From Candidatus Altimarinota bacterium (GTDB taxonomy: Bacteria; Patescibacteriota; Gracilibacteria; BD1-5; UBA6164), in NCBI GenBank assembly GCA_028696815.1, contig JAQVGG010000010.1, positions 1 to 47,368 on the forward strand: a stretch of DNA of 47,368 nt. The letters run 5' to 3'. Of the stretch, positions 1 through 47,368 are shown in pieces. The notes under the pieces were generated by a model. It ran no database searches. It saw only the letters and a program-made list of their open reading frames with translations, and had not been told where the DNA came from. Numbering within the stretch: position 1 is the stretch's first letter; every line of letters starts with the position of its first letter. The position numbers and the translations under genes are program-made.

Positions 1-40
1 TATATATTTTACTACAATAATAAACGTCCTCAATGGAATA

Positions 41-75
41 GAAAAAAAATGACTCCTATACAATATAGGAATCAT
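41..75 (-). terminator. Intrinsic terminator of the rluB/murB/uvrA run
   Basis: Read on the minus strand, a hairpin (stem arms at 51-60 and 65-74, one mismatch, loop about 4 nt) is followed by eight T residues (complement of 42-49). It lies about 70 bases past the stop of the pseudouridine synthase gene, so it probably ends that transcription unit. The stretch between the stop (142) and the hairpin shows no gene. Confidence 0.75.
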
Positions 76-141
76 CTTAATAATTAACTTCTTTTTTATT
101 CGACTCTACTTAAGTGGGTTCACTTCAGTTTCTAGTCTTTT

Positions 142-852
142 TTAGTTAATTCACAACTTTAAAAACAAATTATCTTTTTCTTTTTTTGAAAGATGTTTAT
201 ACTCCCCTTCATATAAATTTCAAAGTTCTATATTCTCTATCCTGATTCTTTTAAGTTTCTTCACTTTTGATCATACTTTTTCTACCATCCTTCTTATTTG
301 TCTATTTCTTCCTTCTGTTATAGTTATGTGAAATTTTCATGATGCTACTTTTTTTATCCTTGCTTTTTTTGTTACTTTTCAAAGTATAAAAACTCATTTT
401 GACATCTTGTCTAGCTGCTCGTCAGATATAGGTCAAAATGTTTCTACTATATATTCTTTTTCATGTTCGTACCTTGGGTGCATTAAAAAGTTAGCGAGTC
501 TCCCATCATTAGTAAGGAGTAGTAATCAAGTTGTATCTTTATCAAGTCTTCATATTGGAAAAACTCGTTCTTTGATGTCTACAATGTCTATAACATTTTT
601 ATCACCATGTTCTGCGCATGTAGTAACTATTCCTCTAGGTTTATTAATTTTATAGTAGACAAGATTTTTTTGATCTTCAACTATTTTGTCTAATAACTCT
701 ACTTTATCATTACTAGGATTAATTGACTGTCAAATTGAAGCTGTTTCTCAATTTACTTTTACTAAGCCCTGTTCAATATACTCTTCAGCTTTTCTTCTAG
801 AACATATTCAAGCTTGTGACATGTATTTTTGTAATCTAACTAGTTCTGTCAT
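142..852 (-). CDS. rRNA pseudouridine synthase, RsuA/RluB family
   Basis: Read with UGA = Gly this is 236 aa. An N-terminal S4 RNA-binding domain (LQKYMSQAGICSRRKAEEYI, residues about 6-25) precedes the catalytic domain, whose GRLDKDTTGLLLLTNDG motif carries the family's catalytic aspartate. The C-terminal part has the EGRNRQIRRM motif typical of RsuA/RluB/RluE/RluF. The enzyme isomerises a uridine in ribosomal RNA to pseudouridine; which subtype and site cannot be told from sequence alone. Under the standard code the gene is broken by TGA at conserved glycines, including the one before RLDKDT. The start lies 4 bases beyond the murB stop, so the two genes are probably cotranscribed. The length is normal for the family. 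Confidence 0.93.
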
Positions 853-856
853 ATTT

Positions 857-1738
857 TTATTTGTTATAAATAATTCTTACTTCAGGCATTAAATCAACTT
901 GAAATTCATTTTTTACTTTATCTTGAGCAAGCTTAATCAAATCTAGTAAATCCTTGTAAGTTGCAACTCAATCACTCATTAAAAAGTTAGCATGTTTTTC
1001 AGAGAAATATGCTCATCATAATTTGTATCCCTTGAGTCAAACTTTTTCAATTAATAATCATGCTGACTGTTCCCTGTTTGGATTCTTAAAAAAGCTTCAA
1101 CATGTATTTCACTTAGGTTGCTTTTGCTCTCTAAATTCTATATTATCTACATCACTAGAGTATTTTTCTATCTTTTTAGACAAATCAAACCTAGCTTTAA
1201 TAATAAAATATTTTCAAGATTCTTTAAGTATAGAGCTTCTATATCAAAAACTCATATCCGTTTTAGACAACACTAGACATTGTCTAGAATCTAAATCTAA
1301 TACTTCTGCTTCAAAAAAATTGCTTTCTGCCTCAAGTCAAAAACATCATGCATTTCCAAAAACTGCTCCTGCAATAGTTCAAGGCAAACCAATAAATCTA
1401 TGCCATAAGTTTTGTCAAAAATCGTTCTCAAGTCTAATGGCTATATCAGATATAGCTTCTGAAGAGTAAGCTTCTAATATCTTAGATTCAGGATCATATG
1501 TCCATCATTTTAGACAATTTTTAACAACTATTCAGTTATATATATCAAAAGCAAAAAGCATATTTGTTCCTCATGATACAAATAGAAGTGGTAGTTCTTC
1601 CCTACTTGCAAAATCTATGATATCAGTCAATTTGTCCACATCTTGTCTATCATGGATTTCAAAATAGTATTTAGCAAAAGCTCTTGTTTTAAAATTTGAT
1701 AAATTTGTTATGTCTACATCTTTTTGTAAAAAATCCAT
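857..1738 (-). CDS. murB: UDP-N-acetylenolpyruvoylglucosamine reductase MurB
   Basis: 293 aa under code 25. MurB reduces UDP-GlcNAc-enolpyruvate to UDP-MurNAc with NADPH and FAD in the cytoplasm, the second committed step of peptidoglycan synthesis. The N-terminal FAD-binding region contains the loop LLFVSGGTNMLF, and the C-terminal half has SFFKNP followed by SAGLLIE, GLKG, GGA and SEKHANF, the usual order in this family. The C-terminus ends in an EVRI segment as is typical. The start ATG at 1736-1738 sits one base after the uvrA stop (TAA-T-ATG). A MurB gene shows that this lineage makes its own cell wall precursor. The conserved glycines are a mixture of GGN and TGA codons. Confidence 0.94.
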
Positions 1739-1739
1739 A

Positions 1740-4577
1740 TTATTTTTTTGATAAGTATTTTAAAATAGCTTGTCCTGTAAAACTTTCTTTACATTTTTTT
1801 ACATCTTCGATAGATCAAGCAACCATAAGTTCTCAACCTTTATCTCATCAACTTGGTCAAATATCTATGATATAATCAGCATTCATAATTACATCCATAT
1901 TATGCTCTATAACTAACACTGAATTTCATTTGTCTACTAGAGAATGTAATATATGAAGAAGTTTGTCTACATCTCAGAAATGTAGTCCTGTGGTTGGTTC
2001 ATCTAGTATATAAAAAGTTTTTGATGTAGACTTTTTAGACAACTCTGTAGACAGTTTTATTCTTTGAGCTTCTCATCCTGAAAGGGTAGTACTAGATTGT
2101 CAAAGTTTTATATATCACAGTCAAACCTTATTTAAAGTTTTTAGTATTCTAACTACCTTAGGATGAGTTGAAAAGAAATCTAAAGCTTCTTCAACTGTCA
2201 TATCAAGTACATCTGCTATATTTTTTCACTTGTATTTTATAGAAAGGGTTTCAGAGTTATATCTTTTTCAGTTACAAGCTTCACATTCAACATATACTGG
2301 AGGTAAAAAATGCATCTCTATTTTTTTAACTCAATCTCATTCACATGTCTCACATCTTCACTGTCTAGTGTTAAAACTAAATCTTCCTGGGCTATATCAC
2401 CTAATTTTAGCCTCACTTGATTCAGCAAATACCTCTCTAATAGGTGTAAAAACTCAAGTATAGGTAGCAGGGTTAGAACGAGGAGTTTTTCAAATAGGGG
2501 ATTGATCAATAATAACTGTTTTATCTAGATATTCTAATCATCTGATTTCTTTTACCTTTCAAACAGTTCTTTTTGCTCTATTTAATTTATTTGCTAAATA
2601 GTTTGCAAGTATATCATTAACTAGACTTGATTTTCATCCTCATGATACTCAAGTAACAACTACAAAATTTCAAAGGGGAATACTTACATCTATATTTTTT
2701 AAGTTATTTTGACTTGCTCAAATTATGTCTAACATATTGTCTATAATTCTTTTTTTTCTGTCTACTTTAATTACTTTTTCTCAACTAAGATATGGTCAAG
2801 TAACTGAAGAATCTTTTTTAATTATGTCCTCTATCTTGCCTTCAGCTATTATTTCTCATCCATGAATTCCTGCTCAAGGTCATATGTCTATGATATGATC
2901 TGACTCTCTCATGATATCCTCATCGTGTTCAACAATTATTAATGTATTTCATATATCTCTTAAGCGTTTTAAGTTATCTATCAGCATGTCGTTATCTCTG
3001 GGATGAAGACCAATTGAAGGTTCATCTAAAACATAAATTATTCATTCTAGTTTAGTTCAAATCTGAGTAGCAAGCCTAATTCTCTGAGCTTCTCATCAAG
3101 ATAAAGTTCCTGATTTACGTGATATAGTCATATAATCAATACCAACTCAAGACAAAAATTCTAGTCTATCTTTTGCGTTTTTTAATACTTTTGCAACTAT
3201 CTTTTCATTTGTTTTTGACAGCTCTAAAGTAGACAAAAAATCAATAGATTTATCTACTGATAAATCAGATAATTCACCTATGTTTAAACCTTTTAAATAA
3301 ACTGATAAACTTTCTTTATTAAGTCTATATCAATTACATGTTGGACAAGTAACCTCAGTTATAAAGTCATCATAGTTTCATTTTTCTATTCATCATTCAT
3401 AAAACCTCCTTTCAAGAGTATTTATTACTCACTCATATCTAGATGTATAGGTATTTTCTTGTCAGCTTTCATTTCTAAATCTAACCTTATAAATTTTATC
3501 TCATGTTCAGTATAAAACTAAATTCTTTTGTTTTGGAGTTAATTCTTTATATTTTTTATTTATATCTAAATCATTGTGTGCTGATACTTCCTTTAATAAA
3601 GAAAAGAAATAATCTCATCAAAATCAAGGTGCAATAACAGCTCACTCAGCTAAAGTAAGATTATAATTTATTATATCTTCCTCTAAAAAAACCATTTTAA
3701 CTCATAATCCGTGGCAATCAGGACAAGCTCAAGCATGAGAATTAAAAGAAAAACTTGATATATTTAGCTCTTTGGGTATATGTCCACATTTAGAACACAC
3801 AAAAATATTTGAAAATGACTCGATAAAAGTTTTGTCATCTTTTATAACTTCTATATTAATTAGACCATTTCAAACCTTAAAAGCTAGCTCTAAACTATCT
3901 TTTAGTCTTTTAGTATCAGCGCTTTCATTATCAGTATAGTCAGCTACAACTAGTCTGTCTACTATGATGTCTATATTGTCTAGTTTAGTTTCTTCTTGTA
4001 TGTCATCGTTTATAGTATAATTTTTTCAGGAAATAGTAAATCTGATAAATCATTTATCTAGAACTTCTTTTTTCACTTCATCAAAACTACTAAATCAAGC
4101 TTTTTTTGTTAATGGTGATTTTATCATGTATTTAACTCCACTTCATAAGTTAGACAAAAAATCTATGATGTCTCTTATGCTATCTTTTTTAACAACTGTA
4201 CCACACTCACTACATTTTCTTACTCATATATTTAGGTATAGCAGCTTATAATAATCATAAATCTCAGTTATAGTTCAAACTGTAGATCTAGGATTTTTAC
4301 TTGTAGTTTTTTGATCAATAGAAATAGTAGGGGATAGTCATTTGATCTCATCCACCTCTGCCTCTTCTTTCATGCCACCTATAAACATACGAGCATAGCT
4401 TGATAGACTTTCAAGATACTTTTGTTGCCCGACTGTATAAATTGTGTTAAAAGCAAGGGAAGACTTACCAGATCAAGATAATCAAGTTATAACTGTCATC
4501 TTGTTTTTAGGTATTTTTACATCTATGTTTTTTAAGTTATGAGTGCGTGCTCAATATACTTTTAAGAAATCTGACAT
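1740..4577 (-). CDS. uvrA: Excinuclease ABC subunit A
   Basis: 945 aa, the normal UvrA length. It is the damage-recognition ATPase of nucleotide excision repair. Visible features are an N-terminal Walker A (GLSGSGKS, residues 32-39), an SPTISIDQK segment, a first Cys pair zinc site, the [15 protein letters not shown] signature, a linker helix region with [14 protein letters not shown], a second Walker A (GVSGGGKSS near residue 645), a second zinc module (CETCEG ... CEACNG), and a second signature with [10 protein letters not shown] near the C-terminus, followed by VIEHNMDVI. Several of these glycines, including those in both Walker loops, are TGA codons, which is direct support for code 25. 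The gene is followed one base later by murB. UvrB and UvrC are not in the window. Confidence 0.97.
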
Positions 4578-4617
4578 TTGAATTAATAATGTGAAATAAA
4601 CAAAATAACATTTTAAC

Positions 4618-4657
4618 CAAAAAAAAATATATTCAAGTTATTTTGAATATATTTTTT
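4618..4657 (-). terminator. Hairpin terminator after the zinc-ribbon gene
   Basis: A 10-bp AT-rich stem (4627-4636 with 4643-4652, 6-nt loop) is followed on the minus strand by a T run (complement of 4618-4627). It overlaps the stop of the zinc-ribbon gene at 4656 and lies just upstream of the uvrA start at 4577, separating the two units. Confidence 0.65.
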
Positions 4658-4934
4658 AACTTCTGCATCTATAGCAGTATGCCTTTCTTCTTTTATCTCT
4701 TCTCATAGGCATTCAGCAAGTTCAACAATAAGTAGTTTTATTAAGTTGTAAAACATTAGTTACACGACTACTTGATAATTTGAGTTGTATATTTACATTC
4801 AAAGAATATTCTCAATTTTGTAAATCTTCTATAAAAAATCAACAATTAATACAATTTCAGCCATGATAATCATTACTATTGCAATTTGGACAAACTTGGT
4901 CATTAAAAACTAATCAATTTATAGATGTACTCAT
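4656..4934 (-). CDS. Small zinc-ribbon protein
   Basis: 92 aa under code 25, function not recognised. It contains several CxxC pairs: CPNC near residue 15, CINCG near residue 27, CGTCG near residue 68 and CYRC near the C-terminus. These could form two zinc ribbons. The last third is rich in Arg and Lys (MRRDKRRKAY), which fits nucleic-acid binding, but that is only inference. The start ATG at 4932-4934 is preceded on the minus strand by a long AT-rich stretch, so the gene may have its own promoter. It lies between uvrA and the comF run and is separated from both by hairpins. The next 168 bases (4935-5102) hold no gene, only AT-rich sequence and the strong hairpin at 5055-5105. Confidence 0.7.
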
Positions 4935-5054
4935 AATAATATTATTAATTATATTATTGTAATTTTACTATATATTTTTATTTTTTTCAACTATATTAAA
5001 CTGTATTGGAAAATTTAAATTATTTTATAATTAAAATCCAATATAGGTTTTGTA

Positions 5055-5105
5055 TAAACTAAGACGCAAATATATTTCTACAAAATCTATTTGCGTCTTA
5101 GTTTA
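5055..5105 (-). repeat. 18-bp inverted repeat containing the comF stop codon
   Basis: Arms 5055-5072 and 5088-5105 are perfectly complementary, with a 15-nt loop. The TAA stop of the ComF-type gene (5103-5105) lies at the base of the stem. On the minus strand no clean T run follows, so it may act as an RNA 3'-end stabiliser or an imperfect terminator. Confidence 0.7.
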
Positions 5106-5810
5106 ATTAGATGCTATAACTAGTCAGATAATTTTTTCTACTCAATTTTGCTTTAATAACTTAGATATTTCATTTATAGTTGTTCAAGTTGAAGCTACAT
5201 CATCAACTAAGATAATTATTTTTTTGTCTATTTTGTCTAGCTTGTTTTGCTCTATTTTAAAAGCATTGTCTAGGTTTTGTCATCTAACATTTTTTGATAA
5301 TTTTGATTGTTGTCTAGTATTTTTTATTCTTTTTATAAGTTTGTTTTCTTGTTTTATTTTTGTGAATTGCGATATATAATTTGTTAAAATTTCACTCTGA
5401 TTATATCATCTATAAAGTTTTCTTAAAAAATACATAGGTACTGGTACTAAAACTAAATCAGATTTACTGACTCACAAATCTCATATATTTTTTATTAGTA
5501 AATCTGATAAGTATTTTCAAAAATCTTCAAATATATCTTTTTTATGATAATATTTAGCATCTTTTACAAGTTTTGAGATTTCTTTATTTTTATAATGAGA
5601 TAATACTACTAACCTATCATAATAAATTCATTTTTTACAATCCTCATGAACTAAATAATTATCTGAAAAATCTTTACATACATAACAATATGGTCGAAAG
5701 TTAGACAACTTAGATAGACATTGTGGACATAAAAAGTGTCATTCTTTTTGGCAAGAATAACACTTTTTTGGAGCTATTATATCTTTTATAAATTTAATTA
5801 TTTTAGACAT
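5103..5810 (-). CDS. comF: ComF-family amidophosphoribosyltransferase-like protein
   Basis: 235 aa. An N-terminal zinc finger is visible (CYSCQ, CPQC, CYVC pairs within the first 50 residues), followed by the ComF middle region with LVPVPMYFLRKLYRGYNQSE and a C-terminal phosphoribosyltransferase domain with the PRPP-binding loop IILVDDVASTGTTI. ComF proteins act in the cytoplasm during uptake of transforming DNA in naturally competent bacteria. With comEC elsewhere in the window (32572-34062) it suggests DNA uptake ability. Its start lies one base after the aminopeptidase stop (TAA-T-ATG), and it is the last gene of a six-gene run read on the minus strand. The second glycine of the PRPP loop is TGA. 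Confidence 0.88.
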
Positions 5811-5811
5811 A

Positions 5812-7218
5812 TTACTTTAAGCTTAAAAATAGTTTACTCAAACTATCAACTCAAAATCCTGTCATACCTTTTGGTACATACGCATATGGCTCATAACTAT
5901 TCATGGCAGTTCAGGCTATATCTATATGAGTATAAGGCTCATTATTCATTCTGAAGTTGTATAAAAATGCTGCTCACATAGTAGATCATGCTTTTACTCA
6001 TCTGTCTATGTTAGATAAATCAGCTATTTCAGATTTAGTTTTTTCTACAAAATAGTTATCAAAAGGCAGCTCATGATACATTTCAACGTTTGTTTTAGAG
6101 TAATCAATAAGTTTATCAATTATTTTCTTATCTGTTCACATGATACCAGCATGTCTATAACCAAGAGCATATACACAAGCTCAGGTTAAAGTAGCAATTG
6201 TTATAATACTATCTGTTTTATAGTGTTTTGAAACATAACTAATACCATCGGCTAAAACTAGTCTTCACTCCGCATCAGTGTGTCAGATATCAACTGTTTT
6301 TCAACTATATGATTTAAATATATCACTAGGTTTAAATGATTCACCTGAAATATGATTTTCTGCTAAACATAGACAAGCAACTATATTTACATTTAACTTT
6401 TTTTCATCAAGCTCTTTCATAACAGCAAATGTTGTTGCTGCTCAGCACATATCTCACTTCATCTCATACATATAGTTTTCAGGTTTAACCTGGATTCAAC
6501 CTGTATCAAAAACTAAACCTTTTCCTATAAATCAGTAGGTTGGTGCTTTTTTGTCTACAATCCTTTCAAGTATAACCATATATGGTTTATGTGCGCTTCA
6601 TTTTCAAACCGCCCAAAGTAGATTTAATCCTTTATCTTTTATATCTTCAGGTTTAAGTACTTTTACTTTTACATTTTTAAATTTTGTCTTTTTAACAAGT
6701 TCTGCAAAATGCTTTGGTGTTAAATCATTTGCAGGGGTTTCTCATAAGTCACGAGCTAGACAGATATTTTCAATTGTTTTTAATCTCTCTTCGACTAACT
6801 TTTTAGTAGATTTGTCTACAATAATATATGTCTTATCTTTCTTTTTCTCTGATTTATAGCTTTGGAACTTGTATCTTGATAATAGACATGTGTCTATTAT
6901 TTTTAACAAATTGTCATTTTTATTAGACAAAAGAGTAAGTTTAGAATCCATTTTAGGGAAGTGTTCTCATGCAAAGTATTCTAAGCTTTTTTCGTCTTTT
7001 TTTGAGTAAAACAAAACTATAAGTTTTTCAAAGCTTTTTTCTCACAAGAAAAACTCTAAAAGCTCGCTTTTATTTTCTTTTATAGTTTTTTCTATTTTTG
7101 AAATAACTTTTTTATCAAGTTTTAAAAAGTCTAGAGCTTTTAAGTCATCTTTAGATTCAACTAGATATACTAGATTTGAATCATTTATTTTAGTCAGTTG
7201 TGTTTCTAGTTTAATCAT
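5812..7218 (-). CDS. pepA: Leucyl aminopeptidase, M17 family
   Basis: 468 aa. M17 peptidases are two-metal cytoplasmic aminopeptidases that finish peptide degradation. The C-terminal catalytic domain has GKGLVFDTGGIQVKP with its metal-binding Lys and Asp, a MKGDMCGAA segment, and HTDAEGRLVLADGI, which corresponds to the family signature NTDAEGRL. Here the first residue is His (CAC) instead of the usual Asn. The N-terminal about 170 residues form the variable regulatory domain and are poorly conserved. It lies 8 bases beyond the membrane protein gene upstream and one base before comF. Peptide salvage fits a host-dependent bacterium with few amino acid pathways, but the window does not show those pathways. 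Confidence 0.92.
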
Positions 7219-7226
7219 ATGTAATT

Positions 7227-8507
7227 TTATAGTTTAGTATTTAAATATCTATTTGTTTGTCTAAGTTTATAAAAACTCAAAAAAACAAAAATCGACTCAA
7301 AAAGTAATATAATTCACATTATAAAGAAATCAAATTCAAATTTCACAAAATAGTATATTAGACTTATTATATTTATTAAATATGCAACAGAATGTATAAA
7401 GTGATTATCAAAAAAGTATTTAAACCTGTAAAAATACGTTAATACAACCATTTCTATTGATATTCATAAGCTTATTACTAAAAACAAAAAGCCATCATCA
7501 AAGTCACTTAAATAATTAAAATAAAAATAATAAATTAAAAAAACAAAACTAAGCAGAGATATAAGTAAAGAAATGTAGTTTTCGAACCTGTAGTGAACTT
7601 TGAAGTTAAAAATGATAGAATATAACAAAATCATAATTACAAACAAATCAACGCCATTTTTTATGGTGTATATAACTCAAAAAATTGTTGATATATATAA
7701 AAATATAAAACTAACTGATCTTAATAAAACGATATTGTTTTTAAAAAAGGGAAGTTTAACAATATAAAAATAAATAAAAAGAGATAAAAAAGCTCAAACA
7801 ACCACAACTCAAAACAAACTATTTCAAAAGATGTTTATAAAGTAATAACTTAAAAATAAAAAATTATAAATAAAAAAATAAAAAACAAGCGATTTATCAC
7901 TTTTATCAGCTTGTAATATCTTTCTATCATTATAAAAATTTAAAAGGAAAAATGAAAATATTAAAAATCAATTTATAAAATCTAAAAAAGCAAAATTTTT
8001 CTGATTTGAAAAAATAGAGTAAAGATAAAAAAATATATAGTAAAGTGAAAATAAAATAGTATTTGATTTTATAAAATCTCTAAATACAAAAAATTTTTTA
8101 CTTGAAAAAAATAAAACAAAAATAATTATATTTACAAACAAGATAAAAACAGAAAAGTTATCAAAATTATAACTTTTAAGTATGAAATAAATAGATAAAT
8201 AAAAAAGTAAAAATCATATATAATAAAGATATTGTTTAAAAAATTTTTCTATCCATTTACTTAAGATACTTAAATCTAATTTACTTTCTTTTTTCTCTTT
8301 TTTTTCAAAACTTGTAAATCATAAAAATAAAAATATTGCTATAAGTAAAAAAACAGTTGTTTCAATTAACAAATTTCAAGAAAAAAGATCTAATGACAAC
8401 CTAGATTCAAAAATATATCAAAAAAAAGTTCATCCAACTGAAGCTAGATAAAAGATGTAAAAAATTAAACTGAAGATTGCAGAAACAAAAAAGAGTAGAA
8501 AATTCAT
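7227..8507 (-). CDS. Polytopic membrane protein, unrecognised
   Basis: 426 aa, function not recognised. The sequence is dominated by Phe, Ile, Leu and Tyr and shows roughly 11 to 12 predicted membrane-spanning stretches. A basic cytoplasmic loop (EKKEKKESKLDL) comes after the second or third span. The start ATG at 8505-8507 is 13 bases after the preceding stop, and the gene is 8 bases ahead of pepA, so it lies in the six-gene run. No transporter signature, nucleotide-binding motif or catalytic motif was seen. The N-terminal segment has no cleavable signal of the lipoprotein kind. It could be a lipid-linked or polysaccharide membrane enzyme or a transporter, but nothing decides this. Confidence 0.75.
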
Positions 8508-8520
8508 AATCTAATTAGTA

Positions 8521-9936
8521 TTAGAAATTAACTACTCAAAATATAATTATAAAAGTTAAAATTACAAAATTTAAAATCAAACTGAAAATACCTCTACTAA
8601 AATATATTGAAAAATAAGTAAAAAGTAATACTAAGAAATAAAATATTCAATTAAAATTAAGTATATTATTTAAACCGGGAATTATTTGATAATAATTTAA
8701 ATTTAATAGTATTACAAATATTAAAGCATATGAAAATACGGTATAAAAAATATAAACTCTTAAAATTACAAATAGGGAAAATATAGTATTTATTAGTGCA
8801 CTATATCACTTTACAACTTTTGTATATGATAAAGTTTTTCAATGTACTTTAGCATTTAGTAAAGCAATATTTTGTTTTATTACACTTCTTTTAATATTTA
8901 TATCATCTCTTTTTTCAGCAAGTATTCAAAAAGGAAAAATAAAACAGTGTAGATTTTTTAATATCTCTATATCATTTTCTCTTAATTTTTTTTTGTATTT
9001 ATTTAAAAAAGAAAGTGTTTTTAAATAATAGTAAGATTTTTCATCTTTTGTAGTTTCTTTTTGTTCTATTTTTTCTTTTTTAATAGATTTAAAAAATACG
9101 TAAACTACTTCCTTTATTTCTCAAAGTATATATTTAATATCTTTTTCTTTTTCTACAAACTGCTTACTTGATCATATTTTTTTTAATAATTTATTAGTAT
9201 CTTTTAATAATTGTTTAGATTGTTTAGATTTATTTTTTTCTACTAATTCAAGCTCTAATTCTCATATTTTAATTAATGCTATTTCTCAAATTTCTTTTAG
9301 TTTTGATATATTAGTTGAATTTCTTATCTTAATTATACTATTATATATATTTTTTAATTTTTCTTTTTTATCATGATTGATGTCTTTTATTACGTCTTTT
9401 TCAAATATATTATTTAGTTTAATTAAAACAAAATCTATTAATTTATATGTTTCTTCAAGTTCTTTTTTTAGATAAAAATTATCAAAATTTTTATTGTAAT
9501 CATTAATATTTTTTTTATCTTCATCTTTTTTTATTTTATCTTCCTGTTTTTTTTCTCTTGAATTACTTTTTATATTTTTAAAAATTTCATATTGATCTTT
9601 CAGACTTTTAAGTATCTTTTCTTTTTCATACTCTGATAAGTCATAATCGTCCTTTATATAAAGTTTATTTACATTATATCCTAAGCCATCTCTTAGTTTT
9701 AAATAAACCTTAAATATATCTGTACCTACCACTTTTCATTTTTTTATAACTCATTCTCTTTCAGCCTCAAAAACATATTCTTTTCAATTAAATTCACCCG
9801 CTTTATATTCTTCAACGCCTAAAATAGAGTATCATTCTTTATGAACTCTATCTCTAGCAAGGCGTTCGTTTTCAGCCTCGTAAACAATCGTATATTTTTT
9901 CTGGTCTTTTGAGACAGTTATTTTATACTTTGGCAC
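8521..9936 (-). CDS. Coiled-coil protein with C-terminal membrane segments, unrecognised
   Basis: 471 aa with a GTG start at 9934-9936. An in-frame TAA lies 21 bases upstream and no ATG lies in between, which supports this start. The first about 110 residues look like a compact domain (EYVFEAEREGVIKKGKVVG, then DIFKVYLKLRDGLGYNVNKL). A long Lys/Glu-rich helical region follows (about 110-330) that is probably coiled coil. The last about 100 residues contain two to three hydrophobic spans and end in a short tail. I do not recognise the family. It sits 13 bases before the polytopic membrane protein gene, suggesting that the two act together at the membrane. Confidence 0.72.
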
Positions 9937-9960
9937 GATATATATATTAAAAATTTAAGA

Positions 9961-10200
9961 TTAATTCATCTGTGTTTGAGATTTTTCTAGTACATTAGTA
10001 GGTATAGCTCTATTTAATACATTCAAAAAACCATCATTAAAATCACTTCTTCCTGTTAAAATCTTTAATCTTTCATGTTCACTATATGGTAATTTATCTA
10101 TATTTCATTCATTAAAAATATCATTAGATAAATTAGCTAACTTTTCTTGTGTTGTATTTTTTGGAATTTCAAAATTTTTATTTGTTTCAATATTTACCAT
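9961..10200 (-). CDS. Small hypothetical protein
   Basis: 79 aa, function unknown. It is polar, with no membrane segment or Cys motif, and reads as a small soluble helical protein (TQEKLANLSNDIFNEG, then HERLKILTGRSDFNDGFL). A single TGA is read as glycine. The start ATG at 10198-10200 is only three bases after the stop of the upstream 103-aa gene, and the stop is 24 bases before the GTG of the next gene. The strict spacing within the run is the main argument that it is real. Confidence 0.6.
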
Positions 10201-10203
10201 AAA

Positions 10204-10515
10204 TTATAAATTATTAATTAAAAATGAAAAAGAATTTAGGTCTTTTTGTTTTTCTAAAGCTTCTTTTTTTCTCATACCCGCTACTGTTGAATAGTTATTT
10301 TTACTTATTTCTTTTAATTCCTTTAATTCATAGTTTTCTACAAATCTAGTTAATTCAAGATATAAATTATCTACTCACTGTTTATCAAGTATTTCTAAAG
10401 CTTGAATATACAGGCTTTTTTGACTTTCAGAAATTTGTAAACTCATAATCATTATCTGAGTTAACTTTTTTTTCTGTTTAAATTCTTTTTGTTTTTTTAA
10501 AAAATCAAAAATCAT
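10204..10515 (-). CDS. Small coiled-coil protein, first gene of the six-gene run
   Basis: 103 aa, function unknown. It is strongly charged and helical: FLKKQKEFKQKKKL at the N-terminus, then ELKEISKNNYSTVAGMRKKE in the second half. No membrane segment is present. The start ATG at 10513-10515 is preceded on the minus strand by an AT-rich stretch with a TATGAT-like element, so transcription of the run 10515 to 5103 probably begins in the 10516-10854 region. The last codons lie 3 bases from the next start. Confidence 0.62.
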
Positions 10516-10854
10516 ATTTATTTTTTAAATTATATATTAATTATTTTATCATACTTATTTTTTTAAAACAAATATTTAACTTTTTTCTTTATATTGTTTA
10601 TTGTTTTATTATTTATTTATATATAGTATTAGTAATAAGCCTAATTGTTAAAATGTTAAAATACCTATTTAAAAAGAAAAAATATAGATAAATTATTTTA
10701 CAAAAAAAATAAACTTACTTTTTTACCTATTTAAAAAGAAAAATAAAAACTTAACATTTTTTTAACAAATTCAAAAAAATTATATTGACTTGTTTTTTTA
10801 TATAAAATTTGTAATCTTTTAATCACTTATATTAAAAATAATTTTTTAGATGAT
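10516..10854. promoter_or_regulatory. Divergent intergenic region with direct and inverted repeats
   Basis: 339 bases with no gene, between the six-gene minus run and the protease gene. A 20-base direct repeat occurs at 10662-10681 and 10724-10743 (TACCTATTTAAAAAGAAAAA). The pair is enclosed by inverted TTGTTAAAA...TGTTAA / TTAACA...TTTTTTTAACAA arms (about 10645-10659 and 10751-10768). A weak promoter-like pair for the plus gene is TTGACT (10785-10790) and TGTAAT, with 19-base spacing. The repeats could be binding sites for a regulator of both directions. Confidence 0.45.
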
Positions 10855-12234
10855 ATGACAAAAAATAAGATTAAATTTTCACATGTTTTGATTTTTTTAA
10901 CAAGTGTTTTAACATTTTTTTTACTATGACTTGCTTCTTCTGATCAAATAAAGGTTTTCTATGTTAAAAATATATTAAAAAAAGATATAGAAACAAGTTA
11001 TCTAACAAGCAATATTGATGTATTTTGAGAAAAGGATTTAGATTTAAAAAGATTTTGGGATGTTTATAGTTTAGTAAAGAAAAATTATTATTCTCTTGAT
11101 GGAGTAAAAGAACAAGATTTAGTAGATGGCGCAATAAAATGAATGGTTGATGCTCTTTGAGACAAGCATACAGAGTTTATGAACAATGAAGAAACAAAGA
11201 GATTCAATGAAGTATTAGCTTGAGATTTTGAATGAATCTGAGCAGTTGTAGAAAAGACAGATATTTGAGTAAAGATAGATAGAATCATAAAATGAAGTCC
11301 AGCAAAAAAATACTGATTATTAAAAGATGATATAATAACTGAAGCGAACTGAACAGAATTAATTGATTTACCTTTATATGATGCTGTTTCACACATAAAA
11401 TGACCTGCTTGATCTAGTGTTAATTTAAAAGTACTAAGAGCTTGAGAAAAAGACATCCTAGAGTTTGATGTTATAAGAGATAAGATAAAAATACCATCTG
11501 TTGAATCAAAAACATTTGATGATTGAAAGGTTTGATATATTGCTTTAAATATGTTTTGAGATAATTCATCAGAAGAGTTTAAAACAGCATTAAATGAACT
11601 AAAAAATACAGACGGTTTAATTATTGATTTAAGAGATAATGGAGGATGATATCTACAAAGTGCTGTTGAAATACTTTCTGAGTTTATAGAAAACTGAAAA
11701 GTACTTGTGTCTACTAGATATAGAAATAGTTTGATGAATATAAACTATAAGAGTGTAAACTTCTGAGAAATCTATGAAGGGAAAATAGTTGTGCTTATAA
11801 ACTGAAATAGCGCTTCAGCTTCTGAAATCACTGCATGAGCACTAAAAGATCACGATAAAGCAATAATAGTTTGAACTAAATCGTACTGAAAATGATCAGT
11901 ACAACAGCCATATGATTTAGAGTGAGGGGAACTTCTTAAACTTACAATAGCAAAATGGTTTACCCCAAATGGAAAAAATATAGATGAAGAGTGAATAGAG
12001 CCAGATGTAGAGATAGAGTTTAAAAAACAAGATTATGATTTTGAGGAGTGTAAAAAGGCATGAAAATGTAGTCAAGATATGAAAAAAGAAGACTTTGAAC
12101 TATATGACAGACAACTAGAAGCAGCAAAAGAACTACTTAACAATTTCATCAGTTTTGCAAGTATAGATAAGGCAATTGAGTTATATAAAGATAAGCATAA
12201 AGAGGAGTTTGTCAGTGGAGGAGAAGTAAAATAA
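10855..12234 (+). CDS. ctpA: C-terminal processing peptidase, S41 family
   Basis: 459 aa. One N-terminal membrane anchor (residues about 9-27) is followed by a segment typical of Ctp proteases (RFWDVYSLVKKNYYSLDG), a PDZ domain (about 110-190, with GIGAVVEK and GSPAKKYGLLKDDII), and the S41 catalytic core. The catalytic Ser lies in NSASASE (residues 318-324) and the Lys in TKSYGKGSVQ; both glycines of GKG are TGA codons. These proteases act outside the membrane and trim C-termini or clear misfolded envelope proteins. A C-terminal region of about 100 residues after the catalytic core contains two Cys (ECKKAGKCSQ). The gene stands alone, followed by the accessory region at 12236-13495. Confidence 0.93.
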
Positions 12235-12235
12235 T

Positions 12236-12325
12236 CCCTTCCCCCTGCAGGTACTGCTTCGCTTCAACTTCAAAATAGTCGTGTCACCACTCCTTTTTTC
12301 ACTTGTCCCTTTGGAAAAGGGAGAG
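12236..12325. repeat. Dispersed repeat, long form (copy in intergenic DNA)
   Basis: This C/T-rich stretch directly after the protease stop is closely similar to a segment inside mutL. CTTCGCTTCAACTTCAA at 12257 matches 38505, followed by ATAGTCGTG, a variable triplet, CACTCCTT, TTTCACTTGTCCC and AAGGGAGAG. The last part (TCCCTTTGGAAAAGGGA) is a small palindrome. It belongs to the family of C/G-rich repeats that also occur in fmt, prmC and mutL. Confidence 0.8.
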
Positions 12326-12361
12326 ATCAGAGGTGCAAATACTAAAAAGTGAAAAAAAAGT

Positions 12362-12389
12362 TTGACATATGTAAAAAAGTAAATATAAA
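12362..12389 (+). promoter_or_regulatory. Sigma-70-like promoter of the GC-rich unit
   Basis: A perfect -35 TTGACA (12362-12367) is followed after 16 bases by TATAAA (12384-12389). It is the cleanest promoter in the window and points directly into the GC-rich unit. Unlike that unit, the promoter itself is AT-rich and looks native. Confidence 0.7.
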
Positions 12390-12464
12390 GAAAAACGACT
12401 CCCTTGAACTAAGGTTCTTGTGGATGTCACAACAATCCGAAGAAAAGCCTAAGGAGGCAAACGA

Positions 12465-12713
12465 ATGAAACGGACCGCAATCCTGGCCGCACAGGCCAAA
12501 CAGTGTATGCACGCCAAGATCATCGCCGGCGCCTTCGACCATGCCATCGGCTACTCCGGAACCACCGCCCATGACACCGGGCAGGGCCTGGGTGGCTCCT
12601 CCAACGGCGCGCACACCGGCTCCGACGACGTCTGAGGCCGGTCGAAGGTAGTACCCAGCTTCTTAACGCTGGTAAGTAGTTGTTCTTCGAGAAGTACCGA
12701 AGGAGCCCCGTAA
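12465..12713 (+). CDS. Putative small ORF in the GC-rich unit
   Basis: ATG at 12465 lies 7 bases after a perfect AAGGAGG. Under the standard code the ORF ends at TGA 12633-12635 (56 aa); under code 25 it continues to the TAA in the terminator loop (82 aa). The first 56 codons use almost only C or G in the third position, as in a high-GC genome and unlike every neighbour. The peptide begins MKRTAILAAQAKQCMHAKII and turns Gly/Ser/Thr/His-rich. I recognise no family. It is either a recently acquired gene whose TGA was meant as a stop, a peptide in a dual-function RNA, or chance within a structured RNA. The strong SD and third-position bias favour real coding in its source genome. Confidence 0.4.
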
Positions 12714-12735
12714 GGGGCTCCTTTTCTTTTTCCAA
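12701..12735 (+). terminator. Strong intrinsic terminator of the GC-rich unit
   Basis: A perfect 10-bp stem AAGGAGCCCC / GGGGCTCCTT with a GTAA loop is followed by TTCTTTTT. It is the most GC-rich terminator in the window. Confidence 0.9.
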
Positions 12736-12776
12736 GATTTTAACATCAAATTCTTTTTTCCCTTGATAAACATTTT

Positions 12777-12820
12777 AAAAAAAGTATAAATTATTTATCT
12801 AATTTATACTTTTATTTTTG
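12777..12820. terminator. AT-rich bidirectional hairpin
   Basis: A perfect 14-bp stem (12777-12790 region with 12800-12813, loop of about 6) is flanked by A and T runs, so it can terminate in either direction. The rest of 12737-12909 shows no gene. Confidence 0.65.
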
Positions 12821-12909
12821 TCTTATGAATTATAAATTTACTCAAAAATTGATGGTTTGTTTTTAGTTTTTCAGTTGTTTTCGGAGGAATTTTTGTATAT
12901 TTCAGAGAA

Positions 12910-12955
12910 AAATTCCCCTATAATCCCCTTTTATAAAGGGGATGAGCTGCAAAGT
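12910..12955. repeat. Left inverted repeat of the DUF559 cassette
   Basis: AAAAATTCCCCTATAATCCC continuing into CTTTTATAAAGGGGATGAG. Its reverse complement occurs at about 13391-13430 on the other side of the DUF559 gene, with a match of about 39 bases. Within the arm, CCCCTTTTATAAAGGGG is itself a palindrome. Confidence 0.85.
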
Positions 12956-12974
12956 AAATAATAATTATAGTACT

Positions 12975-13406
12975 ATGGAAAGAGAATTTTGGGATGAGGA
13001 TTATTTGAAAAGCAGATGACTTATCTTTTGATGAAAATATTTACCATATAATCCTAATCTCCAAGAGAGAGCTAAGGAAATGAGAAAAAATTTAACTTTA
13101 GCAGAAAGAAGACTATGGGTAAGTTTTTTGCAAAAGTATAATAAAAGATGAGAAAATAAGATTACAATATTAAAACAAAAAGTTATTGATAATTATATAG
13201 TTGATTTTTATATACCAAACTATAAACTAGTAATTGAAGTTGACTGAGAAAGTCATGTAAATAGAGAATGATATGACGAAGAAAGAACAAATATATTGAA
13301 TTGATATTGATTACAAGAGATTAGGTTCTCAAATTATGACATTTTTAATAATTTTGAAACTGTTTGTAATAAACTAAAACAAATACTGTCCTCATCCCCT
13401 TTATAA
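12975..13406 (+). CDS. DUF559 endonuclease-like protein
   Basis: 143 aa. It shows the DUF559 layout: YLPYNPNLQERAKEMRKNLT, then LAERRLW, then the Vsr-like endonuclease core with VIDNYIVDFYIPNYKLVIEV, DGESH and YDEERTNIL, ending in EIRFSNYDIF. The core resembles very-short-patch-repair and other PD-(D/E)XK nucleases; Asp and Glu in VDFY and VIEVDG are the likely metal ligands. The gene lies between inverted copies of a C/G-rich palindromic repeat, and its last codons (SSSPL-stop) are encoded by the right repeat. Glycines are partly TGA, so it is adapted to code 25. The surrounding repeat also occurs inside other genes of the window. Whether the protein moves or processes the repeat is inference. 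Confidence 0.88.
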
Positions 13407-13495
13407 AAGGGGATTATAGGGGAATTTTTACTTATATTCCTATTTTAGGGGGAATTATTACTTATTTTTCCTATTTAGGGGAACTTATAAATTTA
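13387..13495. repeat. Right inverted repeat and degenerate tandem units
   Basis: 13391-13430 is the inverted counterpart of 12910-12955 and contains the DUF559 stop codon. It is followed by two partial repeats (CCTATTTTAGGGGGAATT and CCTATTTAGGGGAAC) spaced about 29 bases apart, which look like decayed extra copies of the same end. glyA begins 18 bases later. Confidence 0.75.
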
Positions 13496-13513
13496 CACCT
13501 TAACCACAATATT

Positions 13514-14848
13514 ATGAATTTCGAAAATCTAAAAAAATCAGATCCTACTTGTTATAATCTTGTTCTTGAAGAAATAGAAAGACAAGAGACAAGTCTAGAG
13601 CTTATTCCAAGTGAATGTATAGCTTCACTTTCAGTTATTGAAGCGCTTTGAAGTCCATTTACAAACAAATACTCTGAGTGATATGCTAAAAAAAGATATT
13701 ATGGATGAAATGAAGTTGTAGACGAAGTAGAACTACTTGCTATAGAGAGAGTTAAAAAAGCTTTTCCAGGAGTAGCTCATGCAAACGTACAAGCTTACAG
13801 CTGAAGTCCTGCAAATATGGCAGTTCTTAATGCTCTTTGTAATGTTTGAGACACTATTATGGGGCTTGCTTTATCTCAAGGATGACACTTAACCCATGGT
13901 CATATGGTATCTGCAACAGCTAAGTTTTTTAATGCTGTTCAATACTGATTAGACAAAGATTGATACATAAATATAGAAGAAGTTGAAGCTTTAGCTCGTG
14001 AACACAAACCAAAAGTAATAATTGTATGATTTACAGCTTACTCTAGAGAGTTTCCTTTTAAAGAGTTTGCTAGAATTGCAGATGAAGTAGGAGCATACTT
14101 ACTTGCTGATATATCTCATATCTCAGGACTTGTAGTATCAGGAGTACATACTTCACCAGCTCCATATGCTGATGTTATCATGACTACAACTCATAAAACT
14201 CTTAGATGACCAAGAGGAGCCTTGATTATGACAACAGAAAAATGATTACAAAAGGATTCTGAGCTTGCAAATAAGATAGATAAATCGGTATTTCCTGGTT
14301 TACAATGAGGTCCTCATAACCACCAAACGCTAGCTATAGCTGTTGCTCTATGAGAAGCTTTGACACCTGAGTATAGAGAAATAAATACTCAGATCGTTAA
14401 AAATGCAAAAACTCTAGCAAGTGAGCTTATAAATCATGGATTTGAGCTTGCAACTGGTGGTACAGATAATCACTTACTTTTGATGAGTACTTGAAAATGA
14501 AGATGACAATATATGCAAGAAGCCCTTGATTTAGCGGGTATTACGCTAAATAAAAATACTATTCCAAATGAACCATGTAGTCCATTTAATCCAAGTGGTA
14601 TACGTATGTGAACACCTATTATGACTATGAGAGGGATGAAAGAAGATGAGATGATACAAGTTGCTGCATGGATAAAAAGAGTAGCAGATGCTATATTTGA
14701 GTTTGAGTACGTAGAAGACAAAGATACAAGAGTTGTTAGACTAAAAGAATTTAAAGAATTTATAAAAAATAATGAAGAGATAGCAAAAATAAGAGCTGAA
14801 GTTAAAGAGCTTTGTTTAAAATTTCCAATTTATAGTTTTAAAGGATAG
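13514..14848 (+). CDS. glyA: Serine hydroxymethyltransferase
   Basis: 444 aa. The PLP enzyme converts serine and tetrahydrofolate to glycine and methylene-tetrahydrofolate. Visible are [11 protein letters not shown] (usually LIASEN, substrate site), KRYYGGNEVVD, VQAYSGSPANMAV, GGHLTHGH, the PLP lysine motif [16 protein letters not shown], and PGLQGGPHNH. The C-terminal domain ends normally. In a UGA-glycine organism glycine supply is of special interest, as it feeds many more codons. The gene starts 18 bases after the repeat remnants of the DUF559 cassette and opens a tight run through fmt. It is the first gene of a probable operon with a 6-base gap to the HD gene. Confidence 0.96.
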
Positions 14849-14854
14849 TTACAA

Positions 14855-15445
14855 ATGATAAAAAATCTGGAACATAAATTGAGATTTATAGAGCTTCTAG
14901 ACAAGATGAAGGATATAAAAAGAATTATATTGCTTAGAAATTGATGACTTGAATCAGACGCTGAACATAGTTATCATCTTGCTATGATGGTTTTGGTTTT
15001 AGCTGAAGATTTTCCAGAATTAAATATAGAGAAATGTTTAAAATTTGCTTTAGTTCATGATTTAGTTGAAATATATGCTTGAGATACAGAAGCTTTAAAT
15101 ACTGAACAAGAAAATACAAAAAAGCAAAGAGAAGAGGATGCTTTAATAGAGCTTGAAAAGCAATATTTTCAAGTTATTCCTGAAATAATAAATTTAATTA
15201 AAGAGTATGAATTAAGAGAATCAAAAGAAGCTAGATTTGTATATTCTCTTGATAAAGTTCAGCCAATAATGCAAGTTGTTATAGAGTGATGAAACGCATG
15301 GCATAAATACAAAATTGATTTTGAAAAAATCAAAGCAAGGCAGTATAGTAAAATATATCCAGAGTTTTGACTTGGTAAAATCCTGGATAAATATTTTTGA
15401 GAAGCCAAAGAAAAAAATATATATTATAAAGAAGAAAATGAGTAG
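14855..15445 (+). CDS. HD-domain 5'-deoxynucleotidase (YfbR/HDDC2-like)
   Basis: 196 aa. Motifs in order: LLRNGGLESDAEHSYHLAMM (Arg, Glu and the first metal His), KFALVHDLVEIYAGDT (HD pair and downstream Glu), and a later Asp in VYSLDKVQPIM. This order is typical of YfbR/HDDC2 enzymes, which hydrolyse deoxynucleoside 5'-monophosphates with a divalent metal in the cytoplasm. The stop overlaps the start of the next gene by 8 bases, so translation is probably coupled. It is the first of three adjacent genes for nucleoside monophosphate phosphatases from different families. The exact substrate is inferred from family only. Confidence 0.85.
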
Positions 15446-16292
15446 CATTTTTTATTCAAATAAAACGGATTTTGAAAAAATAATTCAAAACATAAAAGAA
15501 AATGGAGCAGAAAAACTCCATTTTTTGGCTGATTTTGATAGAACTTTAACAAAAAGTTTTATTGATTGAGAAGCTAGACCTTCGCTTATTTGAGCTATGA
15601 GACAGGGAGGGTATTTATGAGAGGAGTATACAAAAGAGGCTTATAGATTGTTTGATGAGTATCATCCGATCGAGGTAAATCCTATAATACCACTAGAGGA
15701 GAAAAAAGTAAAAATGTCGCAGTGGTGGAATAAACATTTGGAACTTTTAATTAATTCAAAATTAAACAAAAAACATATAGATGAAGTTATAAATTCAGGG
15801 ATTCTTGAACTTAGAGAATGAGTTTGAGAATTTATAGTATTTTTAGAGCAAAAAGATGTACCTTTAGTAATAATTTCTGCGAATGGTTTAGGATGAGACT
15901 CTATAAAACTGTATTTAGAAGCAAAAAATTTTATGAGAAAAAATATCTTTATTGTCTCAAATGAGTTCATATGGGATAGTAATTGATATGCTACTTGATA
16001 TAAAAAACCAGTTATACATGTATTTAGTAAAGATGAAACTGTATTGAAAGACTTCCCGGAAATTAATTCTAAAGTTGAAAGAAGAAAAAATGTTATCTTG
16101 CTTTGAGATTCCCTTTGAGACCATCATATGGTAGAAGGTTTTGAATATGATAATTTGCTAAAAATCTGATTTTTAAATGAAAATGAAGAAGAATTACTTG
16201 AGGAATACAAAAAAAGATATGATGTAGTTCTAACTTGAGATCCTGATTTTAGTTTTGTTAATAATTTAATCAAAGAAATATGTCAAAAATAA
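15438..16292 (+). CDS. HAD pyrimidine 5'-nucleotidase, UMPH-1 (NT5C3) type
   Basis: 284 aa. Motif I is HFLADFDRTLTKSF (near residues 33-46) with the nucleophile Asp. The large inserted cap region has HPIEVNPIIPLEEK and MSQWWNKHLELL, typical of UMPH-1. Motif II is VPLVIISANGLG and motif IV is NVILLGDSLGDHHMVEG. UMPH-1 enzymes dephosphorylate UMP and CMP and are best known from eukaryotes, with scattered bacterial members. The gene overlaps the HD gene before it and the second HAD gene after it (13 bases), so the three are expressed together. Several motif glycines are TGA. Confidence 0.87.
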
Positions 16293-16867
16293 TTGGAGTA
16301 GATTTAGATGAAGTTTTAGCTGAATTTTTTGATCATGCTTTGGAATTCCATGATTATAAAATCTGAACTTATACTCTGGAGAGAGAAAAGATCAAAGATT
16401 ATTATATCCATAAAAATGATTTTATAGATATAACTGTTGAAGAAGCTATAATATGGTTTAGACAACCAATGTATGATGATATGGAACTATGTAGGATCCC
16501 TGTTGTTCCAGGAGCAAAAGAAAAGCTTTTAGAACTAAAACAAGCTTGATATAAGTTATTTGTTGTAACTGCTAGAATAGAAGAGCTTTTTTGAGAATAC
16601 ACAAAAACTTGGATAGAAAAATATTTTCCGAGTATATTTGATAATATAATTTTTGCTGATCATTTTCATGAAACACGCAAGGAGAAATCCGAGCTATGTC
16701 ACGAATATGGAATTGAAATCATGATAGAGGATAATTATGATTATGCTGTTGAGTTAGCGCAAAATGGCATAAAAACTTATTTACTAGAGAAACCTTGGAA
16801 CTCATGGCAAGATTGAGTTCATGAAAATATTATAAGAGTAAAGTCTTGGGAAAATATTAAGTTATAA
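16280..16867 (+). CDS. HAD 5'(3')-deoxyribonucleotidase-like protein
   Basis: 195 aa. It starts with IIGVDLDEVLAEFFDHALEF (motif I, Asp nucleophile), then VPGAKEKLLELKQAGYKLFVV with VVTAR as motif II, and IMIEDNYDYAVEL as motif IV. This pattern matches the NT5C / YorS-like family of deoxyribonucleotidases. The start ATG lies inside the UMPH-1 gene, 13 bases before its end. Together with the HD and UMPH-1 genes it completes a nucleotide monophosphate phosphatase set, which could release nucleosides for export or uptake balance. The substrate is inferred. Confidence 0.82.
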
Positions 16868-16876
16868 AAAATTAAT

Positions 16877-17563
16877 ATGAATTTGCTATTAAGAGAGATA
16901 AGAATATTTTCGAAAACTAATTGGTGGGTATATGGAGCTTTTTTTATCTGTTTATTAATTATATGATTTACAGAAAAATGAAGTTTAGTAGAGGTAAGTC
17001 TAGTTTTTATAGCTCATTTTTTTTGAGACTTACTTATGATGATGATGTGAGATTATTATTCACAAAAGAAGTTTAGGCAGTGAGCTATTAGTCAGGCACT
17101 ATGAAATTTTGTATTTTTACTTATTTGAATTTATGCTATCTATAAATCATCAGAGTGGCAGTATTTTTTGCCAACATTTGCCTTTATAATGTGAGCAGTA
17201 AAGACTTATTTTTTACAAGTAAAGTCAAAAGATATAAAATTTCTTAATATATACAGTATAATTTATTTAAATTTGATTATATTTTTTATCTATTTATATT
17301 TTAATTTGTTTTGAGAAATATATTCTTACATACAATTTCTAGGTTTTGTTTTATGATCCATATGAATGATTATACAAGAGCCTAAAAATAGATATATATA
17401 CTATGTTTTATGAACTACTTTGATAGCGCTTTGATCTTTTATTTGAGTTTATACAAATTATTTAGATTGAAATGTGCTTGGTACTAGTGTTTCTTACTTC
17501 TTATTACCTTTAACAGTAGTTGTGTATTATCTAAAAAATATTAAAAAACATTTATTTCAATAA
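16877..17563 (+). CDS. Multi-pass membrane protein, unrecognised
   Basis: 228 aa with about seven to eight hydrophobic spans and short loops. Conspicuous segments are VSLVFIAHFFGDLLMMMMGD, then FRQGAISQALGNFVFLLIGI, and a late IIQEPKNRYIYYVLGTT loop. The size and topology resemble small permeases such as PnuC-type vitamin or nucleoside carriers, and the gene directly follows three nucleotidase genes (9-base gap), so a nucleoside transport role is a tempting guess. No diagnostic motif was found to prove it. The next gene, a glycosyltransferase, is 23 bases downstream. Confidence 0.7.
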
Positions 17564-17586
17564 TTATTATAAATCCTACTTAACTC

Positions 17587-18648
17587 ATGTTAGACATTTT
17601 ACTTACATTTTTTGTCGCTTTTGCATTGTCATTTGTCCTTGTTTTAGCTTTTAATAGACTTTTCTATAAGTTAGACATTGTAGACAATCCAAAGAAATAT
17701 AAAAAAGATAGAGAACCCATACCTTATAGTATGTGAGTCGTGTTTTTTATCGTGTTTTTTATATGTAGTTTTATATTTGTTGAGCACACATATAAATTAT
17801 ATCTTTTATGGTTTTTTTGACTTCTTATAACAACTATTAGTTTTATAGATGATAGACTCAATGTAAGTGCAAAGATAAGGCTTGTTATTCAGATACTTAT
17901 ATGAGCTGTTATATGACTTACTTCTATCAAGATATGATATGTAAGTAATATATTTTGATGAATTGTTAATTTGGAAACATACTACTTTGAACTATTTAAT
18001 TATACTATATATATAATTCCACTCTTTTTTACTATTTTGTGGTACGTATTTATATTTAATGCACTAAACTGGTCTGATGGTATAGAAGGAAACACTTCAG
18101 GACTTTCTGTTATATCATTTTTGATACTATTTTTTCTTGGAATGATTTTATTTTTTAGAGATGACTATGAAGGATGAGTAAAAAATGCTTTTTTTATCAT
18201 GCAACTTGCTATAATAATAGTTTGAGCACTTATTCCTTTTTGGTTTTTTGATGTAAGAGAAAAGATATTGATGTGAGATAGTGGAACAATGTTTCTTTGA
18301 TTTATGCTTGCTTCTTTAGCGATAATAGCATGAGGAAAGATAGCAACTGTACTTGTTGTGTTTGGTATATATGCCGTTGATGCTGTTTATGTGATACTTA
18401 GAAGATTGTGGAATGGAAATAATCCTTTAAAGTGAGATTTTACTCACCTACATCATAGGTTGCTTAAGCTTGGTTTATCAAAAAAACAAGTTTTAAGTGT
18501 TATATATTTTTTAAGTTTATTTTTTGGTTTAACGGCATTATTTTTAGATAAAACTTGAAAGATAATAGTATTTGTAATTATTATCTTTATAGTTATATTT
18601 ATAAATGAACTTATCTCTATAGCTAGAAATGCTAAATTAAGAAAGTAG
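17587..18648 (+). CDS. Undecaprenyl-phosphate sugar-1-phosphate transferase, WecA/MraY superfamily
   Basis: 353 aa with about ten membrane spans. Family landmarks are LDIVDNPKKYKKDREPIPY near the N-terminus, FIDDRLNVSAKIRL (cytoplasmic Asp pair region), FNALNWSDGIEG (catalytic Asp loop), MGDSGTMFLGFML, and DFTHLHHRLLKLGLS with the His cluster of the WecA branch. Such enzymes move a sugar-1-phosphate from a UDP-sugar to undecaprenyl phosphate and begin the synthesis of cell-surface polysaccharides or teichoic-type polymers. The HHRLL motif favours WecA/TagO over MraY. The stop is only 2 bases before the pilin-like gene. Confidence 0.9.
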
Positions 18649-18650
18649 AT

Positions 18651-19343
18651 ATGAAAATACAAAAACAAGCATTTACACTTATTGAGCTTATGGTTGTTAC
18701 TACGATACTTATACTTATATCAGTAACAAGTGTTTTTTATTTTTCTTGATTTATTGATAGTTTTAAGTTAAAAACTGAGCTATGATTGGTTGAAAATATA
18801 ATTAAAAATTTTGATACAGATATACACAATAAAAAATCTTATGATTATGAGATGCAGTTTAAAGCCTGAGAAGGATTTTTTATTACTTATCAAAATATTT
18901 TTGATATACCAAACTATCTAACTTGAAGTTTTGACGCTTGAACTTGAACCTTAAATATTGAACCTACTTTAACCTGATTTGTGTGGCAAGTTAAAATATA
19001 TAATGATTATAAGATATTACTTGAAAATTTTGTAAGAAGTGATGAGCCTTTTACTTATACATTTAAAGACTATACTTATTATAACATAATTTCTTATCTT
19101 TGAACTTCTAGGATAAATGATATAATTTTAAACTATTATTCGCCTGATAATTTGAGTTTTGATGATGCTTTATCTCTGAATTTATCCGAAATAAAAACTA
19201 TAACATGAACTTGAATCACAGATTTAGTGATAAAAAATATTGGATGAAGAAAAGAGATTATTTGAGATTGAACAGTTTATGATAGTGTATACTTGTTTTT
19301 TAGTAAACAGTGAGCAGAAGAAAAAATAATAATTAAAAAATAA
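18651..19343 (+). CDS. Type IV pilin-like protein
   Basis: 230 aa. The N-terminus QKQAFTLIELMVVTTILILI is the classical prepilin methylation site plus hydrophobic helix, although the residue before Phe is Ala instead of Gly. Prepilin peptidase would cut before Phe8. The rest is a globular domain rich in Tyr, Asp and Thr with many UGA-coded glycines. It could be a minor pilin or pseudopilin of a type IV pilus or a DNA-uptake filament; comEC and a ComF-type gene lie elsewhere in the window. No pilus assembly ATPase is present here. It starts 2 bases after the glycosyltransferase stop. Confidence 0.82.
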
Positions 19344-19363
19344 AATTACTAATTTTAAAATTT

Positions 19364-20359
19364 ATGAAAATAGCATTTTTTTGAACAGGAGAGTTTTCTA
19401 AAAGTATACTTGAAGGAATATTATCTTATGATGATATAGATGTTGCCTTGATTGTGTCTCAACCTGATAAACCAGTATGAAGAAAAAAAGAAATACTCTC
19501 AACTCCTGTAAAAGCTCTGGCTTTAGAGAAAAACATAGAAGTTTTACAGCCTGAAAAATTAAAGCCCTCACCCCAACCCTTCCCGCAAAAAGCGGGACAA
19601 GAACAAATCAGTGTTTTCTATAAAAAGTTAAGAGATTTAAATCTAGATTTCATAGTAGTAGTTGCTTATGGGAAAATAGTGCCAAAGGAAGTATTAGAAG
19701 CGCCAAAACACTGATGCATAAACCTGCACGGTTCTATACTTCCAGCTTATAGATGAGCAAGTCCTATACAAGAATCTATAAAAGCTTGAGATACAAAAAC
19801 AGGTCTTACCGTTATGTATATGTCTGAGTGAATGGATGAGTGAGATATCTTGTCTATATGAGAAGTTGAAATAGATATCACGGATAAAACACCTGATATT
19901 TTTAATAAATCTGTAGATATTTGACCAAGCTTACTTGTTAAAACTCTAAAATGAGTTTTAGATTGAACTGTAAAAGCAATTCCTCAAGATGACTCTCAAG
20001 CAACATATTGTTCTAAAATAGAAAAACAAGATTGAGAAATAAACTTTGAAACACAAACAGCAAAAGAGATTTATGACAGATTTAGGGCATACTATCCTTG
20101 GCCTGGTATTTATACTTATTATAAAGGTAAAAAATTTGCTATAGAAGATTGTGTCTTTGATAAAACAGATTTAAGTTGAGATGAAGAATTAAAAGCTGGA
20201 GATGTAGTAGAAATAGAAGAAGACCATAAAAAACAAATATGAGTGATTTGTAAGTTATGAATACTTATTTTAAAACAAGTAAAACTTGAATGAAAGAAAA
20301 CTATGGATATACTCTCGTTTGTTAATTGAAACAAGGAGTTTTTAGATTATAAATTTTAG
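19364..20359 (+). CDS. fmt: Methionyl-tRNA formyltransferase with an in-frame repeat insert
   Basis: 331 aa. Fmt adds a formyl group to Met-tRNAi. Seen are IAFFGTGEFSKSIL at the N-terminus, VVVAYGKIVP, the catalytic NLHGSILPAYRGASPIQESI stretch, and KTGLTVMYMSEGMDEGDIL, then a C-terminal OB-fold with YDRFRAYYPWPGIYTYYKG. Residues about 67-82 (KPSPQPFPQKAGQEQ, 19561-19608) are encoded by a C-rich palindromic repeat and have no counterpart in ordinary Fmt. They lie in a surface loop ahead of the catalytic core, so activity is probably kept. This is one of five such inserts in the window. Confidence 0.93.
19561..19608. repeat. In-frame palindromic repeat inside fmt
   Basis: CCCTCACCCCAACCCTTCCC is followed by the small palindrome CCCGCAAAAAGCGGG. 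The base composition differs sharply from the surrounding AT-rich codons. The insert keeps the reading frame. Confidence 0.75.
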
Positions 20360-20367
20360 TAATCCTT

Positions 20368-20468
20368 AAAGATAAAAAATATAAATTTTATTCTTTCGCA
20401 AAACAGGGGGCAATCAGAGATTGGTACTCAACAGTTGCTCAATCAAAAAATTTATATTTTTTATCTTT
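20368..20468. repeat. Long inverted repeat with a structured 57-nt loop
   Basis: The 22-base arms 20368-20389 and 20447-20468 are perfect complements. The loop (20390-20446) is less AT-rich and contains GGGGGCAATC, CAATC/GATTG and GCAA/TTGC pairings. It lies between the fmt stop and the ABC permease start. It may be a structured RNA, a terminator, or a MITE-like insertion. No known riboswitch core was recognised. The rest of 20360-20501 contains nothing else evident. Confidence 0.7.
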
Positions 20469-20501
20469 GGTATTTTCTATTTTACATTTTGATTTATTTT
20501 T

Positions 20502-21260
20502 ATGATAAACATTATTTTTTCTACATTTAAAGAGATAGTAAGAAATAAGTTTTTATACTTGATACTTTTTTTTGCTTTTGTATTTATAGCTTTTTCAATA
20601 CTGCTTTGAAAACTTACAATTTGAGATGATGCAAAAGTAGTAGTTGATTTTTGACTTGCTATGATAGAGATATTTTGACTTATAGGTGTACTTTTTGTAT
20701 GAAGTCAGCTTTTGTTTAAAGAAGTAGAATGAAAAACTATATTTTTGATTTTATCCAAACCTATAAAAAGATATGAGTTTATACTTGGGAAATTTTTAGG
20801 ATTTTCCGCTACTATTGCACTAATCATATTTTTACAATCTATACTTTTTTTGATAGTATTAGCTATAAAATGAATAGCTTTAGATCACTTGATAGTGTTT
20901 TCTCTACTTTTTACATTTTTTAAACTAGAAATAGTTTTATCTCTTGTGTTTTTCTTTTCAAGCTTTATGTCAAATATACTGACTATACTTGTTTCTATGA
21001 TGATATATGTATTAAGTCATAGTTTCTCTTTGATACTAGATATGGTAAACCGTTTTCAAAATGAAGTTATTGTAGGTTTTATCAAAGCTATACAACTTTT
21101 GTTTCCTCCTTTTGAAGCTCTGAATATAAAAGATGTGATAGGATGATTTACAAACTTCTCTACTAATTTTTTTATATTTAATTCATTTTACTCTGTTGCT
21201 TATTTGATTATAATACTATACTTTACAGTAGTTATATTTAATAAAAAAGAGTTTGAATAA
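20502..21260 (+). CDS. ABC-2 type transporter permease
   Basis: 252 aa with about six spans. The cytoplasmic N-terminus IIFSTFKEIVRNKFLYLIL, an early helix pair, and the loop FKEVEGKTIFLILSKPIKRY (coupling region) are typical for ABC-2 permeases of the NatB or gliding-type class. Such proteins pair with a separate ATP-binding subunit to export lipids, polysaccharides or peptides. No ATPase gene is adjacent, so the partner must be elsewhere. The substrate is unknown. Long hairpins lie on both sides of the gene (20368-20468 and 21268-21344), which suggests that it is transcribed as its own unit. Confidence 0.82.
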
Positions 21261-21267
21261 AGGCGCT

Positions 21268-21344
21268 TAGGTACCGGTCTCCCCGTTAGAAAGCTCTTAC
21301 TTCAATTTTTAGTAATTGCTTTTAAATACAGAGACCGGTACCTA
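21268..21344. repeat. 14-bp inverted repeat with GAGACCGGTACC arms
   Basis: Arms TAGGTACCGGTCTC (21268-21281) and GAGACCGGTACCTA (21331-21344) are perfect complements around a 49-base loop. No T run follows, so it is not an obvious terminator. The GAGACCGGT core recurs in the hairpin at 35255-35294. Confidence 0.7.
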
Positions 21345-21366
21345 GTTAGAAGTTAAAAGTAAAACT

Positions 21367-22281
21367 ATGAATAAGCAAGACTTAATAAATTATTGAAAAG
21401 ACCTTTGACTTAAGCAATCAGATATAGAAAAAATAATACAAAAAGAAGCTGATTTAACTATTAGTCAGCTTTTTTTGCTGGAAGAAATTGATGATAAATA
21501 TATAGAAAACATAAAATCATCTTTTGATAGATTAAAAAAGTGAGAACCACTTGAGTATATCCTAAACAAAGCGGAGTTTTACTGACTAGATTTTTATGTT
21601 GATAATAGAGTTTTAATACCAAGAAATGATACAGAGGTTATGGTTAAGGAAGTGATTAATGAACTAAATAATACCCCTATCTCTACCCCTTTTCCCCTCC
21701 AGGAGAAAGGGAATAGTTATATGACTTTGATTGACGTATGAACGTGAAGTTGAGCTATCCCAATATCTGTTTTGAAAAATACAGATAAAATAAATAAATG
21801 TTATGCAATAGAATTGTCACAAGAAGCTTTAGAAGTAGCAAAAATCAATGTAGAAATACATTGATTAGAAAACAAAATAGAACTTATAAATTGAGATTTA
21901 TTGACACCTTTCCTATCACCTACCACCTACAACCTGTTATCTACAATTATTATCACAGCAAACTTGCCTTACATAAGAACCTGAGATTATAAAAGTATGG
22001 ATGACAGTGTAGTATTTTATGAGCCAGATTTAGCTCTATACTGATGAGAAAAAACAGGTTTTGAGTTGTACGAAAAATTGATAGAACAATGTTTAGAATT
22101 AAAAGAAAAATTATATTCTCCCACTGCTAGGGGGGAGCTAGAGGGGGGGCTGACTCTGTTCATCGAGATATGATATGATCAATATGAATATTCAAAAAAC
22201 TACTTAAAAAATCTTTGATTAAACTTTGAATACTTCAAAGATAATAGTTGAATATATAGATGTGTAAAAATAGAGTTTTAG
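21367..22281 (+). CDS. prmC: Release factor glutamine methyltransferase with two in-frame repeat inserts
   Basis: 304 aa. PrmC methylates the Gln of the GGQ motif in peptide release factors, using SAM. Visible are the N-terminal helical domain, RLKKGEPLEYILNKAEFYGL, VLIPRNDTEVMV, motif I LIDVGTGSGAIPISVL, and ITANLPYI, in which the usual NPPY is NLPY as in many PrmC proteins. Residues about 102-117 (TPISTPFPLQEKGNS) and 251-265 (SPTARGELEGGLT) come from C/G-rich palindromic repeats. The second insert replaces the short loop before FIEIGYDQ. In an organism where UGA is sense, RF2 should be missing or changed, so PrmC probably serves RF1 alone; this is inference. Confidence 0.92.
21671..21715. 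repeat. In-frame palindromic repeat 1 inside prmC
   Basis: CCCCTATCTCTACCCCTTTT followed by CCCCTCCAGGAGAAAGGG. The sequence resembles the C-rich arm and short palindrome seen in fmt and mutL. It adds about 15 residues in-frame. Confidence 0.72.
22117..22160. repeat. In-frame palindromic repeat 2 inside prmC
   Basis: TTCTCCCACTGCTAGGGGGG followed by AGCTAGAGGGGGGGCTGACT. It has runs of six or seven G in a genome that otherwise avoids G. It is in-frame and read as SPTARGELEGGLT. Confidence 0.72.
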
Positions 22282-22291
22282 ATTAATAAAC

Positions 22292-22319
22292 TTGATAATT
22301 TTTAAATAGAGAATATAAT
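22292..22319 (+). promoter_or_regulatory. Promoter of the toxin-antitoxin pair
   Basis: TTGATA (22292-22297) is followed after 16 bases by TATAAT (22314-22319). It points at the antitoxin start at 22353. The 33-base leader may hold the operator for autoregulation, which is usual for Phd-type antitoxins. Confidence 0.65.
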
Positions 22320-22352
22320 GAACCGTACAATAATTTATATTAATCGCACAAT

Positions 22353-22604
22353 ATGAAAACTACAACATCAACAAATCTCAAACAATCTCTTTGAGAAATG
22401 CTTAAAAATATCAACAAAGAACCTGTAAAAATAACTAAAAGAAGCAGAGATCACGCCGTTTTAATTTGATATAGTGAATATTCTCATCTGAAAGAACTAG
22501 AGGAATATGAAGACATACTTTTTTGACTGGCGGCAAAAGAAGTTATGAAATGATGAATGGCTTCAAAAGAGGAAACACAGTCTTTACTTGATAGTATAAA
22601 ATAA
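22353..22604 (+). CDS. Type II antitoxin, Phd/YefM family
   Basis: 83 aa. The N-terminal half (TTTSTNLKQSLGEMLKNINK, then EPVKITKRSRDHAVLIGYSE) is the Phd/YefM DNA-binding fold. The C-terminal half (residues 48-83) is the toxin-binding tail. It would bind its own promoter and neutralise the toxin encoded one base downstream. The gene has its own promoter (22292-22319). Four glycines are TGA, so a code-25-adapted copy is present. Confidence 0.86.
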
Positions 22605-22605
22605 G

Positions 22606-22872
22606 ATGGAGATTATTTTGTCAAAACAAGCATTAAAAAAACTTTCTATTATAAGTAAGTCAGACCAAGAGCATGCCAGTTTGATTAAAAAGAAATTGAT
22701 TCTCATATCTAAAAAAGAAGTTGAATTAGTCCAGTTAAAATGATATAAGTGAATATACAAAGAGAGAGTTTGAAAATACAGGATTATATTTAATTATACG
22801 AAATCTCATGTAAATATAATTATTTTAGAGAGAAGGGACTTGGTTTATAATTTAGTAAGTCATCTATTATAA
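22606..22872 (+). CDS. Type II toxin, RelE/ParE family
   Basis: 88 aa. The fold markers are an N-terminal strand and helices (MEIILSKQALKKL), the basic segment QLKGYKGIYKERVGKYRIIF, and the C-terminal strand plus NIIILERRDLVYN. GKYRIIF followed by a late Arg and Tyr is typical of RelE-type ribosome-dependent mRNA endonucleases, though ParE-type gyrase inhibitors share the fold. The start ATG is one base after the antitoxin stop. An intrinsic terminator begins at the stop codon, so the pair forms a complete two-gene unit. Confidence 0.85.
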
Positions 22873-22899
22873 AATAGCCTGATATCAGGCTATTTTTTG
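22871..22899 (+). terminator. Terminator of the toxin-antitoxin unit
   Basis: The palindrome AATAGCCTG / CAGGCTATT (22873-22881 and 22886-22894, ATAT loop) is followed by a T run. It begins at the toxin stop codon. Confidence 0.88.
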
Positions 22900-22953
22900 T
22901 ATTAAATGAGATTTTATGATAAAATAAATAAAGAAAAATAAAAACAATAATTG

Positions 22954-25900
22954 ATGAAAAAATCTCTTGTAAAACAATTGTATGAACAAACTAATTTAAA
23001 AATTCTTCCTAAAGAAATTAGGAAGGAGGTTTTTTGAAGTTTAGGGTTATGAAGTTTTGATGAGATAAGTCAAGAGACTATAAATGATATTATTAAAAGA
23101 GTTTGATATATTTTAAATACAAAAGAGATTGATAACTCTGAAATATTCAAGCTTATAGGAGCATCTAATATTAATGATGTGGAAAAAATATGCAAATGAT
23201 TTTGAAGAGGATTTACTTTAATAGAAGCCTACGATTGAACTTTAGAAAATGTTAGCAAAATATATTTTAGTTATAAAATTTCTATTGAAAGTGCAAAATT
23301 AATCTTTGGTTATTTAGATAAGGAAAATGTATGAATATGAGTATTAAATGAGAAAACTTTTATTAACTTTATAACATATTGCAGATTATTTAGAACAACT
23401 GAATTAAAAAGCGAAAATATAGAAGAAAAAGCAGATATTTTAAAACCAATTTGTTGAATAAATTTAGATTTAGAATGGTTTTCAGATAGTCATTTGTTTA
23501 ATACACTACAAACAATTACTTGAAAAAGAAGTGCTATAGAGTATTCAAATGTAGATACTAAGGCTATATATAAACAATTTTTTCAAAACTTTCCACAATA
23601 TACTTGGATAGATGAAAATTGAGAAAAATATACAGAGGCTTGGGATAAAAAACATTTTAAAGAAGAAAATTCAGAACTTTGATATATATTAATACAAAAT
23701 CTCTCAGTTGACTTTATAAACTTATTTAGTGATGAGTTTGAAGACTGGAGTGATGCTGAAGAAAATGATAATTTTATGCTTTTTTATAATTTAGCAGACC
23801 CCGTTAAGTATAACATACTAAACTTTATCAAATTTATAAAACAAAATAATTTATTTAAAATAAATCTTAAAGATGTAGATAAAACTTTTGTTCACTTTAT
23901 AGCTTCTGAATTTAAAAGGCATAAGATAGATAATAGTATAGAATTGGTAGATTGATTTTTCGATGAGCAAATCAGTTGATATCAAGATTTTTCTGATCCA
24001 CTACTGAAGTCATTGATTTTAAAATGAAATGAATTATATACAAACCTAGCTTATATCTGTGAATTATATAAGCTACCTGTTAAATTATCCAGTTTTAGGC
24101 AAATAGAAAAAAGTTATAAAGAAAAATATAAAGAAAGTATTTGTGAAATATTTGTTTTACAATCAGAAAAAATACAGGAAATAATATTTATAGTCCAAAA
24201 TTATAAAAAATGATTTTGAAAGGATTTAGAAATAGAAGACTTACTTTATATTTTTCAAAATTCTGTTTTAGAAATTGTTGAAATTAATTATATATATAAT
24301 TTCAAAAAATTAACTCATATAAAACTAGACTGACATATCAATAAAGAAGATAAAATCATTCAACTTCTTCAAGAAACATTTTTCCCTGACAATGAACAAA
24401 AGTTTTATAGAGAGTTTTTTAGACAAAAAGACTGAAACATAGTCTTAAATCCTGATAAAAGAACTTTATTAAAAATGATTTTTGATAGCAAAGTAGAGGG
24501 AGAATCTCTTAGAGTTTTCATAAATAACTTCTCTTGATTAACTCTATGAAAATTAGTTAAGTTTTATAGAGATAGTTGAATAAGTTTGAATTTTACACAA
24601 TGGATGGAAGAAGAGAGATTTTTAATACAATATTCTTTAAATAATAATAATTATTATTATTTAAAACATAATTTTGAAATAGCTAATAATATATATTCAC
24701 AAGAAGGAGGATTTTATGATACAATAAAATTAAAAACAATTCTTGATAAAACTTGATGATTTTTAACTAAAACTTTTGTAAATAAATTTATAGTAGAATG
24801 ATGTAGTGAGGAAGAATTAGATCAACTTATAAGTAGCTATAAAGAAACTACAGAAAAAATACTTTCTTCAGAAAGTATAGATTTGTGAGAAATAAATGAT
24901 AATATGGCTGAAGCTATATTTATGGCATATAGACCAACGAGTTTTACTATAGAGCAAATAAAAGAAAAACTTAGATGAGAATTGCAAGATAATACAGAAC
25001 ATTTAAAAAAAGTCAGCTTTACTCCTGAATGATATGAAAAAGAGTTTTCTAAATCAGAAAAGAGGCTAAAACAATGAGAACAAGTAAACACAGAAGTAAT
25101 TTGAAAAATTGAAAATGAGATATTACAGGTTCCACAAAATTCTGAAGAACAAGATTTCTGAAAAATAGACTTTAAAAAGTTTTTTACAAGCTCAACAAAT
25201 TTAGAAGAATTAAGACCTATTTTACAGCAAATCTACTCATTAAATAATGATTATAGGATAGCAGAATATAGGACTAAAATATGAACTTCCAAAGAATATG
25301 ATTATACAAGATTACAATCTCTTAGTGGTATATTTTGAGTTGTAACAAAAGATAGCTTTTTCTCTGATAATACACCCATAATACCTTATATTGTTTCAAC
25401 AATACCTTTTAATCAGTTAAAGACTATATTTTGAAATTTGCAAAATATAAAAGATACAAAATTTAAGAAATTATTTGAAGAATATTTTAAAGAAGAGTAT
25501 TTACAAGATGAGGATAAATTACAGGAATGTTTTTCTAAACTACTTTTTGAACAACTTAAGTTTATAGCATCAAGGGTTAAAAAAGAAATTGATAAAGAGT
25601 TAAAGAAATTTTGAGATTTACCTTGAGAGTGAGATAAAGTAAGGTTTAATGTGTGTAAAAATATAGCTTCATTTTTTGCTATGGCATGAAGTGAGCTTTG
25701 TACCGCAAATGATGTAAACAGACATAATGAGGAGAGGTATGTTCCTGTAAATATAATAGATGAAAATAGTAAGCAAATAATCTGAATGCTTATGATGTAT
25801 GTTGAACAAGAAAGAGATTATTTAGTTGTTAGATGATTTAATTTAAGAAAAGAAATGTATTATAAATACGACATAGATTCTATAGCAGAAACTATGGTAA

Positions 25901-26133
25901 ATTTTGTAAGAGAATTTGCTCTAGAAAATGGGTATAAAAAAGTTTATATTCCAATGCATTGAGATCAACATCTTGTAAGTAACTTTGATTGATTGAGAAA
26001 ATCAATTGATAAAATAAGTAGTTGAAATAAATGAAGAGCTGACTATGAAAAAAAAGAAAAATTTGAATGATGACAAATATGACAAGAAGGTTGATTTACG
26101 GTAAATACACTATATTTACTTCTTGATTTATAA
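22954..26133 (+). CDS. Large 1059-aa protein, unrecognised
   Basis: 1059 aa, the longest gene here. No family was recognised. The first about 850 residues are hydrophilic and helix-rich, with the motifs GFGRGFTLIEAYDGT near residue 90 and several long charged stretches (about 630-730 may be coiled coil). The last about 200 residues seem to be a separate compact domain: RFNVCKNIASFFAMAGSELC, then RYVPVNIID, MLMMYVEQERDYLVVRGFNL, FVREFALENGYKKVYIPMHG and DQHLVSN. This end looks like an alpha/beta domain and may have an acetyltransferase-like or peptidase-like fold, but I cannot assign it. No signal peptide or membrane span was seen. The 220-aa gene 60 bases downstream may be a partner. Confidence 0.75.
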
Positions 26134-26193
26134 TTTCTTGCAAAAATCCTAAACTTTAATAGACTATTAGAAGTTATTTAAACAAATATTTTT

Positions 26194-26856
26194 ATGTCTT
26201 TAGAAGATTACATACCAGATATAGAAAGCTCTGAGTGATGATGACAGTCCGCGGAAGCCATAAAAGAGATATCAGAAAAATTTAAAGAGTCAGTAAAAAA
26301 GTGAGCGGCATGAATTAAAAGAACTCAGAAAGATGAAAAAAAAGCTAAGGCACAAGACATGCTTTTGGCTAATTTTTTGGTTAAACTTATTTTAGATAAA
26401 AAATATGATCCTCTTTTAAATTCACTTTTTTCATCACTTAGTAAATGATTTTCATCAAACTTCCTACTAGGAGTTATGTCATTAGTTTATATAGATATTT
26501 CTCATAAAATAAGAGAATTTTCATGAAAACAACAAATAGATTTTTCTTATAAATCTCCCGAATTAGTTACGTTTGATGATGCTCATTTACCTATTCCTAT
26601 AAAAAACAGGATAAATAGTTGGGTTGAAGACATGATAGACTCTGTATCTATTAATTATTCTCATATACAAACAGAAAAGTTATTAGAGCTACTTAAAACA
26701 GATGAATCTATAATAAAATTTATAAGTTTAGTATTTGCTTTTTTCTTACGTGAAGTAAATATTACAATTACTGAATCAAAAGCAGAAAGTATAATTGCTT
26801 TTATACTTACAGAAGTTTATAAATCACTTGAAAAATTAGAAATTGAGGAGGTGTAG
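26194..26856 (+). CDS. 220-aa soluble protein, unrecognised
   Basis: 220 aa, function unknown. It starts with an acidic, Gly-rich segment (IPDIESSEGGGQSAEAIKEI, with three TGA codons in a row), then a basic helix (SVKKGAAGIKRTQKDEKKAK), then a globular region (about 65-220) with hydrophobic stretches such as FSSNFLLGVMSLVYIDI and SIIKFISLVFAFFLREVNIT. These are probably buried helices, not membrane spans. It lies 60 bases after the 1059-aa gene and just before the terminator and promoter ahead of fusA, so it may belong with the large protein. Confidence 0.72.
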
Positions 26857-26905
26857 ATTATTTTACTTAAATTTGACTTATAGGTACTTTTGTATAAAAT
26901 CTCCC

Positions 26906-26945
26906 CGCAAACAAAAGTCTGTATTTTGCAGACTTGTTTTTAATT
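26906..26945 (+). terminator. Terminator before fusA
   Basis: AAGTCTG and CAGACTT (26918-26937 region) form a stem with a TATTTTG loop, followed by TGTTTTTAA. It ends the large-protein unit. A TATAAT at 26945-26950 immediately follows and could be the -10 of the fusA promoter, with TATTTT 17 bases before it. Confidence 0.7.
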
Positions 26946-26976
26946 ATAATAAACATTTAATATTTAATATATTTTT

Positions 26977-29121
26977 ATGAGTGCAAGAACTCCTTTAAAT
27001 AAGGTAAGAAATATAGGTATTATAGCCCATATAGATGCTGGTAAAACTACTACAACTGAAAGAATATTATACTATACATGAAAAATCCATAAAATAGGTG
27101 AAACTCACGATGGTGAAGGTACTATGGACTGGATGGAACAAGAAAAAGAAAGAGGTATTACAATTACTTCTGCAGCTACAACTGCGTTTTGGAAAGATCA
27201 TCAAATAAATATCATAGATACTCCAGGTCACGTTGATTTTACAATTGAAGTAGAAAGGTCTCTTAGAGTATTAGATGGTTGAGTTGCTGTATTTGATGCT
27301 TCTCAATGAGTAGAACCACAATCAGAAACTGTATGGAAACAAGCTGATAAATATGGGGTTCCAAGAATAGCTTTTGTTAATAAAATGGATAAAACTGGTT
27401 GAGACTTTGATATGACTATAGATTCAATTAGAAAAAGACTTGCTTGAAATAAAGTAGTTGCTATTCAATACCCTATTGGACAAGCTGAAACATTTGAAGG
27501 TATAGTTGATATTGTTGAAATGAAAGCTTACCACTTTGAAGGAGATTCATGAGAAAAAATAACTGAAATAGATGTTCCAGCTGATTTAAGAGATAAGTGT
27601 GAGGCATTAAGACTTGAACTAATGGAAAAAGTTGCTGAGTTTGATGATTCTTTAATGGAAAAATACTTTGAAGCAGGTGAATTAACTGTAGAGGAAATCA
27701 AGAAAGGTTTAAGAGCTTGAGTAACTAAAAATGATTTATATGCTGTAACTTGTGGTTCAGCTCTTCAAAATATTTGAGTTCAAATGGTAATTGATGCTGC
27801 TGTTGAATATTTACCTAGTCCAGTTGATGTAAATGACGGGCAATTAGATGTTAAAGATATAGATTCTGGTGAAATTTTAAAATCTATACCTGTTGCTGCA
27901 GATTCATCACTTGCAGCTATAGCATTTAAAATAGCTACTGATCCGTTTGTAGGTACTCTATGTTATACTAGAGTTTATGCTGGTACTTTAAAAGCAGGAT
28001 CATATGTTTATAATGCTACAACTTGAGAAAAAGAAAGAGTAGGTAGACTTTTACAAATGCATGCAAATACAAGGGTTGAAATAGATGAGATTTCTGCTTG
28101 AAATATCTGAGCAATAGTAGGTTTAAAAGACACTAAAACAGGTGATACTCTTTGTGATATAAATGATAAATTCTTAGTTGAGTCTATAGAATTCCCACAA
28201 CCAGTTATATCAGTTTCAGTTGAGCCAAAATCAAAAGCTGACCAGGAAAAAATGGGTATGGCTTTATCTAAACTTGCTAATGAGGATCCAAGTTTTAGAG
28301 TTAGAACTGATGAAGAAACAGGACAAACTATCATCTCAGGTATGGGTGAATTACACTTAGATATCATAGTTGATAGAATGAGAAGAGAATTTAAAGTGGA
28401 ATGTAATGTAGGTGCTCCACAAGTTGCTTATAGAGAAACAATTAAAGGAATAGCTGCTGATGTAGAACATAAATACTCAAAACAAACTTGAGGTAGAGGT
28501 CAATATGGTCATGTTATTATCACATTTGAACCATACAAAGAGATGGATGAAGCTGATATAAAAGCAGAAGCAAAAGAAAAACCAGTAAATAAATTTGTAA
28601 ATAAAATAGTAGGTTGAACTATCCCTAAAGAATATATTCCTGGTGTAGAAAAGGGTTTAAATGAATCTTATGCTAGAGGTTTCTTAGCAGGTTATCCAAT
28701 GGTTGATATTAAAGCTACATTAACATTTGGTTCTTACCATGATGTTGACTCTTCTGAATTATCATTTAAACTAGCTGCTTCAAAAGCTTTTCAAGCTGCA
28801 TGTAGAAAAGCTCAAGCTTCACTACTTGAACCTATAATGAAAGTTGAAGTAAATACTCCTGAAGAATATATGTGAGATATTATAGGACAAATAAACTCTA
28901 AAAGAGGTAGAATAGAAGAAATGTGAGATAGATGACAAGCTAAAATAGTTACTGCATATGTTCCACTTTCTGAAATGTTTGGTTACATGACTGAGTTAAG
29001 ATCAGCATCTCAAGGTAGAGCAACTTACTCTATGGAATTCGATCATTATGAAGAAGTTCCATCAAACGTAGCTACAAAAATTATACAAGATAGATGATTT
29101 AAATTACCTGAAGAAGAATAA
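26977..29121 (+). CDS. fusA: Translation elongation factor G
   Basis: 714 aa, the usual EF-G length. It is the GTPase that moves tRNAs and mRNA on the ribosome. Seen are G1 [15 protein letters not shown] (about residues 15-29), G2 [15 protein letters not shown]3 DTPGHVDF, G4 FVNKMDKTG, and the later domains with [30 protein letters not shown], and domain [18 protein letters not shown]-like. In contrast to most genes here, glycine is often GGT or GGA; TGA is used less and not in G1 or G3. This fits codon selection in a highly expressed gene. An intrinsic terminator follows at 29127. Confidence 0.98.
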
Positions 29122-29126
29122 TAATA

Positions 29127-29157
29127 AACTCTCTCTAATTTTAGAGGGAGTTTTTTT
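29127..29157 (+). terminator. Terminator of fusA
   Basis: AACTCTCTCTAA and TTAGAGGGAGTT form a stem with one G-T pair and a short loop, followed by seven T residues. It lies five bases after the fusA stop. Confidence 0.85.
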
Positions 29158-29159
29158 AT

Positions 29160-29454
29160 ATTTAAATTGCTTTTTTATAAAAATCATTATTATAAATTAA
29201 GTACCTATTTCTAATGGTACTAAATCTAACAAAAATGAGAATAATAAGATTGGTTAAGAGTATATAGACAATATTAAATACATTAAAGTTAATATTAAAT
29301 AGATAAATAATTTCAAAAAAGATAATATTTACCACTTTTCATTGATATAATCATAAAAATATAAGTATTTATTCAAAATTCAGAAACATATTCTGAATGT
29401 ATTATTGTGTATATATTCTGAGCGTATAGTTTAGTTTATAACAAAAAATAAAAG
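29160..29454. other. Intergenic region before rny with small hairpins
   Basis: 295 AT-rich bases without a gene. Two small hairpins are visible: AGTACC/GGTACT (about 29199-29220) and ATTCAGAA/TTCTGAAT (about 29377-29397). The second arm partly recurs at 29415 (ATATTCTGAGCG). The promoter of rny should lie here, but no clear -35/-10 pair stands out. Confidence 0.4.
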
Positions 29455-30942
29455 ATGTGATTTATAATACAATTATTAATTGCTGCCATTTTTTGAGCAG
29501 TATTATCTACAGTTTTCTTTTTTATATGGGAAAATAGAAAGCTTGTAGAGAAAAAAAATAAGTGAGATAATATACTAGAATCTGCTAGAAAAGAGTCTGA
29601 AAATATATTAAAAGATGCAAGAAAACAAGCAGATGATATAATGCAAAAGGCAGAAAAAGTAGAAGAACGTATAATCGAAAGAGAAGAAAAACTTGAGCAA
29701 AAACTAGATGAAATAGAGAAAAAAAGAGAAGATTTAAAACTTGATGAAGGAGTTTTAGAATCTGAGAAAGATAGATTAAAAGAAAAAGCTAAAGAGCTTG
29801 ACTGAAAACTTTCAGAATTATCAAAACTTTCTGAAGAAGAAGCAAAAACTTTATTTTTAAAACAAATAGAGGAAAAATATGAAGGAGATGCCTTAGATAT
29901 AGTAAGTAAATATAAAAAGAGGTTAGAAGATAGAAAAAAAGAAGAAGCAAGGGAAATTATTTTAAGATCTATTCAACAGTATGCTTCTGATGTAACTAGT
30001 GAAGTAACTACCACAGTAATAGAAATACCCAGTGATGATATAAAAGGTAAACTTATAGGTAAAGAAGGTAGAAATATTACAACATTTGAAAAAGCTACTT
30101 GAGTTGCTCTTATTATAGATGATACTCCAGATAGCGTTTTTATCTCAGCATTTGATTTATATAGAAGATATATAGCAAAAAAATCATTAGAAAAACTTAT
30201 AGAAGATGGTAGAATACAACCAGCGAGAATTGAAGAAATAGTTACAAAGACTGAAGCAGAGGCAGATATATTATTAAAAGAGCTTTGAACTAAGGTATGT
30301 GATGAGTTAGGTATAGATAATCTACCTGATGAAATAATGTCAGTTATTGGTAAGTTAAGGTTTAGAACAAGTTACGGTCAAAACATACTTAAACATAGTA
30401 AAGAAACAGCTATAATTGCTGAATCTATAGCTCAGGATCTTTGAGCTGATCCAAAACTTGTTAAAATATGAGGACTACTTCATGATATAGGAAAAGCTTT
30501 AGATCAAGAAATAGAATGAACTCATCCTGAAATAGGTGCTAAACTTGCAAGGAAGTATAAACTTCATGAAAAAGTTGTTGATATGATAGAAAATCATCAT
30601 GGAGAATCATTTAGTATCAGTTTAGAAGCTGCTATAGTGCAAGTAGCTGATGCTATAAGTTCTGTTAGACCGTGAGCTAGAAGAGAAGCTATTGAACAAT
30701 ATGTAAAAAGAGTTCAAGAGATGGAAGCGCTTGTAGGAAGTTTCCCATGAGTAACAAAGGCTTATGCACTTAGTGCTTGAAGAGAAGTAAGAGTTTTTGT
30801 AGACGCAGAAACTATATCTGATTTACAAGCGCAAGAAACAGCTAGAGAAATAGCTCTAGATATACAAAATAAACTTTCTTATCCATGAGAAGTAAAAGTA
30901 AACTTGATAAGAGAGATGAGAGTAATTGAATATGCTAAATAA
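29455..30942 (+). CDS. rny: Ribonuclease Y
   Basis: 495 aa. RNase Y is a membrane-anchored endoribonuclease that starts mRNA decay. The N-terminus ([20 protein letters not shown]) is the single membrane anchor, followed by a long coiled coil (residues about 30-190), a KH domain with [20 protein letters not shown], and an HD domain with [29 protein letters not shown] and IENHHGE. The second codon is TGA, read as Gly. The 3' half ends in [16 protein letters not shown], the usual C-terminus. Its presence suggests Bacillus-type mRNA turnover. Confidence 0.96.
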
Positions 30943-30968
30943 TAAAATATCCTAAGGAATTTACTGTT

Positions 30969-31080
30969 TGTCATTCTGAACTTGTTTCAGAACCATTAAA
31001 TGTAAATACAATATTTAGAAAAAATATTCTTTGATTATAAGGAGGATAAATTATGATTCTGAAACAAGTTCAGAATGACA
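30969..31080. repeat. 24-bp inverted repeat spanning the efp start
   Basis: Arms 30969-30992 (TGTCATTCTGAACTTGTTTC plus AGAA) and 31057-31080 are perfect reverse complements, 64 bases apart. The right arm lies within the reading frame of efp directly after its first ATG. It looks like a MITE or a similar mobile repeat. Confidence 0.85.
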
Positions 31081-31658
31081 TTAATACTAATATAAAAAAT
31101 ATGTTAAACGCTAGTGAATTGAAAGTAGGAAAAAGATTTTTGATGGATGGAGAACCATACGAAGTGGTTTCTTATTCACAAAAAGTTGTTGGAAGATGAT
31201 GAAGTATAATAAATATAAAAGCAAAAAATCTACTTACAGGATCAAATATTCCTAAAACATTTTCTGATAAAGATAATTTTGAACCAGCAGATATTTCTAC
31301 AAATAGTTACGATTATTTATATAATGATGGTGAAAATTATTATTTTATGAATAGAGAAACATATGATCAAGTTTCTTTACCTAAAAATACTTTAGGATGA
31401 GCTGAATACTTCTTAAATGATGGAGATAAAGTAATGCTTCAAGAGTTTAATTGAGAGCCAATAAATGTAAATTTAGAACCAATTTGTATACTTGAGGTAG
31501 TAGAAACTCCACCATGAGAAAAAGGAGATACTGCTACAGGTGGTAAAAAACCAGCAACTATGTCTACATGACTTATTGTTCAAGTCCCTTTATTTATAAA
31601 TGTGTGAGATAAATTAAAAATTGATACTAGAACCAGAGAGTATCAAAGTAGGGCGTAA
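31053..31658 (+). CDS. efp: Elongation factor P with repeat-derived N-terminal extension
   Basis: 201 aa from ATG 31053, or 185 aa (the normal EF-P length) from ATG 31101. The first ATG has a strong AAGGAGG 7 bases upstream; the second has no clear ribosome binding site. The first 16 residues (MILKQVQNDINTNIKN) are largely encoded by the right arm of the 24-bp inverted repeat. EF-P rescues ribosomes at polyproline. Visible are LNASELKVGKRFLMDGEPYE, the tip loop with VVGRGGS, ETPPGEKGDTATGGKKPATM, and KIDTRTREYQSRA at the end. The tip residue that is Lys34 in E. coli aligns with Arg here. After it come two TGA glycines. Confidence 0.94.
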
Positions 31659-31771
31659 TAAATCTGCAATTTTCAATTACGGATTATGAATATTTGATTA
31701 AATTATCAAAATAAATAAAATCAAATTATAAATTTGTAACTCGTAGTTTTTAATTAGTAATTCAAAGAATT

Positions 31772-32569
31772 TTGTTTCCATTTTTTGAACCATATCCCTG
31801 AATTATAATTTATAGCTTCTGATTAAGCTTAGTATTTTGCTTTTTTCTATTTTTTTGGATGTTAAAAAGGCTTTCTACTAGGTATTCTTATGATACATCA
31901 ATTTTTACAAATAATATACTTTGGTACTTTTTGTCAGTTTTTTTCTTTTCTAGACTATTTTATGTAATAAGTAAATGGAATGACTTAAAATACATAAATA
32001 ATCCTATGGAATTTTTTATAATGAGTGATTACAATTTTTCTTTATTTTGAGCAATATTTTGATTCTTTTTAGTATTGTATATTAATGTGAGACTTAGAAA
32101 AGAGAAGTTCGATAAGTATATAGATTGATTAGTTTTATCTTTTTTATTTATTGCATACATCTGATTTATAGGAGCTTTTTTATGAGGGCAAGTATATGGA
32201 AATGAAACTAATTTTTGAATAGAAATACTTTATACTCATCCATTTACCCCAATTCCTTATCAGTCACCTATATTTCCTTTACCAATTGTATACTCGATAG
32301 TTACTTTTATCTTATTCTCAGTACTATATATAATTTCAATGTTTATAAAAATTAGATGATTCGTGGGATATATGTGATTGCTTGTTTTTTGAGTACTAAC
32401 TTTGATTTTAGAATTTTTTACTGGTAAATTTGATGTATTTAAAGTAATGTTTGATATAAATATGACTCAAATTTTATCACTATTTTTAATTATCTTTGCT
32501 TTTTATAGGCTTTACATCATATCAAAAATAGCTTGAAATGATACTACAGTTTTAATAAGTAAAAAATAA
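31772..32569 (+). CDS. lgt: Prolipoprotein diacylglyceryl transferase (Lgt-like)
   Basis: 265 aa with a probable TTG start at 31772-31774: an in-frame TAA lies 21 bases before it and the first ATG (31859) would remove the conserved first span. The N-terminus FPFFEPYPGIIIYSFGLSLV matches the Lgt first helix, followed by FFFSRLFYVI, a GAIFGFFLVLYI span, GFIGAFLGGQVYGNET (the GRxGNFxNgExyG-like signature, divergent), and a YTHPFTPIP loop. About seven spans. Lgt adds a diacylglyceryl group to the lipobox Cys of lipoproteins. Divergence in the signature leaves some doubt about activity. The region 31659-31771 upstream holds no gene. Confidence 0.78.
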
Positions 32570-32571
32570 AT

Positions 32572-34062
32572 ATGATATCAAAAAATACTATACTAAACTA
32601 TTTTTTGGTATCTTTTTTATTTTGAGTTTTTGTTAATAACATATTTTGATATATATATTTATCTTTTTTAGTATTACTGTTATTTGTAATACTATTTTTT
32701 AATTTTTATATATATTATAAAAGGTATTTTAGCATAGTGTTATCTATTATAGTTTGATTTGTGTTTTGAGTTATACTATCTCAAATAAATTTAAATGAGA
32801 TAGTAGATAAGCAAAATTTTATTGTTAAGTATATAGATAATAGTAGACATGAGCTTCAATTTAAAATAACAGACACTTATAAAATAGACAAATATAATAC
32901 TCAATATAAAGCCATTTTGGATAAAGTAGACAATATAGACATAGATAAAGAAATACTGTCTATAATAACAGTTCAAAATAACTTTGATATAGAGAAGTGA
33001 TATATAATAATAAGTAGTGCTTATCTAAATAAGATAGACAATTTTGAAGGATTTGCTTATAAAGATTATATGCTTTCAAAAAATATATTTTTTACTTCTT
33101 ATTTAAACTATATAGAAGTTGTTGATAAAAAAGAGTTATCAAAACTTGATAGTAGTTTAATAAATTTAAGAGAAAAATTTTTATGAGTAATTCATAAACT
33201 TTATCCTGAAAATGAAGCTTTGTTTTTATGATGAATACTGTTGTGAGCTAGAGAATGATTACCAAATGATTTAAAAACTAATTTTAATAATTCTTGATTA
33301 ACACACTTTATTGCAGTATCATGATTTAATATAACTATACTTGTTGTATTTTTTAGCTTTTTATTTAAGTATTTTCCTTTGGTTTTAAGAGTTGTGTTAA
33401 TTACATGAGTAATTATATGATTTACTATGCTTGTTTGAGACACCGCACCGGTTGTAAGAGCATCAATTATGTGACTTATATGATACTATATAATGGTTTC
33501 AGGTAGAAAAGGAAATACCTGGACTATAGTTTTACTAACAGCATTTATAATGGTGCTTTTTTCGCCATATAGTTTGAATTATGATATAAGTTTGCATCTG
33601 TCGTTTTTAGCTGTTTTATGAATAATTTTTACATGAGATTTTTTTAAAAAGATATTTTGATTTTTACCAGAAACATTAGCTATAAAGGAAGCTTTTGTCT
33701 TAACAATGTCAGCTATGAGTTTTTCTTTACCTATTATGATTTTTAACTTTTGACAGATATCGCTTATTTCACCAATCTCAAATATTGCTATGGCATGGAC
33801 TATCCCGTTTGCTATGCTTTTTGGTTTTATATCAATATTAGTTTATTTTATATCTCCTGTTTTGGGATTTATAGTAGGGTATATAGATTTTATCTTTTTG
33901 AGATATGATATGATTATAGTAGATTTTTTTGGAAATCTAGACTGGGCTATTTTAAAGATAGATGCTTGAGTATATAAAAACTACTTTATGTTGCTATACT
34001 TTGTAACTTTATGTTTTATAATTCTTTATTTTAGTTGAGATACTAAAAAACAAGCAGCTTAA
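32572..34062 (+). CDS. comEC: DNA-uptake channel protein ComEC/Rec2
   Basis: 496 aa. ComEC forms the inner membrane channel for single-stranded DNA in natural transformation. The N-terminus has spans and an extracellular OB-like region (about 75-210, with KYIDNSRHELQFKITDTYK). The competence core has LFLGGILLGAREGLPNDLK, then NNSGLTHFIAVSGFNITIL, GDTAPVVRASIMGLIGYY and LHLSFLAVLGII, with about ten spans in total. The C-terminal metallo-beta-lactamase domain of longer ComEC proteins is absent. The start is 2 bases after the lgt stop. The last codons KQAA-stop lie in a palindrome shared with the convergent gene. Confidence 0.92.
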
Positions 34063-34075
34063 GCTGCTTGTTTTG
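34048..34075. terminator. Bidirectional terminator shared by two converging genes
   Basis: AAACAAGCAGC-TTAA-GCTGCTTGTTT is a perfect palindrome flanked by A and T runs. It contains the stop codons of comEC (34060-34062, plus) and of the opposite gene (34059-34061, minus), which overlap by two bases. Confidence 0.85.
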
Positions 34076-35183
34076 GAGTTTCAGGATTTTTTTGTTCAGG
34101 GTCTTCTATTTGTTTGTTTCATACAAATAGTTCTCACTCTAATACATCAACCTCGTTTCATTCTTTTATTATTTTCTCTTTTTCAATTTTTAACTCTAAT
34201 AAACGTTGTTCTTTTTCTTGAACATCTGTAATATTTTTTGCTTCTATTATTTGTTTTGTTATTTTTTCTGCCTTAGCTTTTAAACTATCTTTTTTTCTAG
34301 TTACTTCCTCTTTTCATTTCTTTCCTCAAATTATGGCATCTGTTTTTAGATCTTCTTTGTATACTTGTTTTAGGGCACTATATCTTTCACTTAAACTTGA
34401 ACTGTTTCTCACTTGTCCTATATGTATAGCATTTTGTTTAGCAAAGTCAGGTGAGTTTTTTTCAAGTATCTTATTTAGTACTGTATCAAGAGTTGTTGCT
34501 AAATCTTGTTCAGGATTAGTTTTTCAAGAGTTTTCTGGTATTTGGATATAATTTTGTGCTAGCATTATTTCAAGTCATCACACTCACTTATCTAGTTCTA
34601 ATCTAGTTTTTGCATCAGTATAAAAAGGTGTTTGTTCGAAATTATCCTCATTTATTTCTTCTTTGCTATTTAATTGTTTAAGCATAGTTTCTTTTGTATC
34701 ATTATTTCAGATACTATTTATTATTGAAATTATAATATCTTGAGCTTCTTCTTTTTTTGTTTTCTTAAGCTGCTCTACAGTTTTTTTATATATTTCATAA
34801 TCTATATTTCCTGATTCCATTAATCCTCTCAAAGTAGGAAATAAAGGAGAGTTTACAAGTTCTCATAACTCTATAGGTTGCTCAGCTTCCAGAGCACTGT
34901 CAATATTTGTTTCACCTTGATTTTCTATTCCATGACTTAAGCTTGATCCACTTTCATAGTTAGCAAAACTCGGTCATTGTTCTTTTGCTAAAACATCATC
35001 ACTATTATTTTCTATAGTCTTATTTTGACCATATAATTCCATAGCTAGTTTTTTTCTTGCTCCTTCAAAATTTGGCATAGTTTCAGCCTTATAACTTTCA
35101 TTATCTCTTTCTTTTTCTTGTGCCTCCTCTAGTTTTGGTTCTGCTGGCATACTATGTAATTGTGCTAATGGATCAAAAGCCAT
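34059..35183 (-). CDS. 374-aa charged helical protein, unrecognised
   Basis: 374 aa, function not recognised. It begins MAFDPLAQLHSMPAEPKLEE and is rich in Glu, Lys, Gln and Asn. The C-terminal third (about 260-360) is a predicted coiled coil with KKDSLKAKAEKITKQIIEAK and EKEQRLLELKIEKEKII. The central part has GELVNSPLFPTLRGLMESGN and a moderately hydrophobic stretch around GGLEIMLAQNYIQIPENS. No signal peptide or membrane segment was found. The C-terminal four residues KQAA are encoded in the palindrome shared with comEC. An 18-bp hairpin lies directly ahead of its start, so its promoter is unclear; it may be read from upstream. Confidence 0.75.
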
Positions 35184-35196
35184 ATTTATTTATTAA

Positions 35197-35240
35197 AAAA
35201 ATAATCTCTAATATATTATATCATATTAGGGATTATTTTT
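35197..35240 (-). terminator. AT-rich hairpin ahead of the 374-aa gene
   Basis: 18-base arms 35197-35214 and 35223-35240 pair with one G-T wobble. On the minus strand a T run follows. It looks like a second terminator for gatA transcription or an attenuator in the leader of the 374-aa gene. Confidence 0.6.
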
Positions 35241-35254
35241 GCAAAAATAATGAA

Positions 35255-35294
35255 AAAAGAGACCGGTCTTCCAAATTTAAGACCGGTCTCTTTT
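35255..35294 (-). terminator. Terminator of gatA with AGACCGGTCT stem
   Basis: 16-bp stem AAAAGAGACCGGTCTT / AAGACCGGTCTCTTTT with an 8-nt loop, and T-rich on the minus strand. It shares the GAGACCGGT core with the inverted repeat at 21268-21344. Confidence 0.82.
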
Positions 35295-35311
35295 GTGAAT
35301 TTAGATCTTTT

Positions 35312-36772
35312 TTAATCTTCAAATCCTTCTGGAATCATTTTTTCTTTCCAGTTAGTAGCTTGTTCGTACACATGAGCTATTTCAAGCAGTCTTTGTTCTT
35401 CATACTGAGGAGTTATCATGTGTAATCATACTGGAAGCTTTTCCTTTTCTGAATCTTCACTCTCTGCAAATCCACATGGAACAGATATAGCAGGTAATCA
35501 AGCTAGACTTGCGGGGATAGTATAAGCATCAGATAAGTACATCTTTAATGGATCATCTGTTTTTTCTCATAGTTTCCAAGCAACACTCGGGCTTACAGGT
35601 CATACTATAACATCAACTTCTTCAAATACTTTTTTAAAATCTTTTATAATAAGTGTTCTAACTGCAGCAGCTTTCTTATAATAAGCATCGTAAAATCAAG
35701 CTGATAATACATAACTTCATATCATGATTCTTCTTTTAGCTTCATCTCAAAGTCATTCTCATCTATTATTTAGATATAGCTCATCTAAGCTTTCATGAGG
35801 TAGATCTGAGTTATGACCATATCTTATACCATCAAGTCTAGCTAAGTTTGTAGAGACTTCAGCTGGCATAAGTATATAGTAAGTTGCTATAGCATATTTT
35901 GTTGTTGGTAAACTTACTTGCTTTATTTCAGCTCATAGTTCACGCATTTTTTCTATAGCCTCCTCTATAGTTTTTCTTACTCAAGCATCAAGACCTTCTT
36001 CAAAATACTCTTTTGGCACTCAAACTTTAAATCATTTTAGACTTTTTGTTTCCCATATTTTATCATCAATTATATCTTTTCAAGCAATAGTTGTGTTTTC
36101 TAAAGGATCTTCTCAGTTCATTATATTGTATAAGATGGCGGCATCCTTTACTGTTTTTGTTAATGTTCCAGGACAATCTAAGCTTGAAGCCATTGCGTTT
36201 ACTCAAAATCTAGAGTTTCTTCCATAACTAGGTTTAAATCATACGATTCAGCAAACTGAAGCTGGCTGTCTAATACTTCAACCCGTATCAGTTCATAGTG
36301 CAGCTGGAGCAAGTCAAGCTGATACTGCGGCAGCAGAACCAGAGCTAGATCATCCAGGTATTCTGTTTGTTCACCATGGATTTATAGTTGCTCAAAAAAC
36401 AGAACTTTCTCAAGTGGATCACATAGCAAACTGATCCATGTTAACTTTACCTAGAGAACTAATTCAAGCTTCTTTTAAGTTTTTAATAACAGTTGAGTCA
36501 TAAGGAGGTTTAAATAGCTCTAACATTTTTGATGCAGATGTAGTTGGTATATTAGTCTCACAAAATATGTCTTTTACAGCGATAGGAACTCAAGCTAAAA
36601 GAGAATCAGTGTTTTCTTGTAATCAGTCTTTATTTATGTAATTGAAAGCCTTTACTTTAGAATCATACTTTTCAATTCTTTTTACAAAATAATCAAAAAC
36701 TTCTTTTGATGTAGTTTCTCCAGATTTTATTTTCTCTATTATTTCTATTAAACTTAGATCTTTAAAATTCAT
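35312..36772 (-). CDS. gatA: Aspartyl/glutamyl-tRNA amidotransferase subunit A
   Basis: 486 aa. GatA is the amidase of GatCAB, which turns Glu-tRNA(Gln) or Asp-tRNA(Asn) into Gln-tRNA or Asn-tRNA. The amidase Ser-cisSer-Lys triad is visible: Lys in VPIAVKDIF (near residue 65), the Gly/Ser-rich [14 protein letters not shown] loop, and GTDTGGSIRQPAS with the nucleophile Ser. [17 protein letters not shown] follows in the second half. The presence of GatA suggests that the organism lacks GlnRS or AsnRS or both. GatB and GatC are not in the window. Confidence 0.96.
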
Positions 36773-36833
36773 ATGTTTGTTTTCTTAATTATTAATTTAT
36801 GAGATTATATAAAAAAAAAATTAAATTCAAAGA

Positions 36834-36869
36834 AAAAATCTCTTCCCGAATATTTGGGAAGAGATTTTT
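36834..36869 (-). terminator. Terminator of rplS
   Basis: 14-bp stem AAAAATCTCTTCCC / GGGAAGAGATTTTT with an 8-base loop; on the minus strand the 3' arm ends in T residues. It lies 5 bases beyond the rplS stop. Confidence 0.87.
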
Positions 36870-36873
36870 GAAA

Positions 36874-37227
36874 TTATCTAACTTCTTTAAGTCTAGCAGC
36901 TTTACCTGTAAGATCTCTGATGAATTTAATAGATTTTCTTCTAACTCTAAATTGTCTAAGTATATCTATTTGTTTAATTGTAGGAGAGTGTACTGCAAAG
37001 ATTTTTTCTACTCAAAATGCTCAGATTTTTCTTCTAACTGTAATAGTTTTTTCCATTTGAGTTTTTCAAGCAGTTTTAACTATTAATCATTTAAATTTTT
37101 GTATTCTTTCTTTTCAACCTTCTTTTATAAGTTGGTGTACCTCAACTTCCATACCAGTTTTAAGTTCTTGTCTACCTTCTTGTATGTAAGCTTCTTGAAC
37201 TTTTTTTATCAATGCAGAGTTTGTCAT
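36874..37227 (-). CDS. rplS: 50S ribosomal protein L19 (bL19)
   Basis: 117 aa, normal length. Seen are LKTGMEVEVHQLIKEGGKER, IQKFKGLIVKTAGK, KTITVRRKIGAFGVEKIFAV and HSPTIKQIDILRQFRVRRK, the order found in bL19. The protein lies at the interface of the ribosomal subunits. It is the first gene of the minus-strand pair rplS-gatA, but a terminator separates them. Its start (37225-37227) faces the thioredoxin-like gene, and the 124 bases between are a divergent promoter region. Confidence 0.96.
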
Positions 37228-37293
37228 ATATTTTATATTAAGTTTATAAATCGGAGCATATCATATAAAAAAAATATAAAAATGCAAACTTTT

Positions 37294-37322
37294 TTGCTAA
37301 AAAAACTAAATTATTGTATAAT
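37294..37322 (+). promoter_or_regulatory. Promoter of the thioredoxin-like gene
   Basis: TTGCTA (37294-37299), a 17-base spacer and a perfect TATAAT (37317-37322). It lies 29 bases before the ATG at 37352. Confidence 0.72.
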
Positions 37323-37351
37323 TAATTAAAATAGTAAATAAATTAATAAAT

Positions 37352-37837
37352 ATGGATTTTAAAGCTAAATTTAAAACTTTTAAAGATAAAGCAGTTAAAT
37401 TAAAAGATACTGTTATAGAAAAAAGTGCAGAAAGTCTAATGGACTCAAGTTTTACTATTACAAAAATAGAAGATTTAAATAGTATAATTAAAGAATCTGC
37501 TGCTACTACATTTGTAAGTAAAAAAACTTGAGAAACAAAGATGTTTAAGCATAGAGTTGTAGTAGTATTTTGAGATGAAAAAAGCGATTTTTTCAAAAAA
37601 GCTTTATACATGTTTCCTGTACTTGTTACAAAAGCATTTAGTCAAAATATAAAACTAAAACTTGCAACTATAAATATAAAAGAACTTGATTTATCTACTT
37701 ATTGAGTTAAAATTATACCTAGTTTAGTTGTTTTTGAAGAAGAAAAAGTTTTGAAGATTATTGAGTGAGAAGACAATATATTTAAGCTTGTAAAATCAGC
37801 TAATCTAGATATAAATAAACAGATAGATAATTTTTAA
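37352..37837 (+). CDS. Thioredoxin-fold-like protein without CxxC
   Basis: 161 aa. The first about 55 residues are a charged helix. From about residue 65 the pattern is beta-alpha-beta: HRVVVVFGDEKSDFFKKALY, then KLKLATINIKELDLSTYGVK and IIPSLVVFEEEKVLKIIEGE. The Ile-Ile-Pro with a following strand matches the cis-Pro region of thioredoxins. The redox CxxC is missing, and no Cys is seen, so it cannot be a classical oxidoreductase. It may be a structural or chaperone-like member. It is followed 10 bases later by a small membrane protein, with which it may act. Confidence 0.62.
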
Positions 37838-37847
37838 TATTTTCAAA

Positions 37848-38075
37848 ATGCAAATACTTACAACATTAGACTTACTATTTGTAGTACTAACAGTATTTAT
37901 TACTATTATTTGAGTATTACTTGTTATTGCTCTTTTAAGACTTATAAAAATTTTAGGAGTAGTACAAGAAATTACGGATTATTACTATACAGTTAAAAAA
38001 TATGTGGCAATGTATTCTCAAATTCCTGAATTAGTAAAAGATAAAGTACTTGAGATAATTTGAAGAAAAAAATAA
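37848..38075 (+). CDS. Small single-span membrane protein
   Basis: 75 aa. One long hydrophobic segment (LLFVVLTVFITIIGVLLVIA, residues about 9-28) is followed by an amphipathic helix and a basic end (EIIGRKK). The general plan recalls small CPR membrane proteins that follow or precede mutL-type or thioredoxin-like genes, but no function is known. It is 10 bases after the thioredoxin-like gene and shares its promoter. A terminator-like hairpin follows before mutL. Confidence 0.65.
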
Positions 38076-38105
38076 TCTTTACAAAGATTAACATATTACT
38101 AAACT

Positions 38106-38133
38106 AAGGTTAATAATTATATTAACCTTTTTT
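38106..38133 (+). terminator. Hairpin terminator ahead of mutL
   Basis: AAGGTTAAT / ATTAACCTT with a 6-base loop, followed by a T run that reaches the mutL start codon. Read-through would be needed if mutL has no promoter of its own. Confidence 0.7.
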
Positions 38134-38134
38134 C

Positions 38135-40090
38135 ATGTCTAAAATTATAAAACTAGATAAAACTTTAGCAAATCAGATAGCTGCTTGAGAAGTGGTAGAA
38201 AGACCAGTATCAGTAGTAAAAGAGTTGGTTGAAAACTCAATTGATGCTGGAGCAACAAGTATAAAAGTAGAGATAAAGTGAGGCTGAATAGATGAAATAA
38301 TAATAACAGATAATTGAACAGGTATAGAAAAAGAGGATTTATCTTTGGCTATAGAAAAATACTCAACTTCAAAAATCAAATCTTTGCAGGATTTATACAA
38401 TGTGATGACTTTTGGGTTTAGATGAGAAGCTTTAGCCTCTATATCTTCTGTTTCAAAGTTTCAAATAATTTCTAAAAAGAGCCACAGCCCTCACTCAGTC
38501 TCTACTTCGCTTCAACTTCAAGATAGTCGTGCAAGCACTCCTTCTTTCACTTGTCCCAAAGGGAGAGAAGAAGCTACAATAATAGATTCTTGAGGTTATA
38601 GTTTAGAAGTAGTTGATTGAGAAAAAACAGATATAGTTTCATATCCTTGTGAAACTTGAACAAAGATAATAGTAAAAAACTTATTTTATAATACTCCAGC
38701 TAGGCTCAATTATTTAAAAAAGCAGAGAACTGAGTATGCTCACATCCTTGAATTTTTAAACGCAATGAGTTTGGTATATCCTCAAATAGGTTTTGAGTTT
38801 GTAAGTGATGAAAAATCAGTTTTTAAATATCCTGAAAAACAAGACTTAAAAACTCGTATTTATAATATATATTGAGAAGAGTTTTCTGATAATTTACTAG
38901 AAGTAAATGTAGAACTTGTTTGAGTAAAGATTTCTGGATATATATCAGATCCAAAAGTATCTTTTCCAAATAAAAATAGACAAAGTCTTTTCGTAAATAA
39001 AAGGGTTATCAAATCTCCCCTAATTTTTAAGTCAATATCTGATGCATATAACAGATTTATACCTCATGGAAGTTTTCCTGCTTATGTTTTAAACATAGAT
39101 GTTGACCCAACACAAGTTGATGTAAATGTCCATCCTAGAAAACTTGAGGTTAGGTTTGCGAATGAAAGCCAAATATTTAGATGAGTTTACCATGCTGTTG
39201 AGGATAAATTAAATAGCGTGAGTTTAGTGAGCTCATCTCAACAAATAAACCCCTTATCCCAGCCTTTCCCCTCAAGGGAGAAAGGGGTAGAACAATGTAG
39301 TAATGTAGCTATTCTTTCTCCCTTGGGGGGAAAGTTAGATAGGGGGACTTACTACACAGGTTCTTGAACTAAATTTAAATCATATAGTCCATATAAAGAT
39401 ACAAGTGCAAATCCTGCACAGGCTAATATATCTGATGCAATAAACTTTAGTAAAGGTATACTTGATAATAGTAAGCCAGGAGTTGATTTAGAAAGGAATG
39501 AGAGAGATCTTCACGATACTCCTCTTTGAAGGATTATATGACAAGCACATAACTCTTATATCATAGTTGAAACTAAAGATTGAATAAAATTTTTAGATCA
39601 ACACGCTTTGGCTGAAAGAATAATTTATGAAAAATTAATTAACTCTAAAACTTGATTTAAAACTCAGGGGCTTCTGATTTGAGAATCGCTAAATCTTTCA
39701 CCAAAAGAGTTAAATATACTTGAGGAAAATAAAAATATCTTTGAGGAGATGTGATTTGATTTTGAGATAATGTGATGAGCCATAATTATGATAAATGGAA
39801 TACCAGATTTTGTAAAAAAAGAAAATATAAAAAATATATTTTTATGAGTTTTAGATGATATATGAGAACATGAGTTTACAAAGTCAAAAACTCTGCAAGA
39901 AATTAAAAATAAAATATACGCTTATACTGCTTGTAGATCAGCTATAAAATTTGGAAATAAATTAAATCTGTTTGAGATGAACAAACTGCTTTGCGATAGT
40001 GTTTGAGATTATAGTTCAACGTGTCCACACGGAAGACCAGTAGTTTTTGATATTAATTTAGAAGAGTTGAAAAATAGATATGAAAGATAA
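38135..40090 (+). CDS. mutL: DNA mismatch repair protein MutL with two in-frame repeat inserts
   Basis: 651 aa. The N-terminal GHKL ATPase is complete: [51 protein letters not shown] and [13 protein letters not shown], then [11 protein letters not shown] and [13 protein letters not shown]. The C-terminal dimerisation domain begins near residue 465 ([20 protein letters not shown]) and holds [25 protein letters not shown] and CPHGRPVVF, as in MutL proteins with an endonuclease-type C-terminus, though the DQHA motif is used and should be checked. Residues about 116-146 (38481-38572) and 371-405 (39246-39350) come from C/G-rich repeats. The first lies between conserved strands of the ATPase domain, the second in the natural linker. 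Confidence 0.95.
38481..38572. repeat. In-frame long-form repeat inside mutL
   Basis: Closely similar to the intergenic copy at 12236-12325, sharing CTTCGCTTCAACTTCAA, ATAGTCGTG, CACTCCTT, TTTCACTTGTCCC and AAGGGAGAG in the same order and spacing. It is read in-frame as about 30 residues ([20 protein letters not shown] and on). Confidence 0.85.
39246..39350. repeat. In-frame palindromic repeat pair inside mutL
   Basis: CCCCTTATCCCAGCCTTTCC is followed by CCTCAAGGGAGAAAGGGG; about 60 bases on, TTTCTCCCTTGGGGGGAAAG and AGGGGG occur. The two parts are roughly inverted relative to each other and are translated in-frame in the linker of MutL. Confidence 0.78.
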
Positions 40091-40094
40091 AAAA

Positions 40095-40131
40095 TTCCCC
40101 CCTCCTTACTAAGGAGGGGGTTAGGGGGTAG
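40095..40131. repeat. Palindromic repeat copy between mutL and the T4SS-like operon
   Basis: CCCCCTCCTT / AAGGAGGGGG with a 3-base loop, followed by TTAGGGGGTAG. It lies exactly between two converging genes and could act as a terminator in both directions, in addition to being a repeat copy. Confidence 0.8.
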
Positions 40132-40557
40132 TTATTTATACACCCAAGGAGCTATTGCGTTTAGTATAACTCAGCTAAGTAGTAGTATAACAAGTCACAT
40201 AAGTGTTTTTCAGATTCTTTCTTTTGCCTTGTCTTTCATTCCTTGATCTATACCGCTCATAGAGTACATTATACCATTTATAACTATAAACAATACAATT
40301 GCTAATCAAGCAATATAGGTAAACCATTTAATTATGGCTCACATCATTTTCATAACAGGAGTGAATCATTTTGCTACACAACAATATGTTTTGTTACCGT
40401 CTTCTATACAATTAGCTCAAGGAACTGATTCTGAAACTGAAACAGGTATTTCTCATTCAAAACACATATCTCATACTCATGCAGCAAAAGAATAGCTAGT
40501 TAAAAAAAAGCTAAATGGTATTAAAAGTATTAATAATATTTTTGATATTTTTTTCAT
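40132..40557 (-). CDS. TrbC/VirB2-like pilin-type membrane protein
   Basis: 141 aa. An N-terminal signal-like segment (ILLILLIPFSFFLTSYSFAA) is followed by a Cys-containing extracytoplasmic part (DMCFEG, ANCIEDGNKTYCCV), then two membrane spans (about 78-100 and 115-135) separated by a short loop with SGIDQGMKDKAKERIGKTLM. This two-span plan with a charged loop is typical of TrbC/VirB2-like pilins of type IV secretion systems, which are widespread in CPR genomes. It is the last gene of the minus-strand operon starting at 45420. The family call rests on topology and loop pattern, not on a strict motif. Confidence 0.65.
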
Positions 40558-40565
40558 ATTAATTT

Positions 40566-41465
40566 TTATAAAGTCGCTAAATCAAGAAGGAAAGTATAAG
40601 CAGCAAGTAGTATTAGTGTAGCTAAAAGAGTATTTATTACAATAGATTTTGCTTTTTTTACTTTTTCTTCATCACCATTTGCAGTTATATAATAGTATCA
40701 TGCAAAAGTTAAGAAAAATATTGCTGTTGGTCAAGCAAAGAATAGAGCTAAGTTAGCTAAGTTTTCAAAAATATCCATTCACTTACTTATGCTTCATTCA
40801 AATGCAAATATCTTCCATGCTTCTATAATTCAAGCAAATACTAGTGCAATAATAGAGTATAAAACTTTGTTTTTTCACTCTTTTAGTCTTTCTTCTTTTC
40901 ACATAGAAGTTAAAACTTTTATTCAAGCAATAATTAACATAACAACTGCTGCTGCTATAAGTAATACTTCAAAAAATCCCACTATATTGTTTGTAAAAGT
41001 ATATTCAAAAGCATATGTGTCTATAAAAAGGTTTCAACTATCATTATTTGAAAAACTATTTCACTGTTTAGATCCTATACCTTTATCAATAGAATTAAAC
41101 ATATTATATATACTTCAAGGTATATTGATAAACACAATAGCAATTATAGCAAACCATAATTGTTTTTTTGCATTTGTTAGTTGTTCTTCATTATGTCACA
41201 TAGACATAATCATCATTATTCATACATATACTATATATATAACTAGTAGTCATTCTAAAATGATTTTTGTAGTTTTAAATAGAGAATATCCAACTTTATT
41301 AGCAAAAATTAATGGATCTCATGCGTCACTATCTATATTAATAGATACATCTTTTATTTCACTGCTTCAAGGTATGTTTACCATTTCAGCTAATGAAGTG
41401 TTTGTAATTAAAAATACTCATAAAATTAAAGTTAAGAAGATTAGTATTTTTGATATGAATTTCAT
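40566..41465 (-). CDS. T4SS-associated multi-span membrane protein
   Basis: 299 aa. A signal-like N-terminus (ISKILIFLTLILGVFLITNT, then SLAEM) precedes about six to seven spans. Two loops repeat the TrbC/VirB2-like signature: SMGHNEEQLTNAKKQLWFAI and TANGDEEKVKKAKSIVINTL; a third, TSMGKEERLKEGKNKVLYSI, lies between. This suggests a fusion of several pilin-like two-span modules. It is placed 8 bases before the smaller pilin-like gene. The opposite strand carries a long open frame here (40789-41502), which is a shadow of this gene. Confidence 0.66.
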
Positions 41466-41555
41466 AATAGTTTGTAAGGTTATAAAGTTTGTAAAGTTAT
41501 AAAATTAAAAGTTATTTAAAAGTTACTTTAAGAACTTTCTACTTTTAACTTTTAA

Positions 41556-42524
41556 CTATATAGTTGTTTCTGGTAATATAAAGAAACTTAATATTAAGTA
41601 GTTTATAGCAAGTAATATAAGTCAGATAACTATATATATTATTGCAGATTTTGCTTTTTTTAACTTTTCCTCATCTCAAGCAGACAATATGATTTGTAAT
41701 CAAGCATAAATTATCATTATTATTACAACTATTCATATAAATCCATTCATCCAATTTATAACTTCTAGCATAACTTTAGCGAATCCATGTATATCAGCTG
41801 CTTTTATACAACTTGCAGAAGTTGATGTACTTATTAGAGAAGTTCAACTTCAACAACTGTCTATTTTTCCATAAATTCATGATACTATAAGCTTTGCTAA
41901 TTTTATCATTATAAATCAGATTATAGCATATACTATAGTCATTTTTCATGATTTAGCTTTTTCTTCATCTCAGTTTGCAGTTATCATTTTATAAAATGCC
42001 ATTATAGCGACTCATAAAAAGAATATTGATGCAAGTACTTCTAAAAGTCAAATTAAAGGATAGACTATATTTTCTACAAATCTAAATCAAAGTTCTCTTG
42101 AAATTTGTTGATCATATAGGGTAACAGTGTATGCATAAGCTGATTGCATAACTATTATTCAAATCGTAATCCAAATTACTCATTTTTTAAATTTTTCCAT
42201 TTCTTCCTCAGTATTATCCATAAATAATACTCTAAATACAATTACCATTAAAAATATAGTTGCTAAAAAGAAAAAAATATTTTTTACATCTTTTGCAATT
42301 TTTACCATTAAATTAAAAGCACTTGTATCTTCAGCAAAGTATCCTAACCAAGCATCTCATTCTCAGAATTCCTTTAAATCTTTGTTTCTATTTGTATTTC
42401 ACTCATTATACTGGTTAAGATCTGTGATGTTGTAGTCAGCTATATCTGCATATATATTTACAGTATTTGTAAACAAACTAAAAGGTACAATTAGTAGTAA
42501 AAATATTTTTATTAGTGTTTTCAT
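41556..42524 (-). CDS. T4SS-associated multi-span membrane protein
   Basis: 322 aa. Similar plan to the 299-aa neighbour: signal-like N-terminus (KIFLLLIVPFSLFTNTVNIY), then modules with MDNTEEEMEKFKKGVIGI, TANGDEEKAKSGKMTIVYAI and SAGDEEKLKKAKSAIIYIVI, each between membrane spans. The repeated G/N-DEEK-K-AK loop marks these as related paralogues. An extracytoplasmic Cys pair (DSCGG, SASC) is present. About 90 bases separate it from the 299-aa gene, and a run of AGTTAAAAGTTAAAAG-type repeats flanks it on both sides. Confidence 0.66.
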
Positions 42525-42573
42525 AAAATGGTAAAAAGTTAAAAGTTAAAAGAGAAAAGAATGAAACAAAATA

Positions 42574-45420
42574 TTATTGATTTGGCATAATACCAAGTCT
42601 TGCCTCTATTTCCATATCTACATATTTTTTCTTTCTTCAATATTTTTTTCTTGAATATTCTTTTATTATATCAGATATTTTTGTTCAGTTTTTTACAGTT
42701 TCATCTTTGTAGGCTTCATCCCATATAGTTTTTATATCAAAAGGTCTACTAGAAGCATTATCTATATTTAGTTTTAGGTAAGCGGTGTAGTTTGCAATCC
42801 CGATAATATCTTGTTGAGATAGTATAGGAGCGTATTCTTTTTCTAAGTACTCAGCATCGTCTGCACCAACCTTAAATGATTGTATGGTTCAGGCGTTACC
42901 AAATACAGCATCTCTAATACTTGGTTTATCTCATTTTTGTCAACTATGTCACCCGATTTGAGCTATATATTGGTGAGCCATTATAAGAGATAAGTGATAC
43001 TTTCTTGCTTCTGAGAGTATCTCTCAGAAAGTTTCAGTTGCAAAGTTTTGAAATTCATCAACATACATATAAAAATCTTTTCTCTCACTTTCTGGTATAT
43101 CAGCTCTACTCATTGCAGCCATATTTACTTTTGATACAAAAATCAATCATAAAAGTTGTGCATTTAGGGCTCAAATCTTACCTTTTGAAAGATTTACAAG
43201 AAGTATCTTTTTATTATCCATCATCTCTCTTATGTTGAAGGCTGATTTTGGTTGTCCTATTATATTTCTGATAGTTGTATTTGTGATAAAAGGACCAAAT
43301 TTAGAAGAAAAATATGGTATCATCTCTTGTTTTTCTCTATCTCAAGTGTTTGCATATTCATGCTCCCAAAATGATCTTACAACAGGATTTTTTACTTTTG
43401 ATACTTTGTATTTCATAAAAGCATCGTCAACAAAAAGTCTAGGTACATCTATAAGTGTTCCACCATCTTCTGTATCTTCCATCAGAGTTAAACAACCATT
43501 TCTAAAGTAGTGTTGTATACGAGGACCAAAAATCTCATCACCAAATATCTTTATAAATATTTCTGTTGCATCAAGAGCCGCTTTATCCATTTCTCTTTTT
43601 CTGGCTTCAGGATCAGTAGATATAATATCAAGCATGTTTAAACCCATAGGTCTATCATCATCACTAGGATCAAAAATTATTACATCTTTTGCTCTTTCTT
43701 TAGGGATGTAAGCGAGTATATCTTCTACTAAATCTCAGTGTGGATCTATAACACAGACTCAGTCTCCATTCCGGATATCTTGTCTTGCTAGCGTTCAAAT
43801 AAATACCGATTTACCTCAACCAGATTTTCAAAGTATATAATGATGTCTTCATCTATCTTTTCTGTTAAAATAAACAGGTATTTTTTTATTTCTATATTCA
43901 TTCCATCATAAAATTACTCAGTCTTTATAAACAGGAAATCCTCATAGAGTCATTGTAGTTTCTTGTAAATCATAAACTGGATTTCACTCTGAATCAGTTC
44001 AAGTTTGAACTTTTTTTTCTAGTACACAAGGTTCTTGAGGAAATTTCAGATTTGAAGGAACTGGTAATTTTTTATATGATAACCAATTTATAATAGATGA
44101 CTTATTGTAGTTTATATCTGGTAAATGGTATATAGTAGTTACCTCATCTGTTGAAAAATATGAGATATTTTGAAAAAATCATACAAGTTTATGTTTAAAT
44201 CAAAAATATCTTAAAGGAGTAATTATACGGGGTATTAAATCTTCAATCATTTGAGGATTATCTAAAGCATTGTTATACTCATCAGTAAAAATTGAAGCAG
44301 CAGCAACTATAGCGTGTACTCCATTTTCAGAGTTTTCATGTTTTTTACTTGAAACAAGTATTCTCATAGATGTTTTAAAAGTAGGTTGAGCAGCTGCTTC
44401 TCACATGACTTTTTGGCTTTCAGTTTCTGCTTGGTTAAAGATTTTATAAGCATCTCATTCACTTGCCCCAGGAGCATTATTTTGATCTTTTATAACTCAA
44501 TCTGTTCATTCAAAAAGAATTCTTACAGGGTTAAATAATAATCAAAAGGGTTTCCATAGGAATCCTATAGGATTATTTCTTGATTTATTATACTTTCATT
44601 TTGCTACTAATCATGCAGCTTTTTTTGCTTTTTTGTTGTAAGAGCTTGGTTCAGGTTTAATAACTATTTGAAAAACAGCTTTATCATCATTATCAAGACC
44701 TCAAAATGTGTTTGTAAAGTTATTTATAGGATCATCTTCTAAATACTTAAATGTTTTTATAGGGAACACATCATCATGCTCTTTTCATAGAGATGCTGCT
44801 CTAAGGTAATATCATTTTTCCTTTAGATTAATATAATCTTTTTTGGGATCAATTATAATAATTTCCGCATCATTATAAATAGATGTTAAGTGTTGAGATA
44901 TGAGATTTACATAATTTTTATAAGTAACCACATAAAAATTAACTCTTCATTTATCATAAACTAGCTCAAGGGATATTTTAGAATGAGCAAAAAAGAAGTT
45001 TAAAAAAGTATCCCATGCTCATGCCTCAGCAAGTTTATGAATTGCCTTGTAAAACATAGACATCATACCTATTTTTTCTTTGAAATCTTTTTTTGTTTCT
45101 CTTTCTTTATCAAGTTTTGAGTCGGCTCTAGGAAGGGTAACTCTTAGGTATCTTAGGTTTTTTGTATAATATAATTCAAAAAGAAGTCTGATGGTTTTTA
45201 CAAGTATAACTAAAAAAATAACAGATATAACAATTATTACAAACCAATAAAATAATTCTGCGAAAAAGTCTGTAAAACTATCAAAAAATCATACTCAAGT
45301 AGATTGTTCCTCTTTTGTAGCAGAACTTAAATTTCTATTCTGATCCCTTGATAAAGCTGAAGCAAGAGCTTGGTTTAGAGTAAAAATTAATCACAGGATG
45401 ATAAATAATATCTTCTTCAT
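42574..45420 (-). CDS. VirD4/TraG-like secretion ATPase
   Basis: 948 aa. A signal-like N-terminus (MKKILFIILGLIFTLNQALA) and a membrane span (about residues 58-80, FYWFVIIVISVIFLVILVK) precede a large cytoplasmic part. The ATPase domain has Walker A HHYILGKSGGGKSVFIGTLA, then VCVIDPHGDLVEDILAYIP, FDPSDDDRPMGLNML, Walker B DFYMYVDEFQNFA and a late LSLIMAHQYIAQIGG motif with the ring-ATPase Gln. These match the VirD4/TraG/TraD coupling proteins of type IV secretion and conjugation. Two of the Walker A glycines are TGA. It is the first gene of the operon and is followed by three pilin-type membrane proteins. A VirB4 ATPase and relaxase are not in the window. Confidence 0.86.
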
Positions 45421-45631
45421 TTATTGTTTTTAGTACTAATCCATATTATTTTATCATAAAAAAAACTTTCCTACAAATAAATCAGTTGACAAATAAGTTA
45501 GGTATTTCAAGATATAACTATATCAATAATTTCACTTGCTTTTTTAGCTAAAATAGTTAATTTATATACCTAAATTCCACGCAAGGCGTGGTCACGTCTT
45601 TAGCGTGATTTATTCTTTAATTATTAAATAC
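45421..45631 (+). promoter_or_regulatory. lysS leader with alternative hairpins
   Basis: 211 bases without a gene between diverging units. Near its end are CCACGC-AAG-GCGTGG (45577-45591) and TCACG/CGTGA (45592-45608). The segment ATTCCACG (45574-45581) can instead pair with CGTGGAAT (45631-45638), which includes the GTG start of lysS. The two pairings exclude each other, the layout of an RNA switch. A TTGACA at about 45486 may be the -35 of the promoter, without a clear -10. Confidence 0.5.
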
Positions 45632-47230
45632 GTGGAATATTCAAGAGAATCCCTTGATAGAATGCAGAAAATCCAAAGCTTAAAAGATGCTTGAGTTATT
45701 TGTTATGCAAATAATTATAGATGAAAAGTGGATATAAATAAGATAAAAGAGGAAAGTGAAAAGTGAAAAGTAGCTGATGCTGATAATTTAATGGAAAATT
45801 GAGCTGTTTGAGAATTTAAAACAGCTGGTAGACTTATGCAAAGTAGAGGTATGTGAAAACTTTTATTTTGAAAATTGAGAGATAACACATGAGATATACA
45901 AGTATGTTTTGCAAAAGATAAAGTAGTTTTTAATACTTGAAGAGACGAAGTTACTACTATAGTATTAGATGGTGAAGAAAAATCAGCTTTTAAGATTGCT
46001 GAGAAGTTTTGCCAAGTTTGAGATTATGTCTGAGTTATAGGAGATTTGTTTTTAACTAAACATGGAGAATCAACTATATTTGTAAAAGAGTTTCAAATAC
46101 TTAGTAAAGCCATTAGACCACTTCCAGAAAAGTTTCACTGAGTTCAAGATCAGGAAACTATTTACAGACAAAGATATCTTGATTTGATAATGAACAGTGA
46201 ATCTTACGATAGATTTCTACTTAGATCTAAATTTATAAAAACACTGAGAGACTTTTATCATGATAATGGTTTTATAGAGATAGAAACTCCTGTTTTAGGT
46301 AATGCTGCTTCTTGAGCTGCAGCACAACCTTTTATAACTCACCACAATGATTTTGATGAGGATTTTTTCTTGAGAATTGCTCCAGAAACAGCTTTAAAAA
46401 AAGCTACTGTTGGTAGATTTGAAAAAGTGGTAGAGTTTACAAGAAATTTTAGAAATGAGTGATCTGACCCATCTCATATGCAAGAATTTTCTGCCATAGA
46501 GCATTATGCTGCTTGGTGGAATTTTGAAGACAATATCAGATTTACAGAAGAGATGTTTGATTATATATTTGATAAACTAAAATTAAACAGAGAGATAGAG
46601 ATAAAAGACAAAGAAGGTAATCCAAGAATGGTTAACTTTACAACTCCTTGGAACAGGATAGATTATATAGCTTGAGTAAAAGACAAATCGGGTATAGATA
46701 TAGAAGCATATAGTGAAGAGGATGCAGATAAATTGAGGGCAGATATAAAAGCTGCTTGATTTACTTGGGAAGGTATTGATAAACAAGCTACTGCTACCAT
46801 GATAGATTATTTATTTAAGAAAGTTTTAAGACCAAGTATAATATGACCAGCTTTTGTTTACAATTATCCAAAAACCATGCAGCCTCTTGCTAGGACTTCA
46901 GATAGTGATGAAAATGTAGTAGAACAGTTTCAAGTAATAGTAAATGGATGGGAAATACTTAAAGCCTACTCTGAGCTAGTTGACCCAAAACTTCAAAAAG
47001 AAAATTTTGATGCTCAGTCTTGAGCTCTAGAAGCATGAGATGAGGAAGCAACTTCATGAGATGATGATTTTGTGCTTGCAATGGAGTATGGCATGCCTCC
47101 ACAATCAGGTTGGGGTATGTGAATAGAGAGAATACTTTCTCTTCTAACATGACAAGAAAATTTAAGAGATGTAGTGTTGTTTCCTTTGATGAGGGATGAA
47201 AAAAATGGTAAAAAAGAAAACCAAGATTAA
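45632..47230 (+). CDS. lysS: Lysyl-tRNA synthetase, class II
   Basis: 532 aa from the GTG at 45632; an in-frame ATG at 45662 is an alternative and would shorten it by 10 residues. An N-terminal OB-fold anticodon domain ([20 protein letters not shown]) precedes class II motif 1 ([16 protein letters not shown]-like), motif 2 with [20 protein letters not shown], and motif 3 near the end with [25 protein letters not shown]-like is ASGAAAQPF here. The family length is about 500. UGA is used for several conserved glycines including those in motifs 2 and 3. A palindromic terminator follows. Confidence 0.95.
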
Positions 47231-47246
47231 TCTTGGTTTTCTTTTA
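47217..47246 (+). terminator. Terminator of lysS
   Basis: Perfect palindrome AAAACCAAGATTAATCTTGGTTTT followed by CTTTT. It includes the lysS stop codon. Confidence 0.87.
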
Positions 47247-47251
47247 ATTTA

Positions 47252-47342
47252 CAAATGATGGGTTCTAAACCCCTACTTTTAAGTAGAGAGGAGGACCACA
47301 TTTGCACAATGGGTTTAAACCCCACGGCTTCAGCCTGATTGT
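47252..47342. repeat. Two tandem three-way-junction-like palindromic modules
   Basis: Module 1 (47252-47304) is closed by CAAATG/CATTTG and holds GGGTT-CTA-AACCC and CTACTT/AAGTAG. Module 2 (47306-47342) is closed by ACAAT/ATTGT and holds GGGTTTAAACCC and GGC-TTCA-GCC. The modules share the GGGTT...AACCC hairpin. No gene is visible from 47247 to the end of the window. Nature unknown: repeat or structured RNA. Confidence 0.5.
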
Positions 47343-47368
47343 AAAAGAAAAAGTGGTAAAAATCAATA

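Follow-up and report, generated by a model that had tools for sequence, protein, structure and literature searches.

A GC-rich transcription unit between ctpA and glyA of a TGA-recoded gracilibacterium, probably a captured standard-code gene

Why does a unit of about 340 GC-rich bases, with its own transcription and translation signals, lie between ctpA and a DUF559 gene, with glyA next, in an AT-rich Gracilibacteria genome in which TGA is expected to mean glycine? The unit was found at 12362-12735 of the window, by which we mean the whole stretch of 47,368 nucleotides that was analysed. An earlier note, made by reading the letters of the window, had described a promoter, AAGGAGG seven bases before an ATG, an ORF ending at TGA and a perfect GC-rich terminator, all of which we located in the window sequence (Table 1). 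It had offered a new structured RNA, a dual-function RNA or a gene recently taken from a high-GC donor as readings. Transcription is predicted to start at about 12396. The pattern TTTGACAW-N15-TATAAW occurs 6 times genome-wide, and 12353-12387 is an 86% match to the promoter region before a ClpP-like gene in the same genome.

Table 1. Features of the unit and of its neighbourhood in the window
Feature	Position	Strand	Basis or remark
ctpA-type S41 peptidase, native left neighbour	10855-12234	+	TGA=Gly code
A-rich tract, UP-element-like, immediately 5' of the -35 box	12343-12361	+	Sequence
Sigma-70-type promoter TTGACA-16-TATAAA	12362-12389	+	Sequence; -35 at 12362-12367, -10 at 12384-12389
5' untranslated leader, about 45% GC	12396-12464	+	No significant folding, z -1.4
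Shine-Dalgarno AAGGAGG, 7 bases 5' of ATG	12451-12457	+	Sequence
56-codon ORF MKRTAILAAQAKQCMHAKIIAGAFDHAIGYSGTTAHDTGQGLGGSSNGAHTGSDDV	12465-12635	+	ATG 12465, TGA 12633-12635; high-GC, standard-code coding signature
Extension if the host reads TGA as glycine	12633-12713	+	82 aa in total; TAA in terminator loop; without coding periodicity
Intrinsic terminator GAAGGAGCCCC-GTAA-GGGGCTCCTTT, then TCTTTTT	12699-12731	+	11-pair GC-rich perfect stem 12699-12724; z -5.4
Native conserved micro-ORF MNYKFTQKLMVCF	12825-12866	+	Marks the ancestral ctpA-glyA interval; outside the inserted unit
DUF559 gene	12942-13406	+	TGA read as glycine; no match to it before glyA in those relatives that were searched
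glyA, native right neighbour	13514-14848	+	TGA read as glycine

Composition and coding signature of the unit

In 40-base windows, GC is 0.20 at the promoter, reaches 0.78 over 12581-12620 and drops to 0.10-0.22 past 12740, a steep rise and fall that bears out the earlier description of a GC-rich unit with AT-rich flanks. The unit holds the top 150-base GC window (0.69) among 331 kb of genome sampled, window included, for which the 99.9th percentile is 0.587. The other windows above 48% GC in this sample belong to a purC gene, described below, and to stretches taken as rRNA or tRNA genes. Neither the leader nor the 3' region of the unit is strikingly GC-rich (about 45%).

The length of the ORF is by itself ordinary, an equally long ORF being present in 11% of shuffles. 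Its composition by codon position is 0.61/0.54/0.84 for GC and 0.18/0.34/0.64 for C, in the frame of the ATG preceded by the Shine-Dalgarno sequence. The wealth of C or G at third positions that had been seen by eye was thus recovered (GC3 84%, third-position C 64%), and none of 5000 dinucleotide shuffles matched the C periodicity. Past the TGA the GC periodicity is gone (0.41/0.67/0.48). Native ORFs of the window (n=29) have a GC3 of 0.10-0.25, compared with 0.84 in the ORF of the unit. Periodicity that is set in the frame of the Shine-Dalgarno-preceded ATG and ends at the TGA suggests a protein gene from an organism of high GC content that terminates at TGA.

Codon usage points in the same direction. 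For synonymous codons, the log-likelihood ratio of host to purC-type usage is -72 in the ORF and +19 or more in each of 200 native 56-codon windows, so that the ORF sides with purC and every native window with the host. The fit of the ORF to purC usage exceeds that of all 3000 composition shuffles and of all five other frames. The third codon of the ORF, CGG, is found just once among 12,166 host codons; this codon may be read as tryptophan in some Gracilibacteria (Shulgina and Eddy, PMC8629427). All nine glycine codons of the ORF are GGN, and no in-frame TGA stands for glycine before the TGA at which it ends. The native ORFs contain 531 in-frame TGA glycine codons versus 279 GGN. A model search of the genome for release factor 2 gave no match above the cut-off, and the one match below it, with 11 in-frame TGAs, was read as RF1. 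Release factor 2 therefore appears to be absent from the host, which should accordingly not terminate at TGA. This, together with the many in-frame TGAs of native ORFs, agrees with the earlier expectation that TGA is glycine in this organism.

A Shine-Dalgarno-like site precedes the ORF of the unit and only 2 of the 29 native window ORFs. Among the latter, the full AAGGAGG site was seen only at an efp-like ORF at 31053 (31033-31052). The sole predicted feature of the 56-residue peptide is a low-confidence helix spanning residues 6-34; the AlphaFold model of the single sequence, with one helix and a pLDDT of 60, is uninformative.

Folding of the transcript and searches for homologues

The unit could also be read as a lineage-specific structured non-coding RNA, bounded by the promoter and the terminator, whose high GC content would give stability in an AT-rich genome. 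Consistent with this, the rise and fall of GC coincide sharply with the promoter and the terminator, the 5' end is predicted to pair with the 3' region, and the folding z-score of the whole unit is -3.6. That score includes the terminator and is due to it: the terminator has a z of -5.4, but the unit without it gives only -1.6 (p 0.075) and the ORF alone +0.6. The many hairpins noted earlier are thus real in that they are as numerous as the GC content predicts, but excess folding outside the terminator did not hold up. An Rfam search of the unit gave no family match, permissive threshold included. The best 150-base GC values of the structural RNAs in the same genome are far lower than the 0.69 of the unit, at most 59% for rRNA, 47% for RNase P RNA and 39% for tmRNA. 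Moreover, a third-position C bias locked to the frame of the Shine-Dalgarno-preceded ATG would be unexpected for an RNA, and 353 genomes of the class yielded no relative beyond chance matches. Taken together, these results speak against the proposal of a new structured RNA, which we regard as rather improbable, and we found nothing in favour of a dual-function RNA.

The earlier judgement that the unit is neither tmRNA nor RNase P RNA was correct, both being found elsewhere in the genome (tmRNA at C28 and C5, RNase P RNA at C1) and neither inside the window. The two tmRNA matches above the cut-off (G000:C28:22060-22518 and G000:C5:117-562; 77.8 and 71.3 bits) each lie at a contig end, and they could be either two copies or a strain mixture.

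Homologues were sought with the DNA and with the peptide, which at 56 aa is a short and weak query in all such searches. At the DNA level, no copy of the unit turned up in 147 relatives or in 353 genomes of the class. The matches of 18-32 bases obtained in class genomes cover mostly the terminator and its T-rich tail and are at chance level. Searches of about 380 phylum genomes, phages, plasmids and viral contigs gave nothing above chance, nor did Pfam, PHROGs, NCBIfam and PDB contain a homologue above chance. A peptide-pattern scan of 85,000 species genomes detected no homologue, at the price of an exact 8-residue match that diverged relatives can escape. Seven matches to AFDHAIGY in the genome collection were rejected, as their sequences are unrelated to the peptide. 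A repeated element was also considered and dropped, the unit being single-copy in its own genome.

A second lone GC-rich gene and the ctpA-glyA site in relatives

A genome-wide scan for runs of third-position G or C picked out two places: the ORF of the unit and C41:847-943, which is the 3' end of a complete purC (SAICAR synthetase; C41:223-936, 237 codons). This gene has a GC3 of 0.73, a TAA stop and no in-frame TGA. Its unit (G000:C41:156-985, L079) comprises an AT-rich promoter, a GAAGGAG site and a perfect GC-rich terminator. Native code-25 genes follow downstream; purC lies 222 bases from the contig end, and the long flank is therefore on the downstream side only. At the DNA level, purC is 73% identical to Pseudomonas aeruginosa purC over 87% of the query, and the matches to it in the family are weak and partial (29-40% identity), with no full-length counterpart. 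Judged from these comparisons, purC is of evident foreign origin and of gammaproteobacterial type.

Both units place a lone GC-rich standard-code gene in AT-rich code-25 sequence, and both combine an AT-rich promoter, a strong ribosome site and a perfect GC-rich terminator. They differ in that purC encodes a known enzyme, has a clear relative of gammaproteobacterial type and stops at TAA, whereas the ORF in the window is an orphan and stops at TGA. A lone foreign GC-rich gene in such a like arrangement is the strongest support for reading the unit in the window likewise.

The order ctpA-glyA is kept across the family. Where the end of ctpA is traceable in relatives, the interval mostly comprises 70-350 AT-rich bases and at most about 1.1 kb; no stretch exceeds 55% GC per 100 bases in these intervals. 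The GC-rich island is missing from the site in all relatives in which both genes were found. Here the interval measures 1279 bases and additionally holds the island and the DUF559 gene.

Some observations concern the sequence around the site itself. Between ctpA and glyA, about two-thirds of 30 family loci carry a conserved 11-14-codon micro-ORF, M[NI]Yxx[T/I]xKL[VI]... (window 12825-12866; L019, L022-L026, L030, L031, L033, L034, L036-L041, L043 and L045), for example MNYKFTQKLMVCF, MNYTYTTKLVLLD and MNYKHTTKLVLLGQ. At several of these loci a hairpin and a T run follow before glyA. The micro-ORF could be a leader peptide with an attenuator, or a micro-gene. Upstream of the unit, 12257-12309 is one copy of a dispersed repeat of 53 bases, the other being 38505-38557 (90.6% identity). 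The latter copy lies within mutL and adds an insert to the protein, and 'PFPxxEKG' inserts like that of mutL are present in fmt- and prmC-like ORFs.

An assembly or binning artefact, in which a fragment from an abundant high-GC co-resident was joined into the contig, would also account for a unit that no relative carries, and the draft assembly comprises 41 contigs, its estimated contamination being 6.24%. It would, however, require that two misjoins arose independently at a distance of 340 bases, in AT-rich sequence in both cases, one precisely at the promoter and the other immediately after the terminator. A complete purC stands in the same arrangement beside native genes, and no match was obtained in phage, plasmid or viral collections, or in the genome collection with the patterns used to scan it. 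We therefore consider an artefact unlikely.

Absence from relatives would also fit what remains of a small mobile element, or the cargo of one: a cassette carried on a phage or plasmid and ending in the AT-rich flanks. Imperfect inverted repeats (12347-12365 and 12746-12764, 16/19) and a direct repeat (12293 and 12753, 12/13) flank the unit, and among predicted Gracilibacteria phages there are some that have retained the standard code (PMC10746230). These repeats are nevertheless A/T tracts, common by chance here. Neither a transposase nor an integrase lies nearby, no second genomic copy exists, the phage and plasmid searches gave no match, and no phage gene was recognised beside the unit. A mobile element is thus very unlikely.

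Proposed history of the unit and comparison with known systems

The best explanation is a short protein-coding gene recently acquired from a high-GC standard-code bacterium, a homologue of the peptide not having been found; we put the probability of this reading at roughly two in three. The earlier suggestion of such a donor is supported on several counts: the periodicity stops with the TGA, codon usage is foreign, as is the style of the ribosome site, relatives lack the unit at the syntenic position, and the genome has a second lone gene, purC.

Transcription from the AT-rich, host-like promoter would produce an RNA of about 330 nt, with termination predicted at 12724-12731. In the donor, translation from the AAGGAGG site would yield a 56-residue peptide. 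In the host, glycine would be inserted at the TGA and translation would run on to the TAA in the terminator loop, giving 82 aa with 26 residues added in all. Reading the TGA as glycine would thus alter and extend the product, and as the tail lacks a coding signature, the host product is probably unselected. Most likely the unit arrived recently as a passenger, or it serves as a small accessory gene that still tolerates the extra tail. That a small gene functions in both codes, as 56 aa in the donor and 82 aa in the host, or that its transcript is a dual-function RNA, strikes us as highly improbable.

Because the promoter shares the AT-richness of the host, it is uncertain where on the left the foreign DNA starts. 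The foreign part seems to set in close to the start of transcription, as it does in purC, and on the basis of these two cases we conjecture that promoterless foreign genes may be captured behind host promoters.

If the captured gene is what it seems, this ORF and purC suggest that a recoded, reduced bacterium keeps acquiring single genes from standard-code neighbours, and one donor, judging by purC, may have been a gammaproteobacterial neighbour or prey. An ORF that still ends at TGA would represent an early stage of transfer, before stop repair or gene loss, and would give a direct view of a changed genetic code as a barrier to gene transfer.

Phages of Gracilibacteria that are compatible with the standard code have been described (Liu et al. 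2023, PMC10746230), and they suggest one route by which standard-code genes could enter. As proposed here, genes written in the standard code there enter a host with TGA as a glycine codon; unlike the ORF in the window, which ends at TGA, the phages seldom use this codon as a stop. The unit also resembles known single-gene acquisitions in CPR (Patescibacteria) in its foreign composition, its absence from relatives and its position inside a conserved gene pair. It differs from them in that the gene in the window would have crossed a genetic-code boundary, and its TGA stop should fail in the recipient.

Follow-up and report, generated by a model that had tools for sequence, protein, structure and literature searches.

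Short palindromic repeats fill bacterial genomes and also sit in proteins, and for many of their families the mover is unknown. Rickettsia palindromic elements (RPE) are inserted in frame in many proteins, and we know of no mover for them. The arm repeats described here presumably resemble RPE as well as the rhizobial RIME repeats. With RPE they share in-frame palindromes in protein genes, and they differ from them by a nuclease-bearing form.

In the REPtrons of the REP/RAYT (TnpA-REP) system, inverted hairpin repeats enclose an enzyme gene, many solo hairpins, single and paired, are found in the same genome, and copies are located inside repair and replication genes (PMC3733652, PMC3116915, PMC8266576). 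Di Nocera and colleagues described GTAG REPs with RAYT enzymes and REPs within replication and repair genes, and CGTC REPs that "apparently lack a dedicated transposase" (PMC3733652). The elements analyzed here are similar in all of these features of REPtrons. However, their enzyme is the EDxHD/Vsr-type nuclease DUF559, whereas RAYT is a HUH/Y1 tyrosine transposase, and the enzyme gene itself enters essential genes in frame. In addition, the 102 oriented elements have a tail of the CCCTCACCCYAA type without a GTAG consensus, while the REP tag is GTAG. With these CGTC-tagged REPs they have in common the dispersed hairpins, but the stem and the tag sequence are different.

DUF559 is a widespread protein family of unknown function, which is sometimes read as mismatch repair. 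Caulobacter VsrA, NGO0050 (PDB 3hrl) and E. coli YcjD belong to the same family; they are annotated or studied as repair-type nucleases, and their accessible text gives no link to flanking repeats. In the open literature, which omits most subscription papers, no link between DUF559/COG2852 and inverted or palindromic repeats was found, so that a prior description is possible. The EDxHD homing endonuclease I-Bth0305I (PDB 3r3p; PMC3943268) is similar in fold, sequence and catalytic residue pattern. In contrast to enzymes of this type, DUF559 is compact, lacks extra DNA-binding regions and is bordered by palindromic arms; neither an intron nor an intein was found in its surroundings.

The window, i.e., the whole analyzed stretch of 47,368 nucleotides from a Candidatus Altimarinota bacterium, contains a DUF559 gene enclosed by two inverted arms (Table 1). 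The arms were found to be 39 nt in length, 100% complementary and 444 nt apart, which confirms the 39-base inverted repeats of the initial annotation. The left copy had been placed slightly off (12910-12955 instead of 12908-12946), whereas its inverted relation to the right copy was correct. In the list of the longest pairs of the window, no other inverted repeat of this length is perfect, and the probability of a chance origin is negligible. The genome uses code 25 (TGA = Gly), and the DUF559 ORF contains 8 in-frame TGA codons. A possible start codon (ATG) is located at 12942 inside the left arm, followed by a second ATG at position ~12975. Under code 25, the right arm indeed provides the final codons and the stop (TAA) of the gene, as had been proposed.

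Table 1. Coordinates of the DUF559 element and of repeats elsewhere in the window.
Feature	Position	Strand	Basis
Left arm AAAAATTCCCCTATAATCCCCTTTTATAAAGGGGATGAG, outer tail and hairpin	12908..12946	+	Perfect inverted repeat with 13391-13429
DUF559 endonuclease gene, 154 aa	12942..13406	+	ORF under code 25; Pfam PF04480, E=4e-25; AlphaFold (AF2) model
Right arm, inverted copy of the left arm	13391..13429	-	Inverted-repeat search
Two tail-like units TTCCTATTTTAGGGGGAATT / TTCCTATTTAGGGGAACTT beside the right arm	13434..13490	.	Direct sequence reading
Solo single-arm repeat in frame inside fmt (KPSPQPFPQKAGQEQ)	19562..19606	+	CCCTCACCCCAACCCTTCCCGC..GCGGGA; fmt by Pfam
Probable decayed solo repeat in prmC (STPFPLQEKGNS)	21682..21717	+	Sequence reading
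Probable decayed solo repeat in prmC (SPTARGELEGG)	22117..22149	+	Sequence reading
In-frame insert of mutL, ~33 aa; different repeat type, common to 12254-12309	38480..38593	+	Same-family MutL alignment; direct repeat D4
Solo inverted pair (tail-hairpin..hairpin-tail), in frame, in variable mutL linker	39248..39346	+	MutL alignment; repeat reading
Hairpin and tail repeat after mutL (CCCCCCTCCTTACTAAGGAGGGGGTTAGGGGGTAG)	40097..40134	+	Repeat reading

Only DUF559 was found between the arms, and not the DDE transposase by which a DDE insertion sequence or MITE is recognized. The Rfam search yielded no matches, and PADLOC yielded only weak matches to restriction-type enzymes. The element is flanked by an S41 peptidase gene on one side and by glyA on the other. 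In same-family relatives, the region in front of glyA contains neither DUF559 nor the arms; in one of these relatives the upstream peptidase gene is also present by sequence reading, and the intergenic stretch is partly alignable. Since this region is empty in the relatives, the window copy is an insertion for which the empty state was observed.

Related palindromes had been claimed for fmt, prmC, mutL and the region after mutL. They could be found in fmt, in mutL and after mutL, while the copies in prmC are weaker. The mutL insert at 38480-38593 is missing from those relatives that aligned. A second dispersed repeat type was observed at 12254-12309 and 38502-38557 (copies 89% identical), the latter copy forming this mutL insert, with stretches matching it on contigs C17 and C40 of the same genome. 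The exact 39-mer of the window arm is present at two places only in the 1.19 Mb assembly, both of them flanking the window DUF559 gene, so that the supposed spreading of the repeat in the genome does not hold for this exact sequence. It does hold for sister subtypes, since 34 exact hairpins were found in the 1.19 Mb; these dispersed copies share the hairpin and tail design but not the exact sequence of the window arm. Four DUF559 genes were identified in this genome, each directly enclosed by an inverted repeat that differs from those of the other three. The arm types are CCTCACCCC-AA-CCCTCTCC (contig C26), that of the window, ACCTCTCTCC (C25) and ATCTCCCTTT (C26). About 11 of the 15 solo repeats that were read in this genome lie inside long ORFs in one common reading frame (..SPHPNPLPEGEG..). 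Solo repeats were located in uvrC-, tex- and thiI-like genes (gene names by sequence reading).

For the comparison of DUF559 loci, the 200 bases upstream of each DUF559 match were compared with the 200 bases downstream, and the best inverted repeat formed by the two flanks was scored, using random positions at the same loci as controls. In Patescibacteria, a phylum name derived from the genetic code and the named relatives, a score of at least 24 was reached in 90% of 91 loci compared to 2.9% of 910 controls (median 37 vs. 17). Very similar values were obtained for 80 loci chosen by sequence motif, with 90% vs. 5.5% of controls at this score and 82% vs. 1% at a score of 30. By record title, these originate from Deltaproteobacteria, other Proteobacteria, Nitrospirae, Dehalococcoidia, Planctomycetes, Gastranaerophilales, Spirochaetota, KSB1, Omnitrophota, Stahlbacteria and others. 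In Pseudomonadota, the phylum of a Sphingomonas genome, 29 loci were chosen with the Pfam model alone, and 76% of them scored at least 26 (controls 4%). The question raised by the initial annotation, whether DUF559 genes are regularly flanked by the repeat, was thus answered positively for 76-90% of the loci in three samples compared to 3-5.5% of the controls, the samples comprising the better-scoring DUF559 loci of the groups named above. None of 10 Vsr loci had an inverted-repeat score above 24. DUF559 framed by arms is the rule across many phyla.

The arm design is roughly CCCTCACCCYAACCCTCTCC-loop-GGAGAGGG, i.e., a hairpin with a tail. It consists of a C-rich tail (CCCTCACCC), a short YAA/YAG-like link and the hairpin CCCTCTCC-loop-GGAGAGGG. 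Left and right arms match within an element and differ between elements. The outer length of 131 elements was found to be 460 bp (median). The tail faces the gene in 76 elements and points away from it in 26, which counts against the explanation favored below, since a single mechanism would have to explain both orientations. As MAFFT misplaced the variable loop in the arm alignment, a sequence pattern was used in place of a covariance model.

With this hairpin pattern (CCCTYYCC-N2..8-GGRRAGGG), whose reversed control was near zero in Patescibacteria, the distribution of solo hairpins was analyzed. In Patescibacteria, the pattern was found in 37 out of 43 genomes with a strong DUF559 match and in 16 out of 181 genomes without (odds ratio 64, p=2e-23), and among 150 Pseudomonadota genomes at least 5 copies were present in 24 of 31 DUF559 genomes and in 13 of the 119 others (p=1e-12), where both p-values overstate the strength of the evidence because related genomes are not independent. 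The total copy numbers were 467 (DUF559 genomes) vs. 48 (others) in Patescibacteria and 1,627 vs. 355 in Pseudomonadota, with up to 350 copies per genome. Strong DUF559 matches were spread over 23 families, and in 17 of these the hairpin is present in a DUF559 genome. The hairpin-bearing genomes without a strong match count against the explanation favored below; three of them contain many hairpins (67, 74 and 114 copies), and in the one with 67 copies, a weak DUF559 match falls in a Vsr gene. Such genomes may carry relics, be incompletely assembled or have another mover. The initial annotation had held that the link would be due to chance if DUF559 genes of relatives lacked the repeat and the repeat occurred in genomes without DUF559; it survived this comparison, as the arms were regular and the hairpins concentrated with DUF559.

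Empty, solo and filled states of the same site were compared across relatives and could be found for recG and pglX in addition to the region in front of glyA. In recG of the same genome, DUF559 lies in frame between its arms in a loop between the Walker A helix and the APTE motif. This loop is empty (29-37 aa) in six recG sequences from related genera, contains a solo inverted pair (93 aa) in one and an in-frame arm-DUF559-arm insert in two others, one of which has arms that are nearly perfect out to the host codons. The identity of the recG inserts (46-61%) is lower than that of the host (72-79%), and repeated insertion or fast divergence is therefore possible. In the solo recG loop, tandem short units (PHPNQQEQ / PHPSQQEQ) precede the pair, which by their sequence look like partial tails duplicated in frame. 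At the pglX site, DUF559 is present in the Synechocystis B12 plasmid, while Pseudanabaena has only the inverted pair, in frame. No target-site duplication was detected around the 131 elements (mean match 2.74 vs. 2.69 in shuffles). Together with the arm association and the solo copies, these allelic states support the proposed candidate mobile cassette well.

Two further candidates for empty sites were rejected. For E. coli ycjD, strains without the gene carry an efflux operon in its place, and no clean empty site was found. In O157:H7 and other strains, this operon replaces the DUF559 gene next to sapF; the sapF-fabI interval is thus a site of alternative gene content. In E. coli 2017.01.04CC, ycjD is truncated by a deletion of ~106 bp between ycjD and fabI. 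The ycjD gene also counts against the explanation favored below: it has no inverted pair by the scoring used (score 20) and was found at one fixed place in thousands of genomes, so that some members of the DUF559 family may be settled. In the Sinorhizobium pair, half of the DUF559 gene is deleted (S. meliloti Ak57 pSymB), the deletion ending at the right hairpin.

Insertion in frame is not restricted to recG. At 15 of the examined loci, the host coding sequence extends for a long stretch on either side of DUF559 without a change of frame. In an IleRS-like protein of Rickettsiales, the Pfam domain tRNA-synt_1 (42-820) surrounds DUF559 (311-415). By Pfam, DUF559 is also nested in a ValRS-like protein, Mfd, PriA (two phyla), EarP, Sua5, riboflavin synthase, a radical-SAM Elp3-like protein and an IspE-like kinase; the insertions in ileS, valS, mfd, priA, ribE and ispE resemble that in recG. 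In ispE of Gastranaerophilales, one frame of 577 aa contains two DUF559 copies, one before and one inside ispE. An intein appears unlikely, as Pfam found no splicing domain in 10 fusions; the host frame is open straight through, and free-standing DUF559 copies exist.

The profile of 39 DUF559 domains matches PDB 3hrl (E 2.8e-37) and 3r3p (E 5.9e-4). The AlphaFold model of the window protein (pLDDT 82) was most similar to 3hrl (Z 13.8, rmsd 1.9, 93 aligned residues), followed by 3r3p (Z 12.4, rmsd 2.2, 94 aligned) and Vsr (1cw0; Z 10.2, rmsd 2.6, 99 aligned). A Vsr/EDxHD homing-endonuclease fold is therefore predicted, while the Vsr family model PF03852 gave no Pfam match for the window protein. 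E55, D88, D101 and D112 are invariant and H105 is nearly invariant. This is consistent with the residues that a comparison with E. coli Vsr had suggested for Caulobacter VsrA (PMC12907096). Given this fold and the conserved catalytic residues, the protein is predicted to cut or nick DNA. Within groups, the covariation of arm type with protein similarity was weak (Mantel 19/500 and 48/500 permutations), and specific recognition of the arms by the nuclease is therefore no more than presumed.

We consider it moderately probable that the window feature is a copy of a palindromic element which is mobile, has non-autonomous solo derivatives and is built like REP/RAYT around an unrelated nuclease. 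This reading is based on the association of arms and gene, the solo copies, the empty, solo and filled alleles, the in-frame insertions and the predicted fold. The likeness to REP/RAYT is seen in the enzyme gene between inverted hairpins, the enzyme-less hairpins that occur largely in enzyme-bearing genomes, the alleles with and without insert and the missing target duplication. The element would consist of an arm (hairpin and C-rich tail), the DUF559 nuclease and an inverted arm. We infer that the nuclease acts on the arms, and most likely it would nick or cut either its own hairpin arms, as single-stranded or cruciform DNA, or target sites. By recognizing hairpin and tail, it could start single-strand transfer or break-repair copying, which are indistinguishable here, and the element would be copied in via break repair or as single-stranded DNA, the target duplication being absent. 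Solo arms and inverted arm pairs would then be non-autonomous relatives moved in trans. Copies in genes would persist only in tolerant loops and only if the complete insert can be read in frame, whereby the nuclease would become an extra domain of RecG, IleRS, PriA and others.

The main rival is homing into older repeats, in which the palindromes would be an independent family and DUF559 a homing endonuclease, which would cut solo pairs and place a copy of its gene between the arms through break repair. The nearest characterized structural relative, I-Bth0305I, is a homing endonuclease, solo pairs lie at the very sites that are filled elsewhere, and the absence of target duplications also fits. 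However, homing would leave the solo repeats in need of a separate mover, although they are concentrated in DUF559 genomes, and a deletion of the nuclease from within the element explains filled and solo states equally well; we regard homing as rather unlikely. If another enzyme, e.g., a tyrosine or DDE transposase, moved the arms, DUF559 would be cargo kept for its own benefit. The genomes with many hairpins and no strong DUF559 match and the weak covariation of protein and arm are in line with such a cargo role, but it is clearly improbable, because the arms enclose the same gene family in many phyla and the hairpin is rare in genomes without DUF559. The initial annotation had left open whether the nuclease drives the movement of the repeat or hitchhikes on it; the driving role is favored here. 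DDE transposition of the element was rejected, as target duplications are absent.

Hairpins can terminate transcription, and the arms could thus be terminators or mRNA stabilizers around a non-mobile, very-short-patch-type repair nuclease, as proposed for Caulobacter VsrA. This protein has a DUF559 domain and causes an SOS response upon loss of a cytosine methylase (PMC12907096). Arms in frame inside essential genes, alleles that are empty, solo or filled, and Vsr genes without such arms all argue against this explanation, which we judge very improbable; terminator or regulatory hairpins were therefore rejected as the primary explanation.

A nuclease with such repeats on both sides in nearly all cases is a concrete candidate for their mover. 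DUF559 probably drives a family of mobile DNA hairpins that has received little attention, and gains a likely role different from mismatch repair. The wider reading, which we put forward tentatively and with less confidence than the reading of the window element, is a previously unrecognized class of bacterial mobile elements in many phyla, in which a Vsr/EDxHD-type nuclease mobilizes hairpin and tail repeats, also in frame into essential genes without a splicing device. If true, this nuclease would supply the missing mover for the abundant CCCTC-type palindromes. The fusions also illustrate that an essential enzyme can accommodate a whole nuclease domain in frame.

Further observations were made in the window. 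Just upstream of the DUF559 element, a GC-rich patch (12401-12720) has a GC content of 50-66% compared to ~30% around it. It contains an ORF of 56 codons (MKRTAILAAQAKQCMHAK..), gave no Pfam or plasmid match and is possibly foreign or an assembly artifact. A 28-nt inverted pair (TGTCATTCTGAACTTGTTTCAGAA..) is located at 30969-31080, at the start of an efp-like ORF. It resembles the CGTC/TGTC-tagged REP class (PMC3733652), and two palindrome classes may coexist in this genome. Adjoining prmC, a gene pair resembling a RelB/RelE-type toxin-antitoxin system was found at 22353-22872.
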